DNA of 64,000 nt, from positions 2,604,001-2,668,000 of the forward strand of contig NC_088936.1 in assembly GCF_033473495.1 (NCBI RefSeq), in the 5' to 3' direction. Source of the DNA: Cercospora beticola (Eukaryota; Ascomycota; Dothideomycetes; Mycosphaerellales; Mycosphaerellaceae). The notes beneath the pieces are model-generated. The model saw only the letters and a list, made by a program, of their open reading frames with translations, made no database searches and was not told where the DNA came from. Numbering within the stretch: the stretch's first letter is position 1; each line of letters starts with the position of its first letter. A program made the position numbers and the translations under genes. Positions 1 through 64,000 of the stretch are shown here, one piece after another.

Positions 1-377
1 AAACAGGTAGTGTTGGACCAAGGTGCTGAGAGCGAGCCAGGTGGATTTGTGATGGTAGTGAGGACGCTGCTGGTTGTGTTGCTGCTTTTCGTGTGCGTGC
101 TGTTGCTCGGTCTCGTTGATGTTGCTTCTGCGAGACCCGGCAAGGACACAGGATCCTGAGAAGGCGTATAGACAGCGGGACCTCTGTGAAGCCATCAGAG
201 TCATGTCATCATTGAGCAATTCGAATCGCAATTTGACTTTGCGCAATCAGCGCAACGCAAGACTCACTCCGGCCATCGTTCTTCCCAGTATCTCCACTTT
301 GGTTCATCCTTCGCTGCTTGTGGTGCAGCATACGCTATAGCAATGGCTGCAACAGCGAAGGCTGCGATTCGCCACAT
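1..377 (-). CDS. Secreted Ser/Thr-rich protein, 5' part (runs off window)
   Basis: Start codon at 377-375. Exon 1 is 268-377 and exon 2 is 183 to beyond base 1. The 84-nt intron (184-267) has a GTGAGT donor and a CACAG acceptor and is phase 2. Exon 1 begins MWRIAAFAVAAIAIAYAAP, a clear signal peptide with an AxA-type end, followed by a short charged, Trp-rich stretch. Exon 2 is open to the window edge and rich in Ser, Thr, Pro and Asn, with several N-x-S/T sites. I do not recognise the family. It is a secreted glycoprotein or effector-like protein by inference. No stop is seen, so length is unknown. The in-frame extension upstream of 377 uses no ATG and is ignored. Confidence 0.6.
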
Positions 378-1950
378 CACTTGTGGAAGAGAAAGTCGAA
401 CAACGAGGCCGGGCGATACAACTGTGGCCGACAGCGTGGAACCCAAATAGAGACTCTGCAAGGATGGTCGTGCAATAGTATCAAGGATGGTCGAGGATGA
501 TTATAAGCGCCAAGGAAAGACAAGCAGGAGAGGACGCGGTGGGCGGGAGGGTGAAATAATGGTAGATGACGGTCCGGTACAGATAGACATGGCGTCTGGT
601 TTGCTGGTCGTGATACTCTCGCCCTCACCCGTTGCGCGCATGGTCGTGCCTGAGTCGGTAGTGTTGTCACTGCCGTCCAGCTTGGCGGAAGCGAGAGGGG
701 CAAGGCACGCGCACGTACAATCATCTTGTATCTTGTGAGGTGGTGCCGCAGCACGCATCGCATCGCGCGTGTTTGGGAGTCGGCGGTGCCATTGTTGGTG
801 TGTCGGTGCGTCGGCGGTACACATCTGGCGAGCGCCGAGCGGACGTTTGGTAGGACAAGCGCTCGTACGCTCGCGGCCGCGTATTCGGCAGCCAGTCGCG
901 TGTGATGAGATGCCCCCGTCACTGTCACGGTTGGGTGCGGTGATGAAGTTTGGATAAACACGCCGGGAAGTCTGTTGGTGGTGCCAAGACCAACATCCGC
1001 CCTCTCCGGAGCGGACCTCCGTAACTCCGCCTCATCATCTTCGTCGCTCTTCCCCGCTGTTCTCTTCAGACACACGCTCGGAGGTACGTGCAATTGCCAT
1101 TCCCGTGCCTGACCGCATGCTCATGCTGCTGCTCAGTGCCACTCCAGGTTGCCCTGGAACGCCACAAGTTACGCCAGCGGCAACACGTCCCTCATATGAC
1201 TACAGCGTTAGTCGGCTGTACACGCTGAATCTTGCGTGCAGAGCAGTCGGGTCCGAGCTGGAAAGCGCCACCTTCACGCCTGGGAAGCAGCCCGGAAGGT
1301 CGAAATCAAGTTTGCCACAAGCCCCCTCTGGTATAAAGCGCTTTGACTACTTCCGCTGTTGGCCGATGAGTCCTTCGTCCGTAATCACTGAAAGACCAGG
1401 GCTTGAGATTTCAGATTGATCCAGTAGCACATTTTTGTGCCAGGAAAGAAGCATCTGCAACGACCATCTTTCCAGCGCTACGTCGACACAGTGTGCGGCC
1501 TGTGGGTATAGCCAGGACAATGACTGCGTCGCTTCGCTGGTGCTTGCCAAAGCAAACTTCATCTCCGCCCATCTCCGTTTGTGTCTCCTGAGCACAGATT
1601 CATACCACGTGTGTCGAGGTAACAGTGCTACCTTCTGAACCTGGTTTCCGGAAGCCGAGAAGCAGGCCATGGTCGTGCGAGCAACACTTTCCTAGGCACG
1701 ATGCGGTGATCCCATGCGAGCCGCGTTGTGCTCGGCTAATTCAGCAGAGAGAGAGATGACCAAGCGCCCTGCCGTTCAGCCATGCGGAGTACTACTTCGA
1801 GGGAAAATGCAACTGCTGCGTCTGGCTGAATGTTGGAGCAATCCAAGGCACAACCACTCGATTGTGTGACACATTCACGGTTTCAAAATATGTGCAAGTT
1901 GCATACAATCTGCTGCCATTTTGTACTGATATCAGCGAAAGTCAAAGCGC
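378..1950. other. Intergenic, no supported gene
   Basis: The longest ORFs here (for example 377-1093 and 1347-1670 on the minus strand) have no recognisable domain, signal peptide or splice partners. Much of 480-1090 is low-complexity GC-rich sequence, probably the promoter and 5' leader of the minus-strand gene starting at 377. The stretch 1700-1950 would hold the 3' UTR of the GH115 gene. Confidence 0.5.
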
Positions 1951-4900
1951 TCAAGCAACTCTGAAGCTTTCTGGCGGGCCCAAATAGCTCGGCTTCAAGC
2001 CACCAAGATCCACCCAAGCACTTCCTAGAACTAACGCTGGCTCCAGTGCCCAGATCGTCAGCGTATGTTCTCCGGGACCCGAATATGCGAATGTCAAAGT
2101 GTTCTTCCATGCCATATCCGCAACAGCTTGCAACCAGCCTTTCGGGTTCTGACCATTGGGCTGATCGACTACAGGCTGGACAGTTTGGACCTCTTCGTCG
2201 TCAAGCTGGACGGCGTATCGAAGCGGCCGTGTTGGATTCGTGTTGAGAGAAGGCGTAGTGAGTATCGTGATATTGGTGCTGTTGATGCCTTCAGTGAAAG
2301 TGTAGAGATTGTATCGCAGAGCAGGGCCAGCAGCAACGTCCTGCGAGTTGGCCGTGACGTTCGACAGCGTAACACCGCTGCCTGTCTTTGTGAGGCTAGG
2401 GATGACTTCGTATGTGACGGCATCGGAACTGTTGACAATCTCGCTCCAGTGCTCCAGCTGGATCGACAAGACCGAGTCACTCTCTACGAAGCCGTTCGTG
2501 AAATCATCTGGAATTCGAGTATTGTTAATGTTGAGCCATAGCTGAGGCATGTTGAACTGCGCGCCGTACAGAGCTTGCTGAAGGTATTGTGTGGAATTGT
2601 CCTCCGATCTGGAGATGTTGACCTGAACAAGGTGATGCACCTCATCAGGGACGTTCTCCCAGTCGACATTGACCCAAACACGGACATCTGGATCCTCAGG
2701 AGCCAGAGAGCCAGAGCTCTGCGAGAAGTTTAGCCAGGTCGCATTGGCACTTATGGACCACTCAAATGGTAGCGTGCCAACCTGGAAGATGTCGATCCAT
2801 TGTGCTTGGCCGTAGCGATTGTAAGGATTCATGGTCAGCGCATTCGAACCTAGGCTGTGCCAGCGATCATCCCCAGGGACTGAGGCATTTGATCCTTGAA
2901 TGGCAACCTTCATGTCGCCGACAAGCGAGCGCTCCATACTGGCCACGTATCTCAATGGTGGGAGTACCTGTCTCATAGGCTGCTGCCAGTAGGAATAGCC
3001 GATATGCGTTTGGTCCATCATGTGATTCCATTTGCCGTCGAGCAATTCGTGATATTGCTTTGTTAATTGCTGATCCTTCGTGAAAAGCTCTCGAACACGA
3101 TCTGCAATGTCGTTCGCGCTGTTGCGGCCCTGATCTGCGTACAAATTGTTGAGGGCGGCAGAAATCATGATGTCGTGGTAGTTGGCTCCGGCCGTGACTG
3201 GATGGTAGACCAGTTCGAAGAATGCCGGCTTCGCATCATCTGATAAACTGTCATAGATGGCTTGAGCCTGGCGTTGAGCGTCACGCCACTCTTCGAGGAC
3301 GCGATCTGCCTCGCTGTAGTCGAGGATGCTATATGTGCTAGGATCCACCAGTTCGAATTTGCGGCGGCTCGATAGCTTCCCGTAGGCGTACATCACCTCG
3401 GCAGTTTCTGCAGCCACATCTTGTCCGAACTCACGAGCTGCCCATTGTTGCAGGTATGCTGGTGTACTGTCCTTGTCGAATCGTGAGATATCGTATGCCA
3501 TGTCGAGAAAGTGGCTGATAGGTAGTTCCACAGGCTTGAGATCTCCAACATTGACAACCCTGAAGCCTGGTTAGCTTTCCTACTCCCTAGTGCGTAGTCT
3601 CCTCCATTTTCAAGGAACCATATGATCAACTCACCAGATTTCTCGCGCCTGCCTCTCATATGCGAGCCTCATCTGCTCCCAAGTCTTGGTCAACTTGGTC
3701 GTGCTGATCCACTTGTAGTTTCGGGGATCGCCGACGTAGTCAAAGTGATAGTACACGCCAGCTCCTCCACTGCGTGCCGTCTCATTTCCAACAGGGAGAC
3801 GCCTGATATTTCCATAGTTGTCCTCAGCCCAGAGCAGTGTGATATAATCTGGGACCTGCATTCCTTGTTCATAGTAGCCCTGAACTTCCTTGTAAAGACA
3901 CCACAATTGAGGCACTGTTGACGCGTCGCCATGGAACCTTTCCAGAATCTCAGTCTGAGCAGCAACGACAGCCTCGAGTAGCTCGGTCTGGATGTCATCG
4001 CTGATGGGAGTGTCGTGATACCCTCGCATGCCGACAGTGACTACATTGTCGTAGTTCTGGCTTCGCTCTATGCCGTCGACGAAGAACTCGTATATGGAGG
4101 CGTTATTGGTACCCCAGAACCACTCGCCCTCGCCGAACTCGGTCCACTCTTTTGTTGCCCTGGTCATCGGTTCAGTGTGTGAAGTACCCATGACGATGCC
4201 ATAGTCGTTGGCAAGTGGCTGGGTCCTCGGATCGTCGACATTAAACATGCTGTTCCACATGGCTGGCCACAGGTAGTTTGCTCGTAGTCGGAGCAGCAGC
4301 TCGAAAACGGTTGAGTAGAATTCAGCGTTGAAGCCGGGTCCATACTCGCCCGGTGGGAAATTATCCATGATCCAGCCAGTGAGGCCTGGGGCCTCATCAT
4401 TGATGAAGATACCTCGATACTTGACAGACGGCGGTCCTTGGGTCACGGAGACGTTGCTCGCGTAGATTTGATCATGCTTCTGGCCAGGGGCATCTGCCCA
4501 AAAGTGCCAAGGCGAGACACCAATTTGTTCGGAGATGCTGTAGATACCAAAGATGGTGCCACGCCTATCAGAACCTGTGCAATGTGAGCTGTGGATGTAT
4601 GGTGCGCCAGGAATTCTCACAAACCTGCGATGACCAAAGCCTGCGCTACATCGTCGATTGGGTTGTCCACGAGAACTGAAATGTACGACTCCCAGTCATC
4701 CTGTATCTCACTGACATCGATGACACCTCGCTGAACCAAGTCGTCGATGACGTGAGAGTGGCCAATTGTGCCTGCAATGACCGTTGCACCAGTAGCAGAC
4801 GCGCTTTCAAGCTCGAATGAAGTCTTGTTGTTGACAGCCAGGATCAAACTTGTGTTGGATCGACCTGCTTCGTCTCCGGCGACCAAACGTAAGCCACCAT

Positions 4901-5114
4901 TGCTTCCTGTTACGCGACCAAAGTCTGCGGCAAGGTCATTGCAAGCCTTCAGCACGCCTGGAGAGTCGTTATCAGCACATTGAATTTGAGGAGAAGAGCC
5001 CGGAGCAGCCAATTCCAAGCCGTGCCCTTCGAAATTGATCGTGGCCTCCTGCCAGATGGCCTGAGAAGTGGCCAGAAACGCCGTCAACGACAGGAATCGA
5101 TACCGCCCCATCAT
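1951..5114 (-). CDS. GH115 xylan alpha-1,2-glucuronidase, secreted
   Basis: Exons 4625-5114, 3635-4574 and 1951-3559 total 3039 nt (1012 aa). Introns are 50 nt (4575-4624) and 75 nt (3560-3634), both GT-AG and frame-preserving. The N-terminus MMGRYRFLSLTAFLATSQAI is a signal peptide. GH115 landmarks follow in order: the nucleotide-fold-like front domain, SDRRGTIFGIYSISEQIGVS, IFINDEAPGLTGW, and LRLRANYLWPAMW, then a long C-terminal beta/helical part with NWS/NFS-type glycosylation sites. The length fits the family (about 950-1000 aa). GH115 enzymes remove (methyl)glucuronic acid side chains from glucuronoxylan, so this is an extracellular plant cell wall enzyme. A TATATA element lies about 45 bp upstream of the ATG (5158-5165). 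Family assignment is firm; the exact substrate is inferred. Confidence 0.93.
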
Positions 5115-6735
5115 CTTAGCAAATCGACAGGTCGCTCACCGTGGTATCACACGCACAATATATACTGCGGCATTCAGCCTGCTTCATGGCTTGCTGAACG
5201 AGGAGATGGCGAACGTATTAACGGCTAAATCGTACGCCGAGACCTACTCATTAGCGACAGTGAAGGCTCTGCCGGCTTGACTAGATCTTGAACCTGCGAT
5301 ACCCCAGATTTAAAGTGCCGATCACCAGAGAGGTAAGTGGACAGTCTCCAGAATCAGGCTTGTGACCCCCATATCCCCAGTCTCGCCAAGGCGTGACTTT
5401 AGCCGGCCAGGCTCAAAAACGGATACAGCACGAGCTGTTATGGCAGTGGCTAGACTCCAGGCGAGATGCCCTCTCCTTGGCAGCAAAAGGCTGCTCGATC
5501 TAGGTTGCAGAGTCATTCAGGTCTTTAGATCCTGGGATGGAATCCTGTGACAACTGTTCCATCACAGGGACTTCGCCGGAGTTCTGGATTGAAGCAAAGG
5601 CGTTCATGCATTGAATATGTGATTATTGGCCGTCCTGGGTGGTTCCGAGTGCTGCGAGGCAGAACGAAATTCTGCAGCCGTTACGTGAAACATTGTCACT
5701 GTCAACTCTCAGGCGTTTGAGCGTCTTTGCTGCCTTTCGAACAAACTACGCGTCTTCGTGCAAATAGTAGCGTGCGAATTTCGCGAACGTCGTCCCATTG
5801 TTCATGATTCGGCTTGAGATGCTATGCTACGGACTGCCGCATATTTTCTGTCCTGACTGGTGAGGTCCAGCATGACGGCGACAAAGTGATGTCCCGTGCC
5901 GTTGTCCTGATCGCGTTCCTCGTGTGAGAGGCGCAGCAGTTGCAAAATAGAAAGTCAGCAGCATCGGCCCGCGATCCTCCGAATGTCCGAATCATCGCGG
6001 ACGCGTCTCCCTCTTTGCCATCTGCCACCACTTCTCTTGTCACTGACAAAGCGTACCATCAGCATCCTCGTCCGAACACGCATACGAGAGACATTTCTGC
6101 ACCAGCTCTTGCAATGGCGGAGTGCTGTATGCCAGTCTGCTTTCGGATATCCTGCCGAAACAACATCAGCAGCCTTCGGCACTCGCCATCCACATACCGA
6201 TGGTCAGAAATGCCACATGCGAAAATCCTGAAGCCTCACGCAGGCGCTTATTGGTCCTGTTCCTGTGACGCGTCGGAGCTTCATCGCTGACGCCGTGTTC
6301 ACTGCCTCGAAACGCCTCAGCTGCGTCCCAAAGCAGCATCGGCTTTAGGCCGCCAGCCACAATTGACAGGGGTATTCGCTGGAGGATACCTTGATACGAA
6401 GCCTCACCAGAAGAACCACCATGGAGAGTCAGCGTGACATCGGCTTCGGTGTACAAATATAAACCCCTGCTCTTTGTATAGAGATGACATGCTGCAGGCG
6501 GCGTTGAGAACGAGTGAGTATATGAGCGCTGATCTCTACTAGGAGCAGATTTCTTGCACAGTATCATAACAGCAACAAGAAATCTTTCCTACACACACCT
6601 TCGCTTGAGTGGTAAACATCAGACACTCGTTTGATCTGCCTGAAGCAACGACTTGTTTTTCTTCTTTTCGGACAACGGGACGAGACATTCGCTTGTGCTA
6701 CCTCTTTTCCTAGGCGAAACAGTACCGATCAAATC
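5115..6735. other. Intergenic region between divergent GH115 and secreted-protein genes
   Basis: This 1.6-kb stretch separates two divergently transcribed genes for secreted proteins, so it should hold both promoters. A TATA-like element for the minus-strand gene lies at 5158-5165, and TATAAA for the plus-strand gene lies at 6458-6463. ORFs inside are short, overlap in conflicting frames and show no domain. I see no RNA gene or transposon. Confidence 0.5.
6458..6463 (+). promoter_or_regulatory. TATA box of the 6736 gene (putative)
   Basis: A TATAAA sequence in the context ACAAATATAAACCCC lies about 275 bp upstream of the ATG at 6736. The distance implies a 5' UTR of roughly 240 bp, long but common in filamentous fungi. 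Assignment rests on motif and position only. Confidence 0.4.
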
Positions 6736-7683
6736 ATGCAGACTTCATTAGCGGTGCTGGCTCTCCTGAGCGCTGCGAATGCTTTTCCGGGCGGCCGGCA
6801 TGATGGGTACAGCAATTTCAATACTACGAAGGTCGTCGGAACACAATCGTCGGGTTCCGCTGTCAACACAGGGGCAACTCCGACTTCAACATGTCTCGAG
6901 TCGAGTATTTCGAGCAGCTCTGCATCGACGGCCAGACCTCACTCATACGGCACTGGCGGTGCTCCATGGCAATATCACCCTGGTACCGGCGTTCCATCTC
7001 GACCACATCCATACTACACAAGTGAAAGCCACAAGCCATCGGCTTCTGCGACGGCACACATTACTGAGACAACGATAATACCCATCACGAAAACGATCAC
7101 GAGCCATGTCCCGTGTAGCACCGAGATCACCACCAACGGCCAAAGCTGGTGGAGCACATACCTCACAGCCTCCTATTACACGACCAGCTACGTAACAACG
7201 TCTACAATCGTTGCACCACAACCAACGACAAAGCCTGCCACGTGGTATGGGGGAGACTCGACTTTGAATCCGCATCCCGCTCCATGGCATGAGCAGTGCC
7301 CACCGCAAGCTACAGTCACCGAGACAGTGACCAAATACATCAGCCTGCCGTCACCGAAGCCTGAAGAGCCGAATCACCCCATGACTACGAAGACTTTGAC
7401 GTTGACTCTTGATCATGATCATGTCACAACCATCACGGTCTCATACCCGGCACCATCAGCTGCACCTGTGAAAACGACCAAAGATCACGTTCTGCCACCA
7501 TACCCAACCAAGAGCAGCAGCAAAATCCGAGGCCAAGCTCATCCTACAGGTGGCTATCCCCATGGAACTGGGATGTGGACATATGCTACAGCTTCAGGCA
7601 CTCAGCCAGTGGCAAGTGGCTACGGGCTTTCGAGTTCAAGCACCGTTAGAGCGGGCAGCACCGGTGCGCCAGGGCGATATTGA
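6736..7683 (+). CDS. Secreted Thr/Ser/Pro-rich cell-surface protein
   Basis: Single exon, 315 aa. I chose the ATG at 6736 because it begins the signal peptide MQTSLAVLALLSAANAFPGG; the ORF extension upstream lacks such a signal. The mature protein is rich in Ser, Thr, Pro, Tyr and His. It carries runs of the kind TITKTITSHVPCSTEI, TSYVTTSTIV and TVTETVTKY, which recur in fungal wall mannoproteins and are likely heavily O-glycosylated. Only a few cysteines are present (for example in HVPCSTEI and HEQCPP). There is no hydrophobic C-terminus, so it is probably soluble or wall-associated rather than GPI-anchored. No enzymatic domain is visible; function unknown. Confidence 0.75.
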   Translation: MQTSLAVLALLSAANAFPGGRHDGYSNFNTTKVVGTQSSGSAVNTGATPTSTCLESSISSSSASTARPHSYGTGGAPWQYHPGTGVPSRPHPYYTSESHKPSASATAHITETTIIPITKTITSHVPCSTEITTNGQSWWSTYLTASYYTTSYVTTSTIVAPQPTTKPATWYGGDSTLNPHPAPWHEQCPPQATVTETVTKYISLPSPKPEEPNHPMTTKTLTLTLDHDHVTTITVSYPAPSAAPVKTTKDHVLPPYPTKSSSKIRGQAHPTGGYPHGTGMWTYATASGTQPVASGYGLSSSSTVRAGSTGAPGRY

Positions 7684-8082
7684 TTCAGAATTTCCAGCGA
7701 TCGGCTATAATGATGCATGAAAGACACGTAACGGACCAGACATAAACATCAGCATTCGCAATGGCGTTCAACAGGAGGGCGGGAATGACAGGACGAGAAA
7801 AATAGATAGAGTGTATCATAACACAATGTAGTAATCAAAGATCTCTTTCACTAGACTACAGGATGTGTCATCGTTATGCGCTTGAATGTAGGTCTCTCAG
7901 GCATGAGCAGACTGTTGAAAGCAGAATCTCACCAGCCTCGAGTCTCTTTCCACCGGCAAATATGTGCACTCGCCCACGACCAATACTTCATTCTTCCGCA
8001 TATCAGCAACCATTTCGCCGACAAATTCGCAAAGTTCTGGGATCTGCGTATCTTGCTCGAGTAACAGAGGACTGGTCAGAGT
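7684..8082. other. Intergenic between convergent genes
   Basis: About 400 bp between the convergent genes ending at 7683 (+) and 8083 (-), presumably two 3' UTRs. The AT-rich stretch around 7800-7860 could carry polyadenylation signals. No gene is seen. Confidence 0.5.
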
Positions 8083-9185
8083 CTAGTCTTTGGAAGATGG
8101 GCTGTTTGACTCCGGTGCGACGGCTGGAGAGACCACTGCCGCGATGGGCATCGACGATGACTTGCTTGCATTCTCCTTTGCGAGCGCCGCTAGCTCTTCT
8201 TCATCAATTGGAAACATCTGTCTGACGCGGCCGTAACCATACTTTGGACGGGGTTGGGTATCTTTGACTTGCACCTTGGTCTTATCTTGCTCGTCATCAG
8301 AATCAGTGCTCAGGGCGTTGATCTCAGCGGCAAGGATTTCAACTGAGGATTCGGGTCTGCTGACTGACTGCGCTGGCTTCGTCTGCTTCTTTGTCGAGGC
8401 GTCTTCGAACTGGTGCTTCCGATTTGGCTTCTGTTGCCACTCTTGTCTGGGCTCCGACTTTGAAACTTCTGTCGCCTCGACTTCTGCTTGCTACGACGCT
8501 TCCAGGGAAGCGTGCCAGCTGGATCAAGGTTCGACTGGAAACGCACTGAGCTGGATGTTCTTGGCTCGTATTGATCACTGCTTTGCTGATCGTCCCAGTC
8601 GGTCGGCTTGATGACTCTGCCTTGTGGCGCCGTTTTGACTGCTGTGGAAGGTGTGAAACGCATGGAAGAGAGCTCTTTGGGCAGTTTCGGCTCAGTCGAA
8701 GGCTTATCCGTAACAAAAGCAATCTTCTTCTCGGCTGCTGGGCTCTGCTCGTGATCCTTCACCTGTATCTTTTCCAACTTCTCGATCGATTTCTGCGCGA
8801 GCCCCGAAAGACACGTCGGAGCTTGCGTCAACAGTGGCGTGTGCTCCGGTTGAGATCCCTCATTGCGCTCGAAGGTGACGATATTGGAGCTCGTTCCGAA
8901 AGCAGGGTCAGACAAACGACGAGATATGAAGCTTGAGTGGGTGGTGGTGGTCGATTCGGATGACGAAGCGACGAAGCATTTCAGCGCAGTCTCTTGTTGC
9001 TTGCCGATTGCGAGGAGAAGCGATTTCAGGCGGTTATTGGTGAGCGAGGCACCTTCGTACTCTGCAAGAGTCAGCGTTGCCGCGTGCGCAAAGATTTGTG
9101 ACTTATCTGTTTGAGTCAAGGGCTCACTGCGCGTCGCGAGCGTAAGAACTCTCTCGAATGGCGGGGCGTCAGGTTCGTTTGCCAT
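8083..9185 (-). CDS. Unknown low-complexity charged protein (splice uncertain)
   Basis: The ATG at 9185 opens an N-terminal segment with a helical, domain-like part (SLTNNRLKSLLLAIGKQQET, about residues 45-75) followed by a Ser/Thr/Lys-rich tail. The C-terminal end is in another frame and reads coherently: VEILAAEINALSTDSDDE, then KYGYGRVRQMFPIDEEELAA, ending at 8083. The two frames must be joined. A 95-nt intron at 8484-8578 (donor GTGATC, acceptor AAGCAG) keeps the frame and gives 335 aa, but the donor is poor, so an alternative splice site or a real frameshift is possible. I do not recognise the family. A nuclear or cytoplasmic scaffold-like protein is the most that can be guessed. Confidence 0.5.
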
Positions 9186-9633
9186 GGTCGTGGGTGTAGT
9201 CGGTTACCTGAAGTCAGTGGACAAGAAGCGTGCTGTGAGTAGTAGGGAAGTAATGTGACCGCCACAAATTGTGTGCAGACCGTGTGTTGTTGAAGAAGAG
9301 AAAGGAAAGGAAGAAGAATGAGCGCGTGGCCGCACTCGAATATCGCACTTGGCGGCGCTAGTGCGCTAGCACTTTTGTTTGCTCGACCTCTTTCTAGAAG
9401 CAAACAGAAGCCAGGCAGCGAGGTTGTTGCCTAGCTGAGCCTCGCTCAGTTGAACATGTTGGAAGTTCACTGGGTAACACGGCTGCGTGGAGCTTTTGCG
9501 CCTCGCGTTGCCGGGCACATGTCTACTCAGGGGTCGGGCTTTGCGGAGCTTCACTTCACTTTGAGTAATAACGACTGCCTCACATCCTCGACTGTTGGGA
9601 AACCCGCGACCACACACTCTTCGACCAGTGGCC
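9186..9633. other. Intergenic, promoter side of the 9185 gene
   Basis: About 450 bp upstream of the minus-strand ATG at 9185. It holds a purine-rich tract (9288-9320 on the plus strand), which reads as a pyrimidine tract in the sense of the gene. No ORF here is convincing. Confidence 0.4.
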
Positions 9634-10440
9634 TCAGTTCATGTCTCCAACACATGCAACGTTCGGGCACGGACATAACCTTCGCTTCGACAACAAATTG
9701 GCACTATGGGGCGTGCATTCGTAACAAATTTGCAGTGCAATCACGCAGCCCTGCCAAGGTTCGTCTGGATCTCGAGTGGCTCTGCAAGACGTGAGTCTCC
9801 CTTCTTTGTATAGCCGATCGCATACTTTCCGAGCAGCGCGTTGTACTCGAAGCTCGTACGTGAAGTGATTGACCGTCAGGCAAGTCTCTGGTGAGTGGCA
9901 CAGAGAGGATCGAACAGCCAGGTACGGGGTTTCCTTTCCGTCAGGCATTTCGGTTTGGAATTCGTTCATAGCCACGGATTGAGTCTCGTCTTTTGCCTGT
10001 GTGTGAGGAACATAGACAGCTGGAACATCCTTCTGCAAATCGAGCTCCTTGGCCCAGCGCGGAGTTCGTGCAGGGTTCGGCTATTGTACTTTCCTGAGGG
10101 TTTCTCGGTTCACGAGCATGGATCCAGCACATGCCAACTTGAGGAACTAACCCAGGTTGGTCTGGCATCAGTGCTTTGTGTTGTGCTCACGACACCAAAT
10201 CTCATGTCCAATCGTCCAACTCAGAGCCCTGAAAGAGAAATTGGGCTGTCGGAATGCAGCATCCCACCATGGCTGCATGCAGTCGAAGTCGAGATTGAGG
10301 TGGGGGTTGGCACTCTGCATTGACTGGCCGTCTTCCCGTGGGAGCAGAATGAGAATTGTCCCTCGCAGAAAGAATTATGCATTGGCGATGCAGTGTGTCG
10401 TTAGCGTCTCATCAGATCATCAGTGTGAGGCATGTTGACG
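9634..10440 (-). pseudogene. Decayed coding repeats related to the 10.66-10.94 kb ORF
   Basis: Two remnants are visible on the minus strand. At about 10250-10430 the reading DETLTTHCIANA-stop-FFLRG...SMQSANPHLNL lines up codon by codon with DETLRTSISMNAYFILRG...SMEDASPHLNL of the ORF at 10663-10938. The Tyr codon TAC has become TAA. A weaker third match (AKDETQSVAMNEFQTEMPDG) lies in the ORF at 9634-10038, which has no clear start or splice sites. I read this as tandem duplication followed by decay. The function of the module is unknown; no transposase or known domain is present. Confidence 0.4.
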
Positions 10441-10662
10441 CGCACCGAGTCTCGGAAAGATTTCTGCAGGACCATGTGGACGAAGGCTAAACACGTTGGC
10501 AGTGAGAGCCTTCGGGAAATCGGGGAAATATGCGCAAGTACTTGGGTCTCGATCAGATCTCTGCGGCGCGATCTTGCTCGGGGCTCGGCAGGTTGGCGCT
10601 CAACCCTACATTGCTGCGGAGTGAGATACTTCGGCTTGCTGAGAAACAGGCTTCTTCGATGG

Positions 10663-10938
10663 CTACATGCATCCGGAGTTGAGATTCAGATGCGGACTGG
10701 CATCTTCCATAGACTCATTGTCCTTCCATGGATGCAGGTCCGGGATGACGCCTCGGAGAATGAAGTATGCGTTCATACTGATCGACGTGCGCAGCGTCTC
10801 ATCAGTGTAGGAGTCGATCTTGAAAGAGAAGCATGCCTTTCCCTCCTTGTTTTGCGTCGATGGTAATTGGCGTCCACGCTGGATGGTGACTTCACGGGTC
10901 GCTGTCATGGCTACTAGAGGTCGCCATGGCTCTACCAT
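10663..10938 (-). CDS. Small ORF or C-terminal exon of the upstream gene
   Basis: A 91-aa ORF with a true ATG at 10938. It contains GKACFSFKIDSYTDETLRTS and MNAYFILRGVIPDLHPW, which recur in the degenerate copy at 10250-10430. It overlaps the stop codon of the 10932-12516 gene by a few bases, on the same strand. It may be a downstream exon of that gene, since GTAGAG at the stop could serve as a donor, although I could not find a frame-consistent acceptor. It could also be a free-standing fragment. Low confidence. Confidence 0.3.
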   Translation of the reverse strand: MVEPWRPLVAMTATREVTIQRGRQLPSTQNKEGKACFSFKIDSYTDETLRTSISMNAYFILRGVIPDLHPWKDNESMEDASPHLNLNSGCM

Positions 10939-12516
10939 GGTGGCGACGGTAGTGTGGACGTGTGGATCGACGACAGCTCTTGGACGGCATACAACATGCC
11001 GTCGATTTGTGTATGGGTTTGCGTGACGTTGCGTCGACTCAGTTTTGTCGTTCCCTTACCTTCCAGGTGCTCCATGAATCTGTCGATAGTCGAAACATTC
11101 CCGAAAAGCCGCTCTAAAAACTTACGGAGAGGTGGATGCGAACGAGTCATAACGACATGAAATCGACCGTGAATAATCTTACGCATTGGCAGTCCCCAAT
11201 CGATCATGAAACGGATGCGCTCTAGACTGTATTTGCCCAGTTCCAGTGCTTCAATTAGCCAGGCAACTCGTTCGCATGTCGGAGAGACGTATCCGCTGAG
11301 AGCGGCACATATTTGCCGTAGACTGACATCCTCGAGCGCGTGATATGCTTCATCGCCCTTGCCATTGGCTATGAGATCGTCTGCGCCGGTGGCCCGCACC
11401 TCTTGTTGGCGGTCGGAGCTCAGGTCGGGGATCATCTGCTCGTATGAAAACGGATTGACGATGCGACCGTTCGCCAGATCATCGCTCTCAGACTCACTTG
11501 CATCATCATGGCTGAGCAGACAGTCTGTGGCATTGCGATCATCGGTGTCTGAGGTCACTGGCGCACTGGCCGATGATTGTGTGAGGTTTGAAGCATCGAA
11601 ATCGAGATCCCGGTCGTTGTCTGTCTCTGACGGATAGCCCTCAAACACGTCCTGTACAACGCCGCGCCGCCGTCGGAATTGGCGAGTAGCTGAGCGACGC
11701 TGATCTGTTGTTCTCTTCCTCATGCGCCTCTTCCGAGTGTTGACAACTATGGTAGCCTCGTCGCTGTCGCTAGGAATCTCGATGACTTTTGACTGCGAGA
11801 TTGACATGTTCTTGCGCTTTCTCGTCGTTGCAGGGATCGCCAGGGACCGCGACTCGTCCTCTGGCTCACTCACATGGGTGCCGAGACGTGGCAAGAAGCC
11901 GGTCGATGGAGCAGTAGAGTGTGCTTGTAGAGTGGGTGAGCGACTTCGTCCTCGCGCGGCGCTGACCGGTGCTGGAGAAAGCATTTCTTCATGCCGGAAA
12001 AGAGAGATTTCATGGCGAGAAGATCTAGCTTTGACTCGGTCTGAAGACGTGGTTGGCTGCGTGAAAGTGGTTCCTCCCGAGCAGAGGGAAGACTTGATCG
12101 ACTGGACGATGCATCTCTACGGGCCAGAGCGACCTCTGTGTTTGTACAGGAGGGGCGCGAGGACCGGCAGGAGGACCGTTTGCTTGAGCGGAAGACCGAT
12201 TTGTCCGTGAGGCAGAAAAGCTGTCTGCTCTACTGGGAGGAAAGATCTTGCGTGTAGAAGCTGTCGTTGTGGTATGCAGACTGTCAAACACGTCCTTGAA
12301 GCCCTCGCGCAGGGCGTCGATGACCCATTCATCGTCGTTGATATCACCGAGAGCAACGATGCTGTTGAGGAGGTCGGTGTCCTCCTGTGACATTCTTCTG
12401 CGTGATATTTTTTGGAGGAAGTTAAACAACTGAGGGTCTGTTTTCCTAAGACGCAAAATGGCAGCCGAAGGTTTCGCCGGTGGTGGCAGCAGATCGTCTT
12501 GGAGGTGGCCGTCCAT
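10932..12516 (-). CDS. Putative nuclear lineage-specific protein, copy A
   Basis: Proposed exons 12148-12516 and 10932-12101 flank a 46-nt intron (donor GTACAA, acceptor CCAG, phase 0) and give 512 aa. The N-terminal part has helical segments (DDEWVIDALREGFKDVFDS). A disordered Ser/Pro region follows, then a strongly basic patch (TRKRRMRKR and similar) beside acidic stretches, and then a globular C-terminal part (ICAALSGYVSPTCERVAW, KYSLERIRFMIDWGLPMRK). Basic nuclear-localisation-like clusters suggest a nuclear protein. No known domain is recognised. The N-terminal GFK..F segment resembles that of the neighbour at 13.2-15.2 kb, suggesting a local duplication. The intron donor is weak, so the join is tentative. 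Confidence 0.55.
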
Positions 12517-13212
12517 GCCTGCTCACAAGGCTTCAGAAACACACTTGTCGTCAGTATTGTCGCGTTCGGAATGAGCAGATGAGCTTGTACTTGCCACCAT
12601 CGCGGATGAGATGGAGCGCCCGTGGCGCGTCACTCCATGGGCTTCAGTGCGAGCGCGCTCTAATGATGCGAGCGTATTGATGTGGGTTAGAGGCAGTGCG
12701 AATGTCATCCGCGGCGCGCCATGCTGATAGGTGGTGAAGGGCGCGAGAGAAATGTGGCTGGTCGCTGGTCGGTGGTCCTTTGACCGGCTGCGTCAGGTAA
12801 AAAATGACTGGCAAGGGTTGCGTAACTGTAGCGTTGAGGTATTGATATCATGTCTGTTGGTGATGTGGTTCCGAACATGTTGGTGCGATGGCAGCAACGT
12901 GAATGTTCGCATTCGGTCAGGCTCCCAGAATAGGCAGTCGCGTTTCGCGGGGACGCGCGACCTCACTGGACCCTTTGCATCATTACTTTCATGTGCTCTT
13001 GTTGCGGAGAAGACCGCCGTCAGTTTCCTCGACTATTGTTTTGCGAATTGGAAATATCGGACAACCATCAGATTCATTGCTATAGTTGTCTGAATCTCGT
13101 GGCATCGCTACAGCTATGGGAGCCTCATGGTCTATCATTCTTGCCTACCTCGTTCGTGCAATCATGTCTTCTTCCAGACGCCCGGTTCTGCATGGCGTAT
13201 CGTCTCTTGTGG
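12517..13212. other. Intergenic between the paralogue-like genes
   Basis: About 700 bp upstream of copy A and downstream of copy B. ORFs are short and mutually overlapping. I see no domain, RNA gene or repeat that stands out. Confidence 0.4.
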
Positions 13213-15166
13213 TCACAAGTCCCACACTTCATCGATGAACTCACGTAGCAATGTCGCGACCTTCCCGTCATCATCCTCGAGCATTTCATCTTCGCCATCG
13301 GCAAACATCTCCATGATACTGTTTACCTCATCCTAGATCACTCGTTGTGGCAGTCTTCGGGATCCTGCATGATCAGAGTACTTTTTGGGGCCCCGACCAT
13401 CTCTAACCTTGGCTTTCTTTCGATAGAAAGCTTTGCCGAGAGCGAATACGCGGTTCGCAATTTTGACGATGGCGTTGCTCGTCGATGCGTCACGGAATAT
13501 ACCAGCTTCCTTCTTTCTCGTTGCGAAGATCAGTGTGACGTCTCTGCTAGCGCATAAATGGAGTCGTGCTCCCATTTCGAAAATCAGCATGAAGTCCCAG
13601 AAAGTGGGTGGGCGATTTTTGAAGGACAACCCGATGCGGATCCGAATGCCCGGAGCAAGGAAATCGTCCTCAGATGCGCGGCCCAACCACTTGCAGTGTG
13701 GGTCGGGATTGTTCGTGTTCGAGGCTGGAAAATGCGTGTGAGCCAATGCCCACTCCAGATCCGTGCGATGGCCTTTGCGGTTGCCGAGCGCGAAGTGGCA
13801 GAAGAAATGGTCCTTCCCATCCATCTCGCAATTGGCGACGTGTGCGGTCAAGAGATCGTTGTATATGACCCTCATAACCGTATCATATGAGCGGCCACAT
13901 TGGACTTGTGTGATGCGGCGCGGAAGACGGTTTCCGTCCTCATCTCTTGGGTATTCCAACACTGCTCTCTTGACGATCGAATCGGTGCGGTTAATATGAT
14001 CAACGACAAGATTGCTCAGCACCTAGCGCGGAGTCGGATCCATATCACTTGGCTCCCACACAAGGATCACCTTGAGCTTTCATTGACCTGAAGGGACGAG
14101 TGTCGTCGGCAGTGTAACGAGCCTCTCTTCCGCCTCGGTAGGTCGATCTTGCTCTTCCTCCTGTGGAGCGGTCTCGGACGCGTCACAATCCTTCCGCTAT
14201 TCCTTCTGGGGTAGTTGGGATGGCTGTGATGGCATGGCATGTGCCTCTCCCGGGCCGCGTCTGTTGAAGAGCATATGGTAATTGTTTTTGGATGGACTGT
14301 GGCAGCGCCAGACTTTGCTGGCTTTGGTGTGGTGATCGGTGAGTCGCTGAGCATCACACCTGTGCCTGGGGCCGGCACAGCCAATCTTGCGGTCTTTGGC
14401 AGAGAGGCTTCGTCGTCTAGTTCGGGGTTTGGATCCGAGCGCTTTCGGGTATGCGCGAGAGATGCTTTGGATGGAGTGCTTGGAGGTGGCACCATGCTTT
14501 CCGTTGCGTCTCGATTGACAGATGGACGCTGTGCGCTATCGTATAGCTCCCAGATGTGGCCATGTGGCCTTGCGTGAACAGGTTCTATAAATTCGCATGT
14601 CGTGTAGTGCTGCTCGCGCTGAGAGAGATCTCCAAGCTCGCTTTTATTGTCGGGATTTCTCGTTCCCGTCATCAGAACTTTCGTCGAAGTCAACGACGAC
14701 TGTTCTCGAGGCGTGTTCTAGGTGTTCGAACAGGAGCGCTGCGGGACCGGATGAGGGTATCGCGCGTTCCGCTTGAGTGCCCATATCGTCTACATCGTCT
14801 ATGACAACGATGGTCGATGCATTTGAGTCGGCAGCCGAAGTTCCACGAACAGTTGTTCGAGGCTGCGTTGGAGCTGAAGGGAAGAGGTGCTTGAAGCCAG
14901 AGCGCGAGTCCTCCACGACCCATTTGTCGCCGCACAAATCTTTCAGACTCAACGTGATCTGTCATGGTAATTATAGGCGAAGGAAGCGACTACGGGCTCA
15001 CCGATGAGGACGGTAAGAGTCGGCAGGATGAGCGCCATTCGCGCCAAGGTACTGTATGCGGCAGGTGAAATTCCGTGGCTTCCATCTCGCAGAGATCGGT
15101 GAAAGGAAGCAACGATGGAGACGTGTGCTGGAGGTGCAGATCTCCATCATCTGGAGCAATGGACAT
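13213..15166 (-). CDS. Putative nuclear lineage-specific protein, copy B (multi-exon, partly resolved)
   Basis: Several exons can be chained. Start MSIAPDD at 15166, then a 43-nt intron (14959-15001, GTGAGC...ACAG). Exon 14958-14645 contains DKWVVEDSRSGFKHLF and acidic IVVIDDVDDMG. A disordered part (14640-14250) and an acidic part (14205-14090, ETAPQEEEQDRPTEAEERL) follow. A globular part at 13408-13963 contains FWDFMLIFEMGARLHLCASRD. After a 75-nt intron (13333-13407, phase 0) the last exon 13213-13332 encodes an acidic tail ending EFIDEVWDL. The joins near 14.65 and 14.2-14.25 kb could not be assigned to good splice sites, so the gene may also carry a frameshift. Family unknown; probably a paralogue of the 10.9-12.5 kb gene. 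Confidence 0.45.
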
Positions 15167-15991
15167 TCGCAAGTTCAAGTTGGGAGATGATGAAAGGCAT
15201 GCTGTGCTGTTGACGCGTTCGGCGACGCGTCGACGCGTCAAGTTGGGAAAGAAGACGACGTGTGCTCGGCTCCGATTCGGAGCCGAGTGCAGTAGCCACA
15301 CATTGGGTCCGATGAATGCAGAACACGAGGACGATGTTGACCATTAGGGTCTGTGGCATGCGCGAATATCTGCGCTGGCATCAGGGAGCGACCTGGAGAC
15401 AAGACAGCTGACGAAGTGTCACGAAGAGTGCGCAAACGAACCAACACGAGATGCATGTTGTCCAATTTCATTTGCCTCTTGCAAGGCCCAAGGGTGCGCA
15501 TGGGGAGCAGCCAGGCCAAGAGAAACAGAGGGAGTCCAGAGCGATCACTCGCTTCCGCACACCGTCCGCACATTCGAGCCACGCAGCTTGAGAAAGCAAA
15601 TGCAAAGCATTCGGAAGTGGCAAGCAGAGAAACGAAATGCAATCTCATCCTTCATCAACGCGATTACATTAATCACCCTAAATACAACAATGTAAATTGT
15701 CGCTTTGCTTTGTGTGTTGTGTACGAAATGAAAAACAGAGATGAACGAGCCCGAAAGCCTCGAACTATCCCAGCATAGCAGCGCGAGATACAGCAGAGCA
15801 ACCAGAGCGAAGTCTCTTCGTGACCTTGTCTTGTCAGCTGTCGACGAGGATCCAATTATTAGGTCCGCTGCGAAACAGTGTCAGTTCTTGCTCCTCTTGA
15901 TTTCGGGCTTGAAGGATTCGCAGAACATAGAACTTACGTGCTACTGTGTCTCTGAAGCTGCTGCTGGGTAGGCTCGGTGTCTCTGAGTGGT
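15167..15991. other. Intergenic, no supported gene
   Basis: About 820 bp between copy B and the 3' end of the 12-exon gene. The minus-strand ORF at 15238-15648 begins with a hydrophobic run but lacks any other support. The part near 15840-15990 is likely 3' UTR of the gene ending at 15992. Confidence 0.4.
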
Positions 15992-18900
15992 CTAGATACG
16001 AAGGACTCCCAGGAGACCAGCGCCACCGGCGCCAGGAGCGGGGGCCTGGTTGTTGAACGGGAAACCAGGTGCTGCAAACGAGGTCAGCTTCCATAAATCG
16101 TCATCATGAAAATAGTCGAGACTCACCGGTGATCGAGTTCGTGTCGAGAGGCTTGTTGAATGGGAAACCTGCTCCGAGGGGGACCGCTGTTTCATTGATA
16201 TTAGTAAAATGTGCGAGAGCGATAAGCAGATTTGATTCTTCCAAGTGAAAGCTGTGTTCAAAGTCGGAGTGCTCGATAATGACTTACGAGGAAGGCCGTA
16301 TGCAGGTGGTGGCGGATACGCAACGGGAGGAGGAGGAGGAGGGTACGCAGCTGGTGGAGGAGCGTAGGAAGCCGGTCGTGGCGCTGGCGGTGGATAGCTC
16401 GGCGGTGGAGGCTGAGGATAGCTTGGTTGACCGTAGCTCGGAGGTGGCCTTTGAGCGGGAGGCGGAGGGTAAGCTGCGGGAGCGTTGTTTGGCAGTCCGC
16501 CTGCAATTTATATTAGTACTGTGTGACTTCGGCTCTCACGTCAATCGACGTACCGTAACTCTGTGGAGGCACTGGTGATGGTGGGAAGCCGCCCTGCTGA
16601 GGTGGGAAGCCCTGACCAGCACCCTGTTGAGGTGGGAAGTTTGGCATACCACCGCCTGGCTGTTGCTGTCCGGGGAAGTTTGGAGCACCTCCCGGCTGTT
16701 GTCCTGGGAAGCCTTGGCCAGCGCCCTGTTGAGGTGGGAAGTTTGGCATACCACCGCCTGGCTGTTGCTGTCCGGGGAAGTTTGGAGCACCTCCCGGCTG
16801 TTGTCCTGGGAAGCCTTGGCCAGCGCCCTGTTGAGGTGGGAAGTTTGGCATACCACCGCCTGGCTGTTGCTGTCCGGGGAAGTTTGGAGCACCTCCCGGC
16901 TGTTGTCCTGGGAAGCCTTGGCCAGCGCCCTGCTGAGGTGGGATGCCTTGGCCAGCGCCTTGCTGAGGTGGGATGCCCTGGCCAGCGCCTTGCTGAGGTG
17001 GGATGCCCTGGCCTCCTGCAAGCATGCAGTTAGCATACGATCCAAATAACTAGACACGCTCACGTAGCACGAATAGCATTCAAGTACCTTGAGCTGGTGG
17101 CAAGTTCGCACCACCATATCCGCCCTGTGGAGCTGGCATGTATGCTATAAGATATGTCAACATCGTCAATTGTACACAGATACTGAACAACGGTCTTACG
17201 CTTAGGCTGAGATGGTTGCGCTGGAGGAAGGTTTGTGGCACCGTACGATCCTGGCTGACCTGCTCCTGTGACAGTCAGTACAAGTCGTCATACGACAATG
17301 GTCACTACGCTTACCGCCTTGAGAGCCGAGTCCTTGTGGTCCTGCGCCTGGAGGTCCTTGACTTCCTGCTGGGCCCTGCATCTGTCCTTGTCCGGGGGCT
17401 TGACCGAATGGTGGAGCTTGGCCCATGCCATTTTGAGATTGAGGCATTGCGTTTGGAGGAGCACTGAGGCTGCCAGAGGAGCTTCGACCACCGAAGCTAC
17501 CATCAAGGCCTTGGCCGTTGGTCGGCGCTCCCATGCCGTTTGGAATTTGAGGAGGCATGCCATTGGGAGGAGTGCCTTGGCCATTGGGACGGTTCTGCGG
17601 GGGAATGCCGTTCGGAGCACCAGGAGCACCGGGTGCGTTGCCCGAAACACTCTGGCTTTGAGTACCATAACCTCCAGAGCCTCCCTGACCTTTGCCGGAC
17701 CCAGGCATACCACTACCACTCTGGGGAACGACTTCGTTGTTCGCGCCAGGGCCGTTCTGAGGAATGCCATTGTTAGCTCCTGCTGCGTTCGGGAGCTGAC
17801 CGCCCTTCGAGCCCGTTGGGCTGTTTGGAAGGCCACCCTTGCTTGCTCCAGGACCGCCATTCTGAGCGCCACTGTTGGTAGCGCCAGGACCGCTGCTTTG
17901 CGGGACGTTATTGTTCAATCCGGGTGGGGTGTTCGGGCCGCTTCCAGGCCCGTGTTGAGAGTTACTCGGTCCAGATGCGCCATTTGGAGCGCTTCCGGAG
18001 TTTGTTGAAGGAGGGCCTTGCTGCTGCTGCTGTCCGTTCGATGGCATTGGGGAGCCAGATCCTGAATTGCCATAGCCTTTTGGCTGAGACGGCTGGGCCG
18101 GAGGAAGGTTCTTGGACTCGTACGATTGTGGTTGCGGAGGCTGGGGTTGCGGTTGCGGCGGCGGAAGGTTCTTGGCCGGATACGATGATGGAGGCTGCTG
18201 AGGCTGAGGTGGTTGAGGCTGCTTAGGTTGCTGAGGCGGTTGCTGAGGCTGAGCGGGCGGGAGGTTCTTAGACTCGTAGGACTGAGGCTGAGGCTGAGGG
18301 GGTGGTAAGTTCTTAGACTCGTAGGACTGAGGCTGAGGCTGAGGGGGTGGTAAGTTCTTTGCACCGTATGACTGAGCAGATCCAGCACCAGCAGAGCCGC
18401 CCGGAGCGGGAGCCAATGGACCTCCTTGAGCTGGACCGAGAGCGCCAGGATTCATGGCGTTTGCAGCAGCTTGAGCAGCAGGATTCTTTTGCGTTCCTGG
18501 TCCGCCATTGGCTTGACCGGCACCTATGTCACGTCAGTCGAACCCATGAGGTCAAAATCCGTGTGAAAGCGCATACCCGGAATGTCAGAGATGCCAGGAA
18601 CGATTGGAGGCTGGCCATTCATAGCTTGAGCTGCGTTTGCATTCGGAGGCATATTTGCCGATGGAGGCGCATTCAACGACTGAGGTGTGTTGTCCATTTC
18701 CGAATCGTCCATATTCGAAGCATCAAGTTGCGAAGCATCCATTGGAGATGCACCCATCGGCGAAGCACCCATTGGCGAGCCAGAACCTGCTCAGATTAGT
18801 GACAATTTCATACCGAATGTTGAAAATGCCATGCTCGTACCTGGGATCTGCTGAGCTGTAGACTTCGTGCCCCAAGCGCCAGCCTCTGCACGGCGTTGGC

Positions 18901-20914
18901 TGTTTCCAGTCAGTAGTGATACTTTGTGTGAGTCTGATGGAACTTACAAATTAGGAGCAGAGCCAGAAGCACCAAATCCCTGAGCTATAGAATTGTCAGT
19001 ATCATGATCGATGTTTGGAGCTCAAGTGATGCTTCATATCGGAACATGATTGAGAGTGAACACAGCGATGTAATCCGTGCGTTACGAGTCTGTACTTACG
19101 AGCTTGACCTGGCATCTGTCCTTGCTGCATCTGCGATGCACCGAACTGTTGAGCAGCCATTTGGTTAGGATCAAACTGAGGCGATCCATATCCGGCGCCG
19201 TCGGCCTGTTGTGGCCAAGATGGCGAGTTCATAGCGTAGCTGTTAGAGCCGCCAGATTGGCCTGAAGAAAGTCAGCACTTGAATCATGAAACAGATCGAA
19301 GGAGTGATGGCGCTGTAATTGCAATGAGTACTCACCTCCAAAGCCGCTTGGGCCCGTCGCGCCTTGTAGACTCGGTGCACCACCCATGCCGGGTTGCTGC
19401 GCATTCTGTGGAGGGAAAGCAGAGTTGGGCTGAGCATTCTGTTGAGCGAGAGAACCGCTCATGCTGTTTGGACCCATCCCTCCTGGACCCATGCCAGGTT
19501 GCTGAGCACTCTGTTGACCGAGGGCGTTGCTCAAACTGCCGCTGCCTGGAGCCATGCCGCTTGAAGCGCCGGATGGACCACTCATGCCGTTCTGTGGAGG
19601 CATCATTGAGTCCATGTCATTCTCAGAGTTGGACTTGGAAGCGCCAGGCATGCTATTCTGAGCGTTTTGCTGAGACTGAGTGCTTGGAGCGCCGTTCAGC
19701 GGAGTGGGCGGGCCATGCTGAGATCCAGGACCGGACGCACCCTGTTGAGCGTTCATGTTTGGAGGTGGAACCGTTCCTTGGCCCTGGCCTTGTCCTTGTG
19801 ATGGTCCAGTCGGGGGCTTAGATGGGCTTGAGCCTGCATTTTGCTGAGCAGCTGGAAGAGCGGCGCTCGCGCCGTACCCAGATGGTGCCTGAGGGGACGT
19901 TGGGGGCTGACTGTGCGGCGGAGAAGGTGGCGTATCCTGTTTAGGCGACGTTGGAGGCTTCTCAGTTGGCTTCTCAGGCTGCTTGTTGCCGCCGTATGGC
20001 TGTGCAGGAGTGTCAGGCTTCTTCGGAGTATCAGGCTTGGGTGGCGTTGGGGAGTCTTCGTGAGGCTTGTCAGGATGGTCCTCTTCACCATAGGACTTCT
20101 GCTTTGGAGTATCGTGCGTCGGTGGGGTGTCTTGCTTTGGCGAGTCTGGCTTTGGCGAGTCTGGCTTTGGCGAGTCTGGCTTTGGCGAGTCTGGCTTTGG
20201 CGTGTCTGGCTTTGGCGTGTCTGGCTTAGGTGGCGTTGGTGGTGACTGCTGAGTCGGCTTCTCCTCGTAAGACGACGGATGATCACCTCGCTTGGAGTGA
20301 CGGACAGCAGAAGTGGAGCAGGTGAAACCGTGCTCAGGCGCGGCCTCTTCATCTGCCCACGCCTGAAGATCTGGAAGCCAAGCCTGGAACTTTTCGATCT
20401 CGCCAGCGCCGTTGAAACGCCAGAAGGCGACTTGGGAGAGCACGATATCGTCGTTGGAAGTACGACGACGGAGAGTGCGGTGAGCATCGGACGCAACCTT
20501 CTTCTCCTCGGCTGCGGGACGGAAGTAGACCAACGAGGAAGCAACATCAGGGCAGTCTGAGACAAAGTCGACGATCTCGGCCTCGTATGTTCCCTCTGTG
20601 CTGGCAGCGTTGATCTTTGGAGCAGGAGCCAGTGCAAAGAAGTCCTCGATCGAATCTTCGAAGTCTGCGAACTTGCCGTCAGGATTGACACGTCCAATCG
20701 CGTCGGGCGCGAAGAGGCCACGGACTGCCTTCCTGCCTTGCTTGGCCGATGCGGAGTTTGCTGGAGAGACAGTCGAGTCGTAAACCGACTGAATGGCCTT
20801 CAGATTGCGCTGAAACCATTCTGGCTGCTTGTTGCCATCCTCACCACCCTTGGGCAGTGCAGAGGCCACAGTGGCCAAGCATAACAAAGAACGAGTGACA
20901 GTTTTGGACACCAT
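15992..20914 (-). CDS. 1397-aa secreted Pro/Gln/Gly-rich matrix-like protein, 12 exons
   Basis: Exons (minus strand, 5' to 3'): 19336-20914, 19100-19261, 18948-18984, 18841-18899, 18577-18786, 17315-18523, 17200-17265, 17088-17144, 16554-17015, 16288-16500, 16127-16186, 15992-16071. They total 4194 nt, exactly 1398 codons. All introns are GT-AG and 48-115 nt. Residues 1-20 are a signal peptide (MVSKTVTRSLLCLATVASAL). Residues about 25-185 resemble an NTF2/SnoaL-like fold (FEDSIEDFFALAP, then LSQVAFWRFNGAGEIEKF). The rest is low complexity: KPD[ST]P repeats, SYESKNLPPPQPQPQ repeats, Gly/Asn/Ser-rich blocks, a 34-residue repeat (16.6-16.9 kb), and Tyr/Pro blocks. Ten of 11 introns are phase 1, so most internal exons are symmetric modules. 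A TATA-like element lies about 110 bp upstream. Probably an extracellular or wall matrix protein; role unknown. Confidence 0.85.
16639..16944 (-). repeat. Three tandem 102-bp coding repeats
   Basis: Near-identical 102-bp units start at 16639, 16741 and 16843 (each begins GTTTGGCATACC on the plus strand). Each encodes 34 residues of the MPNFPPQQGAGQGF / PGGAPNFPGQQQPGGG type inside exon 9 of the matrix-like gene. The near absence of substitutions points to recent expansion or homogenisation. Confidence 0.9.
16930..17013 (-). repeat. Three tandem 30-bp coding repeats (GAGQGIPPQQ)
   Basis: Directly beside the 102-bp repeats lies a 30-bp unit present about three times, encoding the decapeptide GAGQGIPPQQ. 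It shares the GAGQG core with the larger repeat and may be its ancestor or a truncated derivative. Confidence 0.85.
18230..18365 (-). repeat. SYESKNLPPPQPQPQ coding repeat
   Basis: A unit of about 45 bp, encoding S-Y-[EG]-[SA]-K-N-L-P-P-[PA]-Q-P-Q-P-Q, recurs in tandem near the start of exon 6. Diverged copies lie further on (near 18100-18180), and an echo appears in exons 7 and 8 (SYGATNLPPAQ, GGANLPPAQ). Confidence 0.8.
20126..20231 (-). repeat. 15-bp repeat coding KPD[ST]P
   Basis: About seven units of TTTGGCGAGTCTGGC-type sequence on the plus strand encode K-P-D-[ST]-P (one K-Q-D-T-P) on the minus strand, within exon 1 of the matrix-like gene just after the globular domain. Four consecutive units encode KPDSP. 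Confidence 0.9.
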
Positions 20915-22685
20915 GGTGTTGGCTCCAAAACGAATGTAGAGCAAACTAAACGAGTGTGAATGAAGGTGGTCCGCAACAGCGGTTGTCGGTGAGGAGAAAA
21001 GACCTTCTCTCAGGAGGAATCTCTATATATCGCAACGTGGGGCTGCCAAATGCTGGCATTTCGCTTGCATGCCCTCTAATCATGCTTGGGGCCTTGGTAC
21101 GAGGTAAGATTACTCTCCTGAGCTTCGAGGGTTCATACGCCATTAGCCGTTATGGGCGACCTGGCGAACATACCAGGCCGCGCATCGAGCAAGGTGCACG
21201 GATGAATGCAGAAGACGATTATCGTCGAATCTTCTCTGACCCAGTGCTCGTCATGCCCTAATTCATGGTTCTCAAAGGAGTTGAGCATGGGTTTGTCTGT
21301 GCTGCAGCGGGGATACCCATATGCGGAGATGTTGTAGATGACTCCGCAAGACCGCATTAGTCCGCTGGCCGTTCTAAGCCAAGTTCATATCAAGCGGCAT
21401 GAACAGTCAACATGCGCTCCTGATCAGCAGTCGAACAATCGACTCGTATATCACAGAATGGCTTGACACAGATGCTCCCAGACTTTGGGACCTCGGCAAA
21501 GAAGGCACACAACCTGCAGAGCTGCCCAGCTGGAAGCGTCGTACAGAGTTCATGTTCCTGCATTGGCCTGGCATATCAAATCTCGAGGATCCAGGTATAT
21601 CGTGGACGATCAAGGATTTCTAGCTTTTGTGCAGACCAGGCCATCGCATTCCGTTTCCAATACGTCGCCCAGCGCGCAGAAAAATGCAAGAAATACTGTG
21701 CGGTTACTCTTGCCCTTGCGGCAGAGAGACTTGATCGCATGTCGCCAGCGTTCAAAAAAGATGACAACGGTTCGAGCGTTAGGCGTGACGTTCGAAGAAG
21801 CAGCAGCTAAAACTTAAAGTTTGCGACAACAGCTTCATCCATGTTCGCGGAAAGGCCTCCAATTGCTGTACCTGACAAACCCTGCGCGGACGCGCACGCG
21901 GGTGGAGACAAGGCATTCTCCACGAATAGGTACCGCATGAGCAATTATGTAAACCCAGCCCATAATTCATCTTGCTTGTCGATGAACCTCAACGTGATGC
22001 TGAGAAAGCGAGTGGAAGGGATTCGATATCGTCATACCGCCAATAGCCTCATTCATTGGAATTAGATGTGCCAGCTGGCAACAAACGGCGCTTGTACTGT
22101 ATAAGGCTGCTACCCGACAGTCTCTCGTCGCCATCTTGTATTGCAATGGCGTGAGTGTCCGCTTTGCGGATGCATCGCCAAGCGCGACTGCCTGGCATAG
22201 CGCGATGCAGCATAGGAAAGTTCGAGCATTCGCTGACCGAGAGCTGGCTGATCATCAGACTTCCAGCGCTCAAAATTGTGCTGGTCCAAAGTAATGGACT
22301 TCTGAAACAGTGAAGCTCACGATGCCCATGTCAACGGCAATTGTGAACCTGACTCTTAGAACAACGGCTCGGCCCCGGACAGTATAGCTGGCTTCGGCAT
22401 TGCACCGGCTTTCCAAATCTCCTCAGCATCCTCGATCGTGAAGCTGGCGCTCTCACGTTCATTTTGAGATGAGGTTTGCGACATCTCAATGGACGCCATG
22501 CACATTTTCCGTCACTGAAGTCTGACATGCGCTCATGCGAATTCGATCCAATGCCTGAGCACGGGCTGTCCAAGGCTGTCGCTTGCGCAAGGATTGCCGA
22601 CGACTCGAAAGCAGCTTCTCCGTGGTGACCCCTGACCATACTGTTGGACAATCGCTTTTGTCACGTTACCATGAGTATTTCTGTC
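20915..22685. other. Intergenic, 1.8 kb, no supported gene
   Basis: This holds the promoter of the matrix-like gene (20915 to about 21100) and the downstream flank of the F-box gene. The ORFs present are under 120 codons, conflict with each other and lack domains. I see no tRNA-like box or inverted terminal repeats. Confidence 0.45.
21024..21030 (-). promoter_or_regulatory. TATA-like element of the matrix-like gene
   Basis: TATATAT lies about 110 bp upstream of the ATG at 20914, in a position suitable for a core promoter with a short leader. Motif-based only. Confidence 0.4.
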
Positions 22686-23822
22686 CTACACACTTCCTCT
22701 GCGATCGGGCTCAAACCGGCTGACGATCCATTGCAGATCATTGTCGTGCGGCGCTCTCGCGTACAGCCACTTTTGCTTCTCTTTGCTCCAAGCCCGGTTC
22801 GGTACATACGCCTCGAGATTGTAGTACATGTCGCGGTGATACGGGATTGTCGTTGAAGGCGGACCACTGCGCTCCAAAAACATGTCAGTTCCCGACGTCA
22901 CGTCCTCCGGCGACATGTGATACAATCGTTTCGGGTGCGCAGCTTTCTTTCCTACGCGAGCGGTGCGTGTCAAAGTACCGACGATAGTTTCCAGATGAAC
23001 TTGGAGAATGAGCGCATAGCACAGCGGATTGTACATGGACCTCATCACCATTGCTGCGTTCCGCTCCTGCAGATCGGTGTGCCATTTCGGGCTTGTGCCT
23101 CGCGGGACAAGAGGTATCGGCTCTCGCTCGTTGAGATTTTTCTGAAAGTGGGCAAGGTCGAGGATGATGTTCAGGTTGTTCCATGCCAGCATACAAGTCG
23201 TGCATGTACAGACCTTCCTTGGATCGAGCGGCCTCACGATCTGATAGTAGGAGTTCCGGTGCAGCTTGCTCTTGTCCTGCCATTCGGAGCTGAGCAATGA
23301 GCATTGTGTGCGAGCGTCCAGTTGCTCGAACGGCACCGGACACTGGAAGCTGCGAGAAAGCACATGGTATCGTCGCGCAATAATGGTCTTGGCGATGCTC
23401 TCCTCGTTCTCCGTGATGTACGCCTGCGTTGCTTTGTTGAGCTGTTGCAGCCGGATGACATCGCTGGGGGCGAGATAGCTCAGCACTTCGTCCAGAAGCT
23501 CCCTTGGCAGTTCGAGGAACGACTTCGTCTCGGACGTGACCAGCACCTTCTTCAGCTTCCGTTCCTGCTTCTTCTTGGCGCGATCGGTCTTCTTCGACTT
23601 CAGCGCCAATTGCTCCGTCGTATCGATCAGCGGCTCATCTTCGTCGACGATTGCAGCTTTCTTCGAGACGGCCGCTCTTGGTGAAATTACGCTGTACGCT
23701 TCCTGCTCGGCTTCTGGCGGCAGGGATGACGTTGTTCGCGTGACTTCTGGTTTCTGCGCCGGCATCCTTCTCCTCTCCGGGAACGCCGCTCGCGCAAGAC
23801 CGATTTCAATGCTCATGCTCAT
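22686..23822 (-). CDS. F-box domain protein
   Basis: Single exon, 378 aa from the first true ATG at 23822; the longer reading would need a GTG start. Residues about 1-95 are disordered, with a Lys-rich stretch (LKSKKTDRAKKKQERKLKK). A typical F-box follows at about residues 105-150 (FLELPRELLDEVLSYLAPSD then VIRLQQLNKATQAYI). The C-terminal part contains two close cysteine pairs (VCTCTTCMLAWNNLN) and no recognisable WD40 or LRR repeats. F-box proteins recruit substrates to SCF (Skp1-cullin) ubiquitin ligases; the substrate here is unknown. It is divergent from the MFS gene, with 209 bp between start codons, so the two may share a promoter. Confidence 0.85.
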   Translation of the reverse strand: MSMSIEIGLARAAFPERRRMPAQKPEVTRTTSSLPPEAEQEAYSVISPRAAVSKKAAIVDEDEPLIDTTEQLALKSKKTDRAKKKQERKLKKVLVTSETKSFLELPRELLDEVLSYLAPSDVIRLQQLNKATQAYITENEESIAKTIIARRYHVLSRSFQCPVPFEQLDARTQCSLLSSEWQDKSKLHRNSYYQIVRPLDPRKVCTCTTCMLAWNNLNIILDLAHFQKNLNEREPIPLVPRGTSPKWHTDLQERNAAMVMRSMYNPLCYALILQVHLETIVGTLTRTARVGKKAAHPKRLYHMSPEDVTSGTDMFLERSGPPSTTIPYHRDMYYNLEAYVPNRAWSKEKQKWLYARAPHDNDLQWIVSRFEPDRRGSV

Positions 23823-24031
23823 CTCTGCTGCGAGCGGCGGTACTTCAGCATGCTGTCGGACAAGCGAGGGCGACGGAACAAGATGTTCGTGGCGCAGATT
23901 GTGAGATGCGCTATTTTTCTCCACGTTGTCTCGGCTAAATGCTCGCTAGGAAAAGCTTAACCCAACACCTATTCCACCATTGACGTCTATGGTCAAATTG
24001 ACTCACTTCACGAACACTCTTAGTGCTCACA

Positions 24032-25467
24032 ATGGACTCCACTATTCAACTGACGACTCTCCAGACCGAGCGAAACCCTCGCGGCAGTGTCGACAATGCC
24101 TCACTTGCCCACGATCGCCACGGCCTGCCAGAGGATCAACTCGAGGAAGTGAGCGAAGATGTTCAACACCCTTCACAATCCCTCCCACCTGTAGACGGCG
24201 GCTGGCAAGCTTGGACGTTTTTAGCAGCATGCTTCACCTTGGAAGCAATTGTGTGGGGCCTGTATGTTCCGACACAGATCACAGCTCCCGACAATTCTCT
24301 AATCCAACACGTAGACCTTTCTCCTTCGGTATCTTCCAATCCTACTACCAAGAAAGCCCAGACCTCGTCGGTCAATCCTCAAGCATCGCCTCCATCGGCA
24401 CAACCACAATCGGTGTCTCATACTTCTCATGCCCGTTTCTTGGAATTGCCATGCAGCGTTTTCCTTGGACTCGCAGACCTTGCATGTATCTCGGCTTGGC
24501 AATCATGGCCATTGGGCTTGTCGGTGCAAGCTTCTGCAACACGATCGCAGGTCTCATTGCAACACAAGGCGCTATGTACGGCATCGGAAGCATTCTGCTG
24601 TACTTTCCAAGCAACTTATTCATTGATGAGTGGTTCGTCCAACGAAAAGGCATGGCATACGGAATCATGTTTGCAGGTACTGGTTTCAGTGGAGTAGGTG
24701 TACCGTTTGTGCTGCAGTGGTTGCTGAATACCTACGGATGGAGGACTGCGCTACGCACTTGGGCGATTGTCCTTGTTGTCATCACGCTGCCGGTACTGCA
24801 ACCCATCCGACCTCGACTTCCAGTAACTACTGCTTCAGCTCTCCGACCAAGGGATCTCGGCTTCTTGAAACGCAAGTCGTTCTTCTTGTTCCAAATTGGG
24901 AATATTCTTCAATCTCTCGGTGTCTTCATCCCGTCACTGTGGATGCCGACATTTGCACTATCGCTCGGTCTTCCATCCTTCGCAGGCCCACTGAGTCTCG
25001 CGTTCTATAATGGCGCCTCTTCGGTTGGTGTCATCATTGGTGGCCACATGAGCGATCGATTCCATGTCTCAACAGTAATACTCACCTCCACTATTGGTTG
25101 CATGACTGCGAGTCTCGTCTTCTGGGGTCTGACTTCTGGTCAAGCGATGCTGTATATGTTCGCCATACTGTGGGGCATCTTCGCAGGCATGTACAATGCG
25201 ACGTATTCGGGCTGTGCAAAGACGTTGAGTCGACTGGAACCTAACAGCGCCATCGACACTGGCATCGTCATTGGGATAATGGCTGCTGGAAAGGGCATCG
25301 GCGGCGTGGTCTCTGGGCCACTTAGCGAGAAGTTGCTTGAAGTGGGCTGGAGGTCAACTGCTGACTTCGCCTATGGGACTTCTTACGGAGTGTTGGTAAC
25401 CTTCTGCGGTATCAGTGCTGCGTTTGGCGGTACGGCGTGCGTCGGGAGGCTTCTGAAAATGCTGTGA
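24032..25467 (+). CDS. MFS permease, monocarboxylate transporter (MCT/MCH) type
   Basis: Exons 24032-24261 and 24315-25467 give 460 aa. The 53-nt intron has donor GTATGT, branch region CTAAT and acceptor GTAG (phase 2). I chose the ATG at 24032 because the spliced protein then has the expected family front: an acidic hydrophilic N-terminus, PPVDGGWQAWTFLAACF (the MCT-type DGGW signature at the first membrane segment), and WGLPFSFGIFQSYYQE across the splice. About 12 hydrophobic segments follow. Fungal MCH-like permeases sit in the plasma membrane or other membranes and carry carboxylates, riboflavin or unknown solutes; the substrate cannot be told here. The unspliced ORF beginning at 23980 is a frame artefact. 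Confidence 0.9.
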
Positions 25468-25708
25468 GGTAAGTATTGATCATCGACGACTCACGAACTG
25501 TTCTGTAGAAGGCATATTTTGAACAGAGCTCTGAAGAGCGGTTTTCGGAGTCTCGACTACAAATGGAAATCTGCAAAATTCTTTGCGCTCTCAGTATCGT
25601 CATATCTGCATGCTGCCAGAAAGCGCCAGACGCCTCGCCATGCATACCAGTTCCGTTTCAAAGTGACCCCAATCTTACACAAATCCAAATTTCAGCATCG
25701 CTTCAAGG

Positions 25709-28700
25709 CTAATAGTATCCCAACCTCTTCTTCGCACCCTTCGCCTGCTCTACATTGATTCCCGCTTTAGTGTACGCACAATGTGCATCTTTGATGCTGA
25801 CCACTTCGTACGTGCCCTCTTCGCTCGCCCAAATACGCATCGAATGCTCATCGGACACTTCGCTGCGCATATCAAGTACTTGGCCCTTCTTCTTGCCGTG
25901 CTTGTCGGTATTTGAAGATCGAGTATAAGTAAACTCGAAAGGCGGCGTGCCGCCAAAGTCAAACGTCAGCTCGGCTTGACCACCTTCGTGAATATCCACA
26001 TAGCTGTCCTTGCCTTTGCTGACTCGAACTGAGGGCATGCCGTGGATGCGCTTGGTGATATCTGTGCTTGCTTTGCAGGAAGAGGCGCTGTCTTGAAGCC
26101 CGGTGATCTGGAACGTTCCTGGCTTTTCGGCCAGACGCTTGAACGTGTTGCCAGAGCTGACGGAAGCTTTGCGCGCATGACCTTCGAACGTGTAGAAAAC
26201 TTGGAACGGTGCGACACCTGAGAGACCGAAATTGAGACGGTCTCCTACGCAGTAGTCTGTTCGTTCCTCCAAGCTGACGATCGTTGGAGCATCGTGAACG
26301 CTGATCTGGACGCGAGGAGTTGTATTGTCAAGGAAACGTGAACAGCCCCGAGCATCCGAAACTCGTCGAAGCGAAACAGCGCTCTTGCCAAGATGCAGAC
26401 GGGAGTGTGGAATGCGGATGCTGTGGCTCTTGCTCTCGATGTTGGTGTAATGCACCATCTCAGGTTTGGTTGTGCCGTGATGCTTGATCTCCACCTCCAG
26501 TTCGAATGGCGGTACTCCATGCAGGCTGACAGGTATGACTTCCTCGCCGTCTGACTCTACGGAGCAGAAGCTGTACGTCTTTCCCGGGGTGACAAATGCT
26601 GCAGACGGCCGAGCGTTGACCTTCTGCGTGATACTCAGAGGAGTGAAGTGCTTTGACGAGTGATCGTAATTACCATCCTTCAGCTTGGAGAATTTGTACT
26701 CGTATGCGCCAGCAACGGCCGTCTCCATGCGAAGACTTGCGACGTTGACCGCAGCGCGGAGGTCCTTCGTGCGCGGTGCCACAGTCCCTGAGTCCGGTTT
26801 GACGGTTTGCACATATGTAAGCTCATACGGAGGTGAACCTTTGAACAGCACTTCCACTGCATCCTCATCACCCTCGCACACCTCAGCGCGCACAAGAACA
26901 TTACCCTTCTGACTTGCGATGTCGCTAGGCGAGATTCGGTATTGTGGTCGCGGAATCCAGTTGATCTGAAAATCCTTCGCGCCGGTGTCGACTAGTCCCG
27001 GACACACATTGTCATGGACACTGATGAGCTCGTAAATGCCTTCCCGGTCAACATCAAGTCGATCATTCGGTCCCCTAGGCCTGATGATCTGCTCGTGCCC
27101 TTGGGTGTCCAGATACCGCACAGTCCAAGGACCTTCGCCGGAGAGTCGCAATGGCAGCGCGACCTGCTTGCCTTCTAGGGTGTCGACAGTGCGGCGGCCC
27201 TCGATCTGCCCAAAGCTGACCTTTGGCTTTTGGTGTCGCACTGTGACCTTGGCCTCATCTTTCAAGAACTCTGTACATCCATTTTTGTCTGTAATGCTGA
27301 CGAGTGCCATGGTGTAGTCGCCACCTTCCTTCAGGATTGGTGTCTCGAGCTGGAGGAAATTGGAACTGATATTTTCCTGGCTCATTTTGTGACGCTTGCC
27401 ATTGTGTATCAGTTCGTAGTCAAGTTTGAAAGGATGTTCGCCAGTCAGCTGTGCCTCGAACGTGGCAGCGTGATCGATGCATGTGATCTGCTTGCCTTGC
27501 TGTACGAGCCGTGCCGACGCAGATGGCTTCACATCTTGCCGCAGCGTCAAGTGCTCGCCTGAGAGTTCCTGTCTCTTGTAGACGTCATCACTGATCTTGG
27601 TGAACCTGTACTCGTAGGATCCAGCCTCCGATGGGGTGAGCTCTATCTGTCCGCGCAGGCCATTGATCCTCTCACGGCCCGTTTCGTGATGACTCTGACC
27701 CTTGCGAGACACGGTGTATTCGACTTCAAACGGCGGCGTTCCGACTAGATCAAGATCGACGCGGAGGCCAATCGAGCTACCAGCGCACTTGTCATGGATC
27801 GAGTCGAAACTGATTTGAAGTCGTGGCTCGGGAGGATTTTCCAACAAGCACGACGCGGGCTCGAGGACATCGCCAGAGCAGAAGTCGGTAGACACACCAG
27901 TTAGTGTGTATAAGCCCGGCTCCGATATGTATGGAACCTCTCTCGCATTCTTGACTGTCTCTTTCCTGATCTGTGGCGCAGGGCCATGGCCACTGGTAGA
28001 ACTCATGTCAGCTTGCGGGCTGAAAATGTATTCGATATTGTAGGGAGTGTCCGGTATCGCTCCGCGCCCTGTCGAAGCATATTGAACCGGGAGCGCGCGC
28101 GGTTTGCCTTTTGGCACCTTCAGTGGTTGCTGCGGTGTACATCCTTTGAGATTGATCACAGGGCGTTCATGAACCTCAATGTACTGATGGAGATGATGCG
28201 TCGTCTTCGCGTTCTTCTTGTCCTCAGGTTTATGGCTGTTCGCTGAGTATTGTACGCGATTTCCGAAACCATCCACAACCTCGTCAATCGCGTAGACCCA
28301 AGTGCCAGACGTGACGAGACCTTCGCTCAGTGGTACGCGCATAGTGTGCGACTTCGCCCAGGAGGTATCGACCTTGTTTGGTACCACGAGTGCATCAATA
28401 TTCTGCTTGAGCAACGGCGAGACCAGATCTTCAGGCTGGATGTTCTCAAATGTCGATGTTTGAGGCGTCTTATTCACCACTTTGCGGTACTTTATCTTCA
28501 TTGGCGGTGTTCCCACGGCTTCCAGCTCGATGTTTGACAGCTCGCCCCTGCATCGGTCCGCCTGTGCAGGCAGAAACTCAGCCCTGGGGCAAGGCACAAC
28601 AACCGTATGCGCTAGCTTCTTTCTGCTCACTTCCAGATTGGACGCATCGACCACTTTGGCCAAGGCGTACAGTCCTGGTTTCTTGACGGTAAAGTATAGT

Positions 28701-29548
28701 GTCTTGGGCTCATTCGGATTATCGCTGTATGTGATCAATCTGCTTGCCTCCTTGTGCATTGCCTTGATCTGGCTCTTGCTGATACGAATGGTGCTATTCG
28801 CCTGCGTGTCCAGGTCCACATGCATGATATCTATCCCAATCGGTTCTGTCGCGTTGATCATGATGGGGAGTCTGACTTCGTTCTTCGCCTGTCCATCGAT
28901 GCAGAAAGCATGTCTTTCAGGATTCAGTATCGCGCTGCCCTCTGGCAAGATGTGAATGATCTGCCGGCCCAAGATCAAGCTATCGTTGAACAAGACAGTG
29001 TCTGGGTTGACGCCGTGCTCGTTGATGGCCGTCTCATACGCTCCCCACACTCCTCTCCACAGCACCGCAAGTCCTGCCATGATCGGAATTGGGATCCTGA
29101 ACATGAGCATTCCATCCGCCACGGCGTGCGCCAGGAAAATCAACGTCATGGTCGCAGAGCTCCATTCTAGCCATGGTATCCGCAATCCGGGTAGACCAAA
29201 CAGGAACACGCCATCTATGGCGACCCACTTCATAAACAACCACAAGCTCTGCTCTTCAGCGTCCACCAAATTACTGAAGTCGAATAATCGCCATCCCCAT
29301 AGCGCAATCCAGAAAGCGACCGCATAGAGTCTTTGTGAAGGAGCATCGATGATAGTTTCGGGAATGAGAGGCTCTGCTGGCGGCGCAGGCGACGATTTGA
29401 GAGTGGCTATTTGCGGTAGCGGTTTCTGCTGGCTCGAGGGTGCTGATGTTCGGAAAGGATTCGCTCTTTGCTGCGGGTTTCGGTCGCCATCTCCTCGTCG
29501 TGGTGTCTGTGGAAATGCGCTTCGAAGGCGCGGTGTGCCATGCTCCAT
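25709..29548 (-). CDS. POM152: Nucleoporin Pom152
   Basis: Single exon, 1279 aa from the ATG at 29548 (MEHGTPRLRSAFPQTPRRGD). The reading further upstream would need a non-ATG start. Residues about 1-70 are a disordered cytoplasmic or pore-facing tail. About 70-190 hold three hydrophobic segments (for example LYAVAFWIALWGWRLFDFSN). The long remainder is lumenal, with repeated Ig-like beta modules marked by recurring GxPPFExxY motifs (GTPPFEVEYTVS, GSPPYELTYVQ, GVAPFQVFYTFE, GTPPFEFTYTRS). This order and length match Pom152, which forms the lumenal ring of the nuclear pore complex. It is divergent from the UCH gene (519 bp between ATGs). Confidence 0.95.
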   Translation of the reverse strand: MEHGTPRLRSAFPQTPRRGDGDRNPQQRANPFRTSAPSSQQKPLPQIATLKSSPAPPAEPLIPETIIDAPSQRLYAVAFWIALWGWRLFDFSNLVDAEEQSLWLFMKWVAIDGVFLFGLPGLRIPWLEWSSATMTLIFLAHAVADGMLMFRIPIPIMAGLAVLWRGVWGAYETAINEHGVNPDTVLFNDSLILGRQIIHILPEGSAILNPERHAFCIDGQAKNEVRLPIMINATEPIGIDIMHVDLDTQANSTIRISKSQIKAMHKEASRLITYSDNPNEPKTLYFTVKKPGLYALAKVVDASNLEVSRKKLAHTVVVPCPRAEFLPAQADRCRGELSNIELEAVGTPPMKIKYRKVVNKTPQTSTFENIQPEDLVSPLLKQNIDALVVPNKVDTSWAKSHTMRVPLSEGLVTSGTWVYAIDEVVDGFGNRVQYSANSHKPEDKKNAKTTHHLHQYIEVHERPVINLKGCTPQQPLKVPKGKPRALPVQYASTGRGAIPDTPYNIEYIFSPQADMSSTSGHGPAPQIRKETVKNAREVPYISEPGLYTLTGVSTDFCSGDVLEPASCLLENPPEPRLQISFDSIHDKCAGSSIGLRVDLDLVGTPPFEVEYTVSRKGQSHHETGRERINGLRGQIELTPSEAGSYEYRFTKISDDVYKRQELSGEHLTLRQDVKPSASARLVQQGKQITCIDHAATFEAQLTGEHPFKLDYELIHNGKRHKMSQENISSNFLQLETPILKEGGDYTMALVSITDKNGCTEFLKDEAKVTVRHQKPKVSFGQIEGRRTVDTLEGKQVALPLRLSGEGPWTVRYLDTQGHEQIIRPRGPNDRLDVDREGIYELISVHDNVCPGLVDTGAKDFQINWIPRPQYRISPSDIASQKGNVLVRAEVCEGDEDAVEVLFKGSPPYELTYVQTVKPDSGTVAPRTKDLRAAVNVASLRMETAVAGAYEYKFSKLKDGNYDHSSKHFTPLSITQKVNARPSAAFVTPGKTYSFCSVESDGEEVIPVSLHGVPPFELEVEIKHHGTTKPEMVHYTNIESKSHSIRIPHSRLHLGKSAVSLRRVSDARGCSRFLDNTTPRVQISVHDAPTIVSLEERTDYCVGDRLNFGLSGVAPFQVFYTFEGHARKASVSSGNTFKRLAEKPGTFQITGLQDSASSCKASTDITKRIHGMPSVRVSKGKDSYVDIHEGGQAELTFDFGGTPPFEFTYTRSSNTDKHGKKKGQVLDMRSEVSDEHSMRIWASEEGTYEVVSIKDAHCAYTKAGINVEQAKGAKKRLGYY

Positions 29549-30067
29549 GACCACTGCTACCGCCGCTGCTGCATCGGGTTCGAGAGGTGCTGCAATCGAT
29601 CGCTCTGTATGGCGTTGGTGCGTTATGTAGTTTGGAAGCGTTCCAGAATCGAGTCCAATCACTTGTACCTGCAAGCGGTGTGGATAGTCACGGTGTGGTG
29701 GGAAAGTGAACGAGATTGCTTTGTTTGGACCGCTCTAAACATCTCGAGTTTCTTTGCGGGACGCGCTGCGCGTTGTTGGACGGTTTCGGGAGGTGCCGCA
29801 CTCCGCGATTTCCTGCCACCCCAATTGCTGCTCAGTTGTCGCAAATGTGAGTGATGCCGATGCCGATGCTGAACACAATGGCCTCCTCGTCTTCGAACCC
29901 TTGTGCGGCCTCGACGAGCAAACTTGGCATGTCTGCCGTTTGCTCGCCTTTTGTGCCGCCAACCTGACGTGCCTCACCGTGCCTGCCTGCCTGCTCGCAT
30001 CCATTGCTTCGTCACCAACTGGTCGACGACAATTTACTAACGCCACATTGACAGTACCGCAGCAAGA
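29549..30067. promoter_or_regulatory. Shared intergenic promoter region POM152 / UCH
   Basis: A 519-bp divergent spacer between start codons at 29548 (-) and 30068 (+). No clear TATA box is seen. A bidirectional promoter is plausible for two housekeeping genes but is inferred only from the arrangement. Confidence 0.4.
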
Positions 30068-31783
30068 ATGCCGCCGAAACGAGGAAAGAAGCGGAAGCAC
30101 CAGGAGACGACCAACGGTGATGGGACCAACGGCAATGTCGCACTTGCACCTCCAGACCGCGACGCTTGGGAGGGCTGGGTGGAAATGGAGAGTGAGCCAG
30201 TAAGTCAAACATCATCGTGTGCGTTGCATGGAGCTAATTTCCTACCAGGCTTTCTTCAATGTCATGCTGAAAGAGATGGGAGTTCGAGGAGCCAAAGTGC
30301 AAGAAGTATTATCTATTGACGAAGAGGGACTCGCCATGTTGCCGTAAGCCATGCATCTCAAACTGCTCTGCACTGGCTAACATTGTACAGGAGACCAGTG
30401 CATGCACTCATATTCCTTTTCCGCTACAGGACCCAAGATGAGCAAGACCAGTACACCGGAGCTCCGCAGAAACACATCTGGTTTGCGAACCAGGTTCCCG
30501 ATTTTGCCTGTGCTACCATTGCCACCTTGAACATCGTCAATAACATTCCTGGGCTGCAGATGGGAAAGGAACTTCGCGAGTTTAGGGAACTCACCAAAGA
30601 CATTGATCCCATCGAGCGTGGCCGGGAGATTAATCGCTTTGATTTTGTGAGGCGCATTCACAACTCATTCGCAAGCGAGAACGATATTTTGACTGCTGAT
30701 TTGCACGCTCGGGGAAAAATCGCTAAAGCTAAGAAGAAAGCGGCAGCCGAAAAAGCTAAAGCTACAAGGCAAAAGAACAAGGTGAAAGACGAGTCCGACG
30801 CGGAGGCGCCCAGAAGGCCAACTAGGGCCGAGCGCGCAAGCAGGACAAGTCGCACACCAACGATAGACACAGATGCTTCGTCGACGAAACCATCAAAGCC
30901 AACACAGAACGCCGTCAAATCGGTGAAGTCGAGCTCCGAGCCAGACGCAGATGGCGACTTCAAACTCAGCGGCAAAGGGAAGGCGCGCGTGACCAAGCTG
31001 AAGGGACCACGTCCACCCGACTCAGAGACCGAGGAAGACGTCGAAAAACAGCCTCGCCGCTCTGGCCGAGCACGCAAAGCTCCCAATCGGGACGTCTATG
31101 TCTCCGAAGCGCCAGAAGTGCACCAGTCCGGCTTTCACTTCATCGCCTACATGCCCATCGGAGACCATGTCTGGAAGCTTGACGGCCTCGACTACCACCC
31201 TCACGACATGGGCTCTTTCGGAGTTGGTGGCAACGGTGCCGACGGCGGGACCGGAGACTGGTTGCATTTGGTCGCACCCGTTCTGCAGGACCGCATGCAG
31301 ATTGCCTCAGACGAAGGTGAACACGGTTTTACGCTTCTAGCTGTCGTTCACGATTCCATCCTTGAGGACCGTCAAGAGCTTTGCTGCAACATTAAAACCC
31401 TGCAGACCATTGACAAGCGCCTAGACAATGTCTACGATGACTGGCGCAATCTCGATGAAGTAAAATTGCAGTGGAAGGCCGAGACTCTTCTCGGTCCATC
31501 AAATGAGTACGATGTGTTCAATTTCGACATTGATCAGGCCAAGGTGCCCAAAGACATTGCGGACAAGCTGGAGGGTAATGATGATCTCGCACACTTGATC
31601 AAGTTGCGGCAACAGAGCGCATCGCGGCAGACACAGATCCGTTCAAGCATGCGAGACGTGAAGGAGGCGGAGGAACGGGATGTAGAGCGAGCAAAGCATC
31701 GGAGACATGACTATGGCAAGTTCGTGAGGAGATGGCTTGGGGCTTTGGCGGACCAAGGGACGCTGGAAGATGTTCTGGGGTAG
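30068..31783 (+). CDS. UCH-family (peptidase C12) deubiquitinase, UCH37/BAP1-like
   Basis: Exons 30068-30199, 30249-30343 and 30391-31783 give 539 aa. The introns are 49 and 47 nt with GTAAG donors. The catalytic domain begins WEGWVEMESEPAFFNVMLKE, then PVHALIFLFRYR. The oxyanion Gln is at about residue 110 and the catalytic Cys at about 116 (DFACATIATLNIVNN). The catalytic His is at about 325 (FHFIAYMPIG) and the Asp at about 340 (KLDGLDYHP). The C-terminal helical tail (to EDVLG) is rich in charged residues, as in UCH37-type enzymes that bind the proteasome or chromatin complexes. The Cys-His spacing is far larger than usual because about 130 charged, Lys/Ser-rich residues are inserted. It should cleave ubiquitin C-terminal bonds; the partner complex is unknown. 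Confidence 0.9.
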
Positions 31784-32577
31784 AATTCCTGTCTCGCTGA
31801 TCGCGGTGAGGTTGAGGTGGGAGAGTGTGACCATTGCAGTCCTCGCTACTGCATAAACAAAAACGTGACGCAGTGGGAACAAAGACGGCATTCTCCGCAC
31901 CATCTACATATATGTCGTCGCTCGAGATCAATCCAGGTGCTAGTGGCTGTAGCTGCGATAATAGCATCAACGTTGAGCGTCTGATTAACCTTTGCCCAGC
32001 TTCTTTGAAAACCGCGGGAATTTTGTCGAAGGTGAGGTGAGTAGATCTAGCTGGTAGAGCTCTTTCCATTATTCAATATTACACTTGGTCGTTCTTTGCG
32101 GTTTAATATGTCCAAAATGTATAAAAACCATTGCTGACTGGATCCAAGTGAGCGACGGTGAATTCATTCGACGCCGACGAAGACCGCAAGCGCATTTTAC
32201 ACGACGAACGCCGCGATTTATACATGTATAGCACACATGGCCGATCATCTCCATGCAGCATCGTGCTTGCCTGCTCCCCGGCGTAACTAATAATACATGT
32301 TGATACAAATTCTCAGATGAGATCGAGATGCATGCCTTCAGCTCAGCATCGATGCAGTTATAGCCCATACAGGCCAGAGGAGCCCGAGGTTTCCTTCTGT
32401 CTGCATGACGGGTGTGATGGCGATGCCACGGGCATGCTTCGCTCCGGCGGCGCGATGTCGCTTTGCGTCGGTGTGATGTCTGACCGTGGATGACCAACGG
32501 CAAGCCGAGCTCCTGTTCACCTGGCCGCGGTCCGCTGCTGATATTGTGTATGGCTTTCCACTCATCACTGAACCTCC
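31784..32577. other. Intergenic between convergent genes
   Basis: About 800 bp between the convergent ends of the UCH and Cbp6-like genes. The minus-strand ORF 32069-32581 overlaps the end of the Cbp6-like gene in another frame, has no domain and is probably chance. Confidence 0.45.
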
Positions 32578-33019
32578 TCATTTGAATCGCACCATGCTCT
32601 TCAATCTCTGCACAAAGTTTCCAAACACGCTCCGATTCGGCAGCTCTTGTAATTCTCGTTCTAGGTTCTTGTAGTGCTCAGGGTTACTCGCTGGCTCCAT
32701 GACTCTCTGGCCCGGAGGGAATTGTTTGGAGAAGCTGTTCTCTAGCAAAAGATATGCGGCATTGACTTCGTTGCTCTCATTTCGTGTGTAGTTCGTCGAG
32801 GCGCCGCTGGTGATCGCTTCACTTGTTACACCAGCAGGAGCTGCGGAAGGAGCTGCTTGCAGCCGTGGCTCGAGGACGAGTTGTTGGAAGGTCTTCTCGG
32901 GACGCAGAACATCTTTGGGCCAGCGGGCGAGAAGGCGGGTGTAATGCGAGACGATTTGCTGAAATACTGTCAGCCGTGGGCGATGAGAACGTTTTCAGCC
33001 AACATACCTGACGCGACAT
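32578..33019 (-). CDS. Cbp6/UQCC2-like mitochondrial cytochrome b assembly factor
   Basis: Two exons: 33008-33019 (only 12 nt, coding MSRQ) and 32578-32958, giving 130 aa. The 49-nt intron has donor GTATGT, branch CTGAC and acceptor TTTCAG. The spliced start reads MSRQQIVSHYTRLLARWPKD followed by VLRPEKTFQQLV. This is the short basic-aromatic front typical of the UQCC2/Cbp6 family, here followed by a helical C-terminus (HYKNLERELQELPNRSVFGN). Cbp6 acts with Cbp3 at the mitoribosome exit to receive newly made cytochrome b for complex III. Because no long ATG ORF exists, a simple ORF scan would miss it. It faces the mitochondrial IF2 gene head to head. The family call rests on recognition of the motif, not on a search. 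Confidence 0.75.
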
Positions 33020-33250
33020 GTTGGATGGTCAAAGTAGTTACAGCTCTGATAACAGTGTATACAGAAAGCAAGACGAGAGAGACGTGCATCGATTCAATCG
33101 TCGGCGTCATGCATGCATGCATATGGCTTCGGCCGAAATTCGGCAGTCTGCAGAAAGTCAGCAGCCAGCAACGACTCCCGCGTACTCCGCATCGGCCAAA
33201 TAATCTTGGGAGGAGAGGGAGACATTGGGAGGAAGGAACCGCTGGGAGAA
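33020..33250. promoter_or_regulatory. Bidirectional promoter candidate, Cbp6-like / mitochondrial IF2
   Basis: Only 231 bp separate two divergent start codons of mitochondrial genes. It contains GCATGCATGCATATG near 33110-33123 (a near-palindromic ATGCAT run) and a GGAGGAGAGGGAGACATTGG-like purine tract (33210-33230). No TATA box is evident. Joint regulation is inference. Confidence 0.5.
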
Positions 33251-36200
33251 ATGCGAAGGCAACGCACATTGAGGGTCAGTCTTCGCATGAATATTGTCGA
33301 TGCATCGCTAACAATGACCAGACGGCTTCGGCGTCATCGCTCTGCATCTTCTGCGCGTGTCGACTAGGAGCCATCGAATTGCCAGCTACCTCTGTACCTT
33401 TAAACCCTCTACGATCGTCCTCGCAGCGCAGAAGCATCTCTACCACCCGTGCGCCGTTCCAACGCACCGCGACTGCATCGATACCGTCGGCCGTCGAAAA
33501 TGCTTCCGACTCTTTCCCAGCATGGTACGACCCGACTTCCTCCCTCTCCATGTCGGAACAGAGGGAGAGGGCCAATCGGGTAGCTGCGAGGCAACAATTT
33601 GAGACGGAGCAGAACCAGGTCCGGCAAGAAAGGCTCTGGAAAGAGGAAGAGGAGAAGAATCAGTTGAAGCAAGAGGCCGAAGCAAAGCGCAAGGTGGAGA
33701 GGGAAAAGAGGTCACAGCACTTCAAGCAGCAATCGCTGTCCAGGGCATCTCGCGGCATTGGCCTCTCTGCTGGCGGCAGTACATTGGGTCAGGCCATGAT
33801 GAAGGGCGGTCATTCACGGAACTCCAAGCCGAATGCTGCCCCAAATGTGCGGCCGGTGGCCACCCCTCGAGAGCCAAGGATTCGGATCAGCTATACTGGT
33901 GCACGCAGCCCTGGCAGAGCGGAGCAGACCCAGGCGGGGAAAGAACGAGCTGCCACGACGTCCGTGGTGAAACCACCCCCTAAAAAAGTGTCGAACCCAT
34001 TTGGAGTACCAGCGGCTGTCACAACCGAACCTGCCAATGAGCCTTCCTCCGGATGGGGTGTTGGCAGTACCCAGACTGCGCCTCTGGAATACGCTGAAGC
34101 CCCAGCAGCAGTCGTCCATAGGAGGGCCGCCGAGACGAACACGAATGTCCAAGAGAATTCCGCATTTAGAGTGAGTCTAGGCGGCTACACAAAATCCTTC
34201 AGACCGTCCTATGGCGATGTGGATCAACAGCACAATGAGAACATAGAGACTATCGAAGGTGTGAAGAGACGGAACGAGCAAAATGACGCCGAGTTACAGT
34301 CGCAGCAGGAGGCTTATGACCGGGCGGCCAAGAAGTTCGCTGCAAGCTCTCCTCAGTACTCCAGCAGCGTTATTGAGGATTCAGGAGAAGGAGAAGTTGA
34401 AAGGAACTCAAGACCGCATCGCAACGACGTTGTCGGAAACACCGAGCATTTCGATTCTGGCGCTGTGCAGCCTACCACTACGGAAGAGACTGTTCGACTG
34501 CAGGACAATACGCCAGTGTCATCCGAAACTGCAGCGCTTGAAGCGGAACGCGATGTGGAAGCTGCTTCGCCGCAAAGGCCCCCACACTCGTCGCGTCCGT
34601 CCGCGGCTGAGTCTCTGCCTGTGGCATCAGGATTGGGCTCGTTTGGTCACTTCGAAGCGGAGGCAGAGTCCACAGCGCAGCCGGCGACATCGGACGTACC
34701 TCCCGCTCAAGAGGAGTCAGTGTCACCAGAGAGCCATCATGGGCAGTCCGAGCTTGGGACGTCTACACCGAGTTCTATCGATCAGCCTGCACAGGAGACA
34801 ACGCAAGATCAGGTCCCAGAACAAAACGCACAACAGCCCGCGGCTCCTGCAGCTCCCTCGCCATTGTCACAATTAGCACAGCAGACGCAGCAGACTGTGA
34901 GTCAACCTGGGCACTCAACTGGCAAAGCAGTGTCGCAGCAAGCATCAACACCACCCCCACCACCGACTGCTGCACCTCCTCCGGCGCACATGATCCCTTC
35001 TGGCGGCCAGCTTGTTTGGCAACCGATTCATGGACATCCGCAGGGTGGACAATGGACATGGCAAGCCTCGCCTCCATCGTTTGTCGCTCCTCCGCCGCCT
35101 GCCACTACAACGGAGCCGCCATCCCACTCACAGTACACACCGCCCCAATACCCCCAGGCTAATTCTACGGCACGCGCACCTAGCGTATCTCTCAGCGACA
35201 GTGGCTACCGTGCCATGCCCTTCTCGCCGGACGAATATCAAACTCGATCCAGCTTTGACGAGGAGAAGGCCGCGAATTGGCAGCATCTTCGACGCAGAGA
35301 GAGTCAACCAACAGAGCCCATCGCTACGTCACCTCCGCCAACGCAGCCACAGCCACAACCACAACCACAGCAAACACAACATTCACAATTTCACCAAGAT
35401 TTTGACGATGAGAGCTGGGTAGACTGGACGTTCAACAATCATGTGCGTGAACGGGAAGAGCGCTTGAAGCTGCAGAAAGAACGGGAGGAGAAGCAAAAGG
35501 CACAGAAACAGCGTAGTCAGTCTGTCCAAGGCCAGGAGATGGAAGGCAGCCGCCGGCTGTACAACGGCCCAGCGCAAGCCTATCGAGATAAGGAGTGCGC
35601 CAGGTGTGGCGAGAGAGGTCACATTGCTCGCTACTGCACCAAAAAAATCAGTCCATTCGACAGGCCGAACGGCGAATCGAACGAGTTCCGTCAAAACCGT
35701 GGATCGGATACAAGGACGCAAAGGTCATCTGAGAGTCGGACCACTGAGAATGACCGATTGAGCAACCCATTCGCCGCACCGAGCCCATTCGGCGCGCGCG
35801 GCTCTGCAGCTGGAGCAGCCAGCAACCCTTTCGCGAACCGCGAGCCATTGAGCCAGCCAGCAAACAATCAGAGACCGAGAAAAGCATGGGGAGCCGACCA
35901 GGTTATCTCAACTGAGCCGCCGGACATGCCCAAACGTGAGCCTAGATTCCGGGTTGTCCCCACTGTCGCCGCTGATGAAGGCGTGGCCACCAATCCAGGC
36001 CAGGTCAGCAAGTGGGATCCGGAAGCAGTAGCTGGCCAGCACGCCGAGCGGCATGAACACGCTAGAGCTGCCGAAACAGAACGTACTGCAGACAGCAAAT
36101 CAGCTCGGCGCTCCGAACGTTTCCAGGTGGAGTCCGATATCGATGAGCATGCTCCAGCACCCGAGAGTCGTGCTTCTCGTGACAAAGCAGCCAGAAAGAG

Positions 36201-38394
36201 TCGATGGGCCGACGATGAAGACGATGTGTTTGCTGACAAGGGCAAGGGCGCTGGTCGCAAAGCCCAACGCGCGGGCAGACGCGAATACGATGAAGAAGAA
36301 GACGACGAAGCTGAAGCTCGCGACAACTTCCGTGCACGTAAAGCAGCTCGCCAAGCTGAGAAGGAAGCTAAGGGTGAGAAAAGACTCAAAAATGCTCGAC
36401 GCGAGCGCGAGGTCAAGAAAGCTGAAGACGCAACCCCTATCAGCATTCCCGAGTTTGTCAGCGTGCAGCAGCTATCCCAGATGCTTGGTGTTCGATACGA
36501 ACAATTTATCGACCGCCTTCAGGAGCTTGGCTACGATGATGTGTTCCCCGGCATGACATTGAATTCTGAGACTAGTGGCATGATTGCTATGGAGTACAAC
36601 TTCGACCCTACCATCGACACTGGCGTGCGTGAAGAGGAAGAACGTGATCTGAAGCCTCGTCCAGAAGTTGAGGATAAGGAGTTCCTGCCCACACGCCCCC
36701 CTGTTGTCACTATCATGGGCCATGTTGATCACGGCAAGACAACGATCCTGGACTACCTCCGCAAGTCCTCTGTCGCAGCTGGCGAAGCTGGAGGCATAAC
36801 ACAACACATCGGTGCGTTCAGTGTTCCAATGGCGAGCAGCGGCAAGACGATCACCTTCCTGGATACCCCCGGCCACGCCGCGTTCTTGGCAATGCGACAA
36901 CGCGGCGCAAACGTGACAGATATTGTCATCCTCGTTGTGGCAGCCGACGATAGTGTTAAGCCTCAAACTTTAGAAGCTATCAAGCATGCTAAGGCTGCCG
37001 GCGTGCCGATGATCGTCGCAATCAATAAAGTCGACAAGGAGGGATCAGACATCCAGCGCGTCAAGCAGGACCTTGCTCGTCATGGTGTCGAAATCGAAGA
37101 CTTTGGCGGCGAGACGCAGGTCGTGCCTGTCTCCGGCAAGACTGGCCAAGGCATGGATGGTCTAGAAGAAACTGTAGTCGCTTTATCGGAGATCATCGAC
37201 CAGCGCGCAGAAACGGACGGAGCTGTTGAGGGCTGGGTTCTCGAAGCCACGACAAAGGCAAATGGGCGCGTGGCTACTGTTCTTGTTCGCCGCGGTACTC
37301 TGAAGCCAGGCGCTGTCATTGTCGCTGGCAAGACATGGGCCCGCGTTCGCAGCTTGCGCAATGAGGGAGGCCGAACGCTGCAAGAGGTCGGCCCAGGCAT
37401 GCCGGTCGAGGTCGATGGGTGGAGAGACCAACCAATGGCTGGCGATGAAGTGTTGCAAGCACCAAGCGAGCAGAAAGCTACCTCCGTGGTCGAATACAGA
37501 CAGGAACGTGAGGAGAGAGAAAAGGCCGCTGCCGACATGGAAGCTATCAATGAAGCACGACGACTCGCGACCGAACGCCAGCAGAGGGAGCGGGAAGCTG
37601 CACAAGCCTTGAAACAAGCTCAGCGTACTGCAAATGCTGAAGGTGGCACTGCAGACGTCGTCAGCAAGCCGGACGACCTCGACGCTCCACAACAGGAACA
37701 GAGCGGACAGATTGACGTACCTTTCATCATCAAAGCCGACGTTTCTGGATCCGCTGAGGCTGTGTCGGCGTACATCATGTCTGTCTCCAATCCACTCATC
37801 ACACCATCTGTATTGCAGAGTCATGTGGGACCTGTCCACGAGAGCGACATTGAGCTCGCCAATGCCGCTGGCGGCCACATCATCGCCTTCAACCTACCAC
37901 CTGATCCACAGATGCAAGGAAAGGCCGAGGCGCAAGGCGTAAAGATTCTCGAAAACAACATCATCTACAGAGTGCTCGACGATGTGAAGGCTGTGCTTGA
38001 AGAGAAACTTCCTCCTATTCTCACGCAGCGTGTGCTTGGTGAAGCCGAGATCGGCGCTGCCTTTGAAATCAGCGTTGGTGGGAGGAAGAAGGTGAAGATC
38101 GCGGGCTGTAAAGTGCGAAATGGTATGGTTGAGAAGGGGTCGAGGGTGAGAGTCATGCGAGGGAGCGAAAAGGTTTATGATGGTGAGTTCTTGCCCGGTT
38201 TTCCTGACCTGTCCAAGTTCTGGCTGACCAAAGATGATGCAGGCACGATCAATTCCCTCAAGAACGTCAAGAAAGATGTCACAGAGATGCGTAAGGGATC
38301 GGAATGTGGCATGGGCTTTGACGACTGGGAAAGCTTTGAGGTCGGCGATCAAGTGCAGACTTATGAGGAAATTAGGGAGAGGAGGAAGCTGTGA
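33251..38394 (+). CDS. IFM1: Mitochondrial translation initiation factor IF-2 with long N-terminal extension
   Basis: Exons 33251-33274, 33322-38182 and 38243-38394 give 1678 aa. Intron 1 (47 nt) has GTCAGT/CTAAC/CCAG. Intron 2 (60 nt, GTGAGT/CTGAC/GCAG) is a multiple of 3 and stop-free, but removing it restores the family reading [16 protein letters not shown]. The N-terminus is basic and Ser/Arg-rich ([15 protein letters not shown]), as expected for mitochondrial import. Residues about 100-1000 are a disordered Gln/Pro/Ser-rich extension with a CCHC zinc knuckle ([14 protein letters not shown], about residue 767). An IF2N-like helix follows ([18 protein letters not shown]). The GTPase domain starts near 1136: [33 protein letters not shown]2 beta-barrel domains close the protein. 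It should place initiator tRNA on the mitoribosome. Confidence 0.93.
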
Positions 38395-38977
38395 GGTACG
38401 AAGCAGAACTTCGGACTGCTCGGCTCGTGGTGGCCAGTGTGTCTAAGAGTAATGTACAAAAGATCTGTGAGTGAGTTCTGTACGAGCATCGCGTAGTGGA
38501 GCTTGGATTTCCGCCAAAAACGGTAGTTGTACAGACATAGATGGCATAGAGACTTGTACAGTTGAGATGTGGTCGCCTCCCGATGTTGAGGCGATAAAGA
38601 GAATGGCGCACGAATGAACAGTGGTCATGCTCGACATTGCAATGGAGCAACGATGCATCCGTCTTTAGGGCTCTGCTGCTTCGCTCGACGACTGCACGCA
38701 CACGGATCACAGCACATCCCGCATATGAAAGCAGTTCTGTGGTCCGGCCGAGAGCTAGTCGAAACATGGCGAAGACAAGGTGGTATTCGCGAGGAGACGA
38801 CGCTGCTCTAATACGTTCTTCCTAACGATTAGAAGAACTCCATTGTCAGAGACAGACATTGTTTGCTCTGTTCTACTGCCAGCCATCGAAAGATCTGTTT
38901 GCTGTGGCATCCCATATAACCCAAACGCCTCCCTTCCATCCTTTTACTGATTCCCTATAGCATATCAGCAGTTCACC
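38395..38977. other. Intergenic, no supported gene
   Basis: About 580 bp between two plus-strand genes. A CATATAACCC element near 38911-38920 lies about 60 bp upstream of the next ATG and could be a weak TATA box. Short ORFs only. Confidence 0.4.
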
Positions 38978-39853
38978 ATGCCCAGAGGACAGAAAGCAGG
39001 AGGCGTTAAGCGCGTGGTTAGGCGCAAGAATGCATGGACCGTTGAGCAGTACTCTGTGCTTTACCTACTGTACACCCAGTGGCAATTTCATCCCTCTAAC
39101 GCCAGAAGAAGTGTAATCAGGGCGCTAAGACAGACGGTCGAGCGACTCTTTATTCACATCTTTCCAGAATTCACCTACCCTAACGACGACACGAACAAAG
39201 CTCAGCATCTCTTCACGACTTTCAACGACCGCCATATTGATGAGAAGAAGCCTATTCTCTGGCGTACGATCTCACGACCGAATGACTTCAATGGCCAGGT
39301 CTATGATCTTGACGAGCTCAAAGAGTTTCTCAGATTGAAAAGAATCATTGAGCACGCGGCTCGAGAGCTGGGAATCGGCCTCTTCGGAAGCGGCGCTACT
39401 CATCCGTTCGGCTTCTGTGCTGATGAAGACAAGCCGATCATCAATTCACTTTTGGCAGCCACAGGGGACGAACAACTTGTCGTCGCACCTACGACATCTG
39501 CAAAAGGCGACCAACACCCACTTGCAGACCCGTCGATGGCAACCACGGACAGCCCAGCAGTACCCAATTTCGAGAATGACCACTGTGTCGATGCGGCCAG
39601 GTCAGCTAGCACCGCCGGAACTAGCGTCGCAGCACGCCGACTCGCAGTGGAAGAATTGAGGAAAGAGACCGCTGAAAAGGTCCGGAGCCTAGAGTTGAGG
39701 GTAGCAGCAAAGAAGGCTGAAACAGCACGAAGGAAACAGCGAAGAAAGAGGGCAAAGAAGAGAGACGAAGAGAGGCGAGGGTGCGAAGAGACTGTGGAGA
39801 GTGGCGGACGTGATGATCGCGAGGAATTGGGAAAATGGGATCCAGGCGTTTAG
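38978..39853 (+). CDS. Unknown protein with DNA-binding-like front and coiled basic tail
   Basis: Single exon, 291 aa, ATG at 38978. The first 130 residues are folded-looking: a basic start, then AWTVEQYSVLYLLYTQWQFH and SNARRSVIRALRQTVERLF. This helical, Trp/aromatic-rich pattern recalls SANT/Myb or helix-turn-helix modules without matching one clearly. A variable linker follows, then a long Lys/Arg/Glu-rich helix (about residues 215-275, RRLAVEELRKETAEKVRSLE and an Arg/Lys run) suggesting a coiled coil with nuclear-localisation signals. I do not recognise the family, and it may be lineage-specific. Nothing around it suggests a pathway. Confidence 0.65.
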   Translation: MPRGQKAGGVKRVVRRKNAWTVEQYSVLYLLYTQWQFHPSNARRSVIRALRQTVERLFIHIFPEFTYPNDDTNKAQHLFTTFNDRHIDEKKPILWRTISRPNDFNGQVYDLDELKEFLRLKRIIEHAARELGIGLFGSGATHPFGFCADEDKPIINSLLAATGDEQLVVAPTTSAKGDQHPLADPSMATTDSPAVPNFENDHCVDAARSASTAGTSVAARRLAVEELRKETAEKVRSLELRVAAKKAETARRKQRRKRAKKRDEERRGCEETVESGGRDDREELGKWDPGV

Positions 39854-40014
39854 TGAAAAGTCGATGGAGGAATAAGATGAGACTTATTCAGTGGCAAAAA
39901 GGCAGAGAGATGGAGATGCCACAAACTGCAAAGAACGTCTTTTCGGAAACTGTTCAGGTCGAATGACGAAAGCTGGAATGACAAGGCCCAACCAAGAGCA
40001 GCGATTGATTCATG

Positions 40015-40587
40015 TCACATTCTCCGTCCCTTGAAATAGGCAACAAACTTATCGGGTAGTTCCTCGTAACTCCTGCCGCTGGTTGCCAGCTCCCACAGCG
40101 ACTGCATGTTTTCGTCGCTCATATCATCCAGCTTGAACTCGGATCCGTCCTTCAAGCCCAATGTATCTGGCTCCTGGCTCGTTTGACACCGGAATGCCTC
40201 CTCTATCTTCTCTGCAGATTCCTCGTCTCTTTGCCAGCCCACATCTCTTACCCACGAGAAGCCAGCGAATGCCGCGAAACCACGAGCAAATGCATCGATG
40301 CACCCACTTTCGCTCACCCAGCCACGGAATTTACGACACTTGTTTCCTTGGTAGTCGCTTTGCCATGCATAACCACGGCTTCCTTCAGGCATGTATGCGA
40401 AACCTCCGGAGCGGGCACCTACCACGCCTGTGACTCTGAGTGTGGTGCAGCATGAAAGAGTAGTAATGTTGGTGCAGGAGACCCAGGCGCCGTCGCAGCG
40501 TGAGTCTGACCAGCGTGTGATGGCCACAGTAGCTATGCCGAGCTTAGACAGCGTAAGAAGAGGGAGTAACGATGCATAGAGGTTCAT
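40015..40587 (-). CDS. Small secreted cysteine-containing protein (effector-like)
   Basis: Single exon, 190 aa, ATG at 40587. The N-terminus MNLYASLLPLLTLSKLGIAT is a signal peptide. The mature part holds seven cysteines (in RCDGAW, VSCTN, LSCCTT, NKCRKF, SGCIDA, RCQTS) and many Gly/aromatic residues in its first two thirds. An acidic C-terminal third follows (KLDDMSDENMQSLWELA). An odd cysteine count means one is free or the model is slightly off. No enzyme domain is seen. Size, secretion signal and cysteines fit the usual description of a candidate fungal effector, which is inference. Confidence 0.7.
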   Translation of the reverse strand: MNLYASLLPLLTLSKLGIATVAITRWSDSRCDGAWVSCTNITTLSCCTTLRVTGVVGARSGGFAYMPEGSRGYAWQSDYQGNKCRKFRGWVSESGCIDAFARGFAAFAGFSWVRDVGWQRDEESAEKIEEAFRCQTSQEPDTLGLKDGSEFKLDDMSDENMQSLWELATSGRSYEELPDKFVAYFKGRRM

Positions 40588-41087
40588 GTCGATGATTGGT
40601 CGTATGCATTCGCAGGCTCAATTATCAGATCTTGCTCTTTGCTTGGGAGTGTATCTTGCGATGAGCCGATATTGTGTCCAAAGTTTGGTTCTGATCTGAC
40701 CCAGAGTGGAAAGGCATGTACATACTGTGGCAAAGGGCACGAGGCCGACATATCGCGTTTGAAATGGCGTTCAAGAACCGGATCGCGAGAGCTAGAAGTT
40801 TTCCAGTGTCACGTCACAGCACATATGCTACCCCAAGCTGCAAGCGGTCCTTGTTGGTAACAACCCTCGTTAGAGTTCCACAAGCAACAAGAGCAAAAGC
40901 ATCAGGAGATTTATTGGAGTCCGGAGCCTCATGGTTGTTTCCGACTCTCATGCAGATACAAGCTCGATTGTTCAGGCTCGTGCCGTGTGCTATGGAGCTA
41001 TCCGCACTCTATGACAGATGCGAAATGCATCTAAGAACGAGCGGAAGAGGTCAAGACAAGCGTCTCACTGTCGGTCTCGCGAAGTGG
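40588..41087. other. Intergenic upstream of the small secreted protein gene
   Basis: A 500-bp stretch that should contain the promoter of the minus-strand gene starting at 40587. A plus-strand ORF (40716-41243) crosses it but has no domain and no initiation context worth reporting. Confidence 0.4.
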
Positions 41088-41558
41088 TCAGCGCCGGCTG
41101 ATGAAGAGTCCTGGCATGTCGTCCAAGGTCATTCCCAGTCGCGCCATGAACTCTCCGCCCAGGAACTCTATAATAAGCACGAAGCCTGGTCCGCTTGCCT
41201 CCTTCCGAGACTGGCTTTCATTGCGATGAATCTGGTGATCTGAATGGTTGATGTGGGGCTTTTCGCGATCCCTTTGTAGGTCTTCGAATTCGACCTCGCT
41301 AGCAGAGTTTCCGCAATCCCGTCCGACAAGGTGATTTGACCACTCAGCATTACACCTGATAACAATTTCAGCCACAGCAGGGCTTGCACTGGCCTCAAAG
41401 TAGGGATTCCACGGGAAAGCGACCACGGGTTGACCGTCGAAGGGATATCTTTCTGAAAGGACTTCAACATCGAACGGCAGTTGCAGTGATCGGCACCTTG
41501 GAAGTGATCATCAGCAGATTGGTGCCAGCATGTCGACTCATTACTCTCCATTCTCCAT
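41088..41558 (-). CDS. Possible small two-exon gene
   Basis: Tentative exons 41545-41558 (14 nt, MENGE) and 41088-41496, joined over a 48-nt intron (GTAATG...CCAAG), would encode 140 aa. The protein would contain LQLPFDVEVLSERYPFDGQP, VVAFPWNPYFEASASPAVAE and a hydrophobic FVLIIEFLGGEF near the end. The amino-acid pattern looks protein-like, but the start lies only 35 bp after the stop codon of the upstream same-strand acyltransferase gene, and no family is recognised. It could be 3' UTR sequence of that gene. Confidence 0.25.
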
Positions 41559-41593
41559 CGCGATCCGAATGACAAAGAATTGTCCAATGTCTG

Positions 41594-42736
41594 TCAGCGC
41601 AAACTCATCAAGAGCACTCCCTCCTTGAGCGTCGGAACCATACATCGCAGCCACAACGCTCCGCACTCGATCGCAAAAGTCCAGCTTATCATCTTCATGA
41701 CCCAATTAGGATCACGATTCTTCCACAACCTCCTTTCCAATAAACATCCTACACCCTGTGATACGAAGACCAAGAACATGCTGGTCCCAGCCATCCAAGG
41801 ACGTTCACTCAACACTGCCGCACACCACGCATGCCACACTCCACTCAGTGCAAAGGTTCCTAGCACACCAACAGCGTTTCCAATGTCTTTTGAACATCTC
41901 AGAACTTCCATAGCAGACCACTTCGAAGGCCGAAACCCCACGGAGATCAGCCAGCTCTGCGCTCCCTGATGCCAATGTACGGCCCAAAATTCCGCCATAC
42001 CAGAAGCCGCGAAGGGAGCAAGGAACAGATAATTCGGACAGTACGGGTGTACAATCGCATGCTCGAACTCCAGTCCCGAACTAATGATGACGAGAACCAG
42101 TAATATTTGCAGTTCCGCAACCGGAAAGAGCAACGCCGCGATCGGAATGATGATTCGCGGTCCCCAGATCCAGAAGATTTCGTACCTTGCTGAATGTTTC
42201 TCACGCCAGAGTTTTCGCTTCGGCTTGTCATCAATCGCGATATCGAATGAAGCATACCTTGCTTCCGTGAAGAGCCGGCCAACATATTCCACTTTCCTTT
42301 TCCAGTCCTTCATATCACCCTCTGAAAGCAACAGTGGCGGCTTTTGTGCTTTCAACGCAACCAAATCCACGACCTTGCAAGCCAAAAAGAAGCACGACAC
42401 ACGCACCACCAACTCAGTCCATGGATGCAGTCCCGGGCTCAAGTATGGTAGGACTAGAGAATAGACTGCCGCTATCCAGCCGATCTGTTTTACGTCTGGC
42501 ACCACATCTCTCGCACCTTTGCGCTTCTCATATTCAGTGACGGTCTTTGCCTGTATTGTCGAAGTTTTAGTTCCCTCAGCCGCGATGGCAAGCGCCCAGT
42601 AAGCCAGAATATGGAGTACGAAAGCGATCCCGCATCGCAAGGCGAAGGCCGGAACTGGCTGAAATAGTAGACTTGGGAGCTTGATGGAGATGAAGACCAA
42701 ACAGTGCGTTATTGCGACCAGGCGGCCTGTGGACAT
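41594..42736 (-). CDS. Wax-synthase-like membrane acyltransferase (MBOAT_2 type)
   Basis: Single exon, 380 aa, ATG at 42736. Eight or so hydrophobic segments are visible, among them LVAITHCLVFISIKLPSLLF and IIIPIAALLFPVAELQILL. The conserved core is near residues 250-275: MAEFWAVHWHQGAQSWLISV, corresponding to the FWxRRWHxxF-like motif of wax-synthase-domain proteins. A further conserved His lies in ALSGVWHAWCA. Relatives include plant wax synthases and fungal trichothecene O-acetyltransferase Tri7-type proteins, so the acceptor may be a lipid or a small hydrophobic metabolite. No biosynthetic cluster surrounds it; the only metabolic neighbour is the SDR gene at 43.5 kb, which is divergent from it. 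Confidence 0.8.
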   Translation of the reverse strand: MSTGRLVAITHCLVFISIKLPSLLFQPVPAFALRCGIAFVLHILAYWALAIAAEGTKTSTIQAKTVTEYEKRKGARDVVPDVKQIGWIAAVYSLVLPYLSPGLHPWTELVVRVSCFFLACKVVDLVALKAQKPPLLLSEGDMKDWKRKVEYVGRLFTEARYASFDIAIDDKPKRKLWREKHSARYEIFWIWGPRIIIPIAALLFPVAELQILLVLVIISSGLEFEHAIVHPYCPNYLFLAPFAASGMAEFWAVHWHQGAQSWLISVGFRPSKWSAMEVLRCSKDIGNAVGVLGTFALSGVWHAWCAAVLSERPWMAGTSMFLVFVSQGVGCLLERRLWKNRDPNWVMKMISWTFAIECGALWLRCMVPTLKEGVLLMSLR

Positions 42737-43498
42737 TGTCTTGGTGTCGTCCTTACCGCTCGTCTCGCATGGTAAGTATTGAGCGAAGGGAGAATTGGCT
42801 GATCAGCAGCAACAAGAACCTTGAAGTAGTCAGCAACTCATGACGAGCTGGTCATACGAGAAAGGGCACCCCATGTTAGGGTTTGGGCTCGGACCACAAT
42901 CATTATCTGCAATCATTTGTTGGCCTGAGAAATGCCTGAGAAAATCTCTGCCAGGAAGATGGCTGATCTGGAAAGTGCTTGGCATTCATCCATCCAAAGT
43001 GGACGCGACGCGTTGATCGTTCCGTGATGTGCTGGAGCCTTGCACGAACGGGAAGGTTGAGTTGTCGGTAGACTCGTCTGATGTTATGGAAGAGCCGAGG
43101 AACGTCGCCCACAGTCCGATACTACCAGCCTCTGCTCGCGTAAGCATACGCAAGTTGATAGCAGTGATGACAATGTCACTCCGTGGAAGCCACGGCGGTG
43201 GCGGCGGCTATCGATTCAAACAATTCAGAAAAGGCAAGCAATCCCCAAAGACGGCGACGCAGATAGCATACCATAGACTACCTTAACCCGTTACAGGCGG
43301 GGTTAAGCAAGTGTCGGCGGGGTTAAGTGATTGTTGAGGGGGTTAAGCAATTCTCTATCAGTGTCTATACCGAGGCATGTATCAAATTAAGCTGTCTTTA
43401 ACAGTATGGAATCGCTGCGATTATCCCCATCATGCTCTACTATTACTGCCCAACTCTACAGTCATATCTGAACTAGCTTTTCAAACTCAAACTAAGCT
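42737..43498. other. Divergent intergenic region, acyltransferase / SDR
   Basis: A 760-bp spacer between divergent genes. It contains a telomere-like TTAGGGTTTGGG at 42876-42887, and the palindrome plus 20-bp repeats at 43282-43355 listed separately. No gene is seen. Confidence 0.5.
43282..43355. promoter_or_regulatory. CCG-N7-CGG palindrome followed by three 20-bp repeats
   Basis: An inverted repeat, CTTAACCCG (43282-43290) and CGGGGTTAAG (43298-43307), encloses CCG-N7-CGG, a spacing used by Zn2Cys6 regulators. Its right arm is also the first of three 20-bp direct units beginning at 43296, 43316 and 43336, each with core GGGGTTAAG. The cluster ends 144 bp upstream of the SDR start codon at 43499. 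It looks like an operator for a multimeric regulator; the identity of the factor is unknown. Confidence 0.55.
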
Positions 43499-44377
43499 AT
43501 GGGGAAATCTGTACTCATCACTGGCTGCTCAGAGGCCACCATTGGCAATGCTCTAGCACTGGAGTTTGCTAGGCGAGGATGGACCGTTTTTGCAACAGCT
43601 CGGAACACTGCCAAGATGGCCAATCTGGCCGGGAACCCCAACATCAAGCTTCTTGCGCTTGACATCAAAGACGCCAAGAGTGTCTTTGCGGCACGCGAAC
43701 AAATCTCCATCGACCAAGGAGGCAAACTGGACTGCCTATATCACAACGCCGGCGTGCGTTCTGTCAGCATGGCTATTGAATACGACGCAGAGGAACAGAA
43801 AGCCATTGAGGCTGGTGGAGAGGAGCCATACATTCGTAGCGACGACGTTTGGATGTTCGAAGGAAATGTGATTGCTGTAATGGCACTTACCCGAGCCTTT
43901 TCAAAGCTTCTCATTGCAGCCAAAGGCACTGTTGCCATCACTGGCAGCGGCTCCAGTCGGGTCCATGTGCCCACAAGCGCGACTTACAATGCGACCAAGG
44001 CCGCCGTTGAGATGTACGCCAAAACTTTGCGACTTGAATTGCAGCCCTTTGGATGTCACGTCGTGTACGTAATGACCGGCGCTGTGGCAACTCCAATGTT
44101 CTACGAGCAGGACATGGCTTTCAAGAGCGATTCGCCATATGAACCGATTGTCGACAAGATCAAAGCTGGATGGGATCGCGCGCCTGGATACACGCCATCA
44201 CCGCCAGATGAATATGCTCGAGGTGTTGTTCAAGAAGTGACGAAACCGAGTCCGCCGAAAGAAGTCTGGTGCGGAAAAGGGGTTGCCTCGTTGTGGTGGG
44301 TCGAGAAGCTCGGACTAACCTGGCTACTTGATGGCACGTTCTCTCGGCGTTACATATTGAACAGTGTGATCGCATAG
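43499..44377 (+). CDS. Short-chain dehydrogenase/reductase, Ayr1-like
   Basis: Single exon, 292 aa, ATG at 43499. Classical SDR features are present: cofactor motif KSVLITGCSEATIGNALA near the N-terminus, YHNAGV (NNAG-type) near residue 82, Ser in ITGSGSSR, and the catalytic YNATK at about residues 163-167. In the cofactor loop the usual central Gly of the TGxxxGIG pattern is replaced (SEATIG), a deviation from the common fungal form. A C-terminal extension with a Trp/Leu-rich hydrophobic end (LWWVEKLGLTWLLDG) suggests membrane or lipid-droplet contact. The closest characterised group is 1-acyl-dihydroxyacetone-phosphate reductase (Ayr1) and related NADPH-linked reductases; the substrate is inferred only. 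Confidence 0.85.
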   Translation: MGKSVLITGCSEATIGNALALEFARRGWTVFATARNTAKMANLAGNPNIKLLALDIKDAKSVFAAREQISIDQGGKLDCLYHNAGVRSVSMAIEYDAEEQKAIEAGGEEPYIRSDDVWMFEGNVIAVMALTRAFSKLLIAAKGTVAITGSGSSRVHVPTSATYNATKAAVEMYAKTLRLELQPFGCHVVYVMTGAVATPMFYEQDMAFKSDSPYEPIVDKIKAGWDRAPGYTPSPPDEYARGVVQEVTKPSPPKEVWCGKGVASLWWVEKLGLTWLLDGTFSRRYILNSVIA

Positions 44378-44580
44378 GTCTTTTCTGTAGGTTGTATCAT
44401 TTCTGCTTGCTTTAGCTAGCGAGACTGAACGTAGTCGAGCCTACGTACTTGACCTTACTGGATAAGAGATGTTATACGCGTTTTCCTTGATAGACAGCGC
44501 TGCGTGATGGTCTGATACCCTAACACTGCTCTTGCGTAAGCCAATGCCAGAAGTTATTCAATACACGAAATGTATTACTA

Positions 44581-47127
44581 TCAAGCCTCGGGATCTGGGA
44601 CATCTTCCACCTCTACCGCTTTAGCCTTGCCCTTGCCACTGTAGCTTTGACTCTGCTCGGGATCGTCCTGGTTTGCACTTCGAGTGATCGGTGACGAGGA
44701 GTTGACTGACATCGCTGACTGCTTCACCTCGGGCTGCGAATCTTGCTGAGACTGGTCGTTGAACGACCAACCGCTATTATTCCATGGTGTCTGCGTTTGT
44801 GTCTGCGAAGGCGCTTGATTGGGCGTCGTACCAGATACGAGCTCTCCTGGTCCTGGCGAGCCGGCCGCACTCCGGCCACGTGTGGATGTGTTCGGAAGAG
44901 AAGCCGAGTCACTGGAGCTTGCAAAAGCAGCCGCCCATTTACGACCTGCGGCTTCGCCTCGTTCTTCAGCAGCACGCAACACAGCATCATCGGGTGACTG
45001 CGTAATTGATGGGTTATCTTGCGCTGGTAAAGTATTTGTCGGCACGAAGAGCGGCGATCCTCGCTCGTCAACTGGACCTTGTGGATCTGGGTTACTCGGT
45101 TGACCTTCATTCTGCGCCACGGATGCGGGAGCCTGCGAGCTGACCATCTCAGATTGAGATTGAGCAGACGCTGAATCCTGAGCGCGCGATGCGGCTTGCG
45201 CTCCTCCGCCAGTGTTGGAGACACGTGGCCCCGATAAGCCAATGCTCTGCTGTGGAGCAGCAAGATTCATCGCGGGCTGCAGCGGAAGGACAGTCCAGCC
45301 CTCTGGTAACACCATACCTGGCGGAAGGTGCTCGTGCCCGCTGCTCATCTGCTGACTCGGATTGCCGTGCAGCTGACTGGGGAGCGGCTGATGTTGCGGC
45401 GAGAAGCCTGGCATCGGGTATCTGGTTATGCCAGTAGGCGGAGCCGAGATGTGTTGTGAACGTAGTCTTGCCAATTCGACCTCCATCATGCGCAAGGTGT
45501 TCAGTTGCTGTTGCTCGATGCCGAGATTGTGGGCTTCCCGCACGATTCTTTGTTCGAGCTGGAGCAGTTGAATGTGCGTTGGCACTTGCGATCCTGCGTT
45601 CCACGGTCGTCCAGCAGCTGGCTGTTGCTGACCCGCGCCGCCTGCGACGGGATTTCCTGCTGGGTCCAATGCTTGCTGTACAGCTTGCGCGTCGCCGTTT
45701 CTAATCTGGTTAAGGACGTTCTGTATTTGCCCTCGCGGCGCGTTCACCATTCCTATGCGCAGTGGCCCGAGATTGAATATTCTGCCTCGCGGTCTTGGTG
45801 GCTGCTGTCCAGGCTGGCCATTTTGAGCTGGAGCAGCGGCATTTCCTGCGTTAGCAGGCGTTGCTGCTACCACAGGTCTTCGGCATGTTGGGCATACTTG
45901 CTGTCTCTCCAGCCATGCCTTTAAGCATCGCAGATGCAGAATGTGTCCGCAAGGAAGCTTCTTTGCGCGCATTCCTTCATCCCTCCTTCGTGCTGGTGCT
46001 GGAGCTGGTGCGGCAGCTGGTTGTCCCTCTGCACCCGCGACCGGTGCAGCAGCTTGTGGCTCTCCTTCAGCCCAGGCGACCATCTCCTCTCTGCACACAA
46101 TACATGCATCGCCTCTGATTTCTGCCGTCGTAGCGTCTGGGTATCTCGTATTCATGTCGCTCGTTGCTTTCCGGTACGCCATATAGTCCGTCACTCGCTT
46201 GCTGAAACTGGCAAATGTCATGTAGACGTCCCTCATGATATGCATGGGAAGCCCGTTGAAGGTGACGCTGACCGTGAAGAAGAAGATGTAGATGACCAGC
46301 TTGACAAAGTCTGTGACCACCTCCACGACGAACAGCACCCTTCTCTTGTCCTCCCATCCCGGCACATCGACTTCATTTTCGTCCACATCAATCGGCTCAT
46401 CGAATGTCGGGATCTCTCTATCCTCTTCCCTCGCCTTCGCAATCGCTGCCGCTCTTTCCGCTTTGATCTCCTCTTTTCTCTGTTCGATGGCGGCGGTCGT
46501 CTGCTCTTTCGTCACTTTGATCTCCCAAACCGCAAGGCCATATCTGATGGCTGTAAACAAGCTGAAGACACATAGAATGGCAAATTCAAAGGTGAATATG
46601 ACCATCATGCCGGGCCTCGGGTCCTCGATCACCACTTCCAAGCAGTATTTGAACATGCCGGTCGCAAATGCCAATGAGATAAGCAAGCTCGTGGCGAGTC
46701 GTGCATGGAACAGTTTATTATTGGCCCCTCCCATCATTTGTCCCTGCTCCAACACGTCTACTCTTCCTTCTCCGATCCAACCCCACACCTTGCCTGCGAG
46801 GAGGAGCACAAACATGACTAGTAATCTGCCGCCGACGTCCTCTCTAAAGCTCGGCATAGCGAGCAGAGTGTCGAGCACAGCATACCAGGCCTTTTCGCTA
46901 AGCTGTTCGATTTCGATTGGTCGGAGGGGCCCATAGAGCAGGCGCTGGAGGAGGTAGAGGAAGGAGGTGCTTAACAAGAGCAGCAGGTTCGTGAGAATGA
47001 GTAGGCAGGCATTGGATTGCGAGAGATAAACGGTTGCCGAGTAGAAGTTCGGTCGCTGCGAGAAGGCCTTTAGAAGACATGCTGCCGCCGCCAAAGTGCT
47101 GGCGCCAGCGTAGTATGCGAGCCGCAT
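44581..47127 (-). CDS. HRD1: ERAD E3 ubiquitin ligase Hrd1 (synoviolin)
   Basis: Single exon, 848 aa, ATG at 47127. Residues 1 to about 310 hold the multi-spanning ER membrane part ([20 protein letters not shown], then [20 protein letters not shown] and further segments) with the family motif ADRLLF-like [15 protein letters not shown] cytosolic RING-H2 finger lies at about residues 341-413: CIVCREEM ... [28 protein letters not shown]. The loop between the second and third zinc ligands holds an extra Ala/Pro-rich insert of about 35 residues. The rest is a disordered Gln/Pro/Ser-rich tail ending with a basic [14 protein letters not shown] segment. Hrd1 retrotranslocates and ubiquitinates misfolded ER proteins, serving the many secreted proteins such a fungus makes. 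Confidence 0.95.
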
Positions 47128-47570
47128 CGTTGTGTCGTGTCGAGAAGTCTTTGAATGGTGTCTGATGCGCTCCGTTCGGGTTCACTTTCGCTCGATGGCT
47201 ATGATGTGGACACGTGTAAGCGCTCCATGTTCGTGACCATCAGTCAAGAGGTCCGTCTGAATGATTGCCGAATGTTGGTTGAATCTGCTCGTACGGCGTC
47301 GATGCTTCGCGCAGGCAGCTGCTTCGGTTGGCACGTCAAAGGAAAGCTGGCGATCGGCAGCTGCAACGGCCATGTCATCGTCCCGAGCCAACCGCTGGTC
47401 CGTGCACGAGACGCGACTTCTTCACTTAGTGCAACTGGCCTCGATGACCCAATCAACGTAGGTATGCACACGTAGACTGATCAAAACAGATTTCCGCAAT
47501 GCTGGAAGAACAGAGACTTCAATTCATGCAACTCTCAAGAGACTACAGTAAACAAGAATGCTACAAATGC
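47128..47570. other. Intergenic, HRD1 promoter side
   Basis: About 440 bp upstream of HRD1 and downstream of the GPI-protein gene. Several ORFs of 65-105 codons overlap in four frames and none has support. Confidence 0.4.
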
Positions 47571-48688
47571 TCACAGCATGGCTCCTCCCACGGCCATGAG
47601 GATAACGCCAAAGCTGGCTCCGTGTACAAAGGCACCACCCGTTGCAACAGCAGGCTGTGACTCTTGTGGCCGCTCTTCGGCAGGAGTGGGCTCGGGAGTC
47701 TTCTCCGCGTTGCTGGACGACTCGGTCGTGCTCTTTGGTGAGTCGTTGTTCGGCTTGGACGATCGCGACGTTGGTACCTCGGTGCTCTGGATTGGCACTG
47801 CAGTGCTCTTCGCAGTCGTTGGGGCTGGTGTTGGTTGAGACGAAGTCGTAGCAGCAGACGGCGAGGTCTCTGCCGACGATGCGCGAGAAGTGGGATACGT
47901 TGGAAAGACCGGTGGCTCACTTGATTGGCTGCTGGACTTCTGAGACGGCGAGATTTGCGAAGTGGACTGAGTTTTGGGCGCAATGATGCACTCTTGCGGC
48001 GTAGTTGGGCAGATCGTTTCGTGGTAGATCAAGGTCTCAATTACCGTGACGGTGGCCGGACGTGCCTCACGAACAGCAAGCGTGCTGGAGGCTTGGAATC
48101 GTCAGAATTGCGAAGCTCATCATGGCACAGTAGGCTCACTCACCGGATTTGCAGTAGTTGAGGCAACTGTCGAGTATGCTTCCGTCGGCGAACCAATCCC
48201 TGCATCGCTTTTCGCAGCTCCCGGTCGGCGTCGTCGTAGAGTCTAAGGCAGCAGCCTCAAGTGCGAGAGGAGGGCCTCCAGCATGTCAGCATTGTCAGAG
48301 TCGCGAATGTCGCAGTATGGTTGCTCACCACCACTGCAGTACTTGAGGCAACCCCGAAGTCGTTTGTCACCAGTGAACCGATCCCTGCATTTCTTGTCGC
48401 ATTCGCTGATTGGCATTGTCGTAGATTCCAAGGCTGCAGTCTCAAGTGCAAGAGGGGGATGTGGCCATACTGGCAAAAGGGCTGGAACCTGTCAGTATAG
48501 GATGAGTCGCGGATGCAATAGCGGGCCCACTCACCAAGTTGGCAGTCCTTCAGGCAACGGTCAAGTGGCTTTCCACCCGGGAATTTTTGCCTGCATTTCT
48601 TTTCGCAGCGTGAAGCCGGCGCTGTCGGAGAGTCTAGAGCTGCAGCCCCAAGTGCGAAAGCCGCCGCGATGATGCTGAATGTGTGCAT
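47571..48688 (-). CDS. GPI-anchored protein with three CX3C-X12-CX3C hairpin modules
   Basis: Exons 48535-48688, 48329-48433, 48144-48242 and 47571-48091 give 879 nt, 292 aa. Introns are 101, 86 and 52 nt, all phase 1. The first exon has a signal peptide (MHTFSIIAAAFALGAAAL) and module 1 (CEKKC-x12-CLKDC). Exons 2 and 3 each carry one module (CDKKC-x12-CLKYC and CEKRC-x12-CLNYC). Exon 4 has a TVTVIETLIYHETICPTTPQ segment, a long Ser/Thr/Pro linker, and a hydrophobic C-terminus (GASFGVILMAVGGAML) typical of GPI attachment. The spacing CX3C-X12-CX3C is that of alpha-hairpinin folds, helix-loop-helix peptides held by two disulfides. Likely a wall-displayed protein; partner unknown. No adjacent gene explains it. 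Confidence 0.85.
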
Positions 48689-49170
48689 GTTGAATATTGT
48701 GTATCTGGCGAATGAAGCCGGGTGTAATGCTGATGTGTGATATTGCTGTATTTCGTTGATGATGCGAGTCTGGAAGATGAAGGAGAAGAACAGCAAGAGA
48801 AGTTGAACTGGGCTAGAAGACATGAACACAGAAGCTGCTTGCACAAGACTGTCCTTACCTGTTGCCAACAAGCAGTTTCCGTGAAAAGCACCGAGAGCCA
48901 GCAAGAATCATCGAGATGGTTCGTCATGATCCACTGTGGGAAGAAGGTGCATTAGGATGCGACTGCCTTCATCAGAAGACGCCGGACTCAAAGCAGTTTC
49001 CTGCTCGATCACTGGGAGTGTAGTCAAGTGAACCGCTGACGAACTCTTGTCATTTCAGTGTACAAACTCGTGTCTCGGGCGACCCCTCCATGCTACATTT
49101 GCCGCTCTGGCCAAGCTGACGAGCAGAGAAGCCTTAATATGCTCGGAGGCACATGTGAAAGGCGCGTCCC
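48689..49170. other. Intergenic, promoter of the hairpin-module gene
   Basis: About 480 bp. It contains the leader of the minus-strand gene at 48688 and the 3' flank of the RING-membrane gene. A purine-rich stretch (48778-48810) is visible. No gene is seen. Confidence 0.4.
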
Positions 49171-49565
49171 CTAGTACCTGACGTAAGACTTGCACCCGCC
49201 TGTCACTTCCTGTACGTAGCCCAGCATGGCATGCTGTGAAAGGCGTAGCACCACATGCACAAGAAAGATAATGCCAGTCCATACGCCCAACACCTTCGGG
49301 TAAGAAACGCGTCCTTCCTCCTTGAAGAAGAAATGCCAAGCAAAGTCCCACGCGATAGCGTCGTGAGGCAGGCGCAATAGCCAGAGAAGCGCGAAAGACA
49401 TCAGCGTCGGAAGATCCGCAGACATGTGTGGCCAAGTCTTGAAGAACAAGGTTTTGAACGCAAAGAGGGTGACCGCCGCGTAGAAGAGCAAGGACCGATC
49501 TCTGGTCACGAAGCGGAAGTAATCCGACGAGGTGGTCATGCTGGGCGGCGGAGAAGGTCCGTACC

Positions 49566-49636
<71 letters not shown>

Positions 49637-50012
49637 CAAGTGAGGAAGCGTTGCGCGGATGAAGGCATGATACGATACTCACCAGTATGCGCGGCAGATA
49701 CCGCAGCGATTGTCGTACTGGGGCATGGTTTTGAGGATGCACTTCAAGCACACTTGGTGGTTACATGGCTATCAGCGTCAGTGTCTCTTCGAGAAGCCGA
49801 TCGTGCGGAGTGACACCAACCGGAATGCTGGAGGCTTGGCGATCGGAGTCACGACAGAAGCAGCAGGTTTCGCCAGGTGGACTTGGATCAGCATGAGCGA
49901 TTTCGCTCAGAAAAGTCGCTTGTGTCTTGTATGGGAGTAACACTCTCGGCACGATGGCTTCCACCATTCGCTCGATCGGCTCGTTCCGAATGGCATCCAT
50001 CAAGCCGCCCAT
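49171..50012 (-). CDS. RING-finger membrane protein, putative E3 ligase
   Basis: Exons 49821-50012, 49683-49768 and 49171-49564 give 672 nt, 223 aa. Intron 1 (52 nt) uses donor GTTGGT; intron 2 (118 nt) uses GTGAGT and contains the CT microsatellite. The start MGGLMDAIRNEPIERMVEAI is followed by a C3HC4-type RING at about residues 49-93. Splicing assembles it: CCFC in exon 1, then PCNHQVCLKC and CGICRAYW in exons 2-3. The C-terminal half has hydrophobic segments (LLFYAAVTLFAFKTLFF, LMSFALLWLLRLP, VLGVWTGIIFLVHVVLRL). This order, RING first and membrane part after, differs from Hrd1. The target membrane is unknown. It is divergent from the GPI-protein gene at 50295. Confidence 0.8.
49569..49632. 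repeat. (AG)32 microsatellite inside an intron
   Basis: An uninterrupted AG dinucleotide run of 64 nt on the plus strand, which is (CT)32 in the sense of the RING-membrane gene. It lies between the likely branch point (GCTGAC, just upstream in the sense direction) and the CAG acceptor at 49567-49565. Confidence 0.95.
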
Positions 50013-50294
50013 GTTGGCGATGCGGAGTTGCTGCGAGTCGAGGTTGTTGTGGGATAGAGAGAGAGGTGGGAAGCCCAATTTCAAGTGCTGGCACTTGCCT
50101 TCACTTCAGCATTCGCGGCGGGGCCTGCCGAGATCCGTGATCCGCTGACGTTTGTGTTTACACAGCAAACAACGTTCTTTCCATCTTGTTGCCTGCTTGA
50201 AGTTTTGCAACTTCGTCGCCGCACGCTCTCTCTTGTGCCTCTTGTCGCCGTCGCCCATCACATACAGCATCCCGATCAGAAGTCCGCCGCCACC

Positions 50295-51179
50295 ATGCAG
50301 CTCAACACGATCCTCGCGGCGCTGTTCGCAGGCGCCGTGGTGGCCGACAGCGCTTCCATCAACTTTGGTGCGAAATACTTGTCCAATTGTCACTGTGTGC
50401 GGGAACTGACAACGGGACTCCAGATGCGGCCATCACCAACGGGGCGACTGTCGTCTACTCGACTCGCGTCCAGACCGTTTTCTCCTGCGGCCCAGATGTC
50501 ACCGACTGCCCAACGCTCACGTCCGTCATCGACAAGACTACGACCATCTGTCCAGTCACCGCATCTCTCGGCATTTCGACTGAAACGACTGCTTCCTCTT
50601 CCGGCGGCTCGACCGTAACTGTCACCAAGACCGCCGCCGTCTCCTCCACTGCTGTCTCCTCCACGGCCGTCTCTTCCACGGCTGCTCCGTCGACTGCACC
50701 GCCAAAGGTGCCCGTGCCACTACATACGACCCTCGGATCTCCCGAGACAACTAGCACAGTCGCAACCACTACCGTTGTCAAGTACACCTCATTCGTCTTC
50801 AGCACGGTGACCGCTCCGGCCAACTTCTCGAGCACTATTAGTGGCTCGACCATTTCTGCCAACAGCGTAAGAGTCCTCCCAGAACCTGCGATGGGACAGT
50901 TGTGCTGAAATCTTTTAGACTATCGCGCACACTACCGTGTCCGGAAGCATTGGTGCTCCGACTAGCTCGCTGAACGGCACTTTGTCGACGGTAAGCCTTG
51001 TCCTGCTGTTGCATGGAACAATGGTTCATTGCGAGATGCACAGAGCTGACACATTCTAGGCCACCGCTCCAGGTACTAGCCCGTCTCAATCGATCGTCCC
51101 ATATACTGGCGCCGCCGCTGGAACATCAAGCTCGCTTCTCTTGGTCCTGGTCGCGGCCGCTGCGGCGTTCCGCATCTAA
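50295..51179 (+). CDS. GPI-anchored Ser/Thr-rich cell wall protein
   Basis: Exons 50295-50367, 50424-50866, 50919-50990 and 51060-51179 give 708 nt, 235 aa. All three introns are GT-AG (56, 52 and 69 nt). The ATG has good context (CACCATGC). A signal peptide (MQLNTILAALFAGAVVADSA) is followed by TVVYSTRVQTVFSCGPDVTD, CPTLTSVIDKTTTICP, a small 4-cysteine region. Then come Ser/Thr/Val repeats (AVSSTAVSSTAVSSTA) and N-glycosylation sites. The C-terminus is small-residue-rich followed by a hydrophobic tail (TSSSLLLVLVAAAAAF), a GPI signal. The layout (Cys front, Thr/Ser stalk, GPI) is that of fungal wall mannoproteins. It is not a CFEM domain by cysteine count. Confidence 0.85.
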
Positions 51180-51535
51180 ACTCACGTTATACTTGGAGCA
51201 GTGATTGGCATGATCAAGATGTGTGGTAATGGCACGAATGGGTGATACAAGGACACACTTTCATACAAAGCAGACCACTTTGGCATAGGCACGAGATAGA
51301 AGTGAGGTTCTCCCTCGGAGTTCTCACCGTGTCACGTCGCGTATATCTCATCACGGCGCGTAGCACAATAATTCGTGACGTCGACGAAGCGGAAGCATTG
51401 ATCACACATGGCCTGTCGTTTACCTCTTTCGTGCAATGTAAACGTCCTCTCCGAAGCCCGGCGTGCCCATCTCATATAAGTCCTCGTGCCCTCCGAAACC
51501 TTGTCCACTTCATCCGCTGTAAAGAACAGCCCCAA
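51180..51535. other. Intergenic, no supported gene
   Basis: About 355 bp between two plus-strand genes. The upstream ORF extension of the next gene (from 51242) lacks an initiation signal better than the ATG at 51536. Confidence 0.35.
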
Positions 51536-52126
51536 ATGTCCTCGTCCGCGCAGCCCTCCAACTTTCAGGTCCCGCCATTCCACCGGCTCCTCAGCTTCTA
51601 CTCGAACCGAAATCCGTACGACTCCCAGACGATCCGGTTACAGGATAGCATTAAAGGCAACCTTGCCCTCGGACTGGACTTTCCCGTAGCCTGTGCTGTA
51701 GCCCTCGGTCGTCACCTCTTCCTCCGCAACGTTGGCTTCTTCAGCCTCTCCGTCTTCGTACCGAAAGTCTCCTGGCGAACCACCCCTCTCGAAGGCTTAC
51801 AAGTCGACGAAAAGAAAGCCTACACATGCTCCGAGCTCGTTGGTGAAGCTAGGAAGCAGAACTTGGGTGTCATGGGCGTGGTGGAATGTGCCGGGTTATG
51901 GAGTTTGGCGGCGGATGTGCACACGGGGTTGGTGAAGGGAGAGGATGTGGAGGGGTTCAAGAGGGGGACTGTGTTCAAGAATTTGGAGCAGAGGAGGAAG
52001 GATCGGAGCCAGGTTCTGCCGCTTTGGAGGGGAGGACCGATCTCTGTGGCGGGACATTCATGGGTTGTGGGGAGGATGTTTGGGGTGGAGGTTTACTTGG
52101 CTGATGGGGAGAGGAAGGAGGATTGA
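51536..52126 (+). CDS. Conserved-looking protein of unknown function
   Basis: Single exon. I chose the ATG at 51536 (MSSSAQPSNFQVPPFHRLLS, 196 aa) over an in-frame earlier ATG because the segment before it reads like 5' UTR. The protein has a hydrophobic, Gly/Ala-rich centre (IKGNLALGLDFPVACAVALG, FLRNVGFFSLSVFVP) and Gly/Val-rich segments later (NLGVMGVVECAGLWSLAADV). It ends in GRMFGVEVYLADGERKED. Hydrophobicity is too patchy for confident membrane spans. No family recognised. It converges on the 52409-52963 gene. Confidence 0.6.
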   Translation: MSSSAQPSNFQVPPFHRLLSFYSNRNPYDSQTIRLQDSIKGNLALGLDFPVACAVALGRHLFLRNVGFFSLSVFVPKVSWRTTPLEGLQVDEKKAYTCSELVGEARKQNLGVMGVVECAGLWSLAADVHTGLVKGEDVEGFKRGTVFKNLEQRRKDRSQVLPLWRGGPISVAGHSWVVGRMFGVEVYLADGERKED

Positions 52127-52408
52127 AGAGGTGGAGGTAGATGAAGGACTGGGATAAGAAGGGCCAATGGAAAGATGTTGATGTGAGGAAAAGATGTGGA
52201 TTGGACGATATGCTGGATGCGGGACCCACGGACCTGGACTTGGATACGGACCTGGTTGGTGGTCGAATCTTGAGCGGATTCTACACAGGAAGGAAGAGAG
52301 CATAAACTGCTACGTATTGTCCGCCTGCAGAAGCAAGTGACTCGTCGCCGATGTTACAAGGTCCACACTTCTTCCGGTTTCTCCATCTTGGACATCAACA
52401 AGCTTTGC

Positions 52409-52963
52409 TCATGCCGATGTCACTTGAGGTACAGCGACCTGGCTCAGTTCCCCAGGCGATGCCTGTGGTGGCTGTAGGACAGTCATGGTGTGATTCTTGC
52501 TTGGCTGTCTTATCTTCAGCTGTCCTGGTGGCTGCTGTGACGGCACTGAAGACTCTGTTCCTGCTCGTCTCATCCTCCACCTGCCGTGCACTCTTTCCAT
52601 TGGACTGACACCTTGACCTGGCAACCTTCTGACCGCCCTGGTCGTACCAGCGATCTTCCACGACCACCAACCATATCCTGCGACACTCAGCACCACAAGA
52701 GGAACGAGAGCAAGGAACCATTGTGGCTTGTCTTGAGATTGGTCGGCGACGAACTCCAGCAGGCTAGGACCACCACAGTATGTGAATACGATCGCTGCGA
52801 TGGCAATCTTCATCCATGTCGGAAGCTTGTTGAGATTCGTGGATCCGGACTTCGAAGCGATCTTTCTCGTATTTGACTGTTCGACCTTTAAGATTTGGCG
52901 TCTTTCAGCGCGGTTGGGTTGTGCGCCATCTTGTCTTGACGAACTCCTCATGCCTCTTGCCAT
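52409..52963 (-). CDS. Small two-span membrane protein, unknown
   Basis: 184 aa from the first true ATG at 52963 (MARGMRSSSRQDGAQPNRAE). A basic N-terminal stretch is followed by two hydrophobic segments (IAIAAIVFTYCGGPSLLEFV and WFLALVPLVVLSVAGYGWWS) and a Pro/Gln-rich tail. The architecture recalls small ER or mitochondrial tail-type proteins, but I do not recognise the family. A GTACGA directly after the second span could be a donor, in which case the tail would be altered; the reading is open either way. Confidence 0.55.
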   Translation of the reverse strand: MARGMRSSSRQDGAQPNRAERRQILKVEQSNTRKIASKSGSTNLNKLPTWMKIAIAAIVFTYCGGPSLLEFVADQSQDKPQWFLALVPLVVLSVAGYGWWSWKIAGTTRAVRRLPGQGVSPMERVHGRWRMRRAGTESSVPSQQPPGQLKIRQPSKNHTMTVLQPPQASPGELSQVAVPQVTSA

Positions 52964-53199
52964 TGCAGTAAAGGTTGCGAAGTGCGACGCGAAACTTTGC
53001 TGCAAACTGTGGTTGCGGAATGCGTTGCGATTTTGGGCAAGGTGAAAGCCTCTTCAACACAAACAGACATCATGACTGGCGACGATTCGAGTCACATTTG
53101 ACGCAATGAACACTTTGCAACAGAGTCTCGAGCAATAGTGTCGACGTGTCGTCGCTGAAAAGACTCGAACTTTCGCGAATGCATGCGATCGATGACTGG

Positions 53200-53818
53200 C
53201 TAGTTGGCGCTACGTGTCCTCGATCCTTCCTCCCACTCCACACCTTCCCACCACAACACATCGCGGATCGTCTCTGGTCGGGAGCGTGGACTGTTCTCAC
53301 TTGATGCAGGACTTATGGGACGAAATACTTCGCCTCTAGAAGTTGGAAGTCCTGAAGTCTGGACAGCTGGTGCTGGTTGCGCGATTGGTGAGGAGGCCTC
53401 GCTCGAACTTTTGCTGCGAATCCGCTCGCCCAATTCAACATCGTCGTTCTGCTGATCTCGAGTGTGGACGTTGGCCACACGCGCGCCGTGAGATCCATGG
53501 TTATTCGTCGGTCGCCACCAGTCCGTCCACCACCATGTCACTGAAGGTACCCAAGGCTCACTGACTTCCGTTTCTATCTCTTGTCGCTGGCGATCATTCT
53601 GAGGTGGTGGGACTGCTGTGGTAGCACGAGGGAGATTACTCGTCTCGGCTCTGTGACTGCTGCTCCGTCAGCGTCTTGCTGCCAGTTTCGCGCATTCGCG
53701 CAATTGATCGTGGACCATACCTTCTCCTTCTCAGACGAATGAGGCAAAATGCGAGACCAGCGAGTACAAGGAGCAAAATAATCGGCGCAAAGAGCGCGGC
53801 TATGGTGACAATGTCCAT
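53200..53818 (-). CDS. Single-span membrane protein with Trp-rich cytosolic tail
   Basis: Exons 53721-53818 and 53200-53656, joined over a 64-nt intron (GTATGG, branch GCTGAC, acceptor GCAG; phase 2), give 184 aa. The start MDIVTIAALFAPIILLLVLA followed by GLAFCLIRLRRR is one membrane span with positive residues just after it, so the long tail is probably cytosolic. The tail has PWVPSVTWWWTDWWRP, an acidic/charged stretch, a Pro/Ser-rich part, and ends with two Trp-Trp/Trp-Glu motifs (DVLWWEGVEWEEG). Family unknown. The unspliced frame stops at once after the intron, which supports the join. Confidence 0.65.
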
Positions 53819-55959
53819 GATCAATCTTATCGAGTCCTTGCTTCGTCTACTGCTGCAGCGGCTTCAAATGTTCGCTCTATCGCGTCGAAAGGCTCTTCAG
53901 AGGTCCCATTAATAATTGCTATTGGAAGAGAATCTGCGCACGCAACGTGCCTGGAGCGTCTTGAATATATACCACGACAGTTTTCATGGACAACTCCGCG
54001 CTATTCCGCCTTCCAGGCCGTGGTTGGTCAAGACCTATGGTCAGCAGAAATGCGACTGTGGTTTCCACAAAGCTTCCACACCACGAGCCAAAGGACATGT
54101 TGGCAACTCTCCACTTGCTTGCTCCCACCTCCGGCCTTGGGAACAGGCTGACAACGCGCGCGCACGTGTACTGAAGACCAGAACTCGGGCTGGCCAGGAA
54201 CATTCTCACGCTCTTCTGCGCGCATGGACCTGAAAAGTCGCGAAGGCGCAGAGTGTTACAGCAGAATATCTGGAATGCATTGGTCGCATTCAAGTGGTCC
54301 ATCATCAATCAGGAGCGCACAACATGAGACGCTCTCCGACTTGCGCAATAGCTGAGGCCGCACGGCACTTTTGAGCAACTATCACAGCTCACCGACAGAC
54401 GGCGCCAGCTGCGCTCTCGACTCCAGCGAGTGCTCGGTTCCACCCCCATCATTCCATCTCCCACGGTTCTGGAATTACTCAGGCACGAGCTACGCGCGCA
54501 GAACTCCCATCAGCGATTCCGGCATGACTGATCGCAGAAACAATTGTCATTCTGTTCACTCCACTTCACGGCACCGAGCAGCGCACCATCAGTAATCCCT
54601 TCCATCCGTACTTTCTGGTCCGGCACAGCACAAGCGACGCACGCTTGCTTCCACGAAGCTTTCCAGCAACGCAAAACAATGGTAACAAGACACGCGAACC
54701 AGAAGTCACGCGTCAAGCGTGAAGAGGCACTGCGCACCCGCTTGTGAGGTCATCCTGACAGTTCCTGCGCCATATAAACGCCCTTCAGGCTTGTATGGGC
54801 TTTAGCGCGCAAGCTTTGACACGAGCAGGAAAAGATTTGGAAGGCTCCTGCCTAATTTGGACAAACTGCCACGAGAACGGTTGTCGTCGTCGTTTGGGTC
54901 GAGCTTGGACGTCGCACAGGTTTGCGGGAATCCGTTTACTTGGTACGCAACAGTGGAGCGTACCAGGTTCTAGGAAAGCATGAGCCATGAGGCTGATGAA
55001 AGGATGATGATTTGGATTCATGGAGGTGAGGGTGGAGTCGTCCTCATGGTGATCAGACGGCCAGCGCAATGAGGTAGATATCGTAGTATCGTACAAGCAA
55101 AGGCAACTGAAATGGAGTCTCTATGCTCTATTTTGGTTACCCATGAACTAGTTAATCCTGATGCCTTCAAGTCTCTGTGAATTCGAACATCATAGAACAC
55201 GCTAATGCAGACATACTTCTTCGATCCCGACAGCAGCAGTAGTAGAATATCAGACATGCAGAGCTGATCTTTCGAATACCGACCGAGAGGTTCCTCAAAA
55301 TTCGACCCAGTCCGGCATTGCGAAAGACTCGCAGCATCTTTTGTGCGCGTGCGTCACTCGAGAAATCGACAATGCGACGTAAGTATTGTGTCAAGTCGGA
55401 TTGAGGATATGAGAGAATTGCTTCCACGCTCGAACACTCGTTAATGTGCGGAATTGATGTTTTTTGATTTGTTTTGTTAGGTTGAGCCGCAGTGAATACC
55501 TCGCAGGCCTGCTTTCCTTCCGTCTGTTACCCACATACGCCCAAAACTCCTTACATGTTATGAGTTTGGTATCTAAATGAGATTCGTTACTTCGTCCATT
55601 TCCTCCTCTGCTTCCATTGCTCCGCGCCTATTGCTTCTCTGGCGACGTTTCTCCTCGGTGCTCTCATCGTAACAATACACATTGAAGCGATTTTCTTAGT
55701 GTTACAGTAGATACGGCGGAATCCGACCGGTCGAACTCTTCGTGGCTCCGGCCATCTGGCAAGTGCCGATGATCGAAGATCCTCGCGGCTGATTCTGCAC
55801 GAATGCGTTGCCACGACAGGTCTAGTGGTAGCCTCGCGAGAGCGCTAATGGCTCATGAGTGAGACGTGCGTGACCGGAACCGTGCCGGTGATTCTTGGTC
55901 GACGGAACTGCACATGCGGTGTGATGTTGCATCATCTAGCTGTTGTAGCTTGCTCAACC
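53819..55959. other. 2.1-kb intergenic region, no supported gene
   Basis: Longest ORFs are about 100-130 codons (for example 53919-54308 on the minus strand) and have no domain, signal peptide or splice partner. A TATAAA at 54774-54779 has no convincing gene behind it; the plus-strand ORF at 54795 is 62 codons. The 3' UTR of the gene ending at 55960 probably occupies 55600-55959. Confidence 0.45.
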
Positions 55960-57223
55960 TCATTCACCAGATGCTGGGTAGTTGAAGAAATCATCGGGAT
56001 TCCAGCTGGCCTCCAGGCCGGCAGGTGTAACCTGCCCACTGTTGTTCGCGTTCCCTGTGTGGTGACCGCTGCTGAAGTCCAGATCGAATGCGTATGTGGA
56101 GTCGGCGCCTGTGTTGTAGCTGGCGCCAAAGTCACTGCTGAGCATGTCGTAGCCAAAGTTGTAGTCGAGCGCACCTGGTGCGCTCGCAGCTGACATTGGC
56201 TCCTGATATAGCGACCGTGATGAGAGGTCGTGGTGCATGTTGTATGGTGAAAGTGTTTGTTGCAATCCGGATTGAGCACTGACAGGAGAACCACGCTTGC
56301 TCGACTTTCCATTGGGATTGTACGAGTAGCTCATGGATGGCATGGGTACTCCGCTAGACATCATGTATGGCTGGACGCCGAGCGCCGCCTGCTGACCATC
56401 GACCAGCTGCTGTACATTGGGCTCAAGCTGAAGTGTCAATGGACCATCCAGAGATGGCGATTGCATAGGATGTGCGGGTTGTCCGGGAGTCTGTGGCTGC
56501 ATTGCCATCGACGCCGGTGTCATTGAGCTGGAACTCTGTCTTCGTGGTTCGGGGGATGACCTGGCAGCCGGTGAAACAGCAGTGGAAGCTGGTCGTTGCG
56601 CGTCTGATGTATTTGACGTGGTTGGCTTCGCACCTGGTGATGGCTGTTGTTGGCTAGTGAACGCTTGTGGAGTGGCTATCGATGCCGACCGGGCGTGTGC
56701 AGATGCAGGAAGAGCATTTTGCATGTTCATCTGCCACGCTTGCTGGCCGCTTTGCTGCAACATGGGGTTGTACATTTGATTGGCATTGTAGTTTTGGTTG
56801 GCCTGGTATATTGCTTGGTGCAAGTAGTTTCGGACTCCGATCTGTCCTTGGAGGTAGCTGTTGACTCGCTCGTTGAAAGCGCTGTAGGCGAAGCCTGGGT
56901 TCAATGCGTTGATTCTTCGGAACTGCATGGGCAGGTCATCATCCTCTTCTTCGTACATCTCCTCGTTCATCACATCCTCTTCTCTGACTCGTAGTGATCG
57001 GCCGGTGCGCTTCTTGTGGATCTCGGATGCTCGTCGAGCGGATTCGACGCGCGCTTCCAGGCTCCGGTCGCTTCGTCGCGATGCTGCAATGTAGGCTCTA
57101 TCGGAAGATGTGAGCAGCTGCATCGAGAGACGGAAGCGACAGTACAAACCTTTCCTGGTTCTCTTCGTGGGTGCGCTCAGTGCGGATGGGCTTCGCAATC
57201 GGCATTGTGCGGATTGGCGGCAT
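55960..57223 (-). CDS. Gln/Ser-rich nuclear regulator-like protein
   Basis: Exons 57150-57223 and 55960-57097 give 1212 nt, 403 aa. The 52-nt intron (GTTTGT...GATAG, phase 2) joins MPPIRTMPIAKPIRTERTHE to RAYIAASRRSDRSLEARVES. The N-terminal 100 residues are highly charged and look conserved (SARRASEIHKKRTGRSLRV, NEEMYEEEDDDLPMQF). The rest is a low-complexity Gln/Asn/Ser/Pro/Met region like transcriptional activation domains, ending in an acidic-aromatic stretch (YAFDLDFSSG, WNPDDFFNYPASGE). No DNA-binding domain is visible, so a coregulator is a fair guess. The long upstream region (over 2 kb) is typical of regulated fungal regulators. Confidence 0.75.
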
Positions 57224-59644
57224 GGTGGCTGATAGCTGTAGCTAGGCAGTGGCAGTGACAGCGGTCGTGATTGCACCTGAATGCAGGCTGAAATTCATCA
57301 GTGTGATGTTCGCACCAAGATAGAAGACGATGCGAACGGGCTGAGAGTTGCAAGAGAGGGAGGTGGTGAGTGAGTAGAACGTACGGGCGTAGCAGGCGAT
57401 TGGCGGTAGCGATGTCCCGAGCCCAAGGATGAGTGCTCGTGAGAAGCGGGGCGATAGCGGTGGCGAGCTGTGGTGCACTGGTATCGGAGACCAGCGTGCG
57501 ACTGCAGGGTCTCGTCGTCGTGTCTGTCTAATAACAAACGTCGCTGCGGTGGGTTGGTGCAGACGCTGTGATGTAGAGAGAGCGGTGGTGAGTGTGGTGG
57601 ATGGAGGATGCAGCGTGCGAGGCGGCGCTCTGGCAGAGATAAAGTGCACGCCTCCGTTCACGAACTGGCTACGAGCCTACGGGGCAGCGATTCGCGAGCT
57701 CTGCTACCCTGGCCATCGTTAGAACTAGACCCGGCCGCTGAAGGGAGCTGCAAGGCTAAAGCGCATGCCTGTCTCTCTGCCCGCTCGCACCTCCACCAGC
57801 AGGATGATAACCGAGTGGCCATCCCAACTGTCCCCGAGGCGCTGCAGACAGCACAAGTCGTGCTGTTCCACAGATGGTGATTGGTGCCGTAGGCGGTGGT
57901 ACGAGATAGACTCGAGATCTGTCCCCGCTGGCACGCTGCCGCAATGCGCTAGGGTGCGGGAATCTCAATGATTTTCGATCTCCTGCTGTCTTGGGCGCAG
58001 CCCATTGCACATCAATCGGCGAGCTGTGACGTTTGTCGTGCTCAAGGCTCAAGGCACGTAGAGTGGAGTGGACCAGCGTAGAGCCGAGAAAGAATTTAAT
58101 GTCCTCCATAGCTCGTGTAGGAGGAACTCGCAAGCCGTACGAATGCCGTCCGGCACCAAGTCCGCGTGAAGTATTGCTCGCGTCACGCTCTCGACCCGAA
58201 TAGCAGCATCTGTGGTTATGGTCGTCGCACAGTGTCTGTTCGTACCGTACGAAGTGGCCGCAGCAGAGTGCCCCTGTGTGTCCAAAGGTATCCCGCCGAG
58301 CCGTCGCAACATTCCTCCGAGATGCAGGCCATGATCAGGAGCGCCTCCGACAGATCGGAGAGATCGCGGCGGAAGTGCTGCCGTGGGCGCGAGGCTTCCT
58401 GTGTGGCTCTGATGCTCGCCAGCAAAAGCGGAGTCGCCCAGACGCCAGATTTCAACCTCATCTTCGATCTTCTTGCATCAGCGCTAAGCTGGAGTGGGGA
58501 TAGGCTCGCAACGCTCTGCCCCATGGCGGCAGTGATGGGCGGAAAGTCGAAACATGCTTTCTCGCTTATCTCAAATGTCAGATCGGGCCCGGCGCTAAGG
58601 CCTCGCGGCAGGCCTGTGGTGTCACAGTCGACAGCAACGGCAAGGTGAGGGCGAGGTGAAGAGCGATGGCATTGCTTCTCCTGTGGTTATATCCGGACGA
58701 ACTGCCGACGCTTTTCGTTTCTTGAGGTCCCTCTCACTCGTGCTCGATGTGAGCCAAGCTGCTCCATATTAGCCCAGATCGTGGGAGATTGTGAGAGTGT
58801 TCAGTGATCAGCTTGCATCACTTCCAACGCAAGCGGCTTCCAATGTCGCACAGCGTCATTAGCGGGCGCGCTGCAGTGGTCGGTAGGAGGGAGGGAACGC
58901 CACGGCACATGGCAGCCAGATCTGTTTATTAGGCACGCTGGCAAGGCACGCCATGTCAGCGGCGTTTGGCAGCCAGATTTGCACGCACAGCAGGGAGCAG
59001 AGCGCGGCGAGAGCTGATAGATAGGTTGCTGGTGGCTAACTAGGGTGATGAGGGTCTGCTGCCGTGCTATCGCTCACATGTTGGCAGTTGCATTCTCGAA
59101 CTTCGAACACTGCCAGTCGTCGCACCACCTCCTCCGACCCGCTGGCGAGGTATTTCTTTCCCACTGCACTGCACACGCAGACGGCCTGCAGATTGCACGA
59201 CCCACCACGCGCGTCGCCATGAGGTATAGCATCGCTCGTCACGCCGTCGTCCTCCCGTCCCAGCGATGCGAACCCATCTGCACCTCCCTGCCAGCACGAT
59301 GAAGTACGATTGCCTCTTCAGGATCTCATACCGACTGCCTCGAATCCTCCGAACGACACGGAACATGCACCCCACCGTGTCACGTCCCAGAGAATCCCTG
59401 CGGAGCACGCTCCGAGCGCTAGGCGAAAACACTGAACATCGTGTGTCCGCCATCACTCCCTCAAAAAAACAGAAATCAGTAACAACACCTTCGCTATGCC
59501 AAGACCTCAAAACTCCCTCTGGGGTATCACATATCCTTCTCTCGCGGCCTTTGCTGAACCAAGCTGGCAACGTTCAAATCTCGCTCAAACATTCCAAGCC
59601 ACCTCAAGCAACCTCCAATCATCCTCAAAACCTCTCAGCACTTT
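57224..59644. other. 2.4-kb intergenic region, likely long promoter/5' UTR
   Basis: Upstream of the Gln-rich regulator gene and downstream of GH47. ORFs up to 167 codons occur in conflicting frames without domains; the GC-rich composition alone explains them. Short direct echoes such as GGCA-CGCT/CATG near 58905-58975 (GGCAGCCAGATtTG twice, 58912 and 58967) are present. No RNA gene was recognised. Confidence 0.45.
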
Positions 59645-62600
59645 CTAAGCCGACGACGACGATGACGACGAACGCTTCGACTCCTGCGGCCTCTGGAAGA
59701 AATGCGCTTCAGTATTCAACACCCAATCATCCAAACTCCACGCATCCTCCTCATCGAACAACAAGTAAAAGTACTTGAGCGTCTCGGCAATCCAGAAAGA
59801 CTCCATACCATCAAGATGCTCCGGATGTGTCTTGGAAATATCGTCAATCGCCGAGTGCCCAAACTCGACTCGCGTGTGTCGTTCTACAGCTTTGAACATT
59901 TCCCATCCTGCATCACGCCAGTGCTGTTCTCCTGTGATGCGATACATGTAGAATACGGATTCGATGGCTTCGGGTCGCAAAATGTATTTCTTGCTGTCGT
60001 ACCTTGCGAACCCGGGTGGAAGCCGCTCGTCTTCGAGCTTTTTCTTTATGAATTCTTCGTGCGTTGGTGGCGGTGCTGGAGTGTAGATTGGTGCCGACGC
60101 AACGTAGGGGTCGTAAGGTTCGTAAACATCCTGGTCATCTTGTATGTTTGGGAGTGGTGCCGGTATGGGCGCTGGCACTGCAACGGTGCCCTCTGAGTCC
60201 TCGGCGAAAGAAGATCTCACCAATGCTTCATTTTCTTCTGTAGGAAACGCTTTGGTCGGTACGTATTGTGGCTGGGGCGCCGCTGGCTGTGCTGGAGCAT
60301 TAAGTTGCCTCTTTTTGAGACTGCCGAAACTGCTCGTGTCTTTCAGTTGCATCTCTTCCTCTGGCGATGCATTTGATGCTCCAGCTTTCGCGCCTTCTGC
60401 ACTTCCAAAGCTATTCGTGTCTTTCACTTTTGTCAGATCACTGTCTTTTGTGTTGACATTCGGGTGCCCATTGTTGGCATAGGCCAGGTTCTCGGGCATG
60501 CGGCCATGTCCAGGTGACTGTCCAGAATTGTAGAAGCTGGGCCCTCCATGTTGGCTACCATACTTTGTGCGAGAATCTGATTGATAGGCCGCAGGAGTAG
60601 GCGTGGTCCAAGAGAGTAACGCCTGCTCACCGTATTGCTCAACCCATATGGCCCGCTGCTCATCGCGATACTCCTTGTACGGGTCGAGCTTCTCATGCCA
60701 CAATGTTTCATTCCACTGGCAGTCAGTCTTGCTCGAACAAGCCGAGGCAACGAAGCTCTCGGGCATGATGCCAGTGGCTGTGGAGTTGTAACTCCAAATA
60801 CATCCATCTGTCAGCTTCCTCCCAATCTCGACGTGCTCAGGCTTGTTGAAAATTTTGCCACCCATTGCCAGCATGCCTCCCGTGAAGCAAGTCAGATGCT
60901 CGGCCTTGGGTATGTGAGTTTCATACCACTCCTCAGTCGTGTAATTTTTTGCAATCGTCAGTTCTCCGGAAATGAGGATGTCGAGGTTTTCGGGAGTCAT
61001 TGGCCGGAAAATAAGCTTCTCAATCGTGGGCTCCATGCTGTCCAGATACATGGTCCTGTACTGATCCAGTCGACCACCAAGGAGCAAGTACTCCTTCGGC
61101 AGGTATTCGTACACGCTATCGCTCTGGCCTCCCATGGTGAATGTTTCCTGAGCGTTCATGCTTGGCGATCGTAGTCCTTGAGGCACACACTCAGGCTCCT
61201 CCCATGCTGGAGCCACTTCGCTACTCGTGGTACTCTGGTACGATGTGCCTGAACCAGCATCCACCTGCGCTGCCTTGGAAGCTCCAGACTTGTGCAAACC
61301 GGATGCGACCAAGTCTGGATCCTCATCGCCTGCCGTATCAACATCGAGCTGGCGTTTGCTAAGTTTGGAGTAAGCTGCATCTTCCGTGTCCTCGATGTAC
61401 GAATCTAATTCTGCAGCTGCTTGCTTGAGGTTAGGAACATCCTCGGATGGGTCCCCCTTGAAGTCTTGCGTATGCCTGCTTGTGCTGTCCAGCGCTTCCC
61501 CAGCCTTTTGAGCTGCATCGGCACTGCCTTGAACCGGCTCACTGGTCATCATCCATGTATTGCCTCCTGGAACGGGTACCTGACTGCCAGACTTGCTCGG
61601 GGCCAGTACGACAGGCTTGGCACATCCGCTAGCGTCCACAGAGATCGGCCACAGGCCTGGTAGCCTTGTCTGGTTCTGCCACTCTTCGAACGCGTCTGTG
61701 ATCCTGGCAATGGCGTCGTAGTACTTGGGCTCTTTAGTCAATTGTGCAAGTCTCGTGAATTCCAGACTCAGCGTGCCCAGCTCAGCGAGAACCACTCTAG
61801 TGCTCGCGCGATGGTTATTCGTCGCGAACTGCGGTTTCCAATAGTAGTACGTCTCGGGCATGCGGTTCGGCGTATCGAATGCGCTGTACAGTATTTCGGC
61901 AAGCTCCACAGCTTTGTCAAGAAGCACGCGGTACTTTTGTCCGGACACGTCGTATCCTGCAATGAGTCCTCCAAGGTAACGAATGGTAACCTCAAACAGT
62001 GGAATATCATTCCTCGGGGAAGTTGTGAAGTCGATAAAAGATGTCTGGTTGACGGCATCCTCGAATTCATCCTTGAGTCCCATGATCCAGAGCGTATCCA
62101 ATGAGTCGACCAACGTTGCTCCCCAGCCATTGAAACTGTTCTTGCCCTGACCAGAGACCGGCTCGACCTCGTCAAAGCCCCACCCGTACTTCCGGTATCC
62201 GCTCCAAGCATGTTTCGCGGCCTCCTTGATCGCCCTGAGACGTTCCACATCTGCGCCCTTTTTGGCAGACTGTATACGAGGTATAGGGGCGGCAGTACCG
62301 GTGGGCAGTTGGATTGTCGAGGTGACAGGATACCGCTCCGGCTGCTTGGTCCAGTGCACAGGAGGCGGAGAGCTATACACATATGGCGGATCCTCTACCC
62401 TTCCAACGCCGGGCGCGCTTTCCAAATATCCGCCATACCCCGTATCTTCATCATCGTCTTCATATTGCGGAACCGGCGGAAGAGTGGGGAGCGGTTGTTT
62501 TATCTTCACAGCTGGTTCAGTCGTCGTCGGCTCGGCATTGTCGATAGCTGCGGGCTTCTTGCCCTCGGATGTAGTTTCAGCGATTCGTATCGTCTCAGGC

Positions 62601-62863
62601 TTCGGATCTGGGTTGACTACAGGGCCTTCTTGGACAGGTGGTGCCTCGGGAGGCGTGTAGACGGGTTCGCGCTCCGGCTCCTTTGGTGTCTTGGGCGGAG
62701 TGTAGGCGTGCGGGTCCTCCTCCGGCTTCCTCAACACCGCTCCACCGCCGACCAGAGTGGGTGACAGGCCGTAGCTCGCAGCATTGCGCTCGTACAGGAA
62801 GAAGATGGTGATGATGCAGGCAGCAATGGCCAGGAGTCGGACTCGCCGGTTGCGCCCAGGCAT
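59645..62863 (-). CDS. GH47 class I alpha-1,2-mannosidase, type II membrane protein
   Basis: Single exon, 1072 aa, ATG at 62863. A short basic tail and one hydrophobic segment (LLAIAACIITIFFLY) form a type II signal anchor, followed by a Pro/Glu/Thr-rich stem (to about residue 205). The GH47 barrel starts near 210: AIKEAAKHAWSGYRKYGWGF, NGWGATLVDSLDTLWIMGL, and FEVTIRYLGGLIAGYDVSG. Near the end come ILRPEAIESVFYMYRITG, HLDGMESFWIAETLKYFYLL, and the calcium-binding Thr motif VLNTEAH. The enzyme trims Man residues on N-glycans in the ER or Golgi, or in ER-associated degradation. Two long low-complexity inserts (about residues 430-590 and 770-960) make it roughly twice the usual length. Confidence 0.92.
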   Translation of the reverse strand: MPGRNRRVRLLAIAACIITIFFLYERNAASYGLSPTLVGGGAVLRKPEEDPHAYTPPKTPKEPEREPVYTPPEAPPVQEGPVVNPDPKPETIRIAETTSEGKKPAAIDNAEPTTTEPAVKIKQPLPTLPPVPQYEDDDEDTGYGGYLESAPGVGRVEDPPYVYSSPPPVHWTKQPERYPVTSTIQLPTGTAAPIPRIQSAKKGADVERLRAIKEAAKHAWSGYRKYGWGFDEVEPVSGQGKNSFNGWGATLVDSLDTLWIMGLKDEFEDAVNQTSFIDFTTSPRNDIPLFEVTIRYLGGLIAGYDVSGQKYRVLLDKAVELAEILYSAFDTPNRMPETYYYWKPQFATNNHRASTRVVLAELGTLSLEFTRLAQLTKEPKYYDAIARITDAFEEWQNQTRLPGLWPISVDASGCAKPVVLAPSKSGSQVPVPGGNTWMMTSEPVQGSADAAQKAGEALDSTSRHTQDFKGDPSEDVPNLKQAAAELDSYIEDTEDAAYSKLSKRQLDVDTAGDEDPDLVASGLHKSGASKAAQVDAGSGTSYQSTTSSEVAPAWEEPECVPQGLRSPSMNAQETFTMGGQSDSVYEYLPKEYLLLGGRLDQYRTMYLDSMEPTIEKLIFRPMTPENLDILISGELTIAKNYTTEEWYETHIPKAEHLTCFTGGMLAMGGKIFNKPEHVEIGRKLTDGCIWSYNSTATGIMPESFVASACSSKTDCQWNETLWHEKLDPYKEYRDEQRAIWVEQYGEQALLSWTTPTPAAYQSDSRTKYGSQHGGPSFYNSGQSPGHGRMPENLAYANNGHPNVNTKDSDLTKVKDTNSFGSAEGAKAGASNASPEEEMQLKDTSSFGSLKKRQLNAPAQPAAPQPQYVPTKAFPTEENEALVRSSFAEDSEGTVAVPAPIPAPLPNIQDDQDVYEPYDPYVASAPIYTPAPPPTHEEFIKKKLEDERLPPGFARYDSKKYILRPEAIESVFYMYRITGEQHWRDAGWEMFKAVERHTRVEFGHSAIDDISKTHPEHLDGMESFWIAETLKYFYLLFDEEDAWSLDDWVLNTEAHFFQRPQESKRSSSSSSSA

Positions 62864-63605
62864 CGTGCCGGCGTTTTACTCCAACGTGAGCGCGAGCTTG
62901 TGTGAGCAGGCCGATCCGGTCGGCGCTGTCACGTCTGCCGAGGCTGCTCTGCTATGCTATGCTCGCCAAAGGGAAATGAGTCAAAGGAGACGGTCAGCGC
63001 ACTCTATACAGACATTGCAGATGCAGACGAGGGGGATGTCGAAGGCGAAGTGTACAAGTATATTCGCCAAGCAGCTCCCAAGAGCCTGCCGTCCGTCTGG
63101 CTGTCAGGAAAGAGGCCCTGCATTCCGCGGCAGGCTAGTCGCAGATCGCTTCTTCCGTCTTGCGGAGGAAATGCACCCACTTGCATTCACTTGACCAGCA
63201 TCCCGTTCCGTGTCAATGCCACGGTGTCATGAAGGATACCAAGTATCAGACGCTCAAGTCTGGAGCGTCCAAAGTACTCTTTGGTGATACCACCATGCCG
63301 CGACTTCGTACACGACTGACCCCCTTGGCGGAAAAGTGGCCCGCTTTCCATTAATATATCCCTGCGCGAATCCATTCGGCACAGCTTCGTCTTCTCCACC
63401 GCCGGTCTTCACACACGCATGGCAGCACTCAACTGAACAACCCTATCATACCTCTAGGGCTTTGCTTCATCACCAACACCGCGGAACAATTCTTCCATAC
63501 TTTCCCTCCACGATTCATGTGTACATTGACTACGTTACTCATCACCGAGCGGCAAAGTCTCCCAGCAATACGACCCGCTCGACATTCCTATCGATGCTTC
63601 GCACC
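62864..63605. other. Intergenic, GH47 promoter side
   Basis: About 740 bp between the GH47 start codon and the stop codon of the permease gene, both on the minus strand. Only short conflicting ORFs are present. Confidence 0.4.
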
Positions 63606-64000
63606 CTACAACGTAATTTCTCTCCCGCTGACATGTACGACGGGCCCAAAATACCGTTTCCTTGCAACAAGCACGAAGTGGACCCCAGCAATGACAAGCA
63701 CAGCCGCGAAGATTGGACTTGCCCAGTTGAAGTCTGCCGCGCTGGGCGCATAGCTCTGTGGCCAGAAGCTCCAAAAGAAAGCCCACAAGCTGTATCCAAC
63801 TGCCGCTGCGTTGATCGCAGGTCCAAATTTGCCCAAAGAGAAACGAGCTTTCGGGATTGTTTCTGGATGATTCAGTCGCCTCCACAGCACGCAGCCGATC
63901 GAAAGGCAGTAACACTGCAAGAGTGCGACTGTCAGCAATGAGGTAATGGCGTAGAACGCCACTGGCGACCCAATATATATCATACTGAGCAAAGTGGCGA
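63606..64000 (-). CDS. Amino-acid/choline-type permease, 3' end (partial)
   Basis: The reading is open from the right window edge to the stop at 63606 (about 131 residues). It shows the last hydrophobic segments and C-terminus of an APC-superfamily permease: IYIGSPVAFYAITSLLTVAL, LQCYCLSIGCVLWRRL, FSLGKFGPAINAAAVGYSLW, SPIFAAVLVIAGVHFVLVAR and KRYFGPVV. This pattern fits the fungal GABA/choline permease group (Bat1, Hnm1-like). The N-terminal two thirds lie outside the window, so substrate cannot be judged. Intron positions in the missing part are unknown. Confidence 0.85.
   Translation of the reverse strand, partial: ATLLSMIYIGSPVAFYAITSLLTVALLQCYCLSIGCVLWRRLNHPETIPKARFSLGKFGPAINAAAVGYSLWAFFWSFWPQSYAPSAADFNWASPIFAAVLVIAGVHFVLVARKRYFGPVVHVSGREITL

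Follow-up and report, generated by a model that had tools for sequence, protein, structure and literature searches.

Gene structure and the public gene model

The window, which is the whole stretch of 64,000 nucleotides of DNA that was analysed from Cercospora beticola, the cause of leaf spot in sugar beet, carries a gene for a triple-module protein on its minus strand (48688-47571). From its N-terminus, the encoded protein has a signal peptide, then three modules of the form CX3C-x12-CX3C, a stalk rich in S/T and a hydrophobic tail that is GPI-like (Table 1). With introns of 53, 53 and 52 nt, the window agrees letter for letter with the public protein RHO25_002975 (P0001, C. beticola, 319 aa). 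An earlier sequence-only reading of the same DNA, which named coordinates but no strand, ended introns 1 and 2 further downstream and gave a protein of 292 aa, which RHO25_002975 exceeds by 27 residues. In the public model, these residues belong to linkers, ALLPVWPHPPLALETAALESTTMPISE and GPPLALEAAALDSTTTPTGS, that are coded by signal-peptide-like DNA.

Two of the claims of that reading are borne out directly. The three modules are encoded as it described them, and the strict module pattern, found three times in the protein, occurred three times in none of 20,000 composition shuffles of residues 18-150; 83 of the 20,000 gave at least one occurrence. The donors that it placed after the modules are also there, with GTGAG in phase 1 after every one, and the 292-aa frame is open.

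The databases name both P0001 and its C. berteroae relative P0002 'WSC domain-containing protein'. The WSC profile did not match the 292-aa version (E 10) or P0002 (E 0.01), and a Pfam profile search gave nothing meaningful for the triple-module protein. The four locus tags of the gene and its relatives were mentioned nowhere in the literature searched, and no paper on the protein was found, judged by title, among those listed from the Cercospora hairpin, GPI and effector literature. Among the papers listed on C. beticola annotation, no title dealt with the calling of the RHO25 genes, and the part of PMC7513301 consulted added nothing useful.

Table 1. Features of the triple-module gene, with positions in the window.
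Feature	Position	Strand	Basis or remark
Whole coding region, ATG to stop, 319 aa	47571..48688	-	spliced translation identical to RHO25_002975
Exon 1: signal peptide, short pro-segment, module 1	48535..48688	-	public model
Signal peptide coding part, residues 1-17	48638..48688	-	predicted, from hydropathy and by eye only
Module 1, CEKKC-x12-CLKDC	48536..48607	-	translation and repeat comparison
Intron 1, 53 nt, GTGAGT...CTGAC...CAG, phase 1	48482..48534	-	public model; end in the sequence-only reading, 48434
Exon 2: linker 1 and module 2	48329..48481	-	public model
Signal-peptide-like copy in linker 1 (GCACTTGAGACTGCAG...), exonic reading	48402..48449	-	shuffle-tested similarity
Module 2, CDKKC-x12-CLKYC	48330..48401	-	translation and repeat comparison
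Intron 2, 53 nt, GTGAGC...CTGAC...GAG, phase 1	48276..48328	-	public model; end in the sequence-only reading, 48243
Exon 3: linker 2 and module 3	48144..48275	-	public model
Signal-peptide-like copy in linker 2 (GCACTTGAGGCTGCTGCC...), exonic reading	48217..48264	-	shuffle-tested similarity
Module 3, CEKRC-x12-CLNYC	48145..48216	-	translation and repeat comparison
Intron 3, 52 nt, GTGAGT...CTGAC...AAG, phase 1	48092..48143	-	identical in both models
Exon 4: TVTVIETLIYHETICPTT segment, S/T-rich stalk, hydrophobic tail, stop	47571..48091	-	public model
C-terminal hydrophobic tail, GPI-signal-like	47574..47645	-	best 11-residue hydropathy 2.46

Repeats in the modules, linkers and introns

A comparison of the region with itself, a check proposed with the sequence-only reading, gave a 148-nt direct-repeat family with its reference copy at 48122-48269 and two further copies, each 70% identical to it, at 48307-48454 and 48513-48660. 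The three copies are spaced by steps of 185 and 206 nt. The DNA before each module had been called homologous, and this is well supported: when the signal-peptide DNA was compared with the DNA before module 2 and with that before module 3, the score was reached by 0/2000 dinucleotide shuffles in each comparison. Furthermore, each of the three units has an in-frame GCACTTG at a distance of exactly 48 nt ahead of its module.

The introns had also been said to share sequence. They were cut at the public acceptors, and the intron ends were held fixed in the shuffles. The three look like copies of one intron, and the likeness stands out for the pairs 1-2 and 2-3, where 17 and 8 of 2000 shuffles, respectively, reached the score; for the pair 1-3, 122/2000 did so, and the likeness of that pair is therefore weak.

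Linkers 1 and 2 differ at 15 nucleotides, 9 of which are third codon positions (p = 0.03). Between the signal peptide and the two linkers, the differences at codon positions 1, 2 and 3 are 9, 5 and 8 for one and 8, 2 and 5 for the other, with no excess at the third position.

Relatives of the triple-module protein

A protein search (404 candidates scored, E 0.01) returned five proteins: P0001 of C. beticola, P0002 of C. berteroae, P0003 from a metagenome, P0004 of C. zeina (BST61_g2640) and P0005 of C. zeae-maydis (CERZMDRAFT_88910). The same five were found in a profile search (best 8000 candidates, E 10), and three of them in a second protein search (18 candidates scored, E 1). Beyond Cercospora, save for the one metagenome protein, the family was not found among the matches listed at E 0.01, 1 and 10. 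A search of the genome itself for paralogues gave four matches at E 10 among the best-scoring candidates, all of them exons of the triple-module gene. Such a homologue search had been proposed for both copy number and intron presence; it supplied the copy number, which is three modules in C. berteroae and one in C. zeina and C. zeae-maydis.

All three modules of P0002 fit CX3C-x12-CX3C and share 16, 22 and 21 of 24 residues with their C. beticola counterparts. P0004 and P0005 resemble the C. beticola protein in having a similar signal peptide, a VTVIETL(I/V)YHETICPTT segment, an S/T-rich stalk and a hydrophobic tail. Unlike it, they have one module, which is spaced CX3C-x9-CX4C and is followed by KS(D/A)HPPLAVR and then by the VTVIETL(I/V)YHETICPTT segment. 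The hairpinin-like spacing of the triple forms may therefore have come with the duplication, or may have been lost in the single-module relatives.

In P0003, exon 1 is read on, unspliced, into intron 1. The reading starts in the frame of the C. beticola gene, and a frame change follows within the intron, ahead of the branch site. From there it runs collinear into the signal-peptide-like DNA, with 18 of 21 residues identical. A change of length is thus tolerated in the intron, and none is seen in the covered part of linker 1.

Splice sites and the status of the linker DNA

Is the signal-peptide-like DNA before modules 2 and 3 exon or intron? The sequence-only reading made it intron: introns 1 and 2, of 101 and 86 nt, would end in the duplicated signal-peptide DNA and take their acceptors from it, CTGCAG in the first and TTAG in the second. 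In favour of this reading are the open 292-aa frame, with every intron in phase 1, and the acceptor types, since CAG and TAG are common and GAG is rare in the portion of PMC5677156 that we used. However, several observations speak against it. The DNA in dispute lies downstream of earlier acceptors, it is kept as exon in the identical public protein RHO25_002975, and the linkers are conserved in frame in C. berteroae, which retains 14/16 of the disputed residues of linker 1 and 8/11 of those of linker 2, at a level much like that of its modules. The collinear run of P0003 into linker 1 and the third-position excess between the two linkers point the same way. Furthermore, C. berteroae has Leu-Lys where the second proposed acceptor (TTA G|AC) sits, with Lys for Asp at residue 114. 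Since Lys codons never begin with G, this proposed AG is impossible at that place in C. berteroae. We consider intronisation of both copies highly improbable; more likely, the signal-peptide-like DNA has remained coding sequence.

The distances from the branch site bear on the same question. In all three public-model introns, the A of CTGAC is exactly 10 nt from the acceptor G, so that the earlier acceptors of introns 1 and 2 stand where that of intron 3 does. If the linker DNA were intronic, the distance from CTGAC would be 58 nt in intron 1 and 43 or 52 nt in intron 2, which would be unusual for this genome. Candidate introns were scanned for in 264 kb of the same genome, with the gene masked, using strong motifs and YAG acceptors, and the reversed sequence served as the control. 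The branch-acceptor distance was 5-20 nt in 24 of 31 motif-defined candidates versus 13 of 27 in the reversed sequence (10/11 versus 3/9 and 38/49 versus 21/43 under two other donor settings), and at least 40 nt in 3/31 and 2/27, respectively. Candidate lengths of 45-65 nt were found for 16/31 versus 4/27. Looser YAG scans exceeded the reversed control both at 8-13 nt and at 45-54 nt. With any AG allowed, the excess in branch-acceptor distance over the reversed sequence was small, 24 versus 18 at 8-10 nt and 28 versus 27 at 11-13 nt, the totals being 115 and 158.

Between nt 40 and 115 after the donor, the only in-phase AG of the four in intron 3 is the AAG at 10 nt, which both models use; therefore the gene already needs a purine-AG acceptor at that distance. 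Three of five AGs in the same range are in phase in intron 1 (48482, 48470 and 48434). The earlier CAGs are 10 and 22 nt from the branch site, the second at 48470-48472, and both would have to be skipped if the first linker were intron. In intron 2, two of four are in phase (48276 and 48243).

The public acceptors of introns 2 and 3 are of the rare types GAG and AAG; purine-AG acceptors make up about 5.7% in Fusarium core genes, according to the part of PMC5677156 consulted. Past the branch site of intron 2, the first YAG is the TAG chosen by the sequence-only reading, and the YAG rule of the motif-defined scan, and of two of the three settings of the looser scan, would therefore itself pick it. 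Because of this TAG and the rare GAG acceptor, the exonic status of linker 1 is firmer than that of linker 2: we regard linker 1 as very likely exonic and linker 2 as likely so. The P0001 and P0002 models, which both keep the linkers, may come from automatic gene calling and share a bias.

One alternative is a mixed arrangement, with the public end for intron 1 (48482) and an intron 2 extended to the TAG at 48243; the second signal-peptide copy alone would then be intronic. The TAG is in phase as well as being the first YAG. However, it would lie at the long distance from CTGAC given above, C. berteroae lacks its AG and keeps linker 2 in frame, and linker 2 is retained in both P0001 and P0002. 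We find the mixed arrangement very unlikely. Another possibility is that both acceptor sets are used, giving long-linker and short-linker forms of the three-module protein. The in-phase AGs of introns 1 and 2 would allow this, but chance alone puts one AG in three in phase and the TTAG is not conserved in C. berteroae; we judge such isoforms unlikely. The exonic reading of both linkers is used below. The repeat-derived AG sites beside the signal-peptide copies are a warning that intact exons can look intronic.

Origin of the three modules

As a whole, the data are best explained, with good probability, by a predicted secreted triple-hairpin protein whose gene grew by in-frame tandem duplication and whose linkers are exonic. 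The tandem duplication of a signal-peptide-plus-module unit, already proposed from the sequence, is supported by the 148-nt repeats, the shuffle tests and the single-module relatives. Probably, one module became three by in-frame tandem duplication of a segment comprising the signal-peptide tail, the module, the 53-nt intron and the start of the next exon. The two breakpoints would lie within the signal peptide and, just past the intron, at the head of the next exon. Each linker would then be a hybrid of two former parts, the exon after the intron (HPPLA...) and the tail of the signal peptide (LALGAAALDSPT...). Every duplication would have carried a complete intron, branch site and acceptor included, and therefore nothing needed to become intron.

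The linker sequences are consistent with this mechanism. The sequence is ...WPHPPLA + LETAALESTT in C. beticola linker 1 and GGHPPALEAVALKSTT in C. berteroae linker 2. As judged from the aligned proteins, a linker resembles the start of the exon after the intron in its first half and the signal-peptide tail (FALGAAALDSPT) in its second. Microhomology at the duplication junction is plausible; the junction was read from the proteins of the other named species. Since the modules of C. beticola and C. berteroae pair by position, the duplications would predate the split of these species. We infer that the single-module state is ancestral, although the relatives with one module may have lost the others secondarily.

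Secreted modules whose exons were duplicated in tandem along with phase-1 introns are a general pattern. The C. beticola gene would follow it in that module and intron were copied together and the frame was kept. It would differ from the general case in that the copied segment begins inside the signal peptide, and therefore the signal-peptide tail was reused as linker. The proposed duplication is also of the same kind as known tandem duplications across an exon-intron boundary. Unlike in these, whole introns would have been copied here with donor, branch site and acceptor, and no new splice site would have been needed. The locus thus offers a readable record of a secreted module multiplying, in which a piece of targeting sequence seems to have turned into a linker inside the mature protein.

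Predicted fold and comparison with plant α-hairpinins

The modules are predicted to be disulfide-stapled helical hairpins. Structure prediction of the module, proposed as a check with the sequence-only reading, gave two helices: in the one-module model, made from the alignment of the three modules, residues 12-20 and 25-35 form a helix-turn-helix with a mean pLDDT of 78.8 and block means of 86-93 over residues 11-36. The full-length model is poor (pLDDT 42.1), and each of its three modules is in helix-turn-helix.

The one-module model gave two PDB matches at E 10. The first, 2plx_B (E 4.3, TM 0.76 on the target), is the trypsin-inhibitor peptide of Veronica, and the second (E 5.8) is a designed helical peptide. 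For the full-length model, there were 17 weak PDB matches, none at E 0.001. Twelve of them are unrelated larger proteins. The remaining five, the only chains shorter than 60 residues, comprise two chains of walnut Jug r 2, a cashew vicilin leader, VBP-8 and BWI-2c, which we take to share the hairpinin shape; VhTI and the vicilin-leader hairpins presumably belong to the α-hairpinins. None of the five hairpinin matches is significant alone, and jointly they support a hairpin shape for the predicted modules. A viral fold library gave 43 matches at E 10 and none at E 0.001.

The cysteine pattern can be compared with that of the plant peptides. According to the part of PMC11591084 consulted, the α-hairpinin 4C motif is CX3C-X(4-20)-CX3C; all three modules of P0001 and all three of P0002 fit it, and the single modules of P0004 and P0005 do not. 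The α-hairpinin disulfides are C1-C4 and C2-C3 (PMC7191063, in the portion used here), and the symmetric cysteine spacing of the modules (13+34 = 17+30) would permit this pairing. The same portion of PMC7191063 describes tandem hairpinin precursors with 5-7 modules in wheat (Tk-AMP-X) and 12 in chickweed. The C. beticola protein is like the plant α-hairpinins (BWI-2c, VhTI, EcAMP1, Tk-AMP-X and the vicilin-buried peptides) in its CX3C-Xn-CX3C pattern, with n = 12, in its two predicted antiparallel helices and in having several modules per secreted precursor. It is unlike them in being fungal and in carrying a GPI-like tail and an S/T stalk. Also, a phase-1 intron follows each module in C. beticola, whereas the wheat hairpinin genes are without introns in the portion of PMC7191063 available to us.

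It is somewhat unlikely, but to be reckoned with, that the cysteines pair across modules or bind metal, and that the likeness to hairpinins is one of CX3C spacing only. The PDB sequence search gave no significant match (best 2lqx, E 0.13), as was also the case for the fold searches, and the single-module relatives depart from the spacing. In addition, there is a weak Vanabin-2 profile match (E 1.8), and the BWI-2c sequence match spans two half-modules. Against this, helix-turn-helix is predicted for all three modules in the full-length model and for the single module in the module model, the five short chains among the 17 weak PDB matches are all plant hairpinins or vicilin-leader hairpins, and the first of the two module-model matches is the Veronica inhibitor.

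We therefore retain the hairpin as the predicted fold, and of the α-hairpinin analogy drawn earlier the predicted helix-turn-helix stands, as a prediction with no significant E-value behind it. Common descent with the plant α-hairpinins found no support, as sequence homology was not detectable in the PDB and protein searches; a very remote common descent is possible. Since common descent was not found, and since the second CX3C is broken in the single-module relatives, we call the modules hairpinin-like at most and do not class them as α-hairpinins. The triple-module protein may work like a hairpinin. Judged by title, none of the papers listed on hairpinins and fungi (15 of 74) deals with a fungal hairpinin. 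An array of CX3C hairpins combined with a GPI-like tail in a fungus is put forward here as a prediction. Should the predicted fold be right, a shape that is mainly known from plant defence peptides would have a fungal representative as well, in the form of a hairpin array.

Predicted surface display and possible function

The best 11-residue hydropathy is 2.36 for the signal peptide and 2.46 for the C-terminal tail. The values for the linkers are 0.69 and 1.05; the linkers are thus far less hydrophobic than the signal peptide and are therefore unlikely to act as signals. The stalk contains 44 S/T and 19 P among its 113 residues. These features would fit a protein that is secreted and O-glycosylated and that is held at the cell surface by a likely GPI anchor.

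What might the function of such a protein be? The signal peptide would send the protein out, and the stalk would display three copies of one small hairpin. With three copies, a surface that binds or shields would gain avidity or reach toward the plant apoplast. As the function, we tentatively propose that the fungus presents a small hairpin multivalently on its surface, for binding or shielding. A bolder proposal is that a hairpinin-like fold arose independently in this plant-pathogenic fungus and is displayed as a GPI-anchored triple array. The array might mimic or counter the hairpinin defence peptides or the proteases of the plant, and the linkers, recycled from signal-peptide tails, would also carry in-phase secondary acceptors for isoforms that differ in linker length. 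We give this proposal little credence.

Neighbouring sequence

On the same strand, the window has a long open frame at 44581-47181 with a match to synoviolin/Hrd1-type E3 ubiquitin ligases (PF25563, E 3.8e-81) and a RING finger. An S/T-rich open frame on the plus strand, 50201-50908, contains ...DKTTTICPVT..., which resembles the HETICPTT segment of the triple-module gene. It had no Pfam match at E 0.01, and its product is possibly another surface protein. A (GA)n run of 64 bases lies at 49568-49631, near minus-strand open frames of a neighbouring gene.
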